In this document: piece after piece, positions 1 to 64,000 of the stretch | Layout of the letters: every line of letters begins with the position of its first letter | Numbering within the stretch: position 1 is the stretch's first letter | NCBI RefSeq assembly: GCF_900142095.1 | Contig: NZ_FQZP01000007.1 | Coordinates: 1-64,000 of the forward strand | DNA length: 64,000 nucleotides | Reading direction: 5' to 3' | Source: Thermoclostridium caenicola | Lineage (GTDB): Bacteria > Bacillota > Clostridia > DSM-8532 | Program-made: the position numbers and the translations under genes | Notes under the pieces: model-generated | Databases searched by the model: none | Seen by the model: the letters and a program-made list of their open reading frames with translations, nothing else | What the model was told of the DNA's origin: nothing

Positions 1-163
1 GACACTCCTTCCTCTAAATGGTTTGTTGTGTATAATCCCATTTTATCAAAGAAGGATGTCTCTTGTTTATTTTTTTCCTACAACAATTTTACACTATGCA
101 ACGATCCGAATGTGTCACCATGTGGCGAAAGATGTCGAAAATCCGCTTCCTGAGCCGATTTTA

Positions 164-192
164 TTGACCTGTTCATCAAAATATGTTATGAT
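164..192 (+). promoter_or_regulatory. Sigma-A type promoter of the Spo0E-like gene
   Basis: TTGACC (164-169) and TATGAT (187-192) are separated by exactly 17 bases, close to the vegetative consensus. Transcription would start near 199, about 40 bases before the small Spo0E-like gene. I see no gene in bases 1-163. Confidence 0.6.
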
Positions 193-240
193 TTTGTCAA
201 ATAAATACAGAAGTTAAAATTTAAAACCGGGGGGATACAA

Positions 241-405
241 ATGAAAAAGATTGAAGCCGTGCGCGGTCTGCTGAACAAAGCGATCGAAGCAGGGTGCGAG
301 AAGGATGTCATCCTCACCATAAGCCGCCATCTGGACGACCTGATACTGGAGACGATGAAACTGCAATATGAGCAATATATGACAAAAGAACAGGTCCGGG
401 TATAA
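241..405 (+). CDS. Spo0E-like sporulation regulatory protein (aspartyl-phosphate phosphatase)
   Basis: A 54-residue protein, about the normal size for the Spo0E family. The signature S-x-x-L-D-x-L-I is present as SRHLDDLI near residues 28-35, between two predicted helices. Known members dephosphorylate Spo0A~P and so delay sporulation. The start is the ATG nine bases after a GGGGG ribosome site, and a good promoter lies 50 bases upstream. The gene stands alone: the next gene is convergent. Its stop codon lies inside the loop of the terminator. The family assignment is firm; the particular target (Spo0A or another response regulator) is inferred. Confidence 0.85.
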   Translation: MKKIEAVRGLLNKAIEAGCEKDVILTISRHLDDLILETMKLQYEQYMTKEQVRV

Positions 406-422
406 CCGGACCTGCTTTTTTT
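391..422 (+). terminator. Intrinsic terminator overlapping the Spo0E-like stop codon
   Basis: A perfect 9-bp stem, CAGGTCCGG / CCGGACCTG, has a 6-base loop holding the TAA stop, and is followed by CTTTTTTT. Confidence 0.9.
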
Positions 423-446
423 ATGATGCAATGCTGTATAACCAGT

Positions 447-1616
447 TTATGCCCTTACCCTTTCAACAAAGCGGGCGATTCTTGTCAGGGCTTCGCGGAT
501 GTTCTCCAGGGAAGTGGCATAGGTGGCTCTTACAAACCCCTCGCCGCAGGCGCCAAAGGCGTTGCCCGGAACCGTGAGCACTTTTTCTTCCATCAGCAGT
601 CTTTCGCAGAATTCGTCGGAACTCAGGCCCGTCGACCGGATATCGGGGAAGCAGTAAAAGGCGCCATAGGGTTCAAAGCATTTGAGCCCGATCCGGTTGA
701 AACCGTCCACCATGACACGCCTTCTCCTGTTGTATTCGTCCACCATTTTCCTGACCTCAGGCTCGCCGTTCCTGAGCGCTTCTATAGCCGCAAACTGGGC
801 GGTGGTCGGGCTGCACATTATGGCATACTGATGGATCTTCTTCATCTGTTCCATGGCATCCGCATGCCCGCAGGCAAAGCCTATGCGCCATCCCGTCATG
901 GCAAAGGCCTTTGAGAAGCCGTTGATGACAATGGTTTTTTCCTTCATTTCGGGGAACTGGGCGATGGAAACATGCTTGCCCTTATAATTCAGTTCCGAAT
1001 ACAGTTCATCGGAGATGACGATGATATCCTTATCCCGGAGCACCTCAACAATTTTGGCATAATCCTCATATTCCATGATGGCGCCGGTGGGATTGTTGGG
1101 GTAGGCAAGGATGATGGCCCTGGTTTTTTCGGTAATACATGACAGAATCTGCTCGGGCTGAATGCGGAACTCGTATTCAGCCTTCAGTTCCAGCGGGACG
1201 GGCGTGGCGCCGCAGAACATGGTGCATCCCTTGTAGGCGACAAAGGAGGGTTCGGGAACGATCACCTCATCGCCGGGCCCGGCAAAGGTGCGGAGCGTAA
1301 TATCTATGGCTTCGCTGCCGCCCACCGTGACCAGGATTTCGGTGGACGGGTCATATTCCAGGTTATACTTCCGGGCCATGAATCGTGCAATTTCCTGCCT
1401 GAGCTCAATAAAGCCGGCATTGGAGGAATAGAAGGTTTTTCCCTTCTCCAGGGAATAGATACCCTCCTCCCGGATGGTCCAGGGAGTCTCAAAATCCGGC
1501 TCGCCGATACCGAGGGAAATGGCATCCTTCATCTCATTGATCAGGTCAAAGTATTTCCGGATGCCCGACGGCGGCGTGGCCAGAATGTTTGGCTTTATCA
1601 TATCCTTGATGGTCAT
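447..1616 (-). CDS. PLP-dependent class I/II aminotransferase
   Basis: A 389-residue fold-type I aminotransferase, normal length for the AspC/PatA-like group. The PLP lysine is Lys236 in NGFSKAFAMTGWRIG. The cofactor-binding Asp is in ISDELY (about residue 203) and the conserved YPNNPTG lies near 172-178. It would transfer an amino group between an amino acid and a 2-oxoacid in the cytoplasm; the substrate cannot be read from the sequence. Its ATG overlaps the TGA of the upstream Lrp/AsnC gene (ATGA), so the two are translationally coupled. That pairing is common and suggests the regulator senses the aminotransferase's amino acid. Confidence 0.9.
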   Translation of the reverse strand: MTIKDMIKPNILATPPSGIRKYFDLINEMKDAISLGIGEPDFETPWTIREEGIYSLEKGKTFYSSNAGFIELRQEIARFMARKYNLEYDPSTEILVTVGGSEAIDITLRTFAGPGDEVIVPEPSFVAYKGCTMFCGATPVPLELKAEYEFRIQPEQILSCITEKTRAIILAYPNNPTGAIMEYEDYAKIVEVLRDKDIIVISDELYSELNYKGKHVSIAQFPEMKEKTIVINGFSKAFAMTGWRIGFACGHADAMEQMKKIHQYAIMCSPTTAQFAAIEALRNGEPEVRKMVDEYNRRRRVMVDGFNRIGLKCFEPYGAFYCFPDIRSTGLSSDEFCERLLMEEKVLTVPGNAFGACGEGFVRATYATSLENIREALTRIARFVERVRA

Positions 1617-2095
1617 AACACCACAGCCTCCCTCTCATCCTTCCGGGGTCGGTTGAAGATCACACCGTTCTCCTTGTACTTCTTGAGCACAAAATGGGTC
1701 GAGGTACTCAGTACCGAGTCAATGGTGGCCAGTTTCTCCGCCACAAAGAGCGCCACTTCCTTCATGGTCTTGCCCTCAACCACGACGAAAAGGTCGAACC
1801 CGCCCGACATGAGGCAGCAGGCCGTTACCTGGGGATACTGGTAGATCCTTTCGGCCACCTTGTCAAACCCCTGACCTCTCTGGGGGGTCACCCGCACTTC
1901 GATATAGGCCACAACCACTTCTTCCTGTGCCTTTTCCCAGTCAATCAGTGTTTTATATCCGGTAATGATCCCCTTGTCTTCCATCTCCTTAATGGCGGCC
2001 CTGACGGTTGCCGCGTCCGTTCCCAGCATGACTGCCAGTTCTTCATCGCTGATTCGGCTGTTTTTCTGAAGAATATCAAGAATTTCCTGCTGCAT
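1613..2095 (-). CDS. Lrp/AsnC family transcriptional regulator
   Basis: About 160 residues. An N-terminal winged helix-turn-helix (residues 1-55) is followed by the AsnC_trans_reg (RAM) ligand-binding domain (about 65-145). The chosen start is the ATG of MQQEILDILQKN, behind an AGGAAAGGGG ribosome site; the open frame extends further upstream but without family similarity. The family binds amino acids and acts as a local activator or repressor. The ATGA overlap with the downstream aminotransferase indicates one transcript and probable local control. The ligand is unknown. Confidence 0.9.
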   Translation of the reverse strand: MQQEILDILQKNSRISDEELAVMLGTDAATVRAAIKEMEDKGIITGYKTLIDWEKAQEEVVVAYIEVRVTPQRGQGFDKVAERIYQYPQVTACCLMSGGFDLFVVVEGKTMKEVALFVAEKLATIDSVLSTSTHFVLKKYKENGVIFNRPRKDEREAVVL

Positions 2096-2194
2096 GTTGC
2101 ATTTACCCCTTTCCTCATGCAATTTATCCGGAATTATAAGAAAACCCTGCTCATACAAGCAGGGGTTACGTTTCCGATAATGCTTCCGCACAGG

Positions 2195-2704
2195 TCAGGA
2201 AGGATTGTCCTGCGGCACCTGTTCGCCGGATTCCTGACCATCTCCATTATCATATTCCTGCTCTTTGTTTTCTATGAATATTTCCACTTCATTCAACAGG
2301 TTCTGGTACTTGCTCAGCGCTTCCATCACCTGGTTCTTCATCATCTTGATGTCGCGCTTGATATCGATAATCTTCTCCCGCTCGGCCTCAAGGGCCGCAT
2401 CAAGCCTTGCCTTTTCCTGCTCGGCCCGGTTCCTTGCTTCTTCCAGGATCGCATCGGCTTTTTCCTGTGCCGTAATGAGGGCGCTGGCTATCCTTTCCTT
2501 CTCCCTGGCCAGCGTCTCGGACTCGCTGGCAGCAGACTCAAACCGCGCCTTCATTTCCCTGATCTGCAGTTTCAGGTTGGAAATCTCATCGTCCTTTTCC
2601 TTCAGGCGCTGGTCAAACTCATGGATGATCTTTTCTATGTAGGCATTGACATCCGACTTGTTAAACCCGAACAACGCTGTCCCAAACTTTTTCTCTCCCG
2701 CCAT
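2195..2704 (-). CDS. DivIVA-domain protein
   Basis: A 169-residue protein. The N-terminal segment FGTALFGFNKSDVNAYIEKI matches the DivIVA membrane-targeting motif. A long charged coiled coil (about residues 30-140) and an acidic tail follow. Family members mark curved membrane and scaffold division, sporulation or envelope proteins. I chose the ATG ten bases after AAGGAG; a GTG three codons earlier sits too close to that ribosome site. The next genes on this strand are Lrp and the aminotransferase, about 100 bases away. It is shorter than classical DivIVA, so it may be a paralogue rather than the main septum-site protein. Confidence 0.8.
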   Translation of the reverse strand: MAGEKKFGTALFGFNKSDVNAYIEKIIHEFDQRLKEKDDEISNLKLQIREMKARFESAASESETLAREKERIASALITAQEKADAILEEARNRAEQEKARLDAALEAEREKIIDIKRDIKMMKNQVMEALSKYQNLLNEVEIFIENKEQEYDNGDGQESGEQVPQDNPS

Positions 2705-3217
2705 ATACGACACACTCCTTCTGAGAAATGGATTATCATCACCATGGATGCCTGCGGATTCCGCACATCATCCTTTACCATTCATATGCAAGCCTTCCAG
2801 CCGTCGCCCCTACCCGGACAGACTGAAAGCAAGGATGCGTGTATATCATCAATTCCCATATTCCTTTTATCTGAAACAGCTTTTTTGCCGATATTCCAAA
2901 GCCTTTCGCCCATGCTGTGCGCAAGCCGTCGGTTCTTTCCCGAAAAAAATCCAGTTTATCCCATAAAAGTCTTGAGGGCTCACAGTTAAATATATAATAT
3001 AATATAGTAAAAGTCGCCAATTTACAACTGCATAATTCATATTTTGGCCCGTGCGGGATGTTGTTTCATGGCAGTTTGCGTAAATCTGTGGGCACAGCGT
3101 TTACGCGCATGAATCACCGGCGTGAATGGTTTTTAAAATGAACCGGTATTAATAAAAACATAAAAGGGGTATATATAAGTCTATACTTTTTATATCGGCA
3201 CATGATGGAGGTTGTAT
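2705..3217. other. Intergenic region between divIVA-like gene and glgP
   Basis: About 510 bases between divergent genes. An 81-codon open frame (2775-3020, minus) has no ribosome site and no recognisable protein character. The stretch 2985-3010 is an A/T run (ATATATAATATAATATAG) that could carry a -10 element on either strand. A second A/T-rich block at 3150-3195 lies just before glgP. No stable terminator-like hairpin is seen. Confidence 0.5.
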
Positions 3218-5776
3218 ATGCACAAGTTCGGTCGGATCAAAATCACTACCGCCATTCCTGGGTCTCACTCAGGACTGAAGGATTTAGCCTATAATCTCTG
3301 GTGGACATGGAACAGCGAAGCGATCGATCTTTTCAGGGACATTGACCTGGTGCTGTGGGAAAAGCTTGACCGCAATCCCGTGAGGCTTCTGCAGGAGGTC
3401 AGCCGGCGAAAGCTTGAAGAAAAGCAGGCCAGCCCGGAGTTCATGGAACGGTATGAAAAAGTCATGAAGGATTTCCGCCATTACCTTTCCGATGAGGATA
3501 CATGGTTCAGGCGGAATTGCCCCCAGTACAAGGACGAGCATATCGTATACTTTGCCGCAGAATACGGTTTCCATGAGGTGCTTCCGGTATATTCGGGCGG
3601 TCTCGGCATCCTTTCGGGGGATCACTGCAAATCGGCCAGTGATCTGGGTCTGCCCTTCACCGCGGTGGGGCTCCTCTACAAACAGGGTTACTTTGAACAG
3701 CGCATCAATGCCGAAGGATGGCAGGAAACCCAGTATTTCAGCCTGAACTATTCCCAGTTGCCGGTCATCCCTGTGACCGATGATGCCGGAAAACCCCTGA
3801 CCATCAGCGTGGAGCTTGCCAACCGCACGGTCTTTGCCCGCATCTGGCGCATCGATGTGGGCCGGGTCAAGCTGTACCTTCTGGATACCGACGTACCGGA
3901 AAACAATGCCTACGACCGTTCCCTCACCGAGCGGCTTTACGGCGGGGACAGGGAGACCAGGATACAGCAGGAGATCATCCTGGGCATAGGCGGCATAAGG
4001 GCTCTTGACGCGCTGGGCATCAAGGGCACCGTGTTCCATATGAATGAAGGGCATTCCGCCTTTATGGGCCTTGAACTGGCGCGGAAGCTCATCGCTGAAA
4101 GAAACATCCCCTTTGATGAGGCCAGGGAGATCGTCTACTCCTCTTCGGTCTTCACCACCCATACACCGGTTCCGGCCGGTAACGACGTATTCCCGCTGGA
4201 AATGGTAGACCGTTATTTCTGCCGCTATTGGGAACAGCTGGGCCTTCAGAGGCACGAGTTCATCCGGCTTGGCTTAAAGCCCGGCGATCCGGACAACTTC
4301 AACATGACCGTCCTGGCCCTCAACATGTCGGGCAGGAGAAACGGTGTGAGCGCTCTCCACGGCGCCGTTTCGCGCAACATCTTCAACTGCATCTGGCCTG
4401 GCTTCCATGAGGATGAGGTGCCCATCAGCCACATCACCAACGGAATACATACCATGACATGGTTGGCTCCGGGCATCAGGCACCTTTTTGACAAGTATTT
4501 CCCGTCCGACTGGAAATACCGGTTGGACGACGAATCGGTCTGGGAGTCTGTTGACCGGATCCCCGACGACGAGCTGTGGAAAACCCATATGACCCTGAAG
4601 ACCCAGATGATACGCTGTATCCGGGAGCGGCTCAAGAAGCAGTACATGGCCAACGGGGTTCCCCTCCACGAGGTAAATGATCTGGATAACCAGTTGGATC
4701 CCAATGCCATGACCATCGGCTTTGCGAGGAGGTTTGCCACCTACAAGCGGGCAAGTCTGATTTTCCGTGACCTGTCCAGGCTGGAGAAAATCCTGAACAA
4801 CAAGGGCACCCCCGTCCAGATCATCTTTGCCGGAAAGGCACATCCCGCAGACCGGCCTGCCCATGAAGTCATCAAGCACATTCACGACATTGCCCGCAGG
4901 GAAGGTTTCAGGGGGAAGATATTCCTCGTCGAGAACTACAATATGAGCCTGGCCCGCAGCCTTGTCCATGGCGTGGACGTATGGCTGAACAACCCCAGGA
5001 GGCCTCTCGAAGCCAGCGGCACCAGCGGTATGAAGGCATGCATCAACGGTGTGGTCAACTTCAGCATCATGGATGGATGGTGGTGCGAAGGCTATAACGG
5101 TAAAAACGGATGGGTGATCGGCGACGACACCCCCTACAGCAACGAGCATCACCAGGATGATGCCGACAGCAAATCCCTTTACGAGATCCTGGAACGGGAG
5201 ATCATACCGCTCTACTTTAACCGGGACGAGCGGGGCATCCCCACCGGCTGGGTCAGGATGATGAAGGAATCCATCAAATCGGTGGCCCCTGTCTATGGCA
5301 CTCACCGCATGGTGAAGGAATATACCCAGGCCATGTATGTACCCTGTATGGAACGCATCCAGAAGATCCATGAATCCGACTGCGCACTGGTAAGGGATCT
5401 GGCGGCATGGAAACGGCATGTTGAAGCCGCATGGCCCCATGTAACCCTCACAGCCAACGAGGACATCCATGGGCTTTCCGATTATCAGGCATTCTCCGAT
5501 CAGGAAATCCGGCTGTCGGTTACGGTCCAGCTGGGGATGCTGGCTCCGGAGGATGTGAAGGTTGAAGTCTTCTATGGTCCCATAGTCAATAACCGCATCG
5601 TCCAGGGAAAATCGGCCGAAATGTCCCTGGTCCGCCAGACCGATTCGGGCACCTGGCATTATGAAACCTCCCTCCGCTTTACGGACGGCGGAGAATACGG
5701 CTATACCTTCCGGGTGATTCCCTGGAACGCCAATCAAATGAACAAGTATGACCTTCCCCTGATCAGGTGGGTATGA
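3218..5776 (+). CDS. glgP: Alpha-glucan (glycogen/maltodextrin) phosphorylase
   Basis: An 852-residue phosphorylase of the long bacterial/archaeal type, with an N-terminal DUF3417 domain (about 10-120) before the GT35 catalytic domain. It releases glucose-1-phosphate from alpha-1,4-glucans. The hallmark NNPRRPLEASGTSGMKA near the PLP site and the substrate-loop histidines (HMNEGHSAF, TTHTPVPAGND) are intact. The start is the ATG seven bases after GGAGG; a TTG two codons upstream is in frame but too close. It is transcribed alone. Together with glgA about 8 kb away it implies an intracellular glycogen-type store. Confidence 0.95.
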   Translation: MHKFGRIKITTAIPGSHSGLKDLAYNLWWTWNSEAIDLFRDIDLVLWEKLDRNPVRLLQEVSRRKLEEKQASPEFMERYEKVMKDFRHYLSDEDTWFRRNCPQYKDEHIVYFAAEYGFHEVLPVYSGGLGILSGDHCKSASDLGLPFTAVGLLYKQGYFEQRINAEGWQETQYFSLNYSQLPVIPVTDDAGKPLTISVELANRTVFARIWRIDVGRVKLYLLDTDVPENNAYDRSLTERLYGGDRETRIQQEIILGIGGIRALDALGIKGTVFHMNEGHSAFMGLELARKLIAERNIPFDEAREIVYSSSVFTTHTPVPAGNDVFPLEMVDRYFCRYWEQLGLQRHEFIRLGLKPGDPDNFNMTVLALNMSGRRNGVSALHGAVSRNIFNCIWPGFHEDEVPISHITNGIHTMTWLAPGIRHLFDKYFPSDWKYRLDDESVWESVDRIPDDELWKTHMTLKTQMIRCIRERLKKQYMANGVPLHEVNDLDNQLDPNAMTIGFARRFATYKRASLIFRDLSRLEKILNNKGTPVQIIFAGKAHPADRPAHEVIKHIHDIARREGFRGKIFLVENYNMSLARSLVHGVDVWLNNPRRPLEASGTSGMKACINGVVNFSIMDGWWCEGYNGKNGWVIGDDTPYSNEHHQDDADSKSLYEILEREIIPLYFNRDERGIPTGWVRMMKESIKSVAPVYGTHRMVKEYTQAMYVPCMERIQKIHESDCALVRDLAAWKRHVEAAWPHVTLTANEDIHGLSDYQAFSDQEIRLSVTVQLGMLAPEDVKVEVFYGPIVNNRIVQGKSAEMSLVRQTDSGTWHYETSLRFTDGGEYGYTFRVIPWNANQMNKYDLPLIRWV

Positions 5777-5873
5777 ACGGCGAATGCCACCATGCCCACC
5801 GACCGCCGGGAAAGGCTGGCATGCCTGTCCGGGAAATAATTAAAATGATCACGGTGCGTCACGAAGTTTTCCG

Positions 5874-5901
5874 TTGAATTAGGCTGACCATATGCTATAA
5901 T
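5874..5901 (+). promoter_or_regulatory. Promoter of the DacF-like gene
   Basis: TTGAAT (5874-5879), a 16-base spacer and TATAAT (5896-5901). The start codon chosen for the gene is about 117 bases downstream. Confidence 0.6.
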
Positions 5902-6018
5902 CATTTTGATGAAGAGGGTCCGCTCGACCAATCCCCGACGGGTGCTCCGCCGGGCTCTCCGACAACGGGAGAATCGGAAACCCTTGAATGATCTTTTTTG
6001 CTTAAGGAAGTATGGGGA

Positions 6019-7305
6019 ATGTTGTTGAGGGAAAAATCTCGGCTTTTTCATAGATGGCTTGTTTCACTCATCATAGCAGCCCTGGCTGCCTTTGTTTTTC
6101 TGTCAGCCTTCACCGGGATAACGGCATCAGCGGTCGATCAGGAGAACCAGCCTTCGCTGGAAGCCATTTCCGCGTTGCTCATCGATGCAAGGCGCGGACA
6201 GGTCCTCTATGCCAAATCGGCGGATGAACACGTCAAGACCCCGCTGACCAACCGGCTGCTGACAGCCCTCATCGCGCTGGAAAAATCCAGTGCCGACGCC
6301 ATGGTCACCGCGAGCAATGAGGCCATCAGCGTGGAAGGCGCTTCCCTTGCTCTGACTGTCGGGGAAAAGTACTCGGTGCGCAATATGATCTATGCCATGC
6401 TGCTTACCGGCGCCAATGATGCGGCCATAGCCATCGCCGAACATGTGGGAGGCGGCGAGGCCGGGTTCGTCCAGCTGATGAACGAGTATGCCGCAAAGAT
6501 AGGCATGACCGACACGCGTTTCACCAATGTGACCGGGCTGTATGACGAAAACCAGTACACCACCGTCCGGGATATCGCCCTGCTCGTGCGGACAGCCCTG
6601 GCCAACACCGAATTCAATAAGGTTTTCTCAACGCAGGCCAAGCCCTGGTATGATGAAAACAGGACGCTGCTGCTGACCAATACCAACAGCATGTTCTGGA
6701 CCTACGAGGGCACGGACGGCGGCATACTGGGATATTTCGATCCTGCCGTCCAGTCCATCGTCACCAGCGCCACCAGGAATTCCATGCGCCTGGTCTGCAT
6801 CCTGGTCGATGTTCCCGCCGAAAAGGTTTACACCGAATCTGCCCAGCTGTTCAATTACGGCTTTGACAATTACCGCTACGGCACGCTGGTGGCTGCAGGG
6901 AGCGTTCAGAAAACGGTTACCGTGGGGGATGAAACCGTCAACCTGGTTCCGACTGCCGACGTCCACTACATCTATCCCCGGGGACAGAACTATATCCGAA
7001 ACGTGACCATCAACGTGGACGAAGCCAAGCTCAAGCCGCCCATAACCAAAAACTCCATCGTGGGCATCATGACCTTTACGCTGATGGACGATACGGTCAT
7101 CAACGTGGAACTGTACCCGGACAAGGAGATTCTTCCCAAAAAGACAGAAGCCCAGATCCTGAAGGAACGCATCAAGGAAAACATGGAACTGATCTATGTG
7201 GTCATCGGGCTGGTGATCCTGGAAATCATCCTGCTGATTTCAAAGCTCGTCAACCTGATACGCAAAAAGCGTATAAAGGGGAAGGCCAGAAGGATCCGGC
7301 GCTGA
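6019..7305 (+). CDS. DacF-like (peptidase S11 / PBP5 family) protein with degenerate active site
   Basis: A 428-residue protein. It has an N-terminal signal or anchor segment (about 13-40), an S11 D-alanyl-D-alanine carboxypeptidase-like domain, a PBP5 C-terminal-like beta domain, a transmembrane helix (about 385-410) and a basic tail. The fold is plain from segments such as LIDARRGQVLYAKSADEH and RFTNVTGLYDENQYTT. All three catalytic motifs differ, however. SxxK reads LTNR (76-79), SxN reads GAN (131-133), and KTG reads ILG (236-238, in GTDGGILGY). It therefore should not act as a serine carboxypeptidase and may be a peptidoglycan-binding or regulatory pseudoenzyme. The ATG was chosen for its AAGGAAG ribosome site eight bases upstream. 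The frame is intact, so this is not a decayed gene. Confidence 0.8.
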   Translation: MLLREKSRLFHRWLVSLIIAALAAFVFLSAFTGITASAVDQENQPSLEAISALLIDARRGQVLYAKSADEHVKTPLTNRLLTALIALEKSSADAMVTASNEAISVEGASLALTVGEKYSVRNMIYAMLLTGANDAAIAIAEHVGGGEAGFVQLMNEYAAKIGMTDTRFTNVTGLYDENQYTTVRDIALLVRTALANTEFNKVFSTQAKPWYDENRTLLLTNTNSMFWTYEGTDGGILGYFDPAVQSIVTSATRNSMRLVCILVDVPAEKVYTESAQLFNYGFDNYRYGTLVAAGSVQKTVTVGDETVNLVPTADVHYIYPRGQNYIRNVTINVDEAKLKPPITKNSIVGIMTFTLMDDTVINVELYPDKEILPKKTEAQILKERIKENMELIYVVIGLVILEIILLISKLVNLIRKKRIKGKARRIRR

Positions 7306-7321
7306 TGAGCCATGAATGATA

Positions 7322-7367
7322 AAACGCCCTGGCGTTTTGGGCTTAGAACCCAAAGGTCAGGGCGTTT
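7322..7367. terminator. Bidirectional terminator between the dacF-like gene and prfB
   Basis: AAACGCCCTG pairs with CAGGGCGTTT, with an inner TTTGGG/CCCAAA stem. T-rich sequence follows on the plus strand and TTTT on the minus strand. It serves two convergent genes. Confidence 0.75.
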
Positions 7368-7385
7368 GCATTTTGCTTTTCATCA

Positions 7386-8490
7386 TTATTTCCTTGTCAG
7401 ATACGCCTGGATGAACTCGTCAATTTCGCCATCCATCACTTTCTGGATATTGCCTTCCTCATAATTGGTTCTGTGATCCTTCACCAGGGTATATGGACAG
7501 AACACATAGGAACGGATCTGGCTTCCCCAGGCGATGTCCATCTGCTCCCCCTTAATCTGAGCAAGCTTTTCCTGCTGCTCCCGCTCTTTCAGTTCCAGCA
7601 GCTTGGCCTTCAGCATTTTCATGGCCATTTCCCTGTTCTGGAACTGAGAGCGCTCATTCTGACAAGCCACGACGATGCCCGTGGGAATATGCGTGAGGCG
7701 TACCGCCGACGAGGTCTTGTTGACATGCTGGCCGCCGGCACCACTGGCCCGGTAGACGTCCATCTTGATATCCTCAGGATTTATCTCGATTTCCACCGAG
7801 TCGTCCAGAACCGGCATCACTTCCATGGAGGCAAACGACGTATGCCGTCTGCCCGACGCGTCGAAGGGGGAAATGCGGACCAGCCGGTGAACGCCTTTTT
7901 CGGATTTCAAAAATCCGTAGGCATATTGGCCTGTTACCTCGACCGTGACGCTCTTGATGCCGGCTTCCTCGCCTTCCAGCATATCCAGGATGCGGGTTTC
8001 ATAGCCGTTGCGCTCAGCCCACCGCATATACATGCGCAGGAGCATCTGCACCCAGTCCATGGCCTCGGTTCCTCCGGCCCCGGCATGGAGGGTGAAGATG
8101 GCATCATTGGCATCATACTCTCCCGTAAGGAGGGTCTCCAGCCTGATTTTTTCATACTGGCTCCTGAGGCGGGTAAATTCTGCCCGGACTTCTTCCAGCA
8201 CCGATTCATCCTGCTCGGCCAGCCCCAGTTCGGCCAGCGTCAGCGCGTCCTCGCAGTCTCCCAGAAGCTTGTTGAAGGTTTCCTGTTTTGTACGGAGCAT
8301 TTTCGTCCGCTGCAGCACCTGCTGGGATTTCTCGGCATCGTTCCAGAAGTCCGGTTCTGCAGCTTTTTGCTCCAGTTCCTCAAGCTCTTTCTCAATGGCA
8401 GGGAAGTTAAAGTGAATCCCCCAATTCCTTTATGTTATCCAGCAGCTCGGCCAATTCAAGCTTCACCTGCTCAAGCTCAACCAAACTCAC
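7386..8490 (-). CDS. prfB: Peptide chain release factor 2, with programmed +1 frameshift
   Basis: RF2 is encoded in two frames. The first 27 codons run from a GTG at 8490 (GGACGG ribosome site upstream) to CTT at 8410-8412, where TAA follows. Skipping one base (8409) continues through AAC TTC CCT to 7386, giving about 367 residues, normal for RF2. The RF2-specific SPF tripeptide (ISPFDASG) and the catalytic GGQ (SGAGGQHVNKTSS) are present. A GGGGG run lies five bases before the CTT slip codon and would act as the stimulatory Shine-Dalgarno-like element. The in-frame stop is TAA, not the usual TGA, which weakens the normal RF2-specific feedback because RF1 also reads UAA. Not a sequencing error by appearance: position, slip codon and SD fit the known element. 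Confidence 0.93.
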
Positions 8491-8594
8491 TTCTATCCGT
8501 CCTTTCAAACCAAACTATGCTGTCGCCCTCTCAAGCATTTTGGGACGGCAGCCCTTACATTATACAACAACCTATGCGCCGATGGAATAGCCGG

Positions 8595-9227
8595 TTATCT
8601 GAAAAGCAGCACCCTGACGGGTGAACCGTCGGATCCCGCTATCCTCAGCGGCAGGCAGATGTAATCATACACGCCTGGCTCCACATCTTTCAGAGCCAGG
8701 TTCTCCACGATGGCAATTCCATGGGACAAAAGCGTCTTATGCACGGGGTACAGGTTGTCCCTGCACAGTTCAACCGAAAAATAGTCCGTCCCCACCATGA
8801 CGATGCCGTTTTGAATCAGGTATTCGGCACATTCTGCGGTAATGGCCGGGTATTCATCCCAAAAGGGTGTCATTTCATCCCGCATGCTTGCACGGGTCCT
8901 GAAAAAAACAGCCTGCACCGCGGACAGATCATATGGTTCAAGCAGTTCCTCGCCGATCCGGTCGGAAGGAGCCTCCACCACAAGGACGCATCCGAAAAGG
9001 CGTGCGATTTCCACTGAATCGATGTCCTTGCCGCCATCGATGAAATGAAGTGGGGCATCCATATGGGTTCCGGAATGGACCCCCAGGCTGATTCGTGAAA
9101 CATTCGCCACCGCGCCATCGGAAATGGAATCGGTCCGCTCCACCAGAACTCCCGGATCTCCGGGCCAGACCGTCATGCCGCTGAGGATCTTCCTGGTGAC
9201 GTCGATAACCTGCCTTCCTTCAAACAT
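8595..9227 (-). CDS. Cyclase / kynurenine formamidase-like metal hydrolase
   Basis: A 210-residue protein of the cyclase family (PF04199). The metal-binding HSGTHMDAPLHF (H-x-G-T-H-x-D) is near residues 49-60, and VGTDYFSVE lies in the second half. Relatives hydrolyse N-formylkynurenine or related amides and lactones with a divalent metal. The ATG of MFEGRQVIDVTRKI is preceded by GGGAGGG; the longer open frame is unlikely to be used. It stands between prfB and a divergent small gene. The exact substrate is unknown. The tryptophan-related cluster 41 kb away is too distant to argue for a kynurenine role. Confidence 0.85.
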   Translation of the reverse strand: MFEGRQVIDVTRKILSGMTVWPGDPGVLVERTDSISDGAVANVSRISLGVHSGTHMDAPLHFIDGGKDIDSVEIARLFGCVLVVEAPSDRIGEELLEPYDLSAVQAVFFRTRASMRDEMTPFWDEYPAITAECAEYLIQNGIVMVGTDYFSVELCRDNLYPVHKTLLSHGIAIVENLALKDVEPGVYDYICLPLRIAGSDGSPVRVLLFR

Positions 9228-9301
9228 CCTTATCCCTCCCCTGCGAAAACATGATAAAATAACCTCATCCGTTACCAAAATCAAAGATTTTATTCATTTT
9301 A

Positions 9302-9310
9302 TGATATAAT
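9302..9310 (+). promoter_or_regulatory. Extended -10 promoter, probably giving a leaderless mRNA
   Basis: TGATATAAT fits the extended -10 consensus TGnTATAAT. Its last base lies only eight bases before the ATG at 9318, so transcription should start at or next to the start codon. No ribosome site lies between them. Confidence 0.55.
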
Positions 9311-9317
9311 AGCTCAC

Positions 9318-9500
9318 ATGAAAAAGCCAGCAGAATGCATGAAATGCCAGTATTACCAGGTCACATGGGATCCCCGCCACCCGAGAGGATGCCGATTCTA
9401 CGGTTTTAAGAGCGTGCGCCTTCCGTCACAGGTGGTGCTTGAGGCAAGCGGTGAGCCCTGCAGGGCCTTCAAACCCAGGATGCATAGAAAAACGCCTTAG
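9318..9500 (+). CDS. Small conserved Cys-containing protein (zinc-ribbon-like)
   Basis: A 60-residue protein with cysteines in C-x2-C (CMKC, residues 7-10) and single cysteines near residues 25 and 48, plausibly four metal ligands. The motifs CQYYQVTWDPRHPRGCRFYGF and SGEPCRAF match a small conserved bacterial family that is sometimes mis-annotated as uracil-DNA glycosylase. No function is established that I know of. No ribosome site precedes the ATG, while a TATAAT box ends eight bases upstream, so translation may be leaderless. The thrE-like pair follows at once. Confidence 0.7.
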   Translation: MKKPAECMKCQYYQVTWDPRHPRGCRFYGFKSVRLPSQVVLEASGEPCRAFKPRMHRKTP

Positions 9501-9552
9501 CTGGCAATCCTTCATACGGATGGCAATTCGAAGAACAGGTGGTTTGCGTCTC

Positions 9553-10311
9553 ATGGAGCAGGACAAAGTGCTGGATATCGCGGTGCGCGCCGGCTCTCTT
9601 CTTTTAAGAAGCGGCGCCGAGACCTATCGGGTGGAAGAGACCATCGTCCGTATCTGTCGGAGTTATCGCCTTTCCTGCGATGCCTTCGTCCTGCCGACCG
9701 GCATATTCGTCAGTGCGGAAGGCGAAAAAGGGGCATTGACAATTGTCAGGCGAATTCCCTACCGGACCGTCGATTTGACCAGCATATCCAGGATAAACGC
9801 CCTTTCGAGGAAAATCCAAAACGAACGGCCCGAATACGAGCAGGTGCTGGCGGAACTGGACGCCATCGCCAACATCAAAAGGTACTCCAATATCACCATC
9901 GCCATGGCCTATGCCCTTACCGCCTTCGTCTATGTGCTTATCTTCGGCGGCACCCTTATGGAGAGCCTTGCGGCGGTCATCGTGGGCATTGTCCTGGGGC
10001 TGTTGCGGTTTTTCTTCAGGCAGGGGAGCAGCTTCCCCTTTATTGAATATTTCGCCGGCGCGTTTGCTTCAGGCATTCTGGGCTCGCTTTTCGCGCTGCT
10101 CCTGGAGGTCAATCCCTACCTGGTGATCATCGGAGCGCTCACCAACCTGGTGCCTGGCGTCGCCCTGGCAAGCGGCATACGGGATCTGTTGCACGGCGAT
10201 ATTGTCAGCGGCATTTCCAGGCTCGGGGAAGCTCTCATGACCGTATTCTCCATCGCGGCCGGGACCGGTATCGGTATCGCCACATGGCATCTTATGGGGG
10301 TGATGGCATGA
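9553..10311 (+). CDS. Threonine/serine exporter family protein, large subunit (ThrE N-terminal domain)
   Basis: A 252-residue protein. A soluble N-terminal region (about 1-115, with RSGAETYRVEETI typical of the DUF1212/PF06738 family) is followed by four or five membrane helices. It corresponds to the N-terminal half of the single-chain ThrE exporter. The second half is the next gene, which overlaps it by ATGA, so the two form a two-subunit exporter. The ATG follows AGGTGG by nine bases; longer in-frame starts lack a ribosome site. Export of threonine, serine or related amino acids is inferred from the family. Confidence 0.85.
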   Translation: MEQDKVLDIAVRAGSLLLRSGAETYRVEETIVRICRSYRLSCDAFVLPTGIFVSAEGEKGALTIVRRIPYRTVDLTSISRINALSRKIQNERPEYEQVLAELDAIANIKRYSNITIAMAYALTAFVYVLIFGGTLMESLAAVIVGIVLGLLRFFFRQGSSFPFIEYFAGAFASGILGSLFALLLEVNPYLVIIGALTNLVPGVALASGIRDLLHGDIVSGISRLGEALMTVFSIAAGTGIGIATWHLMGVMA

Positions 10312-10751
10312 TGACCATTCTGAAGCTGCTGGTATTGGGGTTCCTGGGCAGTGTTGCACCCGCCGTCGCCATCAACATTGAAAAGCGGCTCCTCCTTTGG
10401 GCTGGCCTTGGAGGCATGTTGGGCATACTCACCGCCCTTCTCGTCAATCCCTACGTTGTTTCCTTCAGCATCAGCCAGATATTCGCCGGCACAATTGTCA
10501 TCGGCCTATACAGCGAGCTGATGGCAAAGGTTCTGAAGGCGCCTGCCACGGTTTTTGTCATCCCCGGCATCTTCCCCCTTGTCCCCGGCATCACCGCCTA
10601 CAAAACCATCCAGGCCTTTGTCAACAACGAAGTGACAGAAGCGATCCTGCTGGGTATCGACACCATCGCCAAAGCCTTTACCATAGCCTTTGGCATCATG
10701 CTGGTTACAGCGCTCTTCCGGCTGGTGAGAAGAACACGGGTGCGGAAATGA
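10308..10751 (+). CDS. Threonine/serine exporter family protein, small subunit (DUF3815)
   Basis: A 147-residue, almost entirely hydrophobic protein with four or five membrane helices, corresponding to the C-terminal half of ThrE (PF12821). The conserved FVIPGIFPLVPG is near residues 80-91. Its ATG overlaps the stop of the preceding gene by ATGA, so the two halves are made together. Confidence 0.85.
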   Translation: MMTILKLLVLGFLGSVAPAVAINIEKRLLLWAGLGGMLGILTALLVNPYVVSFSISQIFAGTIVIGLYSELMAKVLKAPATVFVIPGIFPLVPGITAYKTIQAFVNNEVTEAILLGIDTIAKAFTIAFGIMLVTALFRLVRRTRVRK

Positions 10752-10809
10752 GCTTTCTTTTCTTCCCTGCGGGTCACGGTCCGCAGGCATCCCTTTACAG
10801 ATCGCTTGA

Positions 10810-11409
10810 CTACCGCAAGCCCAGCAGGCTGCGCAGCTCATTCTCCTGTTCCTCTGCCGACATGATACCGATTACCCCTTGCTCGGCCAAATGGAACAGA
10901 ACCCGTCTGAACATGGCGGCTTTCTGCTCCTCCGAAAGGTCAAATAAGCCATCCAGGACAGACCTGGCATCCATGGGCTCTCTGGCGATATAATATCTTG
11001 CCCCGCAAGCGGGCAGCACATCCCTGAAAAAAGGTTCCTTCCATATCCTGTTGGGGACATGGACGGCTATCTGATAAGCCTGCTTTTTATCCTTCCTTTC
11101 CAGGGTCAGGCCGAAAAGGCGCAAAGGGGTTCCGGATGTCACCATGCGGTAGTAGTGTTCCAGATTCAGGGCCTGGATGTCTTTCAGGAGCTTTTCAGCG
11201 CATTTGTCAGGCTCCCGGCTCACACCGTAAAACAGTTCCGTGTTCAGTTCCAGGATCAGATCGGAATCCCCCGCCAGGGCTGAAAGGATATCATAGCCGG
11301 CCTGGCCGGCATGGCCTTTTCCCTTTTTGTACGTCAGGACATATTGGCAGTACGCATTGTTCCCATCCTTGTTTTTGCTCAGTTTGATCTTGTACGGTGC
11401 CAGATCCAT
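10810..11409 (-). CDS. Hypothetical protein, unrecognised family
   Basis: A 199-residue soluble protein with a strong AAAGGAG ribosome site before its ATG. It has no signal peptide or membrane segment. The N-terminal part looks like a beta-rich domain (KIKLSKNKDG, CQYVLTYKKG); the C-terminal 60 residues look helical and charged. I cannot place it in a family. It is monocistronic: an extended -10 lies 140 bases upstream, and a convergent exporter pair follows. Confidence 0.65.
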   Translation of the reverse strand: MDLAPYKIKLSKNKDGNNAYCQYVLTYKKGKGHAGQAGYDILSALAGDSDLILELNTELFYGVSREPDKCAEKLLKDIQALNLEHYYRMVTSGTPLRLFGLTLERKDKKQAYQIAVHVPNRIWKEPFFRDVLPACGARYYIAREPMDARSVLDGLFDLSEEQKAAMFRRVLFHLAEQGVIGIMSAEEQENELRSLLGLR

Positions 11410-11548
11410 AAGCTACTCCTTTCATAAAGCCATGCAACCGGAGCTTGTCCGCTCCATGAAAAGCACATACCTGCATGACCAGGGACATGCGCTCCGCAAG
11501 CCCGTAAAATCCGGTTGCTGTGCTGCACGGCTGTCCATTCCGATTTTC

Positions 11549-11557
11549 ATTATACCA
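11549..11557 (-). promoter_or_regulatory. Extended -10 promoter for the hypothetical gene at 10810-11409
   Basis: On the minus strand the sequence is TGGTATAAT, matching TGnTATAAT. The -35 region is poor. It implies a leader of about 130 bases. Confidence 0.45.
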
Positions 11558-11611
11558 TGTAAAGCCAATACTTATGATGCTCTTGCGGTTGACAGCATAC
11601 CAGCAAAAGCC

Positions 11612-11644
11612 AAGGCCGGAGGGTCGAACCCACCGGCCTTTTCC
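11612..11644. terminator. Terminator downstream of the YjcZ-like gene
   Basis: AAGGCCGG pairs with CCGGCCTT with an inner GGGT/ACCC. T-rich sequence follows on both strands. It sits just beyond the stop of the leftward YjcZ-like gene. Confidence 0.75.
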
Positions 11645-11661
11645 GATGATGGTCATCCTTT

Positions 11662-11793
11662 TCAGCAGCAATCCTTGCACTTGTCAGATCCGCCGAAAAT
11701 ACCGGGGAAGAATATCAGGATTATCAGAATGATGATTATAATCCATTCCCAACCGCCGCCGAAGAAGCCGCCGCAATCTCTGTAATCGCCCAT
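11662..11793 (-). CDS. YjcZ-like small glycine-rich membrane peptide
   Basis: A 43-residue peptide in three parts: an N-terminal stretch rich in Gly and aromatics (DCGGFFGGGWEW), a single hydrophobic helix (IIIIILIILIFFPGIFGG), and a Cys-containing tail (DKCKDCC). The layout matches the YjcZ-type sporulation peptides of Firmicutes, although those usually lack a tail with three cysteines. GGGGTG precedes the ATG by five bases. The longer open frame upstream is not credible. A terminator follows. Confidence 0.65.
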   Translation of the reverse strand: MGDYRDCGGFFGGGWEWIIIIILIILIFFPGIFGGSDKCKDCC

Positions 11794-11858
11794 AGGAACA
11801 CCCCGTTTGCTTTTGGTCTGATTCATATTATGCAGGGAGGATGTTCCATGACACCGGG

Positions 11859-13319
11859 CTAATTTCCATAACGTTCCAGTATTGTCTTGTACAGCTGCAG
11901 ATATTCCCTGGCTGAGTGGTCCCAACTGAAATCCTGGGACATGCAGGCTTTCACCAGTTTGCTCCACTTCTCCTTGTCGCGGTAAACCTGGATGGCGCGC
12001 GCCACCGCATCCTTCATTTCATGGGCATTATAATTGGCAAAGGTGAATCCCGTACCCTCTCCGGTGTACATGTTGTACGGAACCACCGTATCCTTGAGCC
12101 CGCCCGTTTCCCGTACAATGGGTACCGTTCCGTAGCGCATGCTGAACAACTGGCTCAAGCCGCAGGGCTCATAGAGGGACGGCATGAGGAACATGTCGCT
12201 GCCCGCATAGATGCGCTGGGCAAGAACCGAATCATAGCAGATGTTGGCGGAAACCCTGCGCGGGTATTGGGATTGCGCCCATCGGAAAAGATCCTCGTAA
12301 CGCCGGTCGCCGGTGCCCAGAACAACCAGCTGAAGATCCATTTCCATGAGTTCGGGCATCATGCAGGCGATCAGATCAAACCCCTTCTGATCGATGAGCC
12401 GCGAGATGATACCGATAACGGGCGTATCCGCTTTCACATCAAGCCCGAGATCCTCTTGGAGCCTTCTCTTGTTTTCATACTTGCCCTCCGGGTTATTGAC
12501 CGAATAAGTCCTGTAAAGGCGTCCATCGGTCTCCGGGTTGTTCCGCTCGTAGTCGATACCGTTGACAATCCCGTAAAGGTCGGAAGCCCGTTTTCTTATC
12601 AGTCCCTGAAGGTTTTCTCCGAAGAAATCATACTTGATCTCTTCCGCATAGGTCTTGCTCACGGTGGTCAGCACGGCGGAATAAGCCAGCCCGGCCTTCA
12701 GGTAGTTGATATGATCGTAGAACTCAACCCCGTCCGGGTGGAAGTATTTCCAGTCCAGCCCGATAACCTCGTCCATCATCTGTTTCGGGAAGACGCCCTG
12801 GTACTTCAGGTTATGGATGGTAAAAACCGTATGCATGTTTTTATAGAATCCGTTCTCCCGGTAATCCCTGTAATGGGCATCGAGCAGAACGCTTACAAGA
12901 CCCGTCTGCCAGTCGTTGAGATGGATGATATCAGGCTTGAACCCGATCAGCGGGAGCACTTCCAGGATAGCCTTGGAGAAAAAGGCGAAGCGTTCCCCGT
13001 CATCCCCCATGCCGTAATACCAATCCCGGAAGAAGTAGTACTCATTGTCCAGAAAATAATAGGTTACTCCCTCATGCTCCAGGGAAAACACGCCGCAATA
13101 CTGTTTCCGCCAGGTCAGATCCACCATGGTATAGCCCATGAATGTCATGCGCTCCACATACTCAGACGGGATCTGCCCGTATTTGGGCAGAACCACACGC
13201 ACATCGGCACCCAGCTTTTTCAGCGCCTTCGGCAGGGAGCCGGCCACATCGGCCAAACCGCCCGTTTTGGCAAAGGGCGCGACCTCCGAAGAAGCAAACC
13301 ATATCCTGATATTTTTCAC
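11859..13319 (-). CDS. glgA: Glycogen synthase (ADP-glucose type)
   Basis: A 486-residue GT5 enzyme, normal length. It extends alpha-1,4-glucan from ADP-glucose. KTGGLADVAGSLPKAL (about 18-33) binds the nucleotide sugar, and EPCGLSQLFSMRYGTVP carries the C-terminal E-x7-E-type catalytic region. It starts with GTG, seven bases after GGAGG. No glgC, glgD or glgB is in the window. A starch-binding-module gene and the glycogen phosphorylase nearby support a storage polysaccharide. Confidence 0.95.
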   Translation of the reverse strand: MKNIRIWFASSEVAPFAKTGGLADVAGSLPKALKKLGADVRVVLPKYGQIPSEYVERMTFMGYTMVDLTWRKQYCGVFSLEHEGVTYYFLDNEYYFFRDWYYGMGDDGERFAFFSKAILEVLPLIGFKPDIIHLNDWQTGLVSVLLDAHYRDYRENGFYKNMHTVFTIHNLKYQGVFPKQMMDEVIGLDWKYFHPDGVEFYDHINYLKAGLAYSAVLTTVSKTYAEEIKYDFFGENLQGLIRKRASDLYGIVNGIDYERNNPETDGRLYRTYSVNNPEGKYENKRRLQEDLGLDVKADTPVIGIISRLIDQKGFDLIACMMPELMEMDLQLVVLGTGDRRYEDLFRWAQSQYPRRVSANICYDSVLAQRIYAGSDMFLMPSLYEPCGLSQLFSMRYGTVPIVRETGGLKDTVVPYNMYTGEGTGFTFANYNAHEMKDAVARAIQVYRDKEKWSKLVKACMSQDFSWDHSAREYLQLYKTILERYGN

Positions 13320-13468
13320 GCTGCTACCTCCTTAAGACTGATAAGCATAATATGATTATCCCACATTTTACTAACGAAAAACAAACCCCTTCCGGAAATA
13401 CTATGAACAGCATTTTATCCGTATCGCTATTTCCAACGGGACAACTATGCATGGAAGGATGTGATGGG

Positions 13469-13618
13469 ATGGACAGAAGGAAGAGAATTGCCAAATCTGC
13501 AGCGGCAACAGAAGCTATTCAGGACATCGAGAAGGTTGATCCATCGGCGAAGGTGCCCTATATTTCGGACGAAAGCGTCGAAGCGGCACGAAATTGGGTC
13601 AACGAGCATGAGTTGTGA
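13469..13618 (+). CDS. Small DUF3787-type protein (CDIF630_02480-like spore surface family)
   Basis: A 49-residue protein. Its C-terminal half, DIEKVDPSAKVPYISDESVE followed by AARNWVNEHEL, matches the conserved core of the small DUF3787 family reported as spore surface proteins in Clostridium. The ATG of MDRRKR is preceded by GGAAGG; an in-frame ATG six codons earlier is the alternative. The gene is divergent from glgA and convergent with the CBM gene. Family assignment from pattern memory is fair rather than certain. Confidence 0.65.
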   Translation: MDRRKRIAKSAAATEAIQDIEKVDPSAKVPYISDESVEAARNWVNEHEL

Positions 13619-13644
13619 AAAATGCGGGCCATAAGCAGCCCGCA
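13615..13644 (-). terminator. Terminator of the CBM-containing gene
   Basis: TGCGGGC pairs with GCCCGCA over an 8-base loop; on the minus strand it is followed by ATTTTTC. Confidence 0.75.
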
Positions 13645-13654
13645 GCGATCTCTG

Positions 13655-14287
13655 TCAGTTCACAAAGGTGTAGTTCAGGCCTGAATTGTTGTCCCAGTTT
13701 TCGGCCGAATCCTTGAAGGCGAAATTGACATTCTTGCCGTGTACAATGGGGATGGTTGCGGTAAAGGCCCCTGTTGCATCCTTGGTCATGACAACCTCGG
13801 ACACATCTTCCCATCTCTGGTTGCTGCCAAAACCATAGACACCGATGACCTTGTCTGCCCCGGACTTGGCAAGAAGACCCGAATAACAGATCTTGGCCTG
13901 ATCTTCGGAGAGCTTGTCGAAGGACACGCCTGCATGGGAATAGGTCTGGGTACCATACTGGCTCGGTCCTGCCATATCGGAACCGAACTCGGCATCCGAG
14001 GTCTTGCCCCTGGCGGAGCGCTCATCACCAAATTCGGCAAAGGCATTCCTGCCCGAATTCTTCTCCCTGGTGCTTTCGTTTGCATCGACGGCAAAGAGGC
14101 CTCCTCTGTGGTCGGGCACAACAGAAATTCGGGTGCCACCATCCGAAGCCACTTCGGCATCCTTCCTTTCAGCAAACTCGGAAGCTATCTCCACATCCCT
14201 CTTGGTTCTTCGTGCAGCACCGGCCTGTTTATTGGTCGCTTTTTTCGTTAAAAAGGAATCCCTTGAAAATTCATCAAAAATGCTCAT
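13655..14287 (-). CDS. Cytoplasmic protein with C-terminal starch-binding module (CBM25/53-like)
   Basis: A 210-residue protein. Residues 1-120 are polar, rich in Lys, Ala and Glu, and probably disordered. The last 70-75 residues form a compact beta domain with GSNQRWEDVSEVVMTK, GAFTATIPI and NVNFAFKDSAENWDNNSG, the pattern of family 25/53 carbohydrate-binding modules that bind alpha-glucan. No signal peptide, transmembrane segment or catalytic domain is present. The start is the ATG ten bases after AAAGGAGG. Being soluble and internal, it may coat or target glycogen granules; that role is inferred from glgA (divergent, 340 bases away) and glgP. Confidence 0.7.
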   Translation of the reverse strand: MSIFDEFSRDSFLTKKATNKQAGAARRTKRDVEIASEFAERKDAEVASDGGTRISVVPDHRGGLFAVDANESTREKNSGRNAFAEFGDERSARGKTSDAEFGSDMAGPSQYGTQTYSHAGVSFDKLSEDQAKICYSGLLAKSGADKVIGVYGFGSNQRWEDVSEVVMTKDATGAFTATIPIVHGKNVNFAFKDSAENWDNNSGLNYTFVN

Positions 14288-14407
14288 TGGCTTTCTGCCT
14301 CCTTTCAGATATATTATTTGATCCGACACAATGATTTATTTTAGGAATTTTCCCGGCATTTTTGATGAATATGGGAATGGCGTTTTTTGCCGAACAAGGG
14401 CTTCCTT

Positions 14408-15391
14408 TTACCGTGCTTTTACAAAGGCTTCCAGAAGCCTTACGGTATTCTCCGCGTCATTCAAATCAATCATTTCGGCAGGGCAGTGGATGAACCGTGA
14501 CGGGATTGAAACTGCACCTGTAGGAATGCCTCCTGCCGTGATATGGATGCTTCCCGCGTCGGTTCCGCCCCTCTCCAGAACCTCCAGCTGGTAAGGAATG
14601 CCGTTTTCTTTTGCACAATCCACCAGTCTATCCCTGATTCTGGGATGTGCTATGACACTGCTGTCCTTGACCTTGACGGCAGGCCCCTCTCCCAGCACAA
14701 CAGGCCTGTGCGTACAGCTTGGCGTGTCGCCGGTCCTTGTGACATCTATGGCAAGCGCCAGATCAGGCATAATACCGAATGCGGCCGTGCGTGCTCCTCT
14801 TAAACCCACTTCCTCCTGCGTTGTAAAGACATAGTATATCTCGTTGTCGGTCTCCGGGCGTTTCATGGCCAGCTCCGCCAGGATCGCGCAGCCCACACGG
14901 TCATCCAGTGCCTTGGAGATGACCCGCCCGTTCTGCTCGACAGGCTCGCCTGCGAAGACCGCCATATCGCCTACGTTCACCATTTTCATAGCCTCATCCC
15001 TGGATTTGGCCGCGATGTCAATATACATCTTATCGGGCTTGGCATCCTTCATGTTTTCAAGATTCTCCTCATACCAGACCACACCGGTTGTGCCGTTCTC
15101 AAAGACCACCCGCTGTCCCAGGGCAATCAATGGTGACACGCCGCCCACGGTTCCAAACCGCAGGAAGCCTTTCTCGTCGATATAGCTGACGATGAGGCCA
15201 ATCTCATCCATGTGGGCAGCCAGCATGATCTTTTTGCCGGAGCCTTTCTTAACCGCAATCAGGTTACCCATGGCATCGGTGTATATCTCGTCCACCTTGT
15301 CCTTTATCATCTGCGTGATGACCTCTGCCACCTGCTTTTCACAGCCCGACGGTCCAAAGGCATTTACCAGTTTCTTTATGGTATCAAACAT
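14408..15391 (-). CDS. M42 family metallo-aminopeptidase (first copy)
   Basis: A 327-residue peptidase of the FrvX/TET type. The metal ligands are visible: AAHMDEIG, KALDDRVG, the TTQEEVG catalytic glutamates, AIDVT and the terminal RFIHCPAE. These enzymes form dodecameric tetrahedral shells and trim peptides in the cytoplasm. It is the last of three tandem homologues, overlapping the upstream copy by eight bases, so the three are one operon. Confidence 0.93.
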   Translation of the reverse strand: MFDTIKKLVNAFGPSGCEKQVAEVITQMIKDKVDEIYTDAMGNLIAVKKGSGKKIMLAAHMDEIGLIVSYIDEKGFLRFGTVGGVSPLIALGQRVVFENGTTGVVWYEENLENMKDAKPDKMYIDIAAKSRDEAMKMVNVGDMAVFAGEPVEQNGRVISKALDDRVGCAILAELAMKRPETDNEIYYVFTTQEEVGLRGARTAAFGIMPDLALAIDVTRTGDTPSCTHRPVVLGEGPAVKVKDSSVIAHPRIRDRLVDCAKENGIPYQLEVLERGGTDAGSIHITAGGIPTGAVSIPSRFIHCPAEMIDLNDAENTVRLLEAFVKAR

Positions 15392-16502
15392 TGCTTTCCC
15401 CTCCTGATTGGTTTTGATAGGTCTCCCTGAGCCAATTGTTCAGCCCGGCAAGGGTCGCTTCCGCCAGCTTAAGGGCATGGAAGAAATCCCTTTTGTCCAT
15501 CACCGATACGGGCGTATGGATATATCTGCATGGCACCGCTATGGTACAAACCCTGACACCCGTACCGCTCACCTGGATCCGGCCGGCATCGGTTCCGCCT
15601 GAGATGGTCCGCTTGACCTGCCAGGGAATTCCCTGTTCCTCCGCGGTTTGGGTAATGAATTTGTACAAACCCCTGTCCGAGATCACCGATCGGTCCATAA
15701 CCGTCAGGGCCGGTCCATCCCCAAGCCGTGTGCTCATCATATGTTCACTGGTCCCGGTCAGATCATAGCAGGTGGTGCCTTCCAGCACGATGGCCGTATC
15801 GGGTGATACCGCAAAGGAAGCCGCCTTTGCACCTTTCAGTCCTATCTCTTCCTGGACCGTAAAACAGCCGTAAAGGTCAAAGGGATACCGGTTTTTGAGA
15901 AGCTCCATGAGCAGGACGCAGCCCACACGGTCATCCAAAGCCTTGGCCATGAATTTATGTTCCCCGAACTCCACCGGATCATAGGCAAAGACTGCCGTAT
16001 CGCCCACGGCCACGCTTTGCTCGGCCTGCTCCCTGTCCTTTGCGCCTATATCAATGGTCAGCCCGCTCTTTTTAACCGGGCTCTTCCTTTCGGCGGCATC
16101 CTGCAGATGGATGGGTTTACAGCCGATAACGCCCGGAACCCGCTCCTTGCCTATCCGGACCCTCTTGCCCACCAGGGCCCTGGTTTCGATGCCACCCACC
16201 GCCTTGAATTTCAAAAGACCGTTTTCATTGATCCCTGTGATCAAAAGGCCAACTTCGTCCATATGGGCGGCCAGCATCACTTTCCTGTTGAGGCCGGTAC
16301 CCTTCTTGAAGGCAATCAGGTTGCCCATATTATCCACATGCCAGGAATCCACCCGATCCCTGATTTGGTCGATGATAAAATCACGCACCGGTTTTTCGTC
16401 TCCGGACACACCATCAGCCATGGTCAGTTCTTTCAGCATGTCAATGAGGTATTCAGGGTATTCCCCCGATGTCGGATCCTTGTATACACCTTGCTCTGTC
16501 AT
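15384..16502 (-). CDS. M42 family metallo-aminopeptidase (second copy)
   Basis: A 372-residue homologue of its neighbours with about 25 extra N-terminal residues. The ligand motifs AAHMDEVG, KALDDRVG, TVQEEIG and RYIHTPVS are intact. It overlaps the first gene of the set by four bases (ATGA) and the third by eight. The copies are clearly diverged from each other, which suggests old duplication and different substrate preference, or a mixed-subunit complex. Confidence 0.93.
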   Translation of the reverse strand: MTEQGVYKDPTSGEYPEYLIDMLKELTMADGVSGDEKPVRDFIIDQIRDRVDSWHVDNMGNLIAFKKGTGLNRKVMLAAHMDEVGLLITGINENGLLKFKAVGGIETRALVGKRVRIGKERVPGVIGCKPIHLQDAAERKSPVKKSGLTIDIGAKDREQAEQSVAVGDTAVFAYDPVEFGEHKFMAKALDDRVGCVLLMELLKNRYPFDLYGCFTVQEEIGLKGAKAASFAVSPDTAIVLEGTTCYDLTGTSEHMMSTRLGDGPALTVMDRSVISDRGLYKFITQTAEEQGIPWQVKRTISGGTDAGRIQVSGTGVRVCTIAVPCRYIHTPVSVMDKRDFFHALKLAEATLAGLNNWLRETYQNQSGGESNV

Positions 16503-17548
16503 TGGGAATCGCCCTCCTGTAACAGTTCATCTCTGAAAGCGATATAGCGGGCTGCCAGACGGGCCGTTGCCCCGATATCGTCCAGGCTCACCATTTCCAC
16601 CGTCGTGTGCATGTACTTGGCCGGTATGGACAGCAAAAGTGTCGGGATGCCTTCAAGGGCCGAGGAATAAACAGCCGCCTCTGTTCCCGTATCCTTTTCC
16701 TCAGCATCGATTTGGTAAGGGATCCGCTCTCTTTTTGCAAGCCCGATGCATGCCCGGGTATGCTCCCGGCTCAGGATGGGACCCACCGCGATGGCAACCC
16801 CTTTGCCTAATGGGAAGCTTTCATCGCTGGGGGCATCGGGCATATCCCCATGGCAGACATCGATGGCGATGGCCAGATCCGGCCTGATGTGCCATGAAGC
16901 CATGAAAGCCCCCACCAGGCCCGACTCCTCCTGCACGGTGGCAGCCACATAAACATTGTCGTCATGCCGGATTCGCTTCAGTTCCTTCAGGATTTCCACC
17001 AGGGCCGCCACGCTGCTCCTGTTGTCCATGCTCCTTCCGGCCATCCTGTTGTTTTTCAGTTCAATGGCCGGGAACTTAAAGGTTACCACGTCACCTACCG
17101 AGACCAATTCCCTCGCTTGCTCCGCGCCATACCCGATATCGATGCGCATATCCTCCAGTTTGACCGGTTTGTCGGCGTCCTCAGGAGAAATCAGATGGGG
17201 TGGTTTGGTGCCGATCACGCCGTGAAGATCCCGCCTGCCATGGACCGTTACCTCCTGGGCGCCAAGGATCTTCGGGTCCACTCCGCCCATGGCGGAAAAC
17301 CTTAAAAACCCGTTTTCGTCAATGCCCGTGACCACCAGGCCGATCTGGTCATAGTGGGCGGTAACCAGCACATTGCGGGGATTTTCTCCCTGCCCCTTTT
17401 TCAGCCCAATCACATTAAAAAAGGCGTCAATCTTCACCTCATCGCAATAAGGCGAAAGAATGTCGGATATGGCCTGCGCCGCCACATCCTCCCTGCCAGT
17501 TACGGCATTTATACTGCAAAGCTTTTTCAACAGCTCGCGGCATTCCAT
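16499..17548 (-). CDS. M42 family metallo-aminopeptidase (third, most diverged copy)
   Basis: About 349 residues, first gene of the three-gene operon. The ligand positions are kept but their context differs: TAHYDQIG instead of HMDE, RSMDNRSS instead of LDDRVG, VQEESG, AIDVC and KYMHTTVE. It should still bind two metals, but is likely to differ in specificity. I chose the ATG of MECRELLKKL; an ATG three codons upstream is possible. A hairpin TGGCTTTTT/AAAAAGCCA lies about 40 bases upstream, in the leader. Confidence 0.9.
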   Translation of the reverse strand: MECRELLKKLCSINAVTGREDVAAQAISDILSPYCDEVKIDAFFNVIGLKKGQGENPRNVLVTAHYDQIGLVVTGIDENGFLRFSAMGGVDPKILGAQEVTVHGRRDLHGVIGTKPPHLISPEDADKPVKLEDMRIDIGYGAEQARELVSVGDVVTFKFPAIELKNNRMAGRSMDNRSSVAALVEILKELKRIRHDDNVYVAATVQEESGLVGAFMASWHIRPDLAIAIDVCHGDMPDAPSDESFPLGKGVAIAVGPILSREHTRACIGLAKRERIPYQIDAEEKDTGTEAAVYSSALEGIPTLLLSIPAKYMHTTVEMVSLDDIGATARLAARYIAFRDELLQEGDSQ

Positions 17549-17751
17549 GCAATACACCTCAATTCCACCTGTTGTCCGGTTATGGCTTTTTCATTTAAAA
17601 AGCCACGATGTTCCCACATATTATCCGCATGTGAAGCGGGCTTTATCAGCAATGATATCATAACACAAAGCCGGTAATGGGTGCCATCATGTTTTCTTTC
17701 GCATAGCTTGTCGTCCGCATGGGAAGCATGAACATTGGGGAGATGAATGCC

Positions 17752-18174
17752 TTGAAGAAATACTTGCTGGCCGCATGGCTCATGGCAATCCTGACCTTGT
17801 TCTCGTGCCTTTCATCGGTGGCACGTTTCATTATCGGAACAGGTACCGGACCTGAAAAAACGCCGGAATTCCAGGCAGCTTCAGGTTCTGACTCCCTGCG
17901 TTATCATGACATGATCATCACACTTCTTCTGCCCTATATCAGGGAAAGCGTTCAGAAGGTTTATGCGGATGACGTCTCAATCACCCCGGACCGGGTGAAT
18001 ATCATCCGTATCGAAAGAAAAGGCGCTTTCAGAACCTATGATTTTCTTATCAGGCTCGAAGTGAGGCCCATAGGGTATGAAGGCCGGAGCATGGGGCGCG
18101 ATCTCATCACCCTGAAGCTATCCCATGATCATGAGATTGAACTGGTGGATTATGAGAGTGCCAGGGATTATTAG
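17752..18174 (+). CDS. DUF3888-domain secreted protein or lipoprotein
   Basis: About 140 residues. It has an N-terminal signal segment (KKYLLAAWLMAILTLFSC) ending in a possible lipobox cysteine. A domain of about 100 residues follows, with LLLPYIRESVQKVY and GRDLITLKL, resembling DUF3888, a Firmicutes family of unknown function. A TTG start nine bases after GGGGAG is preferred; upstream ATGs in the same frame at 17719, 17728 and 17743 are alternatives. The gene stands alone between divergent and convergent neighbours. Confidence 0.6.
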   Translation: MKKYLLAAWLMAILTLFSCLSSVARFIIGTGTGPEKTPEFQAASGSDSLRYHDMIITLLLPYIRESVQKVYADDVSITPDRVNIIRIERKGAFRTYDFLIRLEVRPIGYEGRSMGRDLITLKLSHDHEIELVDYESARDY

Positions 18175-18288
18175 TCTGTCCCCGGCATGCGTTTGGACAA
18201 GGAACTTGCCGTATGCGTGCGCGCCATCCAGGGTAAGCAACAGGAACTCAATCAGTTTAAGGCTATTTTGAATGAATAGAGATTTGTA

Positions 18289-18317
18289 AAAACGGGCCCA
18301 TCAGATGGGCCCGTTTT
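18289..18317. terminator. Bidirectional terminator downstream of ileS
   Basis: An 11-12 bp stem AACGGGCCCAT / ATGGGCCCGTT with a 3-base loop is flanked by A and T runs. It lies between convergent transcripts. Confidence 0.85.
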
Positions 18318-18372
18318 ATACGAATCATATCCTGAGTGATCGGCAACGGCGATCCATATCGCCGCCAATCCT

Positions 18373-21138
18373 TTATACCACCTGGCTGCAGCGCTCGCAA
18401 AGGGTGGGATGCTCATGGCTATGTCCCACGGTTTCGGAGTAAATCCAGCAGCGCTCGCATTTCTGGCCGTCAGCCAGCTTGACCACTGCCTCCAGTTCGT
18501 TCTTGTCCGCAAGCTCCAGCTCAACCTGGGAGGTAATGAACACGGTGGGCAGAATCTCCTTCACGCTGTCAAGGAAATCGTACAGCGTTTTGCCGGCCTT
18601 CAGAACCACCTTGGCCTGCAGGGACTGGCCGATGAGTTTCTCATTTCTGGCATTTTCCAGCGCCTTCAGGACGGTTTCACGGACATCCAGGATCCTGTCC
18701 CACTTCTCTTCAAGCGCCTTGTCAGCATACTGGGGATTGACTTCCGGCCAGTCATTGAGCATGACGCTTTCCGTGTTGTCCTTTTCGGTATGGGGCAGAT
18801 GCTGCCATATCTCTTCGCTGGTGAAGGCCAGTACGGGGGCCAGCAGCCTTGTCAGCGTGTGCAGGATGATGTACATGGCTGTCTGCCCGGAACGGCGTTC
18901 CCTGCTGTCTGCCTTTGAGGCATACATCCTGTCCTTGGTCACGTCCAGGTAGAAGCTGGACATGTCCACCGTACAGAAGTTGTGGATGGCATAGAGCATC
19001 ACATGGAAATCGTATTCGGCATAAGCGTTTTCGATCTTATCCACCAGCTTGTTCAGTTTCATCAGCGCCCAGCGATCCAGTTCTTCCATTTCGGCATAAG
19101 GCACGCTATGCTCACTGGGGTTGAAATCGTAGAGGTTACCCAGCAGGAACCTGGCCGTATTCCTGATCTTCCGGTAGTTTTCCGACAACTGCTTGAAGCC
19201 TTCCTGAGAAATACGGATATCGGTCTTATAGTCGCTGGAAGATACCCAAAGCCTCAGGATATCGGCGCCATACTGGTTGCAGACATCCATGGGATCGATG
19301 ACATTGCCCAGGGATTTGCTCATCTTTTTGCCCTGTCCGTCCACCACATAGCCATGGGTCAGCACCTGCCTGTAGGGCGCGCGGCCTTTTGTCGCCACAG
19401 CCGTCAGGAGCGAGGACTGGAACCAACCCCTGTGCTGGTCGCTGCCCTCAAGGTACATGTCCACAGGCCAGCCCAGATCCGGGTTGGGCTCGGCAACAGC
19501 CGCATGGGATGAGCCGGAATCGAACCAGACATCCATGATATCCTTTTCCTTCCTGAAACTGCGGCTTCCGCACGAGCAGGCATAACCCTCGGGCAGGATC
19601 TCGGTGGCTTCATGGGTGAACCAGGCATTGGAACCCTCTCTGGCAAACAGATCCTGAACGGCCTTTATGGTCACATCGTCGATGATCTCCTTGCCGCAGT
19701 CATTGCAATAGAAGATGGGTATGGGAACGCCCCAGACACGCTGGCGGGAAATGCACCAGTCTCCCCTGTCTTCCACCATCTTGGAAATGCGCTCCTCGCC
19801 CCATGCCGGGATCCAGCGGACTTCCCTGATGGCCTTCAGGGCCGCATCCCTGAACTTGTTGATGGAGATGAACCACTGCTCGGTAGCCCGGAAAATGATG
19901 GGATCCTTGCAGCGCCAGCAATGCGGATACTGGTGGCTGATGAGCTCTTCCGCCAGCAGGAGTTTCTTTTCCTTGAGCAGTTCCAGGATGGCCTTGTTGG
20001 ATTTCTTGTAGAACATACCGGCAAATGGACCTGCCTCCTGGGTGAGGTGCCCCTTGTCATCCACCGGTACGATGGTCTCTATTTCAGGATAGTTTTTGCA
20101 GACATCGAAGTCTTCCGCACCATGGCCGGGAGCCGTGTGGACGCATCCGGTACCGGCATCCAGCGTAACGTGGTCCCCCACAATGACCAGGGAATCCCTG
20201 TCCAGGAACGGATGCCTGCAAACCGTATATTCCAGCTCGGAGCCCTTGATTTCACCCAGGATCTTATAGTTGCCGATACCGGCTACCTTGGCCACGTTTT
20301 CAACCAGATCTTTGGCAACGATATAGCGCTCGCCGTTGTCGGCTTCCATAACGGCATAGATGAATTCAGGGTTCAGGCATATGGCCATGTTGCCCGGCAG
20401 CGTCCATGTGGTGGTGGTCCATATGACCACATACAGGTTTTCAAGGGTATCCACAATGCCCTTCAGCTTACCCTTGTCATCGGTCATGGGGAACTTGACA
20501 TAGATGGAGTTGGTGGTTTCCTCCGTATACTCAATCTCCGCTTCGGCCAGGGCTGTTTCGCAGGACGGGCACCAGTATACGGGACGCAGGCCCTTGTAGA
20601 TGCAGCCCAGCTTGGCCATCTCCCCGAACACGCCTATCTGCCTTGCCTCAAACTCAGGCTGGAAACTGATGTAGGGATTATCCCAGTCTCCAATGACACC
20701 CAGGCGCTTGAAAGCATCCCTCTGGATGTTCAGGTACTTCCAGGCTATCTCCTCGCAGGCCTTTCTGAACACCACGGGACCTACTTCATGGCGGTTCAGG
20801 CCCTTTTCCTTGATGGCCTTCTGCTCGGTGGGAAGGCCATGGGTATCCCAGCCGGGGATATAGGGCGTGTAATAACCCTTCATGTCGTAATAGCGCATGA
20901 TGATGTCCTTCAGGACCTTGTTCAGCGCGGTACCCATATGGATGCCGCCATTGGCGTAGGGAGGGCCATCGTGCAGCACAAATTTCTTGCCCGAATTCCG
21001 GTTCCGCTCAAGTCTTTTATGGTAAATGTCCTTCTTCTGCCATTCCTCCAGAATCCGGGGTTCCTTTTCAGGAAGGCCGCCCCGCATGGGGAAATCGGTC
21101 TTTGGCAGGTTCAGTGTGTTGCCATAATCAACTGCCAT
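18373..21138 (-). CDS. ileS: Isoleucyl-tRNA synthetase
   Basis: A 921-residue class I synthetase of the common bacterial type. It charges tRNA-Ile. The HIGH-type motif is HMGT (67-70), the KMSKS motif is intact in GQGKKMSKSLGN, and the C-terminal zinc knuckle has CERCWIY and CERCSQVV. The editing domain is present by length. The ATG follows GGAGG by seven bases. A T-box leader with its own consensus promoter precedes it, so expression responds to uncharged tRNA-Ile. Confidence 0.97.
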   Translation of the reverse strand: MAVDYGNTLNLPKTDFPMRGGLPEKEPRILEEWQKKDIYHKRLERNRNSGKKFVLHDGPPYANGGIHMGTALNKVLKDIIMRYYDMKGYYTPYIPGWDTHGLPTEQKAIKEKGLNRHEVGPVVFRKACEEIAWKYLNIQRDAFKRLGVIGDWDNPYISFQPEFEARQIGVFGEMAKLGCIYKGLRPVYWCPSCETALAEAEIEYTEETTNSIYVKFPMTDDKGKLKGIVDTLENLYVVIWTTTTWTLPGNMAICLNPEFIYAVMEADNGERYIVAKDLVENVAKVAGIGNYKILGEIKGSELEYTVCRHPFLDRDSLVIVGDHVTLDAGTGCVHTAPGHGAEDFDVCKNYPEIETIVPVDDKGHLTQEAGPFAGMFYKKSNKAILELLKEKKLLLAEELISHQYPHCWRCKDPIIFRATEQWFISINKFRDAALKAIREVRWIPAWGEERISKMVEDRGDWCISRQRVWGVPIPIFYCNDCGKEIIDDVTIKAVQDLFAREGSNAWFTHEATEILPEGYACSCGSRSFRKEKDIMDVWFDSGSSHAAVAEPNPDLGWPVDMYLEGSDQHRGWFQSSLLTAVATKGRAPYRQVLTHGYVVDGQGKKMSKSLGNVIDPMDVCNQYGADILRLWVSSSDYKTDIRISQEGFKQLSENYRKIRNTARFLLGNLYDFNPSEHSVPYAEMEELDRWALMKLNKLVDKIENAYAEYDFHVMLYAIHNFCTVDMSSFYLDVTKDRMYASKADSRERRSGQTAMYIILHTLTRLLAPVLAFTSEEIWQHLPHTEKDNTESVMLNDWPEVNPQYADKALEEKWDRILDVRETVLKALENARNEKLIGQSLQAKVVLKAGKTLYDFLDSVKEILPTVFITSQVELELADKNELEAVVKLADGQKCERCWIYSETVGHSHEHPTLCERCSQVV

Positions 21139-21211
21139 TTGAATACCTCCAAATCTCGTTCATTCGCATATATCTCTCCAGGACATGCGTCCGGTTTATA
21201 GCATTCCCAAT

Positions 21212-21475
21212 CAAAAAAAGCCTATCGTCCCATGGGACGAAAGGCTCTGCTTTCCGCGGTACCACCCAAATTGCCCTATCTCCCTTCCGGATGATAGGGC
21301 CACTTGTTTTGAGGGTAACGGTCTCATACCGGCTCACCTTAGTTGGCTCGCTGAGCCTTTCAGGCTGCTGCTCACGGTGGATTTTCGGATCCCCTGTCCT
21401 GCGGGCTTTCACCTGCCCCCGCTCTCTGTAAGGCTTCCGGAACCCTACTCGTACCGATCATCGCTTTATCAGTCT
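21212..21475 (-). promoter_or_regulatory. T-box leader (isoleucine) of ileS
   Basis: The minus strand carries GGGTGGTACCGCGG (21254-21267), the conserved T-box that pairs with the acceptor end of uncharged tRNA. A terminator follows: AGCCTTTCGTCCC pairs with GGACGATAGGCT, then seven T (21212-21246). Upstream in stem I the triplet ATC (21380-21382), in GAAAATCCACC, fits an isoleucine specifier. Uncharged tRNA-Ile should favour the antiterminator and allow ileS transcription. Confidence 0.92.
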
Positions 21476-21481
21476 TTAATG

Positions 21482-21510
21482 ATTATATGTCATGTCCGCT
21501 GCTGTGTCAA
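21482..21510 (-). promoter_or_regulatory. ileS promoter
   Basis: A perfect TTGACA and TATAAT on the minus strand are separated by 17 bases. Transcription would begin near 21475, at the head of the T-box leader. Confidence 0.85.
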
Positions 21511-21555
21511 CACCGGAACGCCGTTGTGCCCGGCATTCCCGATGGTTTTCCAAAA

Positions 21556-21586
21556 GTAAAATCCTCCGGTTTTGATTCCGGAGGAT
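21556..21586 (-). terminator. Terminator of the telA transcript
   Basis: ATCCTCCGG pairs with CCGGAGGAT; on the minus strand TTTTACTTTT follows. It separates telA from the ileS promoter. Confidence 0.75.
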
Positions 21587-21599
21587 CCTGTTCAACAGG

Positions 21600-22712
21600 T
21601 TATACTCTATCGCGCAAATCCAGAAGCTTTTTCTTAAGCTCTTCTTCCATGTTCCGAAGCTCAATTTCGGCCTGCTGCCTCTTGGCCCGGCCTTCCTGCT
21701 GGATCCTGAGCACTTCCTCCAGGGTAGTCATCAGATCCTCATTGACCTTCTTCAGGGTTTCTATCTCCACAATGCCGCGCTCATTCTCCCGGGCGATCTC
21801 TATGGAACTGGTCTTGAGCATCTCGGAATTCTTGGCCAGAAGATCGTTGGTGGTCTTGGTCACATCCTTCTGGAGCTGCAGCGCATTCTGCTGGCGCAGC
21901 ATAGTAATGGCTATGACGATCTGGTTCTTCCAGAGGGGTATGGTGTTCATGATGGAACTTTGGATCTTCTCGACCAGGGTTTGATCATTGTTCTGGATCA
22001 GCCTGATCTGCGGAGCGGTTTGGATGGCGATCATCCGGGTCAGCTTCAAATCATGGATCTTCTTCTCAAACCGCGAGATGAGCTCCGTCATGTCCTTTAC
22101 CTTCTGGGCATCCACCGCATCGCCGGTCTTGGAGGCCTTTTCCCTGAGTTCGGGAAGAACTTTTTCATTGAGCTCCTTCAGCTTCAGTGAACCGGCCATG
22201 ATGTACATATCCAGCTGTTTCAGATACTCCAGGTTCTTGGCATACATGGTATCCAGCGTGGTGATATCGCGAATCAGTTGGAGCTTGGCCCGTTCCAGCT
22301 GGTCGATGATCTTCTCGATCTGGACGCTCAGCTTTTCATAGCGGGAAATGAACTTCCCGGTCTCTCGCTTGATGTTACCGAACAGCTTGTCGAAGAATCC
22401 CTGCTTGTTGGGATCCAGGCTGTCTACATCCACTTCCCTTACTTTGTTCATCAAATCGGTCAGAACAGCCCCTACCTCTCCGCTGTCCTTGGCCCGGATC
22501 TGGTCAAGGATGGCATCAGAGAACTTGGATATCTCGCTTTGGGCAATGGCGCCATACTGGATCACTGCCTGGGAATCGCCCACATTGATCTGCTTTGAAA
22601 GCTCAATGACCTTTTGCTGCTCTTCCGGGGTCATCTCGTTCCATCTGTTGACATCATAATTGTCCACTGCAACAACCGACTGTTCCGGGGATGTCTGAAC
22701 CTGTGCATCCAT
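21600..22712 (-). CDS. telA: TelA-like toxic anion resistance protein
   Basis: A 370-residue soluble helical protein of the TelA family (PF05816). It has long amphipathic, coiled-coil stretches throughout (for example LEKIIDQLERAKLQ-type heptads and the C-terminal RQQAEIELRNMEEELKKKL). Members are linked to tellurite and cell-envelope stress resistance, mechanism unclear. It is encoded directly after the XpaC-like gene, its usual partner. The ATG of MDAQVQ is preferred; the frame also allows a TTG two codons upstream. Confidence 0.88.
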   Translation of the reverse strand: MDAQVQTSPEQSVVAVDNYDVNRWNEMTPEEQQKVIELSKQINVGDSQAVIQYGAIAQSEISKFSDAILDQIRAKDSGEVGAVLTDLMNKVREVDVDSLDPNKQGFFDKLFGNIKRETGKFISRYEKLSVQIEKIIDQLERAKLQLIRDITTLDTMYAKNLEYLKQLDMYIMAGSLKLKELNEKVLPELREKASKTGDAVDAQKVKDMTELISRFEKKIHDLKLTRMIAIQTAPQIRLIQNNDQTLVEKIQSSIMNTIPLWKNQIVIAITMLRQQNALQLQKDVTKTTNDLLAKNSEMLKTSSIEIARENERGIVEIETLKKVNEDLMTTLEEVLRIQQEGRAKRQQAEIELRNMEEELKKKLLDLRDRV

Positions 22713-22912
22713 AGCCAACCCAACCTTTCCTGCATAAGATTTGAACGGAATATAGCATGTCGGCTGATGTTATGGAAAACCATTCGTCAGCCAGCCTTCG
22801 CTCATCAACCCGCCTCCGTCTTGGGTGCCATCGGGCAAATTCCGGCGCAGGCGGAATCATAAATTCATATTACCAAATTCATATTACCAAATCATTTCAT
22901 TGCCAACAATCC

Positions 22913-23581
22913 CTACTGTCTCCCGCCGGAAGGCATGGATGGGGTATTCCTGTCCTTGCCGGCATTCCCACCTGTGTTCATGTTGCTGGATATCGTCTCG
23001 AAAACCTTTATCTCCGTATCCAGATCCATCACGTCATTGGCCAGCATCTTCTCCTTCTGCTGGAGGAAGGTGGCACGGATGGTCTTGAAGGATTTTTCGG
23101 TCTTATCCAGTATGCTGACGGCATCCGCCGGCATGGGCCGGGTTGTAGCCAGTTCAACATATTTCAGGACGATCTTGTGGGTGGGTTCCAGATAATAGGT
23201 GATGAACTGCTTGACGATGCGTAGATCGTTGGGATCTTTCTTCAGCAGTTCAAACATGGATTCGGCAATCTTGCACAAATCCTCAATCTCTTTTTTTACC
23301 TCCAGCTGCTGGAGCCGGTAGGAAGCCTGTCTCATACCCGCGGTCAGCTTTCGTCCGGCACGGATGGTGCTTTCAACTTCCTGCCGGGTGATGCCGTCGA
23401 GCGAAATCTTGTCCTCTTTCTGCTTTCCGGAATTGATGAGGGCTGCCACAAGCCAGGCGAGCACGCCGACAATCAGCGCCGGGAAGAATCCCGCCGCCAG
23501 CCAGAAATTCAGGACCGCAAAGCATGCAACCCCTATTAATATAGAAAGCAATCTTCCTGCCCATGAACCTTTCAAATTCAT
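22913..23581 (-). CDS. xpaC: XpaC-like membrane protein (5-bromo-4-chloroindolyl phosphate hydrolysis family)
   Basis: A 222-residue protein. Two adjacent N-terminal membrane helices (about 10-50) are followed by a cytoplasmic helical domain with a long coiled coil. It matches PF10112. Despite the family's name, no phosphatase motif is visible. It is paired with telA, as in many Firmicutes, with 200 bases between the two genes that include a tandem 16-base repeat (22861-22892). A radical SAM gene lies upstream on the same strand. Confidence 0.85.
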   Translation of the reverse strand: MNLKGSWAGRLLSILIGVACFAVLNFWLAAGFFPALIVGVLAWLVAALINSGKQKEDKISLDGITRQEVESTIRAGRKLTAGMRQASYRLQQLEVKKEIEDLCKIAESMFELLKKDPNDLRIVKQFITYYLEPTHKIVLKYVELATTRPMPADAVSILDKTEKSFKTIRATFLQQKEKMLANDVMDLDTEIKVFETISSNMNTGGNAGKDRNTPSMPSGGRQ

Positions 23582-23697
23582 TCACCACCAAAACGCTACC
23601 GGACACAAGTCCGCTTCTGTGCATCATATACCCAAAATTTCGGGGAAATACTCTGCAAATTCATTCTATACAGATCCGATTTCCTTTGTAAAGCGCA

Positions 23698-25368
23698 TCA
23701 GGCAACGGTCATTGTTGCCCTTCCGGTCACAGGGTCAGTCTTCTGCGTATCCACCACGACCCTACTTCTCTTATATTCAATATTACCCTTCTTTATCACA
23801 GGGCAAAACGCTTCCAGGCCAATAACCCGCTTTCTGAACCGGTTCTTCCCAACCGAATCGATCCATTCGCGGTCGGCGAACTCCCACGGTTCCAGTACAG
23901 CCAGGCCCGTTTGCTTTTCCCCTGCCATCAGAAGCGTTTCGGGAATGGCTGTGGTCCTTAAGGAGCAGACATAATCCAGTCCCAGGAGACTTTCAAGCAA
24001 TTGCGGATCCGCCCCGGCGTCCAGGGAAAAGTCCCGTAACAGTTCATAAAGCCTGATGGCTGCAAGAGGCATGAACAACAGGTTTCTCTCCTTCAGCCAG
24101 CAGCTGAGTTTATGGTAGAAATCAAAGGCCGACGGAAACAGGGTTTCCGCATACGCCAGCGTCAGGTTGAGCCTGCCCGAGTTGTAAAAACGGTCCAGGA
24201 CTTCCTCGATTCCTTTCAGCGTCAGGATATCCTTAGCTGTCAGATACCGGTTGGACAGAACTTCATAGGGCGGATAGCTCCTGAACCGGTATTGATGCTT
24301 TTCGGCTTCGCGCCTGATCCTGGTACCGTGGAGCAGCTTCAGAAACCCCAGCTGCAGATGGTGGGCGCGCACTGCATAAACCGCATTGAAGGATTCTTTG
24401 AAGGAATCCATGTCCTCAAAGGGCAGTCCGGCTATCAAATCGGTGTGGACATGGATATTGCCCCATGCCATGATCTTCTTGAGATTCTCCAGGGCCCGAT
24501 CCACATCCATGGACCTGGATATGGCCTTTAGCGTCTCCAGGTTTGTGGATTGAATCCCCGCCTCGATCTGCATCAGGCCGGGGGGCATGGCGGCCAAAGC
24601 CTCCATCTGCCGGTCGCTCAGCCGATCCGGGTTCACCTCAAAGTGGAAGGTGATGGTTTCGGGAGAAAACTTTCTGATGTATTCCCATATTTCAAGGGCG
24701 TGCCGGTGTACATTGAAGGAGCGGTCAATAAACTTGATCACCCTGGCACCGGCGCCAACCAAAGCATCAATCCCCTGATAAACCTCTTCCAGCGGAAAGC
24801 AGCGCAATCCCCTGTCTATGGAGGACAGGCAATAGGAGCAGTTATAAGGACAGCCCCTTGAGGATTCGATATAGGCTATCCTGTCCCTGACCCGTTCCAG
24901 GTATTCAGGAATAAAAGGCGAGACAAAGTCTTCAGCCTCCCTGCCTTCATCTTGCCAGGAAGCCTCCCCGCTGCCTGCTTTGCCTTCCAGTTGCAGCAGA
25001 AGCCGGGGAAGCCGGCTTTCACCCTCACCCCGGATGACATAATCGGCGCCATAGGCCTTGAAATCCGCCGCCGCCTCGTCATAGCAGACTTCCGGGCCAC
25101 CTACCACCACCACGGTATCGGGCCTTACCTTTTTCAGGTCGGCAATCAGGTTCTGCACCAGGATGCGGTTCCAGATATAGCAGGAAAAGCATGCAACATC
25201 AGGTTCTTCATCCAGGATCGCCGTCCAGATCTTCTGGACCGAGTCGTTGATGGAATGCTGAAGAACCGTGAGATCCAAACCACTCTTCCTGCAGGCGGCT
25301 TTCAGGTACCAGGCCGCCAGGCTTTCATGCTCGTATTTGGCGTTTATGGCAACTAGTATTGTCTTCAT
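23698..25368 (-). CDS. B12-binding-domain radical SAM protein with DUF4080
   Basis: About 556 residues. An N-terminal Rossmann-like B12-binding domain (about 1-135) comes first. The radical SAM core follows, with its 4Fe-4S ligands in SSRGCPYNCSYC (about 180-190). A C-terminal DUF4080-type region completes it. It resembles the anaerobe-specific group with MKTILVAINAKYEHESLA at the start. Substrate is unknown; tRNA or lipid modification, or cyclic-compound synthesis, are all possible. The ATG was preferred over a GTG three codons upstream for its similarity to family starts. It lies upstream of xpaC-telA on the same strand. Confidence 0.85.
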   Translation of the reverse strand: MKTILVAINAKYEHESLAAWYLKAACRKSGLDLTVLQHSINDSVQKIWTAILDEEPDVACFSCYIWNRILVQNLIADLKKVRPDTVVVVGGPEVCYDEAAADFKAYGADYVIRGEGESRLPRLLLQLEGKAGSGEASWQDEGREAEDFVSPFIPEYLERVRDRIAYIESSRGCPYNCSYCLSSIDRGLRCFPLEEVYQGIDALVGAGARVIKFIDRSFNVHRHALEIWEYIRKFSPETITFHFEVNPDRLSDRQMEALAAMPPGLMQIEAGIQSTNLETLKAISRSMDVDRALENLKKIMAWGNIHVHTDLIAGLPFEDMDSFKESFNAVYAVRAHHLQLGFLKLLHGTRIRREAEKHQYRFRSYPPYEVLSNRYLTAKDILTLKGIEEVLDRFYNSGRLNLTLAYAETLFPSAFDFYHKLSCWLKERNLLFMPLAAIRLYELLRDFSLDAGADPQLLESLLGLDYVCSLRTTAIPETLLMAGEKQTGLAVLEPWEFADREWIDSVGKNRFRKRVIGLEAFCPVIKKGNIEYKRSRVVVDTQKTDPVTGRATMTVA

Positions 25369-25545
25369 CCTTACCACACTTCAGTAGCGCCTTTTAGCCC
25401 CCATGAATGGCAATTTCCCGGTTTGCCCTTCACAGGTGAAGGAGCATACCGGGATCCTGCCTTATTCTTCGCGGCATACCGCCAACTAATTATATATTCT
25501 ATACATTGATCTTAAAGGGGAGATATAAGAAAGATTAGAATTTGA

Positions 25546-27108
25546 TTAGAGGCCGGACCGGTACTCAAAAAGGTCAAAATCGGCCACATTGCTGCTCTCC
25601 CCGCCATTCCCGGATGCGAAAAGGCCTATGGTGGTTCCCACAAAGCCGCCGGCCACATCGGTGCTCAGGATCCTTCCGTCAACCTTTTCGGCCAGCGTCT
25701 TCCTTCCTTTACCGTCATCAAAACAGAAGTTGTAGTCCTGTTCCTGTGCTGAAACAATCATCTCCAGACGCTCCGAACAGCAGGGAACAGCCTGGATAAC
25801 CGTTTCGACGCCATCCTTGCACTGGACAAGCCGGACCAGGGTCTGACCATCTTCATTGGCGTATTCCATCCGGTAATGGTAGCGGTCGCTCTGCAGAAGA
25901 ACCATTCCTGCCGATTCCCCCTGGCCGGGGACAAATTCCATGATGGCCCTTGCCGTAAAACTCATATGCTGCTGGCGCCTGCAAACCAGGCTCGGCTGTT
26001 TCAGTTCGGTCAGTCTGGGCGGCCTGACCTTCAGGCGCAAATACCCCGGCCGCTCTGTCAGGCTGTAAAAATCTTCTCTTGGCGTACGCAGGAACATCCA
26101 GCAGGGTTCAAGTCTGTCCTTATCGAAATGATCCACGGATGCCTGTGGTTCAACTTCCCAGGCGGGCAGGTTGGGGCACGGATAGGAGAACTCGACCTTT
26201 CCGGTTCCCGGGCTTACCACCGGCCACCCATCTTCCCAGATGACAGGGACGAGGAAGGTTTCCCGGCCCAGATTCCGGTAGTAGCCGCCGTAAGGCCTGG
26301 AGGCCAAAAGTACCATCCACCATTCCCCGTTCTGGGTTTCCACCAGATCGCCATGTCCAACATTGACAATGGGATATTTCCTTCCCAGGTGACGATGGGT
26401 CAGGATCGGATTTGACGGGCAACCCTCATAGGGCCCTGTGATGTTCCGGCTTCGGGCGATGGTGACCGAATGATGGAAATCGGTCCCGCCTTCGGCTATC
26501 AACAGGTAATACCAGCCGTCCTTTTTGTAGATATGCGGGCCTTCGGGCCATATGGCATGCTTCAGTGCCCCGCGCCAGAGCCCGTAACGCTCGCCTTTCA
26601 GCGTCATGGTTTCAAGATCCAGTTCCCTCATCCAGATCTCATTGTCGCCGTAATACGCCGGGCCTTCAGGCACCTCCCAGGTACCCACCAGGTAACAACG
26701 GCCATCATCGTCAAAAAACAGGGAAGGGTCAATTCCCGGCGCATCGGTCAGCCAGTAGGGATCGGACCATGGACCCTCCGGCTTGTCCGCAGTGACAATG
26801 AAGTTACCGCCCCTGGTTACATTTGTGGTCACAACATAGAATTTGCCATCATGGTAGCGTATGGTTGGGGCATAGATACCCTGGGAATGCTCCACGCCAT
26901 CCAGTTCCAACTGGGACGGCCTGTCCAGGACATACCCTATCTGCTCCCAGTGAACCAGGTCCCGGCTGTGAAATATGGGAAGTCCAGGGAAATAGGCAAA
27001 GCTGGATGTGACCAGGTAATAGTCCTCCCCCACCCGGCATATGGATGGATCGGGATAAAAACCCGGCAATATGGGATTTTCAAAGATCCTGCACTCCTGC
27101 TTCAGCAT
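25546..27108 (-). CDS. Glycoside hydrolase family 43 (beta-xylosidase / alpha-L-arabinofuranosidase)
   Basis: A 520-residue enzyme without a signal peptide, so it acts on imported oligosaccharides. The five-bladed propeller starts with NPILPGFYPDPSICR (base Asp) and continues with DPSLFFDDDGRCYLVG (pKa-modulating Asp) and EGPHIYKKDGWYYLL (acid Glu). A C-terminal beta-sandwich (about 315-515, DUF1349-like) follows, as in XynB-type xylosidases. Its start is 40 bases after the stop of prs on the same strand, with GAGGTG as ribosome site, so the two may be co-transcribed. Xylosidase versus arabinofuranosidase cannot be settled by eye. Confidence 0.88.
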   Translation of the reverse strand: MLKQECRIFENPILPGFYPDPSICRVGEDYYLVTSSFAYFPGLPIFHSRDLVHWEQIGYVLDRPSQLELDGVEHSQGIYAPTIRYHDGKFYVVTTNVTRGGNFIVTADKPEGPWSDPYWLTDAPGIDPSLFFDDDGRCYLVGTWEVPEGPAYYGDNEIWMRELDLETMTLKGERYGLWRGALKHAIWPEGPHIYKKDGWYYLLIAEGGTDFHHSVTIARSRNITGPYEGCPSNPILTHRHLGRKYPIVNVGHGDLVETQNGEWWMVLLASRPYGGYYRNLGRETFLVPVIWEDGWPVVSPGTGKVEFSYPCPNLPAWEVEPQASVDHFDKDRLEPCWMFLRTPREDFYSLTERPGYLRLKVRPPRLTELKQPSLVCRRQQHMSFTARAIMEFVPGQGESAGMVLLQSDRYHYRMEYANEDGQTLVRLVQCKDGVETVIQAVPCCSERLEMIVSAQEQDYNFCFDDGKGRKTLAEKVDGRILSTDVAGGFVGTTIGLFASGNGGESSNVADFDLFEYRSGL

Positions 27109-27147
27109 CGGATCACCTCAATCAGGTAATGATATGCTTCGCTTCAA

Positions 27148-28326
27148 TCATTTACTGGCTTTGCGGCGTTCCATCAGGGCATGGATCTTCTCGGTGGGAT
27201 CCAGCAGGGAACTGATGGAACAGTCATGGTTGAGGGTGTTGATCAAAAGCGCCAGGAACTTGGACATGTCCACTTCCACGTACCAGGGCGCTTTTCTGAG
27301 CTCTTCCCTTCTGTAGGTCAGGTTGGTGGAGAACACCTTGTTGATCATGCCCCGCTCATACAGTTCCTGGAACTTGTCCACCCCTTCGGTAAACAGGGCA
27401 AAGGTAACGCCAACGTAGATCTTTGCAGCTTTCCGTTTCTTGAGTTCCGTAACGATATCGATGATGGAATCCCCTGAGGACAGGATATCATCAATGATCA
27501 GGACGCTCTTTCCTTCCACAGAATCCCCCAGGAATTCATGGGCGATGATGGGATTCTTACCGTTAACCAGCCTGGTCAAATCCCGGCGTTTATAGAACAT
27601 ACCCAAATCCAGACCCAGCACATTGGCGTAATAGATGTTCCTGGAAAGCCCGCCTTCATCCGGGCTGACCACCATCATGCTGGACCGGTCGATCTGAAGT
27701 TCAGGCTCGCTGTTGACAAGCGCCTTGATGATCTGATAAGTTGGAAGGATATTCTCAAACCCCTTGATAGGTATGGCGTTCTGTACCCGCGGATCATGGG
27801 CGTCAAAGGTGAGGATGTTTTCCACTCCCAGGCGCTCAAGCTCCTGCAGGGCTATGGCACAGTCCAGGGATTCCCTGGAAACGCGCTTGTGTTGCCTTCC
27901 TGCATACAGCAGGGGCATGATGAGGTTTATTCTTCTGGCCTTACCGCCTATGGCAGAAATGATCCTCTTAATATCCTGGAAATGGTCATCCGGGCTCATG
28001 CGGCATTCCTGTCCGAACATCTTGTAGGTGCAGCTGTAATTGCCCACATCTGAAATGATGTAAATATCATATCCGCGCACCGATTCGTTGATGACGCCCT
28101 TGCCGTCTCCCGTACTGAATCGGGGGCAGGAAGCCGAAAGCAGATAGGATTCCTTCAGGTAATGCTGGTGTAAATCGTTCTCCTGTGAGTACAGGTTTTT
28201 CCTCTGTGTCACCAGATGCTGGTCCACCAGCCTGGCAAGATCCTGGGTGCCCTGCATGGGTATGATCCCAAGGGGTCCCACCGGTATATCGTGCTCTCCG
28301 CCGATAGAATAGGTTTTATGATTCAT
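27148..28326 (-). CDS. prs: Ribose-phosphate pyrophosphokinase, long form
   Basis: About 392 residues, against roughly 315 for the usual enzyme. It makes PRPP from ribose-5-phosphate and ATP. The core is recognisable: ESVRGYDIYIIS, AGRQHKRVSRES, DAHDPRVQNAIP and the PRPP-binding loop VLIIDDILSSGDSI. Insertions and an N-terminal extension account for the extra length, and the ATP-loop region is more divergent. The ATG follows GGAGG by five bases; an in-frame GTG is four codons upstream. It could be a second, specialised PRPP synthetase. Its neighbour is a pentosan glycosidase. Confidence 0.85.
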   Translation of the reverse strand: MNHKTYSIGGEHDIPVGPLGIIPMQGTQDLARLVDQHLVTQRKNLYSQENDLHQHYLKESYLLSASCPRFSTGDGKGVINESVRGYDIYIISDVGNYSCTYKMFGQECRMSPDDHFQDIKRIISAIGGKARRINLIMPLLYAGRQHKRVSRESLDCAIALQELERLGVENILTFDAHDPRVQNAIPIKGFENILPTYQIIKALVNSEPELQIDRSSMMVVSPDEGGLSRNIYYANVLGLDLGMFYKRRDLTRLVNGKNPIIAHEFLGDSVEGKSVLIIDDILSSGDSIIDIVTELKKRKAAKIYVGVTFALFTEGVDKFQELYERGMINKVFSTNLTYRREELRKAPWYVEVDMSKFLALLINTLNHDCSISSLLDPTEKIHALMERRKASK

Positions 28327-28624
28327 AGCATCCTCCACCTGTCCCTCTCACGGGGATATTTTGCTCAAGCTTGGCCGCATGCCCGGAAGGATGAACCGGG
28401 ACGTACCCTTTTAAAGCCTCCGGACAATCCATCGCAATCACATTATAGACTACATATCGATTTCTGTAAAACATTATTCGGCAAATTCCGCATAAATACT
28501 TCGCCAATTCTCATCCAATCCTGGTTTTCCATTTTCAGTATGCGCGCTCAATCCGTTCTGCTATAATATTGCCGTAAGATTTATCTATCTATATATAAAT
28601 GATCCACCAAGGAGGCAAACCGTC

Positions 28625-29680
28625 ATGAGAATCACCAAGAAACCCTTCGGAAAAATCAACAACGAGGAGATCCATTTATATTCCCTCGTCAACAGCAACG
28701 GCATGAGGGCCGACATCATCAATTTCGGGGGCACCATTGTATCCCTGTATACGCCGGACAGGAACGGCCATCTGCAGGATATCACATTGGGTTACGACAA
28801 GCTGGAGGATTATGTGCGTCCGAACCCATTCTTCGGGGCCATCATCGGCCGTCATGCCAACCGGCTGGAGGATGCGTCCTTTACGCTCAACGGCGTATTT
28901 TACCAACTGAACAGAAATGAAGGCAACAACCAGCTTCACGGCGGGCTTGTAGGCTTTGACAAAAAGGTATGGACTGCCGAAATCATTGGAGATTCCCAGC
29001 AGGAAAGCCTCCGGTTGAAATATCTGAGCCCGGATATGGAAGAAAACTACCCGGGGAATCTGGATGTGACTGTAACCTATACGCTGACCGAGCAGAACGA
29101 ATTGGTGATCGACTATCATGCGGTGTCCGACAAGGACACGGTGGTCAATCTGACCAACCATGCCTATTTCAACCTGTCGGGGCATGATTCCGGTGCCATC
29201 TATGAGCACCAGCTGATGATAAATGCCCGCAGGTTCACTCCCATCTCCGAGGCCTGTCTCCCCACCGGTGAGATTCGCGACGTGGCCGGGACTCCCTTCG
29301 ATTTCACCAGCATGAAAGCCGTCGGGAAAGGTCTGCTGGAATGCATGGATGATGAACAGATGCGGTTTGGCAGCGGCTATGATCACAATTTCGTCCTGGA
29401 CGTGAGTGGTAAGGCTCCTGAGAAAGCCGCCGAAGTGTATGATCCCAAGAGCGGCCGTGTCATGGAGGTTTATACCACAAAACCCGGCGTTCAGTTCTAT
29501 ACAGGCAACCACCTCAATGAAACCGGAAAGGGTGGCGCAGTTTACAAAAAGCACGGCGGACTGTGCCTGGAGACCCAGTACTTCCCCAACTCCATGAAGC
29601 ACACCCACTTCCCTTCGCCCATTCTCAGGGCGGGTGAGATCTACCACCACATCACCATTTACAAGTTCGGGGCAAGGTAA
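28625..29680 (+). CDS. galM: Aldose 1-epimerase (galactose mutarotase)
   Basis: A 351-residue mutarotase, normal length. It interconverts alpha and beta anomers of galactose, glucose or xylose. The catalytic His is in NHAYFNLSGH, a second conserved region is GYDHNFVLD, and the base Glu is in LCLETQYFPNS. It is cytoplasmic, with no signal peptide. AAGGAGG precedes the ATG, and a TATAAT-like box lies at about 28562. It is monocistronic, ending in a terminator. Confidence 0.95.
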   Translation: MRITKKPFGKINNEEIHLYSLVNSNGMRADIINFGGTIVSLYTPDRNGHLQDITLGYDKLEDYVRPNPFFGAIIGRHANRLEDASFTLNGVFYQLNRNEGNNQLHGGLVGFDKKVWTAEIIGDSQQESLRLKYLSPDMEENYPGNLDVTVTYTLTEQNELVIDYHAVSDKDTVVNLTNHAYFNLSGHDSGAIYEHQLMINARRFTPISEACLPTGEIRDVAGTPFDFTSMKAVGKGLLECMDDEQMRFGSGYDHNFVLDVSGKAPEKAAEVYDPKSGRVMEVYTTKPGVQFYTGNHLNETGKGGAVYKKHGGLCLETQYFPNSMKHTHFPSPILRAGEIYHHITIYKFGAR

Positions 29681-29700
29681 AACCCTGCCCCTTTTCTTTT
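29669..29700 (+). terminator. galM terminator
   Basis: GGGGCA pairs with TGCCCC; the loop holds the galM stop codon, and CTTTTCTTTT follows. Confidence 0.75.
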
Positions 29701-29714
29701 CGCTTCCTTTAAAC

Positions 29715-29777
29715 CAAGGGGGCGGTTGTTCTGGTTTGGGTTCACCCAAATCAGGGGAACCGCCCCCTTGCCTTTTA
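29715..29777. terminator. Long bidirectional hairpin between galM and the permease pseudogene
   Basis: CAAGGGGGCGGTT pairs with AACCGCCCCCTTG (13 bp), with a second TTTGGG-TTCA-CCCAAA hairpin inside. CCTTTT follows on the plus strand. Confidence 0.7.
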
Positions 29778-29780
29778 GCC

Positions 29781-31870
29781 TTATTCCTTCACCTGCAACA
29801 TTTCCAGCACCTTGCGCCGCGTCGCCAAAGCGGCGGTGGTGGATGCGGCAAGAACGCAGCTCAATACATACAGTCCGCCGCACAGAATCAATGTGTCCGC
29901 CCCCCTTACGAACAGCCCGGCATCGTAAATGATAAGGCAAACTGCAGCTACGGCAAGGCCGATGATGCACAGACCTGTCTGTTCAATGGCCAGTATACAG
30001 CGGGAGCGCCGTTTCGTGGTGCCCAGTATTCTCAGGATGGCCGCCTCCTTTGCGGACTGCATGATGATCAGCACCGGTGCAATGAGACCTATGAAAATGA
30101 GTGCCGCCCAGCATTTCGCCCATCACGCACTGGGGCACGTTTTTCGAGAACAGCGAGTCGTCAAAACCCGGCGCAAACTCGATAGTGTATGTATGGGTTG
30201 ATATGCTTTGTATATAGCGGTCGATATCATTGGTCACGGCAAGGAAATAGCCGGCGCCTACGGGTCTGTCGTTCAATATGACCCAAAAGCCACCGTTGTA
30301 ATAGACATCGTTCATAAGCTCAGATCTGCATGCTTCCATGACGGCGCTTGAAGAATAGTTGGTGAGGGTTCCTTTGACTTCCGTTTTATCAAAAATTTCC
30401 TGGTAGGACAGCCGCGTGACCGCTAAAAGTCCCATGGCTCCTGTCAGCAGAAAAGCCAGCAGCACGGCCATCACCGTTCTCCATCCTGCCCTGCCCATGT
30501 GGCGCAGGACATAGCGGAAAACATGCTTCACCGGGCTATAGTCTCCTCCCTTTGGAAGTTCCCGGCTGATGGGGAAAGAAAGGGTGAATTGGGGTATCGG
30601 CGAAGATTCGGCCACCATGGCCTGAAGAGCCTTCTTTCTGGCCCTCTCCCGTCTGTTCCGGGCCGCATCACCCTGCAGCAGGGCCAACGGAGGCGTTTTA
30701 GCCAGTTTCCTCATAAACAACGCTGAGAGGCCGAACAGGACCAATATCTCACCGAACAGGCAAAGAACCATAGCACCCGCCGGCAGGGATGCGTCGGGTG
30801 TGTAGTGCTCCATAACCGCTGCCAAATCCGCCAGAGCGGACGAAAGGGTTCTACTCGCATAGACCATTCCCGTTATACCGCCTGCGGGTATGGCAACAGC
30901 CGACAAGACCGCAAGGGGCAGCGCCAATGCGTTGCGCGCCTTCCTTCGCGGCGTACCCAGGGCCCGCATGATGGCATAGGCTTTCTTTTGGCGTCCTATG
31001 TACAGGTAGGCTGTTAGAAGCAGGGCAACTGCGGCTCCGGCAAGGTATAGGGCGGTGGTTATCAGAGATGTGGTCTGACTGGTGTTGATACTGTCCTTTA
31101 CCTCATCCAGCCCCTGTCCGAAAAGCGCAGCTTGAGCCCCATCTCCTTTGCCAGGGGTTCGGCTGCATTCAGGAAAGCTTCAATCTGATAGGCATCCTCT
31201 ATCACCATGCTGAACTCTCCAGGCCTAATCGGGTAATCGGCCGGAGGTTCCACAGGCAACAGCGACAGCGGCACAAACAGGGTATTGGGCGTATAGCACC
31301 ACCAATCGGAGGCATCCCGTTCATACTGCGCGTCGATATCCAGGTATGACCCTACGATCTCAAGCTCCACGGTCTTCACAGGCTTCCCATACCGTTCCGG
31401 GATGACGGCTGTGGCACCCAGCACGCCATGCTGCATGAGCAGCTTGTCACAGAGCTCCACCGTGATCCTGTCGCCGATTTTAAGACCATTGATCTCCATG
31501 AGGGCTGCATTGACCACGCAGGCATGGGTATCCTCCTTCGTCAGGGCACGTCCTTCCTGTATCACCATTTTCCCCTCGTTGAAACGTGGAATGGCAGTTC
31601 GGCCGGGTATTCTTTCAGCTCCTTAGCATCTGAATGGCGTACCGTATTGGGCAAAATGCTTCCAAGCAGTAAAGCCGTGTTTTTCACCCCATTATCAAGT
31701 GCCGCAACTCCCCGGTAATAGCCTATGGCGCGCGTCATTTCACGCCGGGTGACGGTATAATCGGCTACACGGTAGAACACTGCAAAGGAAGCCGCAGCGA
31801 TGAGAAGAAATGTTATCAGCGTCTTGAAAGGTGCCCTAAAAAGGGTTTTCAACGATAAGGCCGGCCGCAT
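29781..31870 (-). pseudogene. Decayed FtsX/MacB-type ABC transporter permease
   Basis: Four consecutive fragments in different frames make up one permease. The N-terminus (31870-31562) has MRPALSLKTLFRAPFKT and the first helix. The extracellular piece (31568-31098) starts at VIQEGRALTKEDT. The membrane core (about 31098-30105) has several helices. The last helix and C-terminus (about 30103-29781) include AALIFIGLIAPVLII. Frame changes fall near 31565, 31100 (in a TTTT run) and 30103. The join near 31565 also lacks most of the large periplasmic loop expected in this family. No ATPase partner lies beside it. I conclude it is a non-functional relic. Confidence 0.85.
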
Positions 31871-32372
31871 GGTCATCATCTCCATAACCATTATGCGATC
31901 TATTGTGCTATTTACAAATTTAGGATAGCGTATTCTCGGAATTGCTGTCAAATAAAACTATGTAAGTTATAAGGTTACAACTTATGTTAAATTAAGCTTC
32001 ACTGCATCAAGAGATTGCCGCGCTCCGCCGCGTTTTGCTCCCTTTATAAACCCACAATGAGAGATCACGTTGGATGTAAGAGGTAAGAGGTAAGATGTTG
32101 GAGGTTTCAAGATGTGATTTGGAACATTACCAGAGAATTCTGACCTCCCATTCTCTAGCCACTGACATCTGATATGTAAAAGTTAAGATCGCATTGTGAT
32201 AAGGTACCAAGACATTTTGTGAGAATGTGATAAGGGTGGCTGTTGTTTGGACGCAACGATTTCAGCCACCCTCTTACGAACAGTTTGAAATATTGAAGCC
32301 ATACAGCGCAACATCAGGGCTTACAGGTTTTTGAACAGCATAACCAAAAGAACTGTCCTCGTAATTACGTGG
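31871..32372. other. Gene-poor region with possible dispersed intergenic repeat
   Basis: About 500 bases, more A/T-rich than the neighbours, with no credible gene. It contains a short tandem GTAAGAG repeat (32077-32094) and an imperfect inverted repeat from AGATGTTGGAGGT (about 32094) to ACCTCC and ACATCT (about 32145-32171). A hairpin with AGGGTGGCTG / CAGCCACCCT lies near 32226-32273, possibly ending the leftward gnd transcript. Confidence 0.45.
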
Positions 32373-33824
32373 TTATGCATTGTATGTGGAAGCCGATGTG
32401 CTGCCGCCGCGTCCGGTCCAGTTGTGATGGAAGAACTCTCCTCTCGGCCTGTCCACACGCTCAAAGGTATGGGCGCCGAAATAATCCCTTTGCGCCTGCA
32501 GAAGGTTGGCCGGAAGCCTGGCGGTCCTGTAGCCGTCATAATAGGCCAGCGCACTGGACATGGCCGGCACCGGTATCCCGTTCAAAACCGCCCGGGCCAC
32601 TACGTTCCGCCAGCTTTCCTGGGCTTTTTCCAGTACATCTTTAAAGAAACCATCCAGCATCAGGTTTTCAAGATCCGGATTTTTATCGAAGGCTTCCTTG
32701 ATCTTCCCCAGAAAGATGGAGCGGATGATGCAGCCACCCCGCCACATGAGCGCAATGCCGCCATAGTTCAGATGCCAGCCGTAGTTTTCGGCCGCAGCGC
32801 GCATCAGGGCATAGCCCTGGGCATAGGATACGATCTTGGAAGCGTAAAGGGCTTGCCTGATGGCCTCGCAGAAGGCCTTTTTATCCCCGGGTGCTTTAAT
32901 GGCCGGACCGGTAAACACCCTGGAGGCCTTCACCCGCTCCTCCTTCATGGCCGACAGGCTCCTGGCGAATACCGCCTCCCCTATCAGGGTGAGGGGTACT
33001 CCCTGGTCCAGGGCCGCCGTAACGGTCCATTTGCCCGTACCTTTCTGGCCGGCAGCGTCCAGGATTTTGTCCACCAGCGGCTGTCCATCCTCATCCTTCA
33101 CGCCCATGATATCCCGGGTGATCTCAATCAGATAGCTGTTTAGCTCTCCCCGGTTCCATTCATCAAACACCGCATGGATGGCATCGGCATCATAACCCAG
33201 GAGGTCCTTCATGAGCTGGTAGGATTCGCAGATCAGCTGCATATCCCCATATTCGATGCCGTTATGGACCATCTTCACAAAATGGCCAGCGCCGCCTTCG
33301 CCTACCCAGTCGCAGCAGGGAGAGCCGTCTTCCACTTTTGCCGCAATGGCCTGGAAAATGGGCTTGACAAGGGGCCATGCCTCAGGGGAGCCGCCGGGCA
33401 TGATGCTGGGTCCCAACAATGCCCCTTCTTCACCGCCCGATACACCGGTACCTATGAAGTAAAACCCCTTTTCTTCAAGGTATTTCGTCCTTCTCATGCT
33501 GTCCAGGTAATGGGAATTGCCGCCATCTATCAGCACATCTCCCTTTGAAAGATAAGGGATCAGCTGTTCTATCAGTTCATCCACCGGGTTCCCGGCCTTG
33601 ACCATCATCATGATCTTCCTGGGGGTTTTCAGGCTTTCAGTAAATTCCTGTATGCTGTATGTCCCGAGTATCTTTTTACCTTTTCCTCTACCTTCCACAA
33701 AGTGCTTCACCTTGTCGGTGCTCCGGTTGTAGACCGACACGGAGAACCCCTTGCTCTCCATGTTCATCACCAGGTTCTCACCCATAACCGCCAGGCCGAT
33801 GAGACCAATATCACTCTTCTGCAT
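32373..33824 (-). CDS. gnd: 6-phosphogluconate dehydrogenase, decarboxylating
   Basis: A 483-residue enzyme, normal length. It converts 6-phosphogluconate to ribulose-5-phosphate. The N-terminal dinucleotide fold is GLIGLAVMGENLVMNMESKG, the substrate-binding signature VGEGGAGHFVKMVHNGIEYGD is present, and the GGS motif is seen as DGGNSHY. The start MQKSDIG has GAGGAGG upstream; the longer frame is not needed. It overlaps the end of the kinase gene by 14 bases, forming a gluconate-to-pentose operon. Confidence 0.95.
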   Translation of the reverse strand: MQKSDIGLIGLAVMGENLVMNMESKGFSVSVYNRSTDKVKHFVEGRGKGKKILGTYSIQEFTESLKTPRKIMMMVKAGNPVDELIEQLIPYLSKGDVLIDGGNSHYLDSMRRTKYLEEKGFYFIGTGVSGGEEGALLGPSIMPGGSPEAWPLVKPIFQAIAAKVEDGSPCCDWVGEGGAGHFVKMVHNGIEYGDMQLICESYQLMKDLLGYDADAIHAVFDEWNRGELNSYLIEITRDIMGVKDEDGQPLVDKILDAAGQKGTGKWTVTAALDQGVPLTLIGEAVFARSLSAMKEERVKASRVFTGPAIKAPGDKKAFCEAIRQALYASKIVSYAQGYALMRAAAENYGWHLNYGGIALMWRGGCIIRSIFLGKIKEAFDKNPDLENLMLDGFFKDVLEKAQESWRNVVARAVLNGIPVPAMSSALAYYDGYRTARLPANLLQAQRDYFGAHTFERVDRPRGEFFHHNWTGRGGSTSASTYNA

Positions 33825-35352
33825 GCTCTCCCTCCTCTTTTTCCAGAGCCATATTCTTAGTCCTTTCATAAAGGGCCGTCGCCTTCTTATAGATTTCCCC
33901 GTAAAGGCTGTGATTCTCCGGATTGGGCTCAATGACCGCCTGGGCTTTCATGGCAGGCAGCATTTTATCGAGCCTGTCAACCGCTCCGGCTGCAGCCATG
34001 GCAAGAAAGGCCGCGCCCAGGGCGGAAGCCTCGGTCACTTTGGGTACCTCTATTCGTCTGCCAAAAAGATCCGCCTGCATGGAAAGCCATATACGTGACT
34101 GGGCATACCCTCCGCCGGCTCGTATCTTATGCCTCGGGGCGAGGTACTTCTCCAATATCTCATAAACAGCAAATAGCCTGAACAGTATGCCCTCCATGGC
34201 TGCGCGGACCAGATGCTTCCGGGTATGGGCATAGGTCAGGCCCCACATCACACCGGTTGCCCGCGCATTCCAGTCAGGATTTCTTTCTCCCGCAAGATAG
34301 GGAAGGAAAATCAAACCCTGGCTTCCCGGCGGTACTTCCTCAGCATAACTGTCAAAGAGCCTGTATATTTTGCCGCCAAAAGCCTCGGCCTCTTTTTCAA
34401 ACTGAACCTGGAAATTGTCCCTGAACCATTTCAGCACTACGCCGCCATTGTTGATGGCCCCGCCTGCCACCCACCGGTCATCGGTGAAGGCATAGCACCA
34501 GAGGGGCTGTCCTTCTGGGGTCACAGGTCTGGTCACCGTCGTTCGCAGGGCGCCGCTGGTGCCGATGGTGGAAGACATGGCCGTGTCGTCAAAAACGCCG
34601 CATCCCAGGTTTGCCATCACCCCGTCACCGGAACCGATGGAAACGGTGATATCATCGGGAAGGCCCATGGCATGCGCATACTCCCGCTTCATGCCTTTCA
34701 GGGCATGTAGGCAGGATGCCACGGGGCACAAGGTGCCCCTCTTAATGCCAAGCACCTCTTTCAGGATATCCTCGTCCCAATCCCGGGTATGAATGTTGAA
34801 AAAGCCCTGGGCCGATGCCAGCGTATAGTCCGTGATGGGTTCGCCAAACCATTTGAACAGGATGTAATCCTTGATGGTCATCCACCGGCTGGTTGCTCTC
34901 ACCAGTTCCGGTTGGTGCTTTTTGAACCATAGGATCTTGCTGATGGGATAGAAGGGATGATGCACCCGGCAGCCTGTTTTTTCGTAGAGTTGCTGCACCG
35001 GATAGCTCTTTCCGATAAATTCGGCTTCTTCCATGGACCGGTGGTCAGCCCAGGTGATGAGACGTGTGATCGGGCGGCCATCCCTGCTCACGGCCATCAG
35101 GCTGTGCATAAGGCAGCTGATACCCAATCCTCTGATTTGGTCTTTCGGGATACCTGAAAGGCTGATACACCGTGAAACCGTGGTAATCACCGCATGAAAG
35201 ATCACTTCGGGATCCAGTTCCATCCATCCCTGCTGCGGACAAAGCAAGGGGTATTCCTGCCGGCTCACGGCCACTTCATAGCCTGAGGCGTCAAACAGAA
35301 CCGCACGCGTTCCGGACGTACCAATATCCACGCCCATAAAATATTCCTGCAT
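33811..35352 (-). CDS. gntK: Gluconate kinase, FGGY family
   Basis: A 513-residue sugar kinase of the FGGY fold. The phosphate-binding MGVDIGTSGTRAVLFD is at the N-terminus, the second ATPase segment SSTIGTSGALRTT is near residue 250, and RAGGGYAQSRIW is near 405. Coupling to 6-phosphogluconate dehydrogenase by overlap supports gluconate as substrate; xylulose kinase is the main alternative in this family. The start MQEYFMG follows AAGGGGAAGGG. Confidence 0.9.
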   Translation of the reverse strand: MQEYFMGVDIGTSGTRAVLFDASGYEVAVSRQEYPLLCPQQGWMELDPEVIFHAVITTVSRCISLSGIPKDQIRGLGISCLMHSLMAVSRDGRPITRLITWADHRSMEEAEFIGKSYPVQQLYEKTGCRVHHPFYPISKILWFKKHQPELVRATSRWMTIKDYILFKWFGEPITDYTLASAQGFFNIHTRDWDEDILKEVLGIKRGTLCPVASCLHALKGMKREYAHAMGLPDDITVSIGSGDGVMANLGCGVFDDTAMSSTIGTSGALRTTVTRPVTPEGQPLWCYAFTDDRWVAGGAINNGGVVLKWFRDNFQVQFEKEAEAFGGKIYRLFDSYAEEVPPGSQGLIFLPYLAGERNPDWNARATGVMWGLTYAHTRKHLVRAAMEGILFRLFAVYEILEKYLAPRHKIRAGGGYAQSRIWLSMQADLFGRRIEVPKVTEASALGAAFLAMAAAGAVDRLDKMLPAMKAQAVIEPNPENHSLYGEIYKKATALYERTKNMALEKEEGEHAEE

Positions 35353-35458
35353 GGCCGATCCCTTCCCCTTGATGGTCCATTTGCTTACCATTTTATTGTA
35401 TCAGATACCGCAGTTCAACACATATTGGAAACGCTGCTCCCGTGCATTCCGCAGGTTG

Positions 35459-37189
35459 CTAAACCTTGGCTCCTTCCCGGTAGAGCTCGGCATACAGGCC
35501 GCCGGCCTTCAAAAGTTCCTCATGGGTGCCCATCTCCTCAATGCCTTTGGAGGTGAGCACAACGATTTTATCGGCCTTTCGGATGGTGGAAAGCCTGTGG
35601 GCGATGATCAACGTGGTCCTGCCCCTGGCCAGGATGTTCAGGGATTCCTGGACCAGCCTTTCGCTTTCGTTATCCAGTGCCGAGGTGGCCTCATCCAGTA
35701 TCAGGATGGGCGGGTTTTTCAAAAAGGCCCGGGCGATGGAAATGCGCTGTTTTTGGCCTCCGGAGAGCTTGACGCCCCGTTCGCCCACAAAAGTGTCGTA
35801 CCCGTCTTTCAGTTCCATGATGAAGTCATGGGCATTGGCCAGCTTGGCTGCGGCGATCATCTCTTCCTCGCTTGCGCCGGGTTTCCCGTAAAGGATGTTC
35901 TCGCGGATGGTTCCGCCAAACAGATACACATCCTGCTGTACCACGCCGATGTTCTTCCTGAGGGATTCCAGTTTTATTTTTCGGATATCGATTCCGTCCA
36001 CCAGGATCCTTCCCTCGTTAACCTCATAGAACCGTGGAATCAGGCTGCAGAACGTGGTTTTTCCACCGCCCGAGGGTCCTACCAGCGCAACGGTCTGTCC
36101 GGGTTCTATCCGAAGGTTGACGTTCTTGAGCACCTCGTTTTTGTCGTTATAGCTGAAGGAGACGTTCTCAAAAATAATCTCGCCCTTAACCGACTGAAGA
36201 TCCACCGCATCCGGACTGTCGACGATCTCCGGCTTCCTGTTGAGCATGCTCCAGAAGCGGTCAAAGCCGGACATGCCTCGCTGGAAGGCCTCCGTGAAGT
36301 TGATAAGCCGCTCAATGGGGTTCAGGAACACATTGATATAGAGGATAAAGGTCACCATCTCGGTAGCGCTGATGACCTGCCGGGTTACAAAAATGCCCCC
36401 CACCACCAGGACGCTGATATAGAGAATCCCCTGGAGGAAGGAGTTGCCGCTGAAAAAGCGTCCCATGACGGTATAGCTGTCTTCCTTGGTCTTCACAAAC
36501 TGGGCGTTGTCCTCGTCGAACTTGCTGAGCTCCATGGCCTCGTTGGAAAAGGATTTTACTACGCGGATCCCCGCCAGGCTGTCCTGGATCCTGGCGTTGA
36601 TCTGGGCCACCTTCTCCCTGTTCTTTGCGAAGACCGCCCGCATCTTCAGGTTATAGTAGGCCGTGAAAATGATGATGGAGATGGTCAACCCCAGCAGAAT
36701 CAGCGTGACCCTCGCATCAATGGTCAGCATAATCACGACCGAACCAATGATTTTAAGCAGCGAAATGAACACATCCTCAGGCCCGTGGTGAGCCAGCTCG
36801 GAGATATCAAACAGGTCGTTGGTGATCCGGGACATGAGCCTTCCGGTATTGCTTTCATCATAGAAGGAGAAGGACATCTTCTGCAAATGGCTGAACAGAT
36901 CCCGCCGCATGTCGGCCTCCATCCTGGCTCCCATGATATGGCCCCAGGAGGTGATGTAGTACTGGCAGAAGTACCGGATGATATAAAGGACAAACAACCC
37001 GGCTGCTGAGAGAAGGATGATCTCCAGCATATTGTCAGGCCTTTTTCCGTACACTTCGTCCAGCAGGTACTGGATCAGCACAGGGAAAAAGACATCGATC
37101 CCACACAGGACGGTGGCACAGAACATATCCAGAAAAAACATGCCTTTATAAGGCTTATAATAACGAATAAACGCTTTCAGCTTATCCAT
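35459..37189 (-). CDS. ABC exporter, fused membrane and ATPase domains
   Basis: A 576-residue half-transporter of the MsbA/LmrA/YheH type. Six membrane helices fill about residues 10-310. The nucleotide-binding domain then shows Walker A GPSGGGKTT, signature LSGGQKQR and Walker B ILILDEATSAL. It should work as a homodimer exporting lipids, peptides or drugs. The ATG nine bases after GAGG is favoured over two earlier in-frame starts. No partner half-transporter is adjacent. Confidence 0.9.
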   Translation of the reverse strand: MDKLKAFIRYYKPYKGMFFLDMFCATVLCGIDVFFPVLIQYLLDEVYGKRPDNMLEIILLSAAGLFVLYIIRYFCQYYITSWGHIMGARMEADMRRDLFSHLQKMSFSFYDESNTGRLMSRITNDLFDISELAHHGPEDVFISLLKIIGSVVIMLTIDARVTLILLGLTISIIIFTAYYNLKMRAVFAKNREKVAQINARIQDSLAGIRVVKSFSNEAMELSKFDEDNAQFVKTKEDSYTVMGRFFSGNSFLQGILYISVLVVGGIFVTRQVISATEMVTFILYINVFLNPIERLINFTEAFQRGMSGFDRFWSMLNRKPEIVDSPDAVDLQSVKGEIIFENVSFSYNDKNEVLKNVNLRIEPGQTVALVGPSGGGKTTFCSLIPRFYEVNEGRILVDGIDIRKIKLESLRKNIGVVQQDVYLFGGTIRENILYGKPGASEEEMIAAAKLANAHDFIMELKDGYDTFVGERGVKLSGGQKQRISIARAFLKNPPILILDEATSALDNESERLVQESLNILARGRTTLIIAHRLSTIRKADKIVVLTSKGIEEMGTHEELLKAGGLYAELYREGAKV

Positions 37190-37445
37190 GGTCATCAACC
37201 TCGAAGTTTAGTCTTATCATTTTAAAGCATCGGCATGGAGAATTCAACCTTTACGCACATGTTTGAAACGGAACAATGCCCGGTTCAGCACTCCGTGTTC
37301 CAAATGCGCGTGGAATTCCTTATTCTTTCAGTAAACGGCAAAGAACCTGCGTCACACGCATTATGCCGTATTCCGGCGCCGGCAGTACCGGTTGGGCATG
37401 TGGGCAGGTTCCTGGTTCATATTCCGGTGTTATGATTGGGAAAGG

Positions 37446-39041
37446 TTACTTTAAGATGAACAGATCCTCCCTGTCCTTATCAGACAGGGTCCTTCCCGCC
37501 AGTTGCTTCTCAGCCTGCTGCACCAACATGCGGGTATCATACAGGGGGATCAGGATCAAATCCTTCAGTTTGAAGCTTACCAACGTCCTGAAATCAGATG
37601 AGATTCCCAGCAGGGGAGCGATGCGGCCCAGTTTTTTTCTGCTCTCCCAACGCCAAATAATGGCTTCGGATCCGTCCCCCTGTGTGATCAGACAGGTTTT
37701 ATCGGCATCAAAGGTAACTTTTACAACAGGTGCCGACATGCCCTTCAACTCAGCCACCGGCTTTCCGGATTCAGCTTCATAACAGCGGAGGCTGTAATCG
37801 TCCATGCAGACGAACAGGTATTCTCCTTCCGCATCGAATAAAACGCGCAAGGCAGCAATTTCAAAATCATCGAGGCTATAGCGTTCTTCATAGCTTCCGA
37901 GATCCACCAGGCGAACGCTGTTATCCGGGCAGATCATTGCAAGCAACTGCTTGTTGTCATCTACAGCAATGCTTTTCATGCTCTCCTCTTCCCGGAATGC
38001 GAAGAGTTCCTCTCCGGTTTCACAGCTGTATATTTTTACTTCCAGGCTGTTTTGAATCACAACCTTGCTGTTTTGGGCACAGAAAAGGATCGTCTTGGGG
38101 ATCATCTCTTTTATTTCCACAACCGTGCTCAAATCCGCAGTACGGATGATTTTCACGCCACCCCAGGTTATAGCCGCATAAAGCGATCCATCGGAACTGA
38201 TAAATTTGCTGTGCAAACTGGTGTCCACATGGGTTTGGGTTACCGGTTCCAGCGTCAGGCCATCATATACCAGCATTGTCCCATCCTTGGCCGGCGCAAA
38301 GATCTTGCCACCCCCGTCAATGTATTGGGCAAAGAGCAGATTATGTCCGGTTTCAATCATGCCGGCCAAATCTTTGGTTTCCCAATCCCAAACGGCTATC
38401 TGCCCGGAATCGGCGGTATAGGTCAGAAGCCTGCTGCCATCGGGATTAAAACTGCATCCGCCGATGCTGCCGTAATGGTCGGACAGAACCAGGGCATCCT
38501 CATTTTTCAGGTCCCTGAGGATAATAGCCTTATTGGAGCTATTATAGGAGACCGCCATCACACCGGCGTGGACAGCAATATTGTTGATGCTCTGGGGCAG
38601 CGTAATCCTTGAAAAAGCATATTCCCACCCGATACCATCCATGACCCACAGGCGGATGGTTCCGTCTGCAGAAGATGATAACAGGTATCCATCCATGATG
38701 ACGTAATCGGTGACAAATCCGCCGCTGATAAAGGTATGTAACAGCATATCCTCGGAAATATCCAGCACGTTGATCTTTTCGCTTTCCCTGAACACCAGCA
38801 GGTTCGGGTTATAGGGGGAGAACTCCATCAAGCTTATGCCGGAATAGTCGAACAGGCGTGAAATGATCCTTTGTCCGCTGAAGGTAAAGACATCCAGCGC
38901 GCCTTTTCCTTTTGAGATAAGGCTAAAATTCTCTGTGGAAAAATCGCTGGAAGATACGGCCACAATTCCATCGGAAATGGCTACGTCGGTGACCTCCTTG
39001 TAATGGATCCGGTAATCACCGATAAGGCTCTGGTTCTCCAT
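37446..39041 (-). pseudogene. WD40-like beta-propeller part of a broken TIR/WD-repeat gene
   Basis: An open frame of 531 codons from the first ATG, but coding similarity continues upstream in the same frame to about 39083 (YLCLGTNSGQALLF). It consists of repeated four-stranded units of 40-45 residues with WD/propeller character (for example GSRLLTYTADSGQIAVWDWE and ECLFV-like blades), roughly nine to ten in all. It has no signal peptide or membrane segment. No ribosome site supports the internal ATG, and the frame is joined directly to a TIR fragment in another frame, so I treat it as the downstream part of a broken gene. Expression as a shortened propeller is possible. Confidence 0.65.
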
Positions 39042-39042
39042 G

Positions 39043-39282
39043 TCAAACAGAAGAGCCTGTCCCGAGTTGGTGCCCAGGCACAGGTAGATTTGACGAGCTG
39101 GGAAGTTCCTCCTGATCCCGGAAAACCCTGCTCACTTTTTTCTTGCAGCCTTTTTTAATCAAGCTTCTGGGAACCCTGAAGGTTTCCAGCATCCTGTGCA
39201 ACTTTTCAGCTATGGTTTTATCAGGCTCGGTATGGCGGTAGCTGATAAAGGCATCGTATTTATAGCTTCCATTCTGTTGCAT
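39043..39282 (-). pseudogene. TIR domain N-terminal fragment
   Basis: About 79 codons from the ATG seven bases after GGAG. SYKYDAFISYRHTEPDKTIA, with AEKLHRMLETFRVPR after it, is the start of a bacterial TIR domain, and SRVFRDQEELPSSSNL is its middle. It then loses frame at about 39085, entering PVPGHQLG and a stop. The rest of TIR, the usual membrane helix and the first propeller blades appear deleted. In intact clostridial relatives one polypeptide carries TIR, a transmembrane helix and WD repeats. Confidence 0.7.
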
Positions 39283-39380
39283 AAGCTTACTCCATCCAAA
39301 ACGATTCCAGCCCATATCTGGCCGTTACCATAAACATTACATGGCACAACTTTCCATGTCAATAACTATCCTTTATGGCA

Positions 39381-41063
39381 TCAACCTTCCAACTTCCGGT
39401 AGGCCCGCTCCGCGGTTGTCCCCAAAAGTTTTAACCCTGCCAGCGACAAGCCTGCCAGAATCAGGATGATCAGGCCATAGAGCAGAGCCGGATTCATATT
39501 ATGCCGGAGCATTCCATAGCACACGACGCCCAGAACCACAATGAGCAGCATGCCGGCCAGCATGCCCAGGACCACATTGAAGTTTTGCTTGATGGCTTCA
39601 TTGGGATTGTTCCAGTGGAGCTTGGGCCGGTTCAGATCGATGAGTATCCCGATAAGGCAAGCCGGAAAGATTGCCGCGGCACTGAGCAGGAAACTGGACA
39701 GCCAGAGCCCGAACCCCAGCCGCAAGGTAAACGCCATGGCCAGTGAAGCGGTCAGGACGCTGAGCAGGGATATGGAATAGCCTGCCAGAAGCTTTCCGGC
39801 GGCCTGGATCCGCGGCCTGACCGGGATGCTCTTGAGGATCCACAGGCATTTGCCTTCACGGGAATAGGTGCTTGAAACAGCCGCATTGAAAGATCCAAAC
39901 AGCAGCAGGATACCGGACAGGATCAGGACCAGCGCAGGAGAGGATCGGTATTGACGGATGAACGCATAGAGCGCCTCCACATCCGCATCCTGGGCAAAAT
40001 TACCGCCAAAAAGCGGCATACACAGGATCACCGGACCGATGATGATACCGATGAGGGAATTGAGCGCATAGACCGGCGTTCTCAGGATACCCTTCCACTC
40101 ATTCTTGAAAAAGACCATGACGGGTAATGATCCTTTATATGTCAGTTCCCTGTTAATAGTCTTCTTTTCGGCCTCCAGCTGGGCCGTTGCCCCTTTCTGG
40201 TAAATCACGGAGGCCAGCAGCCAGACCGGTATGAAGCAAACGGCAGATGCCAGGATAAGCATACCCAGATTTTTCAAGGCCTCAGCCCCTGTATGGGAAA
40301 GGGCCTTGGTGATCCAGACCGCGGGCGGGAATATCCTTCCCGACCATTCAACCAACCCGTCGCTTTCCTGCAGGATCCGGGTGTATAACTCCATCTCCGT
40401 CAGATTCTCGGGTATCCTGGAAAGCAGCAGGTTCTGCCCGACAAACAGAACCAGGAACAGGATAATCGAGCCCACGATGATGAGGAGGTCCCTTCTCCTG
40501 GAACGGCTGACCACATGCATCAGGACCAGGGACAGCAGGGAGGACAGGACCAGGGGCACAATGGGCAGCAGGAGGACGGATACCAGAGCCATGATATAAT
40601 AGAGAACCCCCTTCTGTTCCCCTGTGCCGTAGATGATGACAGGCGGCAGCATGAAAAACAGGGCTATGGGATATTCCCCCAGCAGGACCAGCATGAACTT
40701 GGACAGAAATACGCTGCTCTGCTTAATGGGCAGGGATACCAGAAACTCGGTATCCCTGGCCAGGAACAAGGCTCCCAGGATGTAGAAAATGCCGAAGAAA
40801 AGAATAAGAAGTCCGGCAGACGCCGCTCCCATGGTAATAATGATTTGGGTTGATTTAATCGGTAAAAGCGAAGCAGCTTTGTGGAATCCAAGCATCATGT
40901 AGGTGTAGAAAAAGACAAACATCCCCAGGGTAAAAAGAACGGCTGAGGCTAACCCTATGGCCTTCCACATCTCCTTTTTGTCATGCCTGAAGTTGTACCT
41001 TGCCATAGAGAGACCAAACCTGGCATTGATTTGCAATTTCAGGAGGCTCAGGAACTTATTCAT
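39381..41063 (-). CDS. ABC-2 type transporter membrane protein
   Basis: A 560-residue membrane protein with about twelve helices in two groups. It is the permease partner of the ATPase encoded just upstream, whose stop codon it overlaps by eight bases. The large two-half size resembles permeases of the EcsB/YhaP class. Substrate unknown; export is likely. The ATG eleven bases from GGAGG was chosen; a GTG three codons upstream is too near that site. Confidence 0.85.
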   Translation of the reverse strand: MNKFLSLLKLQINARFGLSMARYNFRHDKKEMWKAIGLASAVLFTLGMFVFFYTYMMLGFHKAASLLPIKSTQIIITMGAASAGLLILFFGIFYILGALFLARDTEFLVSLPIKQSSVFLSKFMLVLLGEYPIALFFMLPPVIIYGTGEQKGVLYYIMALVSVLLLPIVPLVLSSLLSLVLMHVVSRSRRRDLLIIVGSIILFLVLFVGQNLLLSRIPENLTEMELYTRILQESDGLVEWSGRIFPPAVWITKALSHTGAEALKNLGMLILASAVCFIPVWLLASVIYQKGATAQLEAEKKTINRELTYKGSLPVMVFFKNEWKGILRTPVYALNSLIGIIIGPVILCMPLFGGNFAQDADVEALYAFIRQYRSSPALVLILSGILLLFGSFNAAVSSTYSREGKCLWILKSIPVRPRIQAAGKLLAGYSISLLSVLTASLAMAFTLRLGFGLWLSSFLLSAAAIFPACLIGILIDLNRPKLHWNNPNEAIKQNFNVVLGMLAGMLLIVVLGVVCYGMLRHNMNPALLYGLIILILAGLSLAGLKLLGTTAERAYRKLEG

Positions 41064-41802
41064 GGATAACACTTCCTCCCTCGGTCAGCTCCAGGAAGAT
41101 GCTCTCCAGGGACTTGTCATCCGTTCGGCGAAGCTCATCCAGGGTACCGACAGCAATAATTCTCCCCTTGTTGATGATACCGATGCGGTGGCAAAGCCTT
41201 TCCGCCACCTCCAACACATGGGTGGAGAAGAACACGGTATAACCTTTCTGGCAATGCCGGTTCATCTCCTCCTTCAAAAGATGGGCGGATTTGGGATCAA
41301 GGCCCGTCAGGGGCTCGTCGAGAATCCAGAGTGGCGGGTTGTGAAGGAGTGCCCCGGCAAGGATGATCTTCTGCTTCATGCCGTGGGAATAGCTTCTGAT
41401 GGGCTGGCCTGCAGCCTGCCTCATATCAAACATATCCAGGTATTTCTCAATATTCCGCTTCCGCTCCTCATGGGAAACCTCATAAACATCGGCGATAAAA
41501 TTCAGGTACTCAATCCCGGTCAGCCGGTCATAGATATCGTGGGAATCCGGCACATAGCCTATGCTCATCTTGGCCTTGATGGGCTCCTTCCCAATATCAT
41601 GGCCGTTGATGGTAATAGTACCCGAATCAGGAGTAAGCACACCGGTGATCATCTTGATGGTTGTCGTTTTTCCAGCGCCGTTTGGGCCCAGGAATCCGAA
41701 TATCTCTCCGGGTCTGACTTCCAGGGAAATATCGTCAACCGCTTTTACCTTTCCTTTAGCATAGCTCTTGGAAACATTCCTGATGGAAAGCAAAACAACC
41801 AC
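41056..41802 (-). CDS. ABC transporter ATP-binding protein (CcmA/EcsA type)
   Basis: A 248-residue single nucleotide-binding domain. Walker A is GPNGAGKTTTIK, the signature region is SYSHGMKQK and Walker B is LWILDEPLTGLD. The start is GTG near AGGAAAGG; a TTG three codons on is nearly as well placed. It precedes and overlaps the ABC-2 permease, so the two form an exporter. Confidence 0.92.
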   Translation of the reverse strand: MVVLLSIRNVSKSYAKGKVKAVDDISLEVRPGEIFGFLGPNGAGKTTTIKMITGVLTPDSGTITINGHDIGKEPIKAKMSIGYVPDSHDIYDRLTGIEYLNFIADVYEVSHEERKRNIEKYLDMFDMRQAAGQPIRSYSHGMKQKIILAGALLHNPPLWILDEPLTGLDPKSAHLLKEEMNRHCQKGYTVFFSTHVLEVAERLCHRIGIINKGRIIAVGTLDELRRTDDKSLESIFLELTEGGSVIHE

Positions 41803-41841
41803 CCTTTCCTGAGTTCTGTCTCAAGTCTATCATGAGGATCA

Positions 41842-41892
41842 GCAAAAAGATAGGCCCTTGCCGAGTTTTCTTTCGGTTCGGCAAAAGGCCTG
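41842..41892 (-). terminator. Terminator of the P-type ATPase gene
   Basis: AGGCC-TTGCCGA pairs with TCGGCAA-GGCCT; on the minus strand ATCTTTTTG follows. Confidence 0.7.
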
Positions 41893-41926
41893 GGACATGT
41901 GCCATGGAAACGATATCGGCGCAGTT

Positions 41927-44620
41927 TCAGTTCTGCTCCATCCCGGCTTTCTGCATAGAGCCGGGTTTTCTGGCACCCACAATACCCACCAGGACGGGCA
42001 CAAGCAGGCTGATACCTCCTGCAATCAGCCATTCGTTTACGGTCAGGGCCGAGGTTCCGAAGATGGCTGAAAGGAACGGCAGGTAGATGATTCCCAGCAG
42101 CAGGAGAAGGGAAGACAATACGGCAAGGATCAGGTACTTGTTTGAAAGCAAGGGTATTTCGAACAGGCTTTTATTTTCCGACTTGCACTCAAAAACATGG
42201 ATCAGCTGGGACAGGACCAGGGTCACCAGCGCGGCGGTCCTTGCCGTAGCCAGGCTTCCACTCATGGTATGGACAATGACAAAGCTTGCTATGGTGGACA
42301 GGGCGATGAACACGCCCCTTACCAGGATCAACCTGGCCAGCCCGTGCGAGAAAACGCTTTCGTTGGGCGATCGGGGTGGTCTGTCCATGATATCCGGTTC
42401 GCCCGGCTCCATCCCAAGGGCAATGGCAGGAAGGCCATCGGTGGCCAGGTTAACGGCCAGAACCTGGGCGGGAAGCAGCGGAATGGGCAGGCCCATGAGC
42501 ATGGACAGGAACATGGTGAGCACTTCGCCCACGTTGCAGGACAATAAGTACCGGATGAACTTGCGGATATTGGAATAGATATTGCGCCCTTCCTCCACAG
42601 CAGCCACGATGCTGGAGAAATTATCATCCATCAGGATCATGGACGCGGCCTGCCGGGTTACGTCCGTACCCGATTTCCCCATGGCAATGCCGATATCCGC
42701 GTCCTTTACCGCCGGGGCATCGTTCACCCCGTCTCCCGTCATGGCAACGATATTGCCCTTATTGCGAATAGCCCGTACAATCCTGAGCTTATGCTTCGGA
42801 AATACCCTGGCAAAAACCGTTGCCTTCCGGCATGCTTCCTCCAGTTCCCTATCGGACATCTGATCGATTTCATGGCCGTTGATGACCAGGTCGCCTTCCC
42901 TGTAGATATCCATGGCCCTGGCAATGGCCGTGGCGGTTTCGACATGGTCGCCGGTAATCATGACCGTCCTGATCCCGGCGCGCCGGCATTTGGCAACCGC
43001 TTCGATGGCTTCTTTCCTGGGCGGATCGGTCATGCCCGCCAGTCCGATGAAAACCAGCTGGGATTCCAGGTCATCCCGCCGCAACTGGGACGGCTGAACG
43101 GTGCGGTAGGCAAAGGACATGACCCGCAGAGCCCGGGAAGTCATGGCGCTGCATTCATCTCTCAGTTTCTCCCGGTCATCATGGGTGATATCCCTTTCCC
43201 TGTCGCCAACCATGATCTTTGTGCATTTGTCAATGATGATTTCAGGAGCGCCCTTGGCAAAAAGGAAGAGCTCACCGCCGGGGGTCCGGCAGATGACCGA
43301 CATGAGTTTTCGCTCCGAATCAAAGGGTATTTCCCTGACCCTTCTGTAAGCGCCGAAGACGGCATTCCTGTCAAGCCCGGCATCGATGGCTGCCCGTACC
43401 AGCGCCACCTCCGTGGGATCCCCTTCTATGTCAAGGCCGGTTTCCGAATCACCGTCCATAATTCGGGCATTGTTGCAGAGCATGCCGATCTTTAAGAGGA
43501 GCTTCAGGCCTGTGGTCTTCTCCACATGGACTTCCCTTCCCCGGCACCAGGCGCCGAGCCTGCCATGTTCGTTCCTGCGCAGCACATACGGGTTTTTCCC
43601 TGCATAGGCTTCAACCACGGTCATCCGGTTCTCGGTAAGGGTTCCCGTCTTGTCCGAGCAGATGACGGTGGCACAGCCCAGAGTCTCAACAGCGGGCAGC
43701 CGCCTGATGAGGGCGTTTTTCTGGACCATCCTCCTGACGCCGATGGCCAGGGCAATGGTGACAACAGCAGGCAATCCTTCAGGGACAGCTGCCACCGCCA
43801 GGCTGATACCGCCAAGCAGCATCTGGATGACAGGCTCGCCCCTCACAATGCCCAGAAGTGTTACAATAGCACATATGATCAGGCATCCGGTGACCATGTA
43901 TTCACCCAGTTTCTCCAGCTTTTTCTGGAGAGGCGTTTCCTGCGCACCGGCCGTTTCCATCATTTCAGCAATCCTGCCCATTTCAGTTTCCATGCCGGTC
44001 ACCAGGACCAGGGCTCGTCCGGTACCGTTCGTGATCATGCTGCCCATATAGACCAGGTTCCTGGGACTTAAGTCCATCAGACCGGCGTTGATCTGATCCG
44101 TCCGGAATTTGGCCACCGGTATGGATTCACCGGTCAGCATGGATTCATCCGCAAAAAGGTTATTGGCTTCCAGCAGGACCGCATCTGCAGGCACGCGGTT
44201 CCCGGCCTCCAGAACAACCACATCCCCGGGCACTACCTCTTCGGCAGGAATGTCCCGGATCACCCCATCCCTGACAACCTTCGCGTGGGGCGCCGCCAGA
44301 TTCATCAGCGCCTCCAGGGCTTTTTCCGTCCGCAATTCCTGGAAGAATCCCAGAAGCCCGTTCAGGATGATAATGGCCAGGATGGCAATCCCTTCGCTGT
44401 TCTCTCCCATAATAAACGAGATGATGGAAGAAGCGATCAGGATGATGATCATGAGGTCCGTAAACTGGGACAGCAGGATCTTTATCCAGCCATGGCCCTT
44501 TGCGGATTTCAGGACATTTTTCCCATGTATCTCCAGCCTTCTCTGGGCCTCCTCAGTGCTCAGCCCGTGTACGGCATTTCCCGAATAGTCCATTACAGGA
44601 AGTTGCTTCTCCGCTTGCAC
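41927..44620 (-). CDS. Calcium-type cation-transporting P-type ATPase
   Basis: A P2A-type pump of about 897 residues with ten membrane helices. It shows TGES (MLTGESIPV), PEGLP in helix 4, phosphorylation site DKTGTLT, nucleotide-site KGAPE, hinge TGDGVNDAPAVKDADIG, and N-L-x-T-D in helix 6, all expected for Ca2+/Mn2+ export. The GTG start, seven bases after AAGGAG, is better supported than the earlier ATG or the later ATG of MDYSG. The gene is monocistronic and convergent with nothing; ytaF is divergent. Confidence 0.92.
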   Translation of the reverse strand: MQAEKQLPVMDYSGNAVHGLSTEEAQRRLEIHGKNVLKSAKGHGWIKILLSQFTDLMIIILIASSIISFIMGENSEGIAILAIIILNGLLGFFQELRTEKALEALMNLAAPHAKVVRDGVIRDIPAEEVVPGDVVVLEAGNRVPADAVLLEANNLFADESMLTGESIPVAKFRTDQINAGLMDLSPRNLVYMGSMITNGTGRALVLVTGMETEMGRIAEMMETAGAQETPLQKKLEKLGEYMVTGCLIICAIVTLLGIVRGEPVIQMLLGGISLAVAAVPEGLPAVVTIALAIGVRRMVQKNALIRRLPAVETLGCATVICSDKTGTLTENRMTVVEAYAGKNPYVLRRNEHGRLGAWCRGREVHVEKTTGLKLLLKIGMLCNNARIMDGDSETGLDIEGDPTEVALVRAAIDAGLDRNAVFGAYRRVREIPFDSERKLMSVICRTPGGELFLFAKGAPEIIIDKCTKIMVGDRERDITHDDREKLRDECSAMTSRALRVMSFAYRTVQPSQLRRDDLESQLVFIGLAGMTDPPRKEAIEAVAKCRRAGIRTVMITGDHVETATAIARAMDIYREGDLVINGHEIDQMSDRELEEACRKATVFARVFPKHKLRIVRAIRNKGNIVAMTGDGVNDAPAVKDADIGIAMGKSGTDVTRQAASMILMDDNFSSIVAAVEEGRNIYSNIRKFIRYLLSCNVGEVLTMFLSMLMGLPIPLLPAQVLAVNLATDGLPAIALGMEPGEPDIMDRPPRSPNESVFSHGLARLILVRGVFIALSTIASFVIVHTMSGSLATARTAALVTLVLSQLIHVFECKSENKSLFEIPLLSNKYLILAVLSSLLLLLGIIYLPFLSAIFGTSALTVNEWLIAGGISLLVPVLVGIVGARKPGSMQKAGMEQN

Positions 44621-44794
44621 ACCATCACTCCTTAGGTACGATACGGTAAACCACCTGGACAATGTATCCTATGCTGTTTCCGGGCGTATTAGTACAGGCT
44701 CTGAAGGGAAGCCGCTGAGGGAAGCCACGGTTTCTTAACTCTGCTTCACAGGGTTGCATATCATATGAAGAGGCCTTCGCAAGGTGGCTTTACT

Positions 44795-45439
44795 ATGTGG
44801 ATATTGGCTATGACCCTTATATCAAGCTTCGACTGTGTTTTGGCGGGTATGTCCTATGCATCCAGGGGCATCCGGATCCCTTCCCTGTCGAAGTTCCTCA
44901 TTTTTCTCACAGCCCTGTTGGTCGGTTGCCTTTCCGAACGGGTTTCCGTATCGTTGACCGGACTTCTCCCCCCCGGCCTGTCCGAGGTTCTGGGGCGTAT
45001 CATGCTTGGCCTTTTGGGATTGCTCATGCTGCTGACAACCCTTAAGGACAGCAAGCCCAAGCATAAAAAAAAGAGCCTTCCGGATAATTCTCCCAGAACG
45101 CTCTTTAAGCTTGTACTCAAATCAGCCGGTATCACCATCCAGGTCCTGAAGCACCCTTCGGAAGCCGATATCGATCGATCGGGCCGAATAGACCCTCTGG
45201 AATCCGTCCTTCTGTCCATCGCCCTCACGCTGGACTCGGTAGGGCTGATCCTGTGCAGCGCTCTCATCGGCCAGAACACCCTTCTCTTCCCCATAGCCCT
45301 GAGCATCGGGCAGTTGCTGGGCCTCATTGCAGGCGAAAAGCTGGGAGCCAGGATCATGGCCAGGTTTTCATCCCCATTGGCCAAATACCTGCCGTCCCTG
45401 CTCCTGATCCTGATGGCCGGAATCGGATTCATGCAATAA
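44795..45439 (+). CDS. ytaF: Sporulation membrane protein YtaF
   Basis: A 214-residue membrane protein of the YtaF/MntP fold: two blocks of three helices joined by a hydrophilic linker with KHKKKSLPD. Small-residue and acidic positions typical of the family are present (SSFDCVLAG in helix 1 and [14 protein letters not shown] in the second block). The ATG seven bases after AAGGTGG was chosen. Its end overlaps the convergent xth gene by 11 bases. Known as a sporulation gene; a metal-efflux function is possible from the MntP resemblance. Confidence 0.88.
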
Positions 45440-46184
45440 CCAGTTCAACGGGGCAATGATCGGAACCGTAGACATCGGACAGGATAGCGGCATCCACAAG
45501 CCTGGACCTGAACCGTTCGGAGACGCAGAAATAGTCGATGCGCCACCCCACATTCTTTTCCCTGGCCTTGAACATATAGGACCACCAGGTGTAGGCGTCG
45601 GTCCTGTCCGGGTAAAAATACCGGAAGGTATCGATGAACCCGGATTCCAGGAGCTGGGTCATCTTGCTCCTTTCCTCCGGCGTAAAGCCCGCATTGTTCT
45701 GGTTTGATTTGGGATTCTTCAGATCGATCTCCTTATGAGCCACGTTGAGATCCCCGCAGAAGATGACAGGCTTTTGGACATCCAGCGAGAGCAGGTAGTT
45801 TCTCAAATCATCCTCCCATTTCATCCTGTAGGGCAGCCTCTCCAATCCTCTCTGGGCATTGGGGGTATAGATGTTGACCAGAAAATAATCCTCAAATTCA
45901 AGGGTTATCATACGGCCTTCATGGTCATGTTCGTCGATGCCCATGCCGTAGGTTACCTTAAGGGGCTGTATTTTTGTAAACACAGCGGTTCCGGAATAGC
46001 CTTTCTTTTCAGCGTAATTGAAGAAGAGGGTATATCCTTCCAGCTCCAGATCCAGTTGACCCTCGCTCAGCTTGGTTTCCTGAAGGCACAGAATATCCGG
46101 CGATTTGCTGTCAAGAAAATCAAAAAATCCTTTCGCTATGACAGAGCGTAAACCATTGACATTCCAAGAAATCAATCGTGTCAT
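45429..46184 (-). CDS. xth: Exodeoxyribonuclease III / AP endonuclease
   Basis: A 251-residue enzyme of the ExoA/ExoIII family. It cuts DNA at abasic sites and degrades 3' ends during base excision repair. Catalytic motifs are [15 protein letters not shown], the [12 protein letters not shown] active-site Asp and Asn, and the terminal [13 protein letters not shown] lies seven bases before the ATG. Confidence 0.95.
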
Positions 46185-46286
46185 TTTTCATCTCCATCCT
46201 TTCGGGAGCCGCGCGGCGCTGTGCAGGTCGGCTCCATTTTCAAATCTATCTGCCAGTCACATGTTCCCGGGATCGGTGCCCCGCTC

Positions 46287-47996
46287 TCAAGTTACAACCA
46301 ACTCATTCTCATCGCCTGTGATCCTGTCCCATTGCCTGGTGGTCTCAAAGCTGGCAACAGCCTCCATGCATTCGGTGACGATCTCCGGTTCAAATCCCAT
46401 GACCTGAAGCAACTTAATGGCATTCCTGGATACCGCCTTGCCTTCCTTAATCCGATAATCAAAAATCACTTCGCTCTCGGTTACGGTTTCCTCAAAGTGC
46501 CGATTCGTAAAGATTCCACCCAGGATATCGGCAAGCTCCTGGTCATGGGTCGCGGCCATCAGGCAGACATTGCGGCCGGATAGTGCATACAGAACTCTTG
46601 AAGAAGCCGCAATCCTTTCAACCGTGTTGGTTCCGCGCAGTACCTCATCCACAATGCATAGGCATCTGACCCCAGGGTTTACGGCCGAGAAGATTCTCTT
46701 CAGGGATTTGATCTCGGCAATAAAGTAGCTTTCGCCATCGAGGATGCTGTCCCTCAGCGCCATGGACGTTATGGGAAACAGGGGAACCATCCTCCAGCTG
46801 TCAGCCAGGCAGGTGCCGATGGTATGGGCCATCAGGGTGTTGATGGCTACCGTTTTCAGGTAGGTGGATTTACCTGATGCATTGGAACCTGTGATCAGAA
46901 CGGGTTTGTCCAACAAGACAGGGTTTCCGACACAGTTTTTGACCAGCGGATGCCGGACGTTCCTGGCCACTATGCTTTCGGTTCTTGGGGCCTCTCCCCA
47001 TTCAATTACGGGAACGCACCATTCCTCCAACGTTTTCCTGTATGAGGCCAGGCTGATGGTGGCGTCCAGAAGCCCAATCAGCTCAAACAACTGGGCAAAT
47101 TCGTGGAGCTTTTCCCTGAGCAGGAGCACCGACGCCTGATAACTCCAGAGGTCGATGAGAAAGATCATCTTGGGTATCGTGGTCGGGTCGTCAACAATTT
47201 CCTTTCTGATATAAAAGCTTGGGGAACCTTTCTTTGCAATTTCCCTCAAACTTCCGAGCAGCTCATTCAGACGGGCGGTTTCTTTGGACAGACCTTTTAG
47301 TTTCAGTCCGGCAATTCGATCCGCGAGGGCAATGATGGCAACGGCCGATGTGACCATTGAAACCTTGGAATCAATTTCTCTGATGGCCCTTTCATGATAC
47401 AGGACGTTGATCCCGATAGCCGCACAAAGCAGGAGAACCCCTGCGCCTATGTCGACAAACAAGACGGGCAGGGTGAGAAACGGTACGAATGTCAGCAACC
47501 TGAACAGTTTGCCCTTTCTGGGCTCGAGATGACTGATATCGCCAAGCAGGGCTGAAGCGCCCTTGTCCCTGTGTTTGCCGAACCGCTCCAGGAGCAGCTG
47601 GACCCTTATCCTGTCCTCCGGGTTGTCTTCCCAGTATTGTATGAGCCTGAGCCTGTCCGACATATCCTCCCTGTCATACAGGGGGGTTCTGAGGAGGGAA
47701 TAGAGCACTTCATCCCCCATGGAGGTGAGGGTGCTGTTGATCCGTGTAAAGAACTTGTCCATCTCAAGGTCATTCCATGTGATGTCATCGATGACATACC
47801 GGGCTTTCTTTTTCCCATATTCCCTGAAAAACACGGATATACGCCGGAAATCAAAATCATCCATACGGTTTTCGGGAATTTTTCCCCATTGCTCCTCCAG
47901 GCGATCCATGGCCCTTTCATCGTTTCTGCCTCTGGCGATAAGTTTGCTGATGAGCACAAAAACTCCAAAAACAACTGCCGCGTAGATAAAATCCAA
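46287..47996 (-). CDS. Membrane-anchored MutS-like ATPase
   Basis: About 569 residues. Membrane helices at the N-terminus (about 3-20) and in the middle (two, around 175-215) come before a C-terminal MutS ATPase domain. That domain has Walker A ITGSNASGKST and Walker B LCIVDEVLRGTN. The mismatch-recognition and connector domains of MutS are absent. It belongs to the MutS-related proteins of Firmicutes and Bacteroidetes with unknown function, probably not mismatch repair. The second TTG was chosen because GGAGGG abuts the first. Confidence 0.85.
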   Translation of the reverse strand: MDFIYAAVVFGVFVLISKLIARGRNDERAMDRLEEQWGKIPENRMDDFDFRRISVFFREYGKKKARYVIDDITWNDLEMDKFFTRINSTLTSMGDEVLYSLLRTPLYDREDMSDRLRLIQYWEDNPEDRIRVQLLLERFGKHRDKGASALLGDISHLEPRKGKLFRLLTFVPFLTLPVLFVDIGAGVLLLCAAIGINVLYHERAIREIDSKVSMVTSAVAIIALADRIAGLKLKGLSKETARLNELLGSLREIAKKGSPSFYIRKEIVDDPTTIPKMIFLIDLWSYQASVLLLREKLHEFAQLFELIGLLDATISLASYRKTLEEWCVPVIEWGEAPRTESIVARNVRHPLVKNCVGNPVLLDKPVLITGSNASGKSTYLKTVAINTLMAHTIGTCLADSWRMVPLFPITSMALRDSILDGESYFIAEIKSLKRIFSAVNPGVRCLCIVDEVLRGTNTVERIAASSRVLYALSGRNVCLMAATHDQELADILGGIFTNRHFEETVTESEVIFDYRIKEGKAVSRNAIKLLQVMGFEPEIVTECMEAVASFETTRQWDRITGDENELVVT

Positions 47997-48032
47997 TTTC
48001 AACCCTCCAAAACATAGGCAAATAACGCTTTA

Positions 48033-48041
48033 ATTATATCA
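48033..48041 (-). promoter_or_regulatory. Extended -10 for the MutS-like gene
   Basis: The minus strand reads TGATATAAT, about 30 bases before the start codon. The -35 is not evident. Confidence 0.45.
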
Positions 48042-48249
48042 TTTGACCGGGGAAAAGGCATGACATTCATCATGCATATCAGACCGGTTCCGGGGCATAA
48101 TCCGGGACATAATGATATGGGATCTTTTTTACATTATTATATATGGACGAGCCATCCATCTTTGGTTATACTTTTTGCAGTATGCTGTCGACACAGCGGC
48201 AGCCTTGGCCATTTCGCCATCTAAATTCATTATTAGGGGGAAAGCTTGT

Positions 48250-49641
48250 ATGCAGCGAAAGATCTACCAAGTCGAAGAAAAAGTACCCTTGCTGATGGGT
48301 CTGCCCTTAAGCCTGCAGCATTTGTTCGCCATGTTCGGCGCATCCGTGCTGGTGCCTTTTCTTTTCAACAATGCGGCACGGGCCGATTATGTATCCAGGG
48401 TGCTGCAGACCACAATGGACAAGCTGACGCCGGAACAGTTGGAGCAGGTCAACGCCATCACCGTCATCGATCCGGCGTTGGTTCTTTTGATGAACGGCAT
48501 AGGCACGCTTCTTTATCTCTTCCTCTGCAAAGGAAAATCTCCCGCTTTTCTTGGTTCAAGCTTTGCTTATCTCGCACCGACCTTCGCCATCATCACAAGC
48601 TCCACAGATTACCAGGCCAATTTCTCGAAAGCACTGGGCGGTTTTGTCGTTTCCGGTGCTCTTTTTTGCCTTGTAGCCATCCTGATACGGTTTGTGGGAA
48701 CCAAGTGGATTGATATCGTGCTGCCCCCTGCAGCCATGGGCCCCATCGTGGCATTGATCGGTCTTGAGCTGGCAGGCACAGCAGCGTCAAACGCCGGCCT
48801 TTTACCGGACGGCAACGGGCAGTTCTACTGGCCTAATGTGGTCATCGCCCTGTTTACCCTGGTAGTTGTCATCCTGGGCACGCTGACCTTCAGAAAATTC
48901 CTTGCGGCAATTCCGGTACTGGTGGCCGTCGTTGCCGGTTATATCCTCGCCGCCATCCTGAATGTCAACAATCCCGGTATCATCAATTTTGATGCGGTGG
49001 CCTCCGAGTCCTGGGCAAGGCTGCCCAATTTCACAGCGCCCACCTTCGACATCAATGCCATACTCATCATCCTGCCGGCTACCCTGGTGGTCATCTCCGA
49101 GCATATCGGCCATCTCATCGTGACCAGCAAGATCGTGGACAGGGATCTGATCAAGGATCCCGGCCTGACACGCTCCATGCTGGGCGATGGCCTTTCCACC
49201 GCCATATCGGGCCTGGCTGGTTCCTGCCCCACCACCACCTATGGTGAAAACATGGGCGTCATGGCCATCACCAGGGTTTACAGCGTATGGGTTATCGGCG
49301 GTGCCGCTGTGATCTCTATCATCATGGCTTTCATCGGAAAACTGACCGGCATCATCAACAGCATCCCCGGCGCCGTCATGGGCGGAATCAGCATCCTGCT
49401 CTTCGGCGTTATCGCCGCATCAGGTATCCGGATGATCGTTGAGTCCAAGGTGGATTACAGCAAGTCCAAGAACCTGATTCTGACGGCAGTCATCTTCATC
49501 GTTGGCCTCAGCGGCATGTCCATCAGGCTGGGCGAGGTAAGCCTGACGGGTATGGCCCTGGCGGCCGTTGTCGGCATTGTGATGAGCCTGGTGTTCTATG
49601 TACTGGAAAAACTGAAGTTGATCAACGATACCGAAGAATAA
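48250..49641 (+). CDS. uraA: Uracil/nucleobase permease, NCS2 family
   Basis: A 463-residue proton symporter with about fourteen helices. The family signatures are LQHLFAMFGASVLVPFL near the N-terminus, SEHIGHL near residue 280, and GLAGSCPTTTYGENMGVMA, which favours uracil over purines. The ATG of MQRKIYQ lies behind AGGGGGAAAGC; the frame is open further upstream but that part is not conserved. It is alone on its strand, and I see no PyrR-type attenuator upstream. Confidence 0.92.
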   Translation: MQRKIYQVEEKVPLLMGLPLSLQHLFAMFGASVLVPFLFNNAARADYVSRVLQTTMDKLTPEQLEQVNAITVIDPALVLLMNGIGTLLYLFLCKGKSPAFLGSSFAYLAPTFAIITSSTDYQANFSKALGGFVVSGALFCLVAILIRFVGTKWIDIVLPPAAMGPIVALIGLELAGTAASNAGLLPDGNGQFYWPNVVIALFTLVVVILGTLTFRKFLAAIPVLVAVVAGYILAAILNVNNPGIINFDAVASESWARLPNFTAPTFDINAILIILPATLVVISEHIGHLIVTSKIVDRDLIKDPGLTRSMLGDGLSTAISGLAGSCPTTTYGENMGVMAITRVYSVWVIGGAAVISIIMAFIGKLTGIINSIPGAVMGGISILLFGVIAASGIRMIVESKVDYSKSKNLILTAVIFIVGLSGMSIRLGEVSLTGMALAAVVGIVMSLVFYVLEKLKLINDTEE

Positions 49642-49670
49642 ACGGCAAACGTCGCTCCGTCCATGAAAAC

Positions 49671-49699
49671 AAAGCCGTCCGATCAATCGGACGGCTTTT
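49671..49699. terminator. Bidirectional terminator between uraA and the convergent membrane protein gene
   Basis: A 12-13 bp stem AAAGCCGTCCGAT / ATCGGACGGCTTT with a two-base loop, flanked by A and T runs. The stop codon of the leftward gene lies inside it. Confidence 0.88.
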
Positions 49700-50078
49700 C
49701 GTTGTTCTTTTCCGCCAGCTCCTGCTGTTTCCGGACCCGGGACGCGTGGCTGATCAGGATGATGGGCATGATGGACAGGCCGATAAGCGTCAGGGTAATG
49801 AGCAAAAGGGTCATTATGAGCCTTCCGGTCCTGGAATTCTGCGATGCCGTATCACTTGTCATATCCTCAGCATTTTCAACGGCAGGTTCAACTGCCGAAT
49901 CGCGTGCCGGATCATTCCCGTATGCCACAACGAACATGGGCCGAACGTCAGGCTCCTTTGTGTAACAGGCAGAATCATTGCAGTTTGGGCCAGCCAGGCC
50001 TTCCATGACCCAACCATCCGATACGGATAAAAAAGCGGCAAGAAGCAAAGTAAGAATTAACGACACTGCTCTCGTCAC
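49683..50078 (-). CDS. Hypothetical secreted/membrane protein, unrecognised
   Basis: A 131-residue protein. Signal peptide (about 1-22) first, then an extracellular polar stretch with two cysteines (NCNDSACY), a transmembrane helix (about 85-108) and a short basic cytoplasmic tail. A GTG start seven bases after GGGAGG is clearly the intended one. I know no family for it. It is divergent from the tryptophan-type transporter operon. Confidence 0.6.
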   Translation of the reverse strand: MTRAVSLILTLLLAAFLSVSDGWVMEGLAGPNCNDSACYTKEPDVRPMFVVAYGNDPARDSAVEPAVENAEDMTSDTASQNSRTGRLIMTLLLITLTLIGLSIMPIILISHASRVRKQQELAEKNNEKPSD

Positions 50079-50186
50079 GGTGTTTCCTCCCGGCTCATTC
50101 TGTTCAGGAAGCATTCACAGTATACTGCTTCTATTATAGCAGATCCATGGAAAGACAGTTCCAGGGCTGTAAAAAGCCGGTTTTGC

Positions 50187-50216
50187 TTGACAACACAGGC
50201 CTGTTCACGATATACT
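50187..50216 (+). promoter_or_regulatory. Promoter of the ECF transporter operon
   Basis: TTGACA (50187-50192), an 18-base spacer and TATACT (50211-50216). Transcription should start near 50223, at the first triplet of the repeat array. Confidence 0.8.
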
Positions 50217-50222
50217 GAACCA

Positions 50223-50274
50223 AAGCAGAGTTGAGATGAGACGAGAATAGAGCAGCGAGAAGAGATGAGACGAG
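50223..50274 (+). promoter_or_regulatory. Candidate TRAP (MtrB) binding site: eleven NAG triplets
   Basis: Triplets begin at 50223, 50228, 50233, 50238, 50243, 50248, 50253, 50257, 50262, 50267 and 50272. In order they are AAG, GAG x4, TAG, CAG, GAG x4. Two-base spacers separate all but one pair, which has a one-base spacer. TRAP is known to bind eleven (G/U)AG triplets with two- or three-base spacers, one per subunit of its 11-mer ring. Nine triplets are canonical; the first and seventh are variants. Confidence 0.8.
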
Positions 50275-50325
50275 ACCATGGCTTACATAGCGCATTTCAG
50301 GGTCAGGAGTCTCCTGGCCTTTTTT
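50267..50325 (+). terminator. Attenuator: terminator with competing antiterminator
   Basis: GGTCAGG (50301-50307) pairs with CCTGGCC (50313-50319) and is followed by six T, an intrinsic terminator. Alternatively GAGAC-GA-GACC (50267-50277, the last two triplets) pairs with GGTC (50301-50304) and GTCTC (50309-50313). The two structures exclude each other. A protein bound to the triplets would free the terminator, as TRAP does in trp leaders. Confidence 0.82.
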
Positions 50326-50389
50326 GGTTCATGCTGTTTTCTCTTCATCACACCTCTGCGAAAAAAGCGTTTTTCAAGGAGGTATTTCT

Positions 50390-50980
50390 ATGTCTCAGGA
50401 AACCATGAACAAGAGGACTATCCAGACCAAATCCGGCAAGGGCATGTCGATCACCGATATCCTTCTGGTGGGTGTCCTGCTGGCCGCCGGCGCAGTTCTC
50501 AAATTTTTCGTGGGAAGCCTTTTCACTGCGGGCATGAAGCCCAATTTCATCATCGCCATGTACTGCCTGGCTATCCTGATTATTAAGCCCCGCTTGTCCG
50601 AAACCATCATCATCGGCATACTGGCCGGCATTGTGTCCCAGTTCTTCCCGGGAACCCCCTATCTGAACCTGATCAGCGAACCCGTGGGGGCCGTAGTCAT
50701 GTATCTGATGATGCTCATCCCGTTAAAGCTGGACATCGGAAAGGTTTCCTTAAAGCCCATCATCGCCACCTTCATCGCCACCTTGAGCAGCGGATTTACC
50801 TTCCTGGGCGCTCTGTATGTCCTGTTCTATGCCGGCGCCAATGTTTCCGCCATGCCGGTGGCCGTTTTCCTGGGTATCATACTGGGAACCGCAACCATCA
50901 ATGCCGTCATTGTCGAAGTTTTGTACATCCCCCTCAAGTTGGCGCTCGGAAAGAAGGTTACCAATGATCCGGTTCAATAA
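50390..50980 (+). CDS. trpP: Tryptophan-type ECF transporter S component (TrpP-like)
   Basis: A 196-residue membrane protein with five or six helices. TDILLVGVLLAAGAVLKFF, then AGMKPNFIIAMYCLAILII, resembles the TrpP tryptophan transporter family (GMKPDF-type motif), and the energising ECF module follows immediately. It would bind the substrate and dock with EcfT. AAGGAGG lies seven bases before the ATG. The preceding TRAP-like attenuator independently supports tryptophan as ligand. Specificity is inferred, not shown. Confidence 0.8.
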   Translation: MSQETMNKRTIQTKSGKGMSITDILLVGVLLAAGAVLKFFVGSLFTAGMKPNFIIAMYCLAILIIKPRLSETIIIGILAGIVSQFFPGTPYLNLISEPVGAVVMYLMMLIPLKLDIGKVSLKPIIATFIATLSSGFTFLGALYVLFYAGANVSAMPVAVFLGIILGTATINAVIVEVLYIPLKLALGKKVTNDPVQ

Positions 50981-51845
50981 TGTCTCCTTTGCATACGAGG
51001 GCAGCGAGGAGCTGGCCGTTCGGAATATCAACCTGCATATCGACAAGGGTGAATTTGTGGGCATTATCGGACCGTCCGGGGCCGGCAAGTCCACCCTTGT
51101 CAGCCTGATCAACGGCGTCATTCCGCACTTTCACAGGGGCGACTATTACGGCGAGGTCCTGGTATGCGGAAAAGACACGCTGGAAAGTACCTGCGGCGAG
51201 ATATCCCGCCATGTGGGAAGCGTCTTTCAGGACCCTGAAGCCCAGATGGTCACAACCGTTGTGGAGGATGAGATCGCCTTTGGCCTGGAGAATTTCAATG
51301 TACCTGCCGGGGAGATTGAAAAACGCATCACCGAATCCCTTAAGATGGTCGGTATTGAGCATTTGAGGCACCGCGGTACGGCGGCTCTTTCAGGTGGCCA
51401 GAAGCAGCGGGTGACCATTGCCGCGGCCATCGCCTTAAGGCCGGAAATCCTGGTCCTGGATGAGCCCACCTCCGAACTGGATCCCCAGGGAAGCCGTCAG
51501 GTTTTCCAGACCCTTAAGCGGCTGAACCAGGAATACGGCATGACCATCCTCATCGTGGAGCAGAAGGTAATGCTGCTTTCAGAATTCTGCAGCCGGCTCA
51601 TGGTTATGGAAAAGGGGCAGATCATTCTGGACGGCCCTGTACGCCAGGTCCTGGAGCATCACGACAAACTGCTGGAACTGGGTATCAATTGCCCTCGGGT
51701 AGTTACCCTGACCAAGCTCCTTAAGGACGCCTCCCTTTATGACGGGGATATTCCGGTGGATGTGGACGAGGCTGAACAGGTCGTCAGAAAGATTTTGGAG
51801 GGAGCTTATGATCAGCATACAGCATTTGACCTATCGTTACGATAA
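50964..51845 (+). CDS. ecfA1: ECF transporter ATPase subunit 1
   Basis: A 293-residue ABC ATPase. Walker A is GPSGAGKST, signature ALSGGQKQR, Walker B ILVLDEPTSELD, and a Q-loop is present. It starts at the ATG of MIRFNNVSFAYEG, overlapping the S-component stop by 17 bases, and overlaps ecfA2 by 38. It powers uptake with EcfA2 and EcfT. Confidence 0.92.
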   Translation: MIRFNNVSFAYEGSEELAVRNINLHIDKGEFVGIIGPSGAGKSTLVSLINGVIPHFHRGDYYGEVLVCGKDTLESTCGEISRHVGSVFQDPEAQMVTTVVEDEIAFGLENFNVPAGEIEKRITESLKMVGIEHLRHRGTAALSGGQKQRVTIAAAIALRPEILVLDEPTSELDPQGSRQVFQTLKRLNQEYGMTILIVEQKVMLLSEFCSRLMVMEKGQIILDGPVRQVLEHHDKLLELGINCPRVVTLTKLLKDASLYDGDIPVDVDEAEQVVRKILEGAYDQHTAFDLSLR

Positions 51846-52635
51846 AAAAGCCCCCCTGATATTGGATCATATCAATCTGGAAATCAATAAAGGCGAGTGT
51901 GTGGCCCTTATCGGGCAGAACGGGTCCGGAAAGACCACCCTGCTTAAGCAATTAAACGGCCTTCTGAAGCCAACCTCCGGCAGGGTTACCATTAACGGTC
52001 TGGACACGGCAACCACAAAAACCAGCGCGCTTGCCCGCCATATCGGCTACCTGTTCCAGAACCCGGATCATCAGATCTTTTGCAACACGGTATATGATGA
52101 GATCCGGTTCGGGTTGCTCAATATTCAATGCCCGCCGGAGGAGATCCATGACAGGATCAAGCGCATCGCCGGGCTCCTGGGGCTTGAAAACAAATTAACC
52201 CGTGATCCCTTCACATTGAGCCGTGGCGAGCGCCAGAGGGTTGCCCTGGCATCGGTTCTGGTGCTGGAAACAGATATTCTTGTTCTGGATGAGCCCACCA
52301 CCGGCCAGGACTACCGGGAATGCGTCGAGATCATGGAGATCGTAAAGGAGCTCAACCGGAAGGGGAAGACCATTATCATGGTTTCCCACGATATCGAGGT
52401 GGTGGCCGATTATTGCGAAAGGACCATTATCCTGCATCAGGGCCGCGTGCTGGAGGATGATGCCACGCACGTTGTGCTGCGCAAGAGCGAAAGCCTGATG
52501 CTGTCCGGGCTGGAACCGCCCCAGATCATCCAGTTGGCTCTGCGCTTCGGCCCGTTGTTCCAGCATGTCCGTTCGCCTGAAGATATGGCCGAGGCCGTCG
52601 CCGCCTGCGCCGTACCGGGAGGTGTGCGGGTATGA
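51808..52635 (+). CDS. ecfA2: ECF transporter ATPase subunit 2
   Basis: A 275-residue ABC ATPase paralogous to the preceding gene. Walker A is GQNGSGKTT and Walker B ILVLDEPTTGQD, but the signature is LSRGERQR instead of LSGGQ, as often seen in one of the two Ecf ATPases. GGAGGGAGCTT precedes the ATG. Its stop overlaps ecfT by ATGA. Confidence 0.92.
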   Translation: MISIQHLTYRYDKKAPLILDHINLEINKGECVALIGQNGSGKTTLLKQLNGLLKPTSGRVTINGLDTATTKTSALARHIGYLFQNPDHQIFCNTVYDEIRFGLLNIQCPPEEIHDRIKRIAGLLGLENKLTRDPFTLSRGERQRVALASVLVLETDILVLDEPTTGQDYRECVEIMEIVKELNRKGKTIIMVSHDIEVVADYCERTIILHQGRVLEDDATHVVLRKSESLMLSGLEPPQIIQLALRFGPLFQHVRSPEDMAEAVAACAVPGGVRV

Positions 52636-53393
52636 AACAGATGCTGGAGTATGTTCACGGCGATTCGGTCATCCATCGTCTCAATCCGTTGGTAAAGCTT
52701 CTTTGGGCTTTTCTGACCTGTATTGCATGCTTCATCAGCAGCAATCATTTGTTCCTGCTGGGCGTACTGCTGTCCACCGTCGTGGTTGCCGCCTCCGGCA
52801 GCGTGCTGGCAAGAGCCAAAGGCGTGTATAAAGCCCTGTTCATCCTGGGCTTTTTGCTGATGCTGTTCCAGCTTCTTTTCACACCCTATGGGCGGGTGTA
52901 TTTTTACATACTGCCCGGCGTACCCGTCACGGATCAGGGATTAAGCTTTTCCCTGCTTCTCATGCTCCGAATGATGGCGGCGCTCTCTCCGCTGTCCCTG
53001 ATGCTGATGCTCACGCCCATGAACGAGCTATTGACAGCCATGACGCATACCCTTAGAATCCCCTATCGTTACGCCTTTGTGGTGGTGACGGCCCTTCGGT
53101 TCATTCCCACCTTCTCCCGGGAGATGGACCAGATCATGCAGGCCCAGAGGTCCAGGGGCCATGAAACCGACACCCGGAACCCTTTCAAAAAGGTCAAGGT
53201 TATCCTGCCCATGTGCATTCCCCTGCTGATATCCTCGGTCAGAAGGATTGAAACCATGGCCATATCCCTTGAAACAAGGGGATTCAACACAGGACCGCGA
53301 TCCTGCAGAAAAAAGCTTGGATTTACAAGATTCGACGCATTGGCTATAATCATAGTCATGGCTGTTTTGCTGTTAAGCATCATCATCGGCTGA
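52632..53393 (+). CDS. ecfT: ECF transporter transmembrane subunit T
   Basis: A 253-residue protein with five or six helices and long cytoplasmic coupling helices. Those carry the short Arg signatures AQRSRG and SLETRGF, which dock onto the two ATPases. Its position, directly after ecfA2 and with only one S component in the cluster, points to a dedicated (group I) transporter rather than a shared module. Confidence 0.92.
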   Translation: MKQMLEYVHGDSVIHRLNPLVKLLWAFLTCIACFISSNHLFLLGVLLSTVVVAASGSVLARAKGVYKALFILGFLLMLFQLLFTPYGRVYFYILPGVPVTDQGLSFSLLLMLRMMAALSPLSLMLMLTPMNELLTAMTHTLRIPYRYAFVVVTALRFIPTFSREMDQIMQAQRSRGHETDTRNPFKKVKVILPMCIPLLISSVRRIETMAISLETRGFNTGPRSCRKKLGFTRFDALAIIIVMAVLLLSIIIG

Positions 53394-53500
53394 TGATATA
53401 AGGACCGGCGCCAGAACGGCCGCGTGATCAGCATGAGCACCGATGCTTCGGCGTTGGCCTTCCTCACAGGCCGAAAAAACGGAAAGCCGGGTGATTAATC

Positions 53501-55297
53501 TTGAAGCGTTTACTGATGGGCAATGAAGCCATTGCCCTTGGCGCAATAAAAGCAGGTGTACGCGTGGTATGCGGTTACCCGGGCACGCCCTCGACCGAAG
53601 TCCTTGAGACGGTGGCCAAAAACAACGATGGTTCCATCTATGTGGAATGGTCGGTTAATGAGAAAACCGCCATGGAAGTCGCGGCGGGAGCAGCCTATTC
53701 GGGCGCCCGCACCATGGTCACCATGAAGCAGGTGGGCCTCAATGTGGCCTCCGATCCCCTCATGAGCCTCGCCTATATCGGTGTAAAAGGTGGAATGGTT
53801 CTTGTGGTGGCCGACGATCCGGGGCCGCTGTCCTCCCAGACCGAACAGGACACCCGGCATTTTGCGAAATTCTCCAACCTGCCCGTCCTGGATCCCTCAA
53901 CCCCTGAAGAGGCCTATGCGATGATCCAGGCGGCTTTTGCGCTTTCAGAAAAGGTTGGGCTTCCTGTTATTCTGCGTCCAACCACGCGGGTATGCCATGC
54001 CTGCGCATCTATCGACGTGGATGATAATCGGGAAGAACATATCCCGTCCGGTTTTGAGAAGGATTCCCGCTGGGTTATCTTTCCCCGGCTTTCTTATAAA
54101 AAACATATCGAAATCGAAAAGCTTCAGACCGTTTTGGCGGAAACCTTCAGCGAGAGCCCGTTCAACCGTGTATCCGGAAAGGGTTCCCTTGGCATTGCCG
54201 GTTCGGGCATCGCCTGGGCCTACGCCCAGGATGTGATCCGCGATCTGGACTTAGATGTAAAGACTTTTAAGGTTGGCACGCCCTATCCCTTCCCTGAAAA
54301 GCTTGCCGAAAGCTTCCTGGAGGGTCTGGAGGCTGTGCTGGTCCTGGAGGAACTGGATCCGGTTATTGAAGAAGCCCTGCTCGAGATTGCCGGTAAAAAT
54401 GGGCTCAAAGTCACCATTTCAGGGAAAAAGGACGGCACCACCCCTTATGCCGGGGAGTATTCCTATGAACTGGTCCGTAAGGCCATAGCTGAATTTACCG
54501 GCAGATCGGACCCCGAGGTACCCGAAACCACCATTCCGCCGCTTCCGGCACGTCCTCCGGTGCTTTGCGCCGGCTGTCCCCACCGGGCTTCCTTCTATGC
54601 CGTCAAAAAGGCCATGAAGGGCAGGAAGGCCGTGTTTACCGGTGATATCGGATGTTACACCCTCGGTAACGCCAAGCCGTTGAACATGGTGGATACCTGC
54701 CTGTGCATGGGCGCCTCCGTCAGCGTAGCCCAGGGCATCAAGCGGGTGGAACCCGACACACGGCTGTTTGCTTTCATTGGAGATTCCACCTTCTTCCATA
54801 CCGGTATCCCCGGCGTCATCAATGCGGTCTATAACCAGACCGATATCGTGCTGGTGGTTCTCGACAACAGCACAACGGCCATGACCGGTCACCAGCCCCA
54901 TCCCGGCACGGGTAGGACCATGATGGGCAGCGTATCGGAAAAAATCGATATCGCCGGCCTCCTGAAGTCCATCGGGGTCAAGTGGGTCCGCAAAATCAAC
55001 CCCTTCGACCAGAAAGCCGCCATCAGCGCGGTGAAGGAAGCTTCCGAAGTGAAGGGCGTTTCAGCCATTATCTTTGAAGCTCCCTGCATCGCCCTGATAA
55101 AGAAGCCCGAGGCCTTCAGCGTGGATTCCGACAAATGCCGGGCGTGCGGCCTGTGCATCAGGGAAATCGGATGCCCGTCCATGTTCCTGATTGATGACGG
55201 CAAGGTACAGATAGAACCGTCCACCTGTTATGCCTGCGGGCTATGCGGCAGCATATGCCCCTTTGGCGCCATCGGAGGGATGAATCATGAAAACTGA
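53501..55297 (+). CDS. iorA: Indolepyruvate:ferredoxin oxidoreductase, alpha subunit
   Basis: A 598-residue thiamine-diphosphate enzyme. It oxidises arylpyruvates, made by transamination of Trp, Phe and Tyr, to aryl-acetyl-CoA and reduces ferredoxin. The pyrimidine-binding domain is N-terminal (GYPGTPSTEVLE). The TPP domain has GDIGCYTLG and GDSTFFHTGIPG. Two 4Fe-4S clusters are C-terminal: CRACGLCIREIGCP and CYACGLCGSICP. The TTG start is poorly supported; an ATG five codons on is possible. It lies 107 bases after ecfT with no terminator between. Confidence 0.95.
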   Translation: MKRLLMGNEAIALGAIKAGVRVVCGYPGTPSTEVLETVAKNNDGSIYVEWSVNEKTAMEVAAGAAYSGARTMVTMKQVGLNVASDPLMSLAYIGVKGGMVLVVADDPGPLSSQTEQDTRHFAKFSNLPVLDPSTPEEAYAMIQAAFALSEKVGLPVILRPTTRVCHACASIDVDDNREEHIPSGFEKDSRWVIFPRLSYKKHIEIEKLQTVLAETFSESPFNRVSGKGSLGIAGSGIAWAYAQDVIRDLDLDVKTFKVGTPYPFPEKLAESFLEGLEAVLVLEELDPVIEEALLEIAGKNGLKVTISGKKDGTTPYAGEYSYELVRKAIAEFTGRSDPEVPETTIPPLPARPPVLCAGCPHRASFYAVKKAMKGRKAVFTGDIGCYTLGNAKPLNMVDTCLCMGASVSVAQGIKRVEPDTRLFAFIGDSTFFHTGIPGVINAVYNQTDIVLVVLDNSTTAMTGHQPHPGTGRTMMGSVSEKIDIAGLLKSIGVKWVRKINPFDQKAAISAVKEASEVKGVSAIIFEAPCIALIKKPEAFSVDSDKCRACGLCIREIGCPSMFLIDDGKVQIEPSTCYACGLCGSICPFGAIGGMNHEN

Positions 55298-55904
55298 TGT
55301 TTTGATAGCGGGAGTTGGCGGGCAGGGACAGGTTCTGGCATCCCGTCTCATCGGCGCGGCAGCCATCCTGGAGGGTTATGCCGTGAGAACCGGAGAGACC
55401 ATTGGTATGTCCCAGCGGGGCGGTTCTGTTGTCAGCCATGTGCGCATCGGCGGAGAAAGCCTGGCAGCCACCGTTCCCTTTGGGCAGGCCGATCTTTTAA
55501 TCGGTTTTGAGTTATGCGAAGCCGTCAGGAACCTTAAGCGCCTTTCGAAAAAGGGAAGACTCATCGTCAACACCCAGCGGATCAATCCGGTCACTGTGTC
55601 GCTGGGAATGGAGCAATATGATGCGGGGGCCATGGAAGAGACCTTAAAACGGGCGGCACAAGATGCCATCTTTCTTGACGGCTATTCCCTCGCCAGGGAA
55701 GCGGGTTCGGTTAAGGCCGTGAACGTTGTGCTGCTGGGCACGGCGGTTGGAGCGGGTTATCTCCCGCTTTCCAGGGAGTCCTTCCTGCAGGCCATAAGGG
55801 ATATCCTGCCTCAAAAGCTGCACGATTTGAACTTCGCCGCATTTGACAAGGGATATGAACTGGGAAACCGCGCCGTTGAGGATAAAACAGCTCAAATAAA
55901 ATAA
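55287..55904 (+). CDS. iorB: Indolepyruvate:ferredoxin oxidoreductase, beta subunit
   Basis: A 205-residue subunit of the pyruvate-ferredoxin oxidoreductase gamma-domain type, with GVGGQGQVLASRLIGAAA at the N-terminus and the GMSQRGGSVVSHVRIG loop. It overlaps iorA by 11 bases. With IorA it forms the complete arylpyruvate oxidising complex. Confidence 0.95.
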   Translation: MKTDVLIAGVGGQGQVLASRLIGAAAILEGYAVRTGETIGMSQRGGSVVSHVRIGGESLAATVPFGQADLLIGFELCEAVRNLKRLSKKGRLIVNTQRINPVTVSLGMEQYDAGAMEETLKRAAQDAIFLDGYSLAREAGSVKAVNVVLLGTAVGAGYLPLSRESFLQAIRDILPQKLHDLNFAAFDKGYELGNRAVEDKTAQIK

Positions 55905-55952
55905 GACAGTCCGGTAAAATGTGTCATGAGCAAAGCAAGAGGAGAGATCAGC

Positions 55953-57188
55953 ATGAGAGCAGATCAGTTTGCAAGCATTAAAGCCCTGTTGGAAAGGGTT
56001 TTTGCCCACAGCCCATTCTATCGCAAAAAGTTTGAGGAAGCCGGTTTTTCGGCAGACAGCATCAAAACGCCCGAAGATTTTCTTAGGCTTCCTTTCTCAG
56101 ACAAGGATGAATTACGCCTGGCCTATCCTTTAGGGTTATTGGCCGTCCACCAGGACAAGATCGTTCGCATCCATTCATCTTCCGGAACAACCGGTATGCC
56201 CGTCATCATTCCCTATACCCGTCGGGATGTGGAAGACTGGACCGAGATGTTCGCCCGTTGCTATGAGATAGCGGGCATCACCAAAAGCGATGTGATCCAG
56301 ATCACACCGGGATATGGTCTGTGGACCGCCGGCATCGGTTTCCAGGCAGGAGCAGAAAAGCTTGGCGCCATGGCTGTGCCCATGGGCCCCGGCAATACCG
56401 AAAAGCAGCTCCAGATGATGACGGACCTCAAAAGCACCGTGCTCTGCGCCACATCCTCCTACGCCCTCCTTTTGGCCGAGGAAGTGGAAAAGCGCGGAAT
56501 ACGGGACAAAATCCATCTGAAGAAAGGCATTATCGGCTCGGAGCGCTGGGGCGAACTGATGCGCAAACGCATCCAGGACGGCCTGGGCATCGAGTTGTTT
56601 GATATCTATGGCCTTACGGAGGTCTATGGTCCCGGCATTGCCATAGACTGCGAGCATCACAGGGGTATGCATTATTTTGACGATTTCCTCTATTTTGAAA
56701 TCATCGACAGCGAAACCGGAGAGGTCCTGCCCGAGGGTGAGGTGGGCGAGCTGGTTATAACCACCCTCAGAAAAGAGGGCGCTCCCCTGGTCCGTTACCG
56801 CACCCATGACCTGACCAGGATCATCCCTGAAAAATGCCCCTGCGGCAGAAGCTATCCGATGATTGATCGGATCCTCGGAAGAACCGACGACATGGTCAAG
56901 GTTAAAGGCGTGAACATCTATCCGGGCCAGGTGGACAGCATTCTCAAGGATATTCCCGGAGTCAGCAGCGAATACCAGATCATCATCGATCACCGCGACG
57001 GCAAGGATACGCTCACCTTACGTGTGGAACGGGATCCCGCCTGTACGGCTTCGGATCTTGAACACGTGATCATGGAGAATTTCAAAAAGCGAATCGGCAT
57101 CAAGATCGACGTGGAAGTGGTTGCCCTCGGAGGGCTTCCGCGAAGCGAAAAGAAGAGTAAAAGGATTTTTGATTACAGGGATCAATAG
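55953..57188 (+). CDS. paaK: Phenylacetate-CoA ligase family (aryl-CoA ligase)
   Basis: A 411-residue AMP-forming ligase. The P-loop is SSSGTTGMPVIIPYT, the adenylate motif DIYGLTEVYGPGIA, the hinge ILGRTDDMVKVKGVN and the catalytic lysine region GGLPRSEKKSKRIF. Next to iorAB it probably converts aryl-acetyl-CoA to the free acid while making ATP, by running the ligase in reverse as proposed for other anaerobes. AGGAGAG precedes the ATG; an ATG nine codons upstream is possible. Confidence 0.9.
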   Translation: MRADQFASIKALLERVFAHSPFYRKKFEEAGFSADSIKTPEDFLRLPFSDKDELRLAYPLGLLAVHQDKIVRIHSSSGTTGMPVIIPYTRRDVEDWTEMFARCYEIAGITKSDVIQITPGYGLWTAGIGFQAGAEKLGAMAVPMGPGNTEKQLQMMTDLKSTVLCATSSYALLLAEEVEKRGIRDKIHLKKGIIGSERWGELMRKRIQDGLGIELFDIYGLTEVYGPGIAIDCEHHRGMHYFDDFLYFEIIDSETGEVLPEGEVGELVITTLRKEGAPLVRYRTHDLTRIIPEKCPCGRSYPMIDRILGRTDDMVKVKGVNIYPGQVDSILKDIPGVSSEYQIIIDHRDGKDTLTLRVERDPACTASDLEHVIMENFKKRIGIKIDVEVVALGGLPRSEKKSKRIFDYRDQ

Positions 57189-57265
57189 CTAATCATTTTA
57201 GCCTTTCCTATAAAACATGGGCATGCCCATGGATACCACCATAAAGCCGGAAAAAGCCTCGGTCA

Positions 57266-57288
57266 GCCGGGCGCTTTTCCCGGCTTTT
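57266..57288 (+). terminator. Terminator after the aryl-CoA ligase
   Basis: GCCGGG pairs with CCCGGC and is followed by TTTTC. It would end the ECF-ior-paaK transcript. I see no gene between here and 57455. Confidence 0.65.
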
Positions 57289-57455
57289 CGTTCATTTCCT
57301 TTCGTCTTTGACAGTAAGGAGGAAATCTGCCGTTTTGCCGGTGGTATGCCAGGCAAGCCCTGCAGTCGCCATGGCGGGGGCAACACTTTTTTTACAGGGA
57401 CAATGCGGTTTATGCATTCCCGGGATAGTGCATCACCCTGTCAGTTGCTGAGCAT

Positions 57456-57983
57456 TTATGGTTTTCCTGAGGGAAAAGCCGGGTTGATCCGGGCCATCAG
57501 TATCTCATTGATATATTTTCCATTCTTGATGACGCTCATCCGTTTTACGCCTTCTTTTTCAAAGCCAAACTTCTCATAAAGGCGGATGGCCCGTTCATTG
57601 TCTTCAAAGACCGTCAGCTCCGCGCGGACCAGCATCAGCCAGTTGTCGGCAATATCCAGAAGGGTCTTCATCAGGGCTGTCCCAACTCCCATGTTCTGGT
57701 AGTCCTTATGGACCATAATGCCCAAAGTGGCGCTGTGACGCATGCGTGGGCTGGGGGATACGGACAGGGCGGCGGATCCGATAACCAGTTCCTCACCGGG
57801 CCGGATCTCGGTCACGGCAACAAAATGATGCGTATTGCTATCCTGACGCACTATGAACTCCTCGGTCCTGCTGACCTTCTCGGAAGGGATCGCCAGCAGG
57901 TTTTCAAAAACGCCGGGCATCCGCCTGATCTGGTTGATTCCTTTTGCGTCGCCTGCTTCAATGGGTCGAATGTAAAAATCCAT
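57456..57983 (-). CDS. GNAT family N-acetyltransferase
   Basis: A 175-residue acetyltransferase. The acetyl-CoA binding motif is QNMGVGTALM (Q/R-x-x-G-x-G/A) near residues 99-108, and the C-terminal NERAIRLYEKFGFEKEG is characteristic. Substrate unknown; RimI/RimL-like or polyamine types are possible. GGGAGGGAG precedes the ATG. Confidence 0.88.
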   Translation of the reverse strand: MDFYIRPIEAGDAKGINQIRRMPGVFENLLAIPSEKVSRTEEFIVRQDSNTHHFVAVTEIRPGEELVIGSAALSVSPSPRMRHSATLGIMVHKDYQNMGVGTALMKTLLDIADNWLMLVRAELTVFEDNERAIRLYEKFGFEKEGVKRMSVIKNGKYINEILMARINPAFPSGKP

Positions 57984-58156
57984 CGCACTCCCTCCCTAGA
58001 TATAATTGAAGCCATTATAACACCTTTTGGCAGATGCGTACAATCCTGTTACAATCATTGCCGTAAACCATTGCAGCAATTGCCAGCCAATCAAAAACCA
58101 TGTCGGAAGCCAAAGTAAAACACCGGGTTACGGCTTTTGTCCTTTCACTTTCAGGC

Positions 58157-58203
58157 AAAAAAAGATGGGGAATCACCATCTGCAATTCCCCATCTCGTTT
58201 TTA
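58157..58203. terminator. Terminator of the sugar ABC operon
   Basis: AGATGGGGAAT pairs with ATTCCCCATCT (11 bp). Seven T follow on the minus strand, where the solute-binding protein gene ends, and five T on the plus strand. Confidence 0.88.
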
Positions 58204-58224
58204 TAATGGAGGCTAGTCTAAGGC

Positions 58225-59898
58225 TTATTTTTCATAGAACTGGGCAAACTTGGCGGCACGCTCGTCGATGATCGCCTGTCCGCCGGAGTTCAGGTAGTCC
58301 TGCATACCGGCATCCCATACGGCGTCAAACTGATCGGGCGGGCAGCACACGGCCTGAACGAGGAAGTTGTCACGCTTTGAAGCGAGGGCCGGACCCATAC
58401 CCTCTTCAGCCTTGATCTCGCCAACGTTGAACTGAGGAATGATACGGCCGTCCTTCTTTGAAAGTTCAAATGCCCTTTCAATGTATCTCGCATCAACACC
58501 GGCATAGTTGAGGGCCAACGACTTGGCGTTCAGCTCGGGATCACCGAGATCCAGACCGTTGATGGTGATGGTATAGTCGATATTGTTGGGCGAGTTCATG
58601 ATTTTCTCACCGGTAACAGCAAGCGTCTTAATGGCGCCGTCCGGCATGACTTCATGGGTTACGCCCTCTTCACCAATCTGCAGGAACCTGCGGTTTTCAA
58701 GCTTGCTTATCCAGTCGAGATACAACAGGGATGCAAGCGGCTCGTCGTTGGTGCTGGGGAAGAATATCTTACGATCAATAGGATTGGCAAGGAACTTCCT
58801 GTAAACGCCTGCGTCGTTCTTGAACGGAGCAACTGCGATATACGCGGCATCCGGACCAACCAGCTTCTGCAGGTTGGCCTGAATACCCTCTTCGCCATTA
58901 CGATAAGGATAGTCCCAGTTGTGGATGAAGGAACCGACATAACCGGCCTTCATCAGGTTATCCTCTGTGGTGTCGCCTGCACCATAGAGGTTGAAGTCCT
59001 GCCAGATGAGGCCTTCATTGTACCATTTGTTGAGTACCCTGACACCTTCCTTGATGCCGGGATACAGGATGTGTCTGTCGTCAAAGCCGTTTATGTAAGC
59101 TTCCTTGTCGGTCATGCTGTCGGGAACGAATGCAGCCAGAAGATGATCTGCGCGCCAACCGATATCATAGCTGATGGAGAAAGGAATCATTTGTTTTGCT
59201 TCAGATCCCAGGAGCAACTGGGCGTTGTTCTTGAAAGCCCTCAGCATGTTCTCGAATTCCTCGAGAGTGGTGGGTTCGGGAAGATTCAGCTTCTTCAGCC
59301 AGTCCTCACGCACGAAGGTATTGATGCGCGCGTTATTGAACAGCAATGCTTCAATGGCCCATACGGTACCGGTCTCAGGATCTTCGTTCCAGAACAGGTT
59401 TCTCTCTGTGAGCAGTCCGTACAGGTTGGGCAGCAGATCCTTATACTCCCTGAGATAAGGTCCCATATCCAGAACACCGCCCATGTTGGCGTAGGTCTGG
59501 ATGGTCGGATAGCTGTAGGTTACGCAGATATCGGGAGCATCGCCTGCGGCAAGCAGGTTGTTGATCTCCTCCACCTCGGTCCAGCGGCCAACCGGAACGA
59601 ACGTCACTTCTACATTGTGATCACGGAGCATGCCTTCCTTGATGAAATTGGTGTAGAAGTTGTTTTCCGGAGGCGTACCGCCATCATTACCGCGGTCATA
59701 GACCTCAACGGTGATGGAACGGGTCTTTGTGAACTTACGATCGACAAGTTCAGCGTCCTGTGCCGATCCGGCTGATGTGCTTTCAGCAGGTGCCGACGTA
59801 TCCGGAGAAGGAGACGTAGAAGCCGGCTCACTGCCGCAGCCTGCCAGAAGCCCGACCAGCATGAAGCAAACGAGCAGGATGGAAATCGTTCTTCTCAT
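58225..59898 (-). CDS. Extracellular solute-binding lipoprotein of a carbohydrate ABC transporter
   Basis: A 557-residue lipoprotein. The signal peptide ends in the lipobox LLAGC, and a Ser/Thr/Ala-rich linker and a large type 1 (CUT) binding domain follow. It resembles the LplA/YtcQ group that serves oligosaccharide importers with two LplB/LplC-type permeases, which are the genes upstream of it here. AAAAGGAGG precedes the ATG. It is the last gene of the operon. Confidence 0.9.
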   Translation of the reverse strand: MRRTISILLVCFMLVGLLAGCGSEPASTSPSPDTSAPAESTSAGSAQDAELVDRKFTKTRSITVEVYDRGNDGGTPPENNFYTNFIKEGMLRDHNVEVTFVPVGRWTEVEEINNLLAAGDAPDICVTYSYPTIQTYANMGGVLDMGPYLREYKDLLPNLYGLLTERNLFWNEDPETGTVWAIEALLFNNARINTFVREDWLKKLNLPEPTTLEEFENMLRAFKNNAQLLLGSEAKQMIPFSISYDIGWRADHLLAAFVPDSMTDKEAYINGFDDRHILYPGIKEGVRVLNKWYNEGLIWQDFNLYGAGDTTEDNLMKAGYVGSFIHNWDYPYRNGEEGIQANLQKLVGPDAAYIAVAPFKNDAGVYRKFLANPIDRKIFFPSTNDEPLASLLYLDWISKLENRRFLQIGEEGVTHEVMPDGAIKTLAVTGEKIMNSPNNIDYTITINGLDLGDPELNAKSLALNYAGVDARYIERAFELSKKDGRIIPQFNVGEIKAEEGMGPALASKRDNFLVQAVCCPPDQFDAVWDAGMQDYLNSGGQAIIDERAAKFAQFYEK

Positions 59899-59962
59899 AA
59901 GAATCCTCCTTTTATTTTTTAGACACATTTGAATACATTGTGTCCGGGGCACGGATTGATAG

Positions 59963-60838
59963 TTATTCCTTTATGGCTCCAAGGGTCGCACCTGTGATGA
60001 AGTATTTCTGCAGCCAGGGATAGACAAACAGGATGGGCACAGTGGCAAACATGACCGTAGCGGCTTTGAGGGTCTCGGAAAGTCCCGGTGGCGAAAATCC
60101 CTCCTGCGTTGCCACTTCGATCTTGGTCATACTGTTGATGATGTTATAGAGCAAGAGCTGAATGGGATAATACTTCTTTTCCTTCACAAACATCAGCGCA
60201 TCGGAAAAACCGTTCCAACGCCCTACCGCATAGAAGAGGGCAAGGGTGGCGATAACCGGCGTGGACATGGGCAAGTAGATGCTCACCAGTATCCGAACCG
60301 GTCCTGCGCCGTCCAGTTCCGCCGATTCCCGCAGGCTGTCCGGTATATTGTAGAAAAAGCTGCGCATGATGATCATGTTGAACACGCTCAGACAATAGGG
60401 AACAACCAATACCACCGGTTTGTTCAGCATGTTCAGGTCCTTGAGCAGCAGGTACATGGGGATGGTACCTGCATTGAAGTACATGGTGAAAATAATGATG
60501 GTATTGATAAGGCGACGTCCCTTGAGATGATCATAGATGAGCGGATAGGCGCAGATGGTGGTCATGAACAGGGACAGGCATGTGCCGACAACCGTCAGAA
60601 TGGCAGTCCATACCAGGGACCAGGTATATTTGCTGTCGCTCAAGACCATCTTGTATGCTTCAAAATTGAGACCAACGGGCCAGAGCCAGACCTTGTTCTT
60701 TATCAGCGCTTCGGAAGAGCTCAATGAACGTGCCAATACATTCAGCATCGGCAGCAAGCAAACCAGTATCAAGAGGAAACAGAGGAAGGCGACGATAAAA
60801 TCGCCGAATCTTGTCTTTCTGGATTTAATCATGCTCAT
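59963..60838 (-). CDS. Carbohydrate ABC transporter permease (LplC/YtcP type)
   Basis: A 291-residue permease with six helices and the EAA loop (ESAELDGAGPVRILVSIYLP). GGAGG precedes the chosen ATG by nine bases. It pairs with the LplB-type permease upstream. No ATPase is encoded here, as usual for this group, which shares MsmX-type ATPases. Confidence 0.92.
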   Translation of the reverse strand: MSMIKSRKTRFGDFIVAFLCFLLILVCLLPMLNVLARSLSSSEALIKNKVWLWPVGLNFEAYKMVLSDSKYTWSLVWTAILTVVGTCLSLFMTTICAYPLIYDHLKGRRLINTIIIFTMYFNAGTIPMYLLLKDLNMLNKPVVLVVPYCLSVFNMIIMRSFFYNIPDSLRESAELDGAGPVRILVSIYLPMSTPVIATLALFYAVGRWNGFSDALMFVKEKKYYPIQLLLYNIINSMTKIEVATQEGFSPPGLSETLKAATVMFATVPILFVYPWLQKYFITGATLGAIKE

Positions 60839-60876
60839 GCTGTACAACCTCCTCAATGCAAGGGCGTTCCTCGTCC

Positions 60877-61827
60877 TTACCAGACACCGCGCTCACCGAA
60901 TTTCTTGGCAAGAGCGTTTGCCGCGAACAGGAAGATAACACATACTACGGACTGGAACAGCCCAACCGCTGTGGCCAGCGAGAACTGGAGTCCCTGGATA
61001 CCATATTTGTAAACAAAGATGGAGATAACGTTGGATACATTGTTGACCATGTGGTTGCTCAGGGCATAAGGCCTGTCGAACTCGCTGCCCAGGATTCGCC
61101 CCAGGCTCAGGATAAGCAGGGTCACAATGGTAGGGCGAATGCCCGGCAGAGTGATATGCCACATCTTTCGGAAACGGCCGGCGCCATCCATCTCGGCAGC
61201 CTCATACAATTCAGGATTGATGGCTGTGATGGCTGCAAGATAAATAATGGTATTCCAGCCTACGCTCTGCCAGATTCCCAAAAAGATATAGGTGATCACC
61301 CAGTATGTGGGATCGTTCAGAAATTCGACACGCCCCAGCCCTAACGCGTCCAGCGCATTGTTCACCAGTCCGGTGGAAGGCGCAAACAATTGCTTGGCCA
61401 TACCGGCGATGATGATCCAGGAGAGGAAGTGCGGCATGTAGGCAATGGTCTGGGTCACACGCTTGTATCTCGGGAACGGCAGCTCATTAAGCAGCAGCGC
61501 AAGGATGATCGGTGCGGGGAAACCACAAAGCAGATCCAGGAAGTTGAGCATGATGGTATTCCGCAATGCATTCAGGAAATCCTTGTTGCTGAAAGCCTTG
61601 ATGAAATACTCAAATCCGTTGTTGGCTGCCCAGGGCATCTCCCAAACGGACTGGACAATGCTGTACTTCTTGAATGCTATCAGGATATAGTGCATGGGTA
61701 TGTACTTGAAGATGATGAAGTAGGTCATGGGAAGAAGCAGCAGCAGGTAAAGCGTCCAGTAACGTTTAAAATAAGCAAGAGCCTTGTAGCCCCTTCCGGG
61801 TGAGCTTTGCAAGGAAACCGTTTTCAC
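60877..61827 (-). CDS. Carbohydrate ABC transporter permease (LplB/YteP type)
   Basis: A 316-residue permease with six helices and the EAA loop (YEAAEMDGAGRFRKMWHITL). The GTG start, eight bases after AAAGGGG, is preferred over an ATG eight codons upstream that has no ribosome site. It is the first gene of the three-gene importer operon. Confidence 0.92.
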   Translation of the reverse strand: MKTVSLQSSPGRGYKALAYFKRYWTLYLLLLLPMTYFIIFKYIPMHYILIAFKKYSIVQSVWEMPWAANNGFEYFIKAFSNKDFLNALRNTIMLNFLDLLCGFPAPIILALLLNELPFPRYKRVTQTIAYMPHFLSWIIIAGMAKQLFAPSTGLVNNALDALGLGRVEFLNDPTYWVITYIFLGIWQSVGWNTIIYLAAITAINPELYEAAEMDGAGRFRKMWHITLPGIRPTIVTLLILSLGRILGSEFDRPYALSNHMVNNVSNVISIFVYKYGIQGLQFSLATAVGLFQSVVCVIFLFAANALAKKFGERGVW

Positions 61828-61941
61828 TGTCGTATCCCCTTTACTTTCCATATTTTGAACGCCCGGGGCAGAAAATACCTTGATATCCAGCCAGGCTTGC
61901 ACCAGCTTTGGCACACAATTTTGTGGCCTTCCCTTGAATTA

Positions 61942-61970
61942 AGATTACCACGAACCCTGCCAAGTGTCAA
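61942..61970 (-). promoter_or_regulatory. Promoter of the sugar ABC operon
   Basis: The minus strand has TTGACA (61965-61970), a 17-base spacer and TAATCT (61942-61947). It lies about 115 bases upstream of the first permease gene. Confidence 0.7.
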
Positions 61971-61977
61971 TACTAGG

Positions 61978-62088
61978 ATACTAAAATATCACACATAATT
62001 AACAATAATAAAAACGGTCTAAAAGCGCTTTATTGCGCATAATGCACAAAAATACTTTTTCGCTCATATTCCTGTATACTAAAATATC
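61978..62088. repeat. Pair of 13-bp direct repeats plus a palindrome between divergent sugar genes
   Basis: ATACTAAAATATC occurs at 61978-61990 and 62076-62088. The first copy begins eight bases upstream of the -35 of the ABC promoter. Between them lies the palindrome AAAGCGCTTT (62022-62031), like the core of LacI-family or cre operators. The rest of the 400-base gap is A/T-rich and holds no gene. Confidence 0.5.
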
Positions 62089-62225
62089 TTGTTTTTTCCA
62101 GGCTGAAGGCCTATAATGAGTTCAACCGGCCAGTGCTTGAGTTCCCCTTCGGCACAAAGTAAGAACCAGAAGCTTTACTATGCATCTCAGGCCTTCCTAA
62201 TCTGAGCAAGAAGAGTGTGAGCTTT

Positions 62226-64000
62226 ATGTTGCTGCGATTCAATGACGGATGGGAATTTGCCAAGGGTGAGCCGGTCCACTTTGCACCGGTGGAGCTTCCC
62301 CACGACTGGTTGATTGCCGATACGTCCAATCTGTACCAAAGCGGAGTCGGCTGGTACAGGCGCGAGCTGGACGCAGGCTTTTTGAAGGAAGGCCAGCGGC
62401 TCTTCCTGAGGTTTGACGGCGTCTATATGGACAGCACGCTCTATGTCAACGACCAATACGTCGGCGAATGGAAATACGGCTACACCGCCTTCGAGTTCGA
62501 TATCACCGAGCACATCCACAAAGGGCCCGGCAATATACTGCTGTTCAGAGTCAACTACCAGACACCCTGCGAACGCTGGTACACCGGCGCGGGCATTTAC
62601 CGGGATGTCTTTCTGAAAGTTAAAAATTCCTGCCATTTCGTATCCGACGGCATTTACATCACCACTTTCCTGAAGGATGGACGCTGGCATTATGAAGTGG
62701 ACGCCGAGGTTGAAACAGGCGGCAGACCTTATGAAGTACGGCACACCCTGCTGGGTGCCGAAAACGGGATCAAGGCGTGGGACGTGGACGCTCCGCACCT
62801 GTACATGCTGCGCTCGGAGTTGATCGTGGACGGCGAAGTGACGGATATCGAGGAAACCCGTTTTGGCTTCAGGACCATCGCTTTTGACCCCGATGAAGGC
62901 TTTTTCCTGAACGGACGGCACATGAAGCTGAAGGGCATCTGTCTGCATCATGACCTGGGGGCCCTGGGCGCCGCTGTCCACCCGGACGCCATACGGCGGC
63001 AACTGACCCTCTTCAAGGCCATGGGGGCAAATGCCATTCGGACTGCCCACAATCCGCCGGCCAAAGTCTTCATGGACATCGCTGATGAAATGGGGTTCCT
63101 GGTGATGTCGGAACTCCTGGATGTCTGGCGGCAGCCCAAAAACCCTTATGATTACGCACGGTTTTTTGATGCATGGATAGAGAAGGACGTGGCTTCATGG
63201 ATACGCCGCGACCGGAATCATCCGTCGGTCATTATGTGGAGCATCGGAAACGAGATCCCCGACACCCACAACGATGCCGAAGGCGGAGTCGAAACACTGC
63301 GAAGGCTCATGGCTCTTGTCAGGCAGCATGATCCGAAGGGGCATGCACCCATAACCCTCTGCTCCAACTACATGCCCTGGGAAAACACGCAAAAATGTGC
63401 CGACATCATTAAACTTATCGGGTACAACTATGGCGAAAAACTCTACCATGAGCATCATTTGGCGCATCCCGACTGGATCATCTACGGCAGCGAAACCTGT
63501 TCCACCGCGCAGAGCCGGGGTATATACCACTTTCCATTAAGCAAATCCATTCTGTCCGACGACGACCTTCAGTGCTCGGCCCTGGGCAACAGTGCCACCA
63601 GTTGGGGAGCAAAAAGCGTTGAGGCCTGCATCAGGGCAGATCGCGACGCATCTTTTTCCCTGGGGCATTTCATTTGGGCCGGGCAGGATTATATCGGAGA
63701 ACCTACTCCCTACCACACCAAGAATTCCTACCTGGGCCATGTGGATACGGCAGGCTTTCCAAAAGATTCCTATTACCTGTTCCAGGCAGCATGGACCGAC
63801 TATAAAAAAGCGCCCATGGTGCACCTTTTCCCCTACTGGGATTTCTCCCCGGGCCAGATGATCGATGTGCGGGTGTGCTCCAACGCACCCTGGGTGGAGC
63901 TGTTTCTCAATGGTAACAGCCTGGGGAAGCGGGCTTTGGGAGACAGCATCGTGACAGACTGGCAGATACCCTATGAGCCCGGCACCTTACGCGCTGTCGC
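62226..64000 (+). CDS. GH2 beta-galactosidase-type glycosidase (incomplete at the window end)
   Basis: 591 codons are visible without a stop. The order is sugar-binding domain (about 1-140), a short beta-sandwich (about 140-215) and the TIM barrel (from about 215). The acid/base is in SIGNEIPD and the nucleophile Glu in IYGSETCSTAQSRG. The GSET context matches the GH2 group that often carries a DUF4982 domain further on. No signal peptide is seen, so it would act inside on sugars brought by the divergent ABC importer. The ATG has only a weak ribosome site (GAAGAGTGTGAG). The 3' end lies beyond the window. Confidence 0.9.
   Translation, partial: MLLRFNDGWEFAKGEPVHFAPVELPHDWLIADTSNLYQSGVGWYRRELDAGFLKEGQRLFLRFDGVYMDSTLYVNDQYVGEWKYGYTAFEFDITEHIHKGPGNILLFRVNYQTPCERWYTGAGIYRDVFLKVKNSCHFVSDGIYITTFLKDGRWHYEVDAEVETGGRPYEVRHTLLGAENGIKAWDVDAPHLYMLRSELIVDGEVTDIEETRFGFRTIAFDPDEGFFLNGRHMKLKGICLHHDLGALGAAVHPDAIRRQLTLFKAMGANAIRTAHNPPAKVFMDIADEMGFLVMSELLDVWRQPKNPYDYARFFDAWIEKDVASWIRRDRNHPSVIMWSIGNEIPDTHNDAEGGVETLRRLMALVRQHDPKGHAPITLCSNYMPWENTQKCADIIKLIGYNYGEKLYHEHHLAHPDWIIYGSETCSTAQSRGIYHFPLSKSILSDDDLQCSALGNSATSWGAKSVEACIRADRDASFSLGHFIWAGQDYIGEPTPYHTKNSYLGHVDTAGFPKDSYYLFQAAWTDYKKAPMVHLFPYWDFSPGQMIDVRVCSNAPWVELFLNGNSLGKRALGDSIVTDWQIPYEPGTLRAV

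Follow-up and report, generated by a model that had tools for sequence, protein, structure and literature searches.

The leader presented here lies in a 64-kb window (the whole stretch of DNA that was analysed) and is very probably a switch controlled by the RNA-binding protein TRAP (MtrB), which turns down an operon for the uptake and salvage of tryptophan when this amino acid is abundant. We assign a probability of about 0.87 to this reading. Like the trpE leader of B. subtilis, the leader is predicted to combine attenuation of transcription with sequestration of a Shine-Dalgarno sequence. A first-pass annotation of the same DNA had already suggested TRAP as the regulator, and the presence of mtrB, the conservation of the triplet array and the strict co-occurrence of the two support this suggestion. 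Beyond that annotation, we describe tandem T-box/TRAP leaders, a Shine-Dalgarno switch, a second array, which lies at the ligase gene, and the membership of iorAB and the ligase in the operon. The features of the leader and the operon are compiled in Table 1.

Table 1. Predicted regulatory elements and genes of the leader and its operon (window coordinates).
Feature	Position	Strand	Remarks
Sigma-70-type promoter TTGACA-18-TATACT	50187-50216	+	11/12 matches; spacing to array kept in L002-L006 and Ruminiclostridium leaders
TRAP-type array, 11 NAG (9 GAG/TAG)	50223-50274	+	Conserved in relatives; present only in mtrB+ genomes
GCAGAG, array 5' end (anti-anti-Shine-Dalgarno)	50225-50230	+	Would pair with CTCTGC (50354-50359) when TRAP is absent
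Antiterminator 5' arm (last two triplets + ACC)	50267-50277	+	Pairs with 50301-50313
Intrinsic terminator AGGGTCAGGAGTCTCCTGGCCTT, then T run	50299-50325	+	Stem 50299-50321; 5' arm and loop (50301-50313) are the antiterminator 3' arm
ACCTCTGC element	50352-50359	+	CTCTGC pairs with array 5' end or ACCTC with Shine-Dalgarno GAGGT; mutually exclusive
Shine-Dalgarno AAGGAGGT of S-component gene	50376-50383	+	Predicted to be sequestered when array is blocked; GAGGT is 50379-50383
S component, TrpP family (ECF substrate-binding subunit)	50390-50980	+	PF17099, 48.5 bits; six-helix model
EcfA1-like ATPase	50964-51845	+	PF00005
EcfA2-like ATPase	51808-52635	+	PF00005
EcfT-like transmembrane protein	52632-53393	+	PF02361, 131 bits
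iorA, indolepyruvate ferredoxin oxidoreductase alpha	53501-55297	+	TIGR03336, 786 bits, over cut-off
iorB-like, indolepyruvate oxidoreductase beta	55287-55904	+	PF01558, 132 bits; NCBIfam IOR beta models below cut-off
Second TRAP-type array, 8 triplets	55928-55967	+	Covers Shine-Dalgarno and start codon of ligase gene
PaaK-like arylacetate-CoA ligase	55953-57188	+	TIGR02155, 413 bits (best NCBIfam), below equivalog cut-off; PF14535, PF00501

The triplet array and the TRAP protein

The array consists of eleven NAG triplets, namely eight GAG and one each of TAG, AAG and CAG. They start at 50223 (AAG), 50228, 50233, 50238 and 50243 (GAG), 50248 (TAG), 50253 (CAG), and 50257, 50262, 50267 and 50272 (GAG), in steps of 5,5,5,5,5,5,4,5,5,5, which agrees to the base with the earlier description. 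This is what characterizes a TRAP site, i.e. nine to eleven NAG triplets with a preference for GAG and TAG and spacers of mostly two nucleotides; all spacers in the window array have two nucleotides except for a single one of one nucleotide. The array scores 9.1 in a scheme that favors GAG, TAG and steps of 5 nt, and 2000 dinucleotide shuffles of its own purine-rich leader gave a mean of 2.0 (sd 0.55) and a maximum of 5.9. No other array in the window scores as high on either strand, and the runner-up (4.3) is located at the start of the ligase gene in the same operon. Five KAG triplets in exact steps of 5 nt occur at just two sites of the 2.89-Mb genome, namely the leader and trpE, and a strict seven-triplet pattern matches the leader array alone. 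A chance purine run as the source of the array was considered and ruled out by the shuffles and by the co-occurrence with mtrB.

Right before the triplets there is indeed the near-consensus promoter that had been pointed out previously (Table 1). Since this promoter is conserved directly upstream of the array, transcription is expected to start before the array; the start should lie just before or at the first triplet. A transcription start downstream of the array, named in the first-pass annotation as an observation that would speak against TRAP, is thus not borne out. The array begins within a few bases of the predicted start and therefore could not be preceded by a 5' stem-loop like that of the Bacillus leaders. 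No Rfam family matched the leader, and comparison of the leader DNA with plasmids gave no match. The only Rfam match in the window is an unrelated, ordinary T-box (21230-21470, minus strand), which precedes an isoleucyl-tRNA synthetase-like gene (18373-21138).

A further objection raised beforehand was that the genome might lack an mtrB homolog. The gene, of 84 codons, is present (G000:C25; PF02081, 123 bits, over the cut-off), and it is located between genes that read by eye as dnaE and pfkA. The residues contacting RNA (E36, D39, K56 and R58) and tryptophan in solved TRAP are retained, as E36, D39, K56, R58, T25, T30, Q47, T49 and S53 are all invariant in an alignment of 21 TRAP sequences from the genomes compared here. 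Two exchanges, F32L and K37I, are found in MtrB of the window's family (L001:1471-1722) and of a neighboring genus, and Ruminiclostridium keeps F and K. An alignment with PDB entries likewise has F and K at the positions equivalent to 32 and 37. In the solved TRAP complex, Glu36 binds G3 and Asp39 binds G1, Phe32 stacks on G3 and Lys37 on G1 (PMC4854314). Both exchanges leave a nonpolar side chain at these base-stacking positions but may still affect binding, and they count against the TRAP reading.

The co-occurrence of array and protein was analyzed with S-component orthologs taken from 80 genome contigs, and mtrB was searched in 50 of those genomes. At the S gene, the array score of every one of the 18 genomes with mtrB exceeds that of all 32 genomes without it, with no overlap (Mann-Whitney p = 2e-9), and a score above 3.5 is reached in 17/18 of the former and 0/32 of the latter (Fisher p = 2e-12); both p-values are inflated because the genomes are related and not independent. 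The genomes with mtrB come from the genus of the window, another genus of its family, Ruminiclostridium, Synergistaceae and further groups. The loci L013 and L014 have similar T-box leaders; in L013 neither mtrB nor an array was found, whereas L014 has both. The design of the leader is common to the genus and Ruminiclostridium, and its triplets and their 5-nt spacing are conserved while the sequence around them has diverged. This is the outcome of the comparison with relatives that the annotation had proposed, and a loss of the spacing, which would have counted against TRAP, is not seen. In L097 and L151, which belong to a different clostridial family, the region preceding the S gene likewise contains an array and a hairpin resembling a terminator, together with a C/T-rich stretch to which much of the array is complementary.

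It is very improbable that the leader is simply purine-rich and of low complexity, or that it is recognized by a different RNA-binding protein and has no relation to TRAP. Regions around ribosome sites are generally purine-rich, short NAG runs are common, and the weak scores of L008, L010 and L058 do not stand out from shuffles of the respective sequences. However, dinucleotide-keeping shuffles fail to reproduce the array of the window, the 5-nt period is conserved, and the presence of the array tracks that of mtrB without exception among the 50 genomes.

Predicted attenuator and Shine-Dalgarno switch

According to the first-pass annotation, the terminator competes with an antiterminator formed by the last two triplets. 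The pairings, GAGAC (50267-50271) with GTCTC (50309-50313) and GACC (50274-50277) with GGTC (50301-50304), are confirmed; the antiterminator is built from bases of the array and excludes the intrinsic terminator by an overlap at 50301-50313. In isolation the two structures are equally stable (-13.7 kcal/mol for the antiterminator vs -13.6 kcal/mol for the terminator). In the minimum-energy structure of a transcript ending at 50313, the antiterminator constitutes the core (-14.4 kcal/mol with the array free, -5.3 kcal/mol with the array blocked), and it holds in the growing transcript at 3' ends 50313-50315 (P about 0.8). However, by 3' end 50319 the completed terminator of the window dominates at equilibrium with or without TRAP, so that antitermination at this leader would have to be kinetic. 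When the triplets are blocked in the foldings, a test suggested by the first-pass annotation, the antiterminator is abolished and the Shine-Dalgarno sequence becomes paired; the terminator forms either way at equilibrium. In L003 and L005, blocking the array moves even the equilibrium toward the terminator, and L002-L006 have retained both the terminator stem GGTCAGG/CCTGRCC and the TCTC of its loop. Termination that depends on TRAP, which equilibrium foldings alone do not reveal, is predicted for the window leader.

The second part of the switch concerns the Shine-Dalgarno sequence of the S-component gene and its two alternative partners (Table 1). In the window, the bases of GGAGGT have an unpaired probability of at most 0.06 each with the array blocked and of 0.09-0.92 with the array free. 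In sequestration of the trpE type, the Shine-Dalgarno sequence is accessible in the absence of TRAP and becomes paired once the array is bound, and the foldings of the window and of L002-L005 show this greater accessibility with the array free. Several Ruminiclostridium leaders and L006 showed little or none of the effect; in L006 it was seen in one folding test and not in another. Since blocking of other leader segments as a control revealed that the equilibrium effect is modest and non-uniform, the proposed sequestration rests on the conserved element and a compensatory pair more than on energies.

To examine this conservation, we compared 14 distinct leaders, which come from Ruminiclostridium and the family of the window. 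The helix with the array 5' end is paired in 84/84 cells, and one of its pairs varies, being C-G in six leaders, U-A in seven and U-G in one. Pairing is lost when the helices are slid by 1-3 columns. The single compensatory pair, possibly from one branch, is supportive of the helix with the array 5' end, albeit not conclusive. The helix with the Shine-Dalgarno sequence is paired in 98.6% of the cells, but it is nearly invariant and exhibits no compensatory change.

One could assume that TRAP acts mainly on translation, i.e. that its binding to the array sequesters the Shine-Dalgarno sequence and that the terminator is secondary or nearly constitutive. The victory of the window terminator at equilibrium without TRAP would fit this assumption. 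The Ruminiclostridium leaders have kept the array and an ACCTCT(G/A)C element but, on visual inspection, lack an evident terminator, pointing to translational control in that genus, and trpP of B. subtilis is under translational control only (PMC11255114). We nevertheless consider a mainly translational mode unlikely for the window, since the terminator stem and the array-pairing TCTC loop are conserved in all six leaders of the window's group, the antiterminator forms first and matches the terminator in stability, and array blocking shifts the equilibrium itself in L003 and L005. The dual control by attenuation and sequestration is hence preferred.

The operon and its second array

The operon has the order trpP - ecfA1 - ecfA2 - ecfT - iorA - iorB - arylacetate-CoA ligase, which is conserved in L003-L006, L014 and L069. 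Six helices make up the model of the S component (mean pLDDT 82). Among solved structures it matches RibU and ThiT best, with a probability of 1.0 but a TM of only about 0.5 and an E no better than 0.009. Its PF17099 match, its fold and the adjacent ECF module together characterize it as an ECF S component. The earlier assignment as a TrpP-like S component with its own EcfA1A2T therefore holds, given the Pfam TrpP match, the S-component fold and the orthologs behind UGG (Trp) T-boxes. Tryptophan as the substrate is supported indirectly, by the Trp T-boxes and TRAP arrays on orthologs.

Alternatively, the array might be bound by TRAP and the substrate might be an indolic or aryl acid, e.g. indoleacetate, that feeds the ligase and IOR. 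The linkage of the transporter genes to iorAB and the PaaK-like ligase in the genus, L014 and L069 would be readily explained in this way. We regard such a substrate as a rather unlikely alternative to tryptophan: the S component matches the TrpP family, and most S-ecfA1A2T operons, including those from Ruminiclostridium and Synergistaceae, are without ior and ligase genes within the flanks examined. Moreover, Trp T-boxes precede S-gene orthologs that lack ior and ligase. Tryptophan remains the preferred substrate. A search of the 107 bases in front of iorA revealed neither a terminator nor a promoter. Two promoter-like sites inside ecfT (53031 and 53322) could allow a partly independent supply of iorAB and the ligase.

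The ligase gene carries a TRAP-type array of its own. Its score of 4.3 was reached by 0/1000 shuffles. The orthologous arrays in L003, L004, L005 and L006 score 4.5, 5.3, 7.2 and 5.6, values that were reached by 4, 2, 0 and 1 of 1000 shuffles, respectively, and the array is conserved in 5/5 genomes checked. Among 81 candidate gene starts in these loci, a rough list that caught only the window's copy of the ligase site, the next-best score was 3.2. The ligase genes of L014 and L069 have no array.

The mechanism that we propose comprises TRAP binding, a given direction of regulation, kinetic antitermination and a biosynthetic direction of ior and ligase, all of which we infer from the sequences. 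At high tryptophan, the tryptophan-loaded MtrB ring would wrap the array once it has left the polymerase. The antiterminator would thereby be blocked, the terminator could form and transcription would stop. On transcripts that have been read through, TRAP would keep the 5' end of the array off ACCTCTGC, which could then pair with the Shine-Dalgarno sequence and block translation of the S component. At the second array, TRAP would cover the ribosome site of the ligase gene. Low tryptophan would release all three brakes.

If ior and the ligase are shut off by tryptophan, they should work in the biosynthetic direction, from arylacetate via arylacetyl-CoA to arylpyruvate. The proposed route would lead from indoleacetate to indolepyruvate and further to tryptophan. 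A route from arylacetates to arylpyruvates occurs in rumen bacteria and methanogens. No usable paper on it was found in the literature searched.

The probable wider regulon and its relation to known systems

The trpE gene of the same genome (L136, G000:C5:7219-7755, minus strand) is preceded by a T-box (113.5 bits) with the specifier UGG, as judged by position, and a nine-triplet array lies downstream of this T-box and across the start codon. Two tryptophan sensors are thus present in one leader. G001 and G002 have a T-box plus an array directly at trpE as well. Also the S-component operons of L007, L008, L010-L012, L014 and L058, several of which are from Synergistaceae MAGs, have a UGG T-box followed by an array; the array scores of L008, L010, L011 and L058 are weak in comparison to shuffles of their own sequences. 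In more distant Clostridia, promoter-proximal arrays are located upstream of trpE-like genes (L162 and L163 in G032 and G047).

Arrays are also found at trpB2. They are strong in G003, G011, G020, G023 and G024 and weaker in G022 and G073, and in the window's own genome only a remnant exists. In L161/L172, L173, L174, L175 and L178 (weaker in L176 and L177) they lie directly upstream of or over the ribosome site. Three mtrB-positive genomes lack both trpE and trpC in the family search (G003, G004 and G067; G004 is by sequence the genome of L003, and its mtrB was seen in G062), and five more lack trpC (G020, G024, G069, G071 and G097); some of these assemblies are incomplete, while G003, G020 and G024 are 99% complete. 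In genomes with mtrB but without trpE and trpC, TRAP appears to control only acquisition and salvage.

The closest known counterpart is the trpEDCFBA leader of B. subtilis, which likewise has 11 (G/U)AG triplets, mutually exclusive antiterminator and terminator, and a sequestered Shine-Dalgarno sequence at the first gene; the latter is masked by a TRAP-dependent hairpin at trpE (PMC3913778, PMC11255114). However, the window leader would control a transporter and salvage operon and not a biosynthetic one, the 5' end of its array itself holds the element that pairs with the anti-Shine-Dalgarno element, and there is a further array on the downstream ligase gene. In B. subtilis, the gene of a TrpP-family tryptophan transporter, trpP (yhaG), is also a TRAP target, with direct block of ribosome binding (PMC11255114). 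The window differs from it in the promoter-proximal array, the combined terminator and Shine-Dalgarno switch, its own EcfA1A2T and the iorAB-ligase part. With the ECF vitamin transporters of the ThiT and RibU type, which have a dedicated EcfA1A2T, the operon shares the S-component fold and the A1-A2-T module, but its S component is assigned to tryptophan by family and regulation. The rtpA (anti-TRAP) T-box circuit of B. subtilis likewise couples charging of tRNA-Trp to TRAP-controlled genes. In contrast to it, the UGG T-box and the TRAP array occur here in one leader, and no anti-TRAP above the cut-off was found in the 14 genomes searched.

Since trpP of B. subtilis is a known TRAP target, the control of a TrpP transporter by TRAP is not in itself a novelty, and the earlier statement that no such leader is known on an ECF tryptophan importer was too strong in this respect (PMC11255114). 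An operon for ECF import and salvage that is headed by an attenuator with a Shine-Dalgarno switch nevertheless appears to be new, judging from the literature searched. In the same literature we found no earlier report of tandem T-box/TRAP leaders, of a TRAP site at the ligase gene or at trpB2, or of TRAP being kept without the synthesis pathway; clostridial TRAP sites as such may have been noticed before.

TRAP is the textbook RNA-binding regulator of one biosynthetic operon in Bacillus. We lean slightly towards the broader view that TRAP in these anaerobic Clostridia and Synergistaceae regulates the acquisition of tryptophan (ECF import, the reversed arylacetate route and indole capture by TrpB2) and not its synthesis, that it is kept where trpE and trpC are missing, and that it works in tandem with a Trp T-box and not via anti-TRAP. 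The same protein-RNA code would then govern genes for transport and salvage in anaerobes that are only distantly related, and a Trp T-box and TRAP would share one leader where Bacillus uses the separate anti-TRAP protein. Such leaders may serve as natural test cases for a ring protein that combines control of transcription and translation. From them, a direction can also be predicted for the salvage of arylacetates, a pathway that is poorly understood: a tryptophan-dependent shut-off of ior and ligase, if true, would show that their role is biosynthetic.
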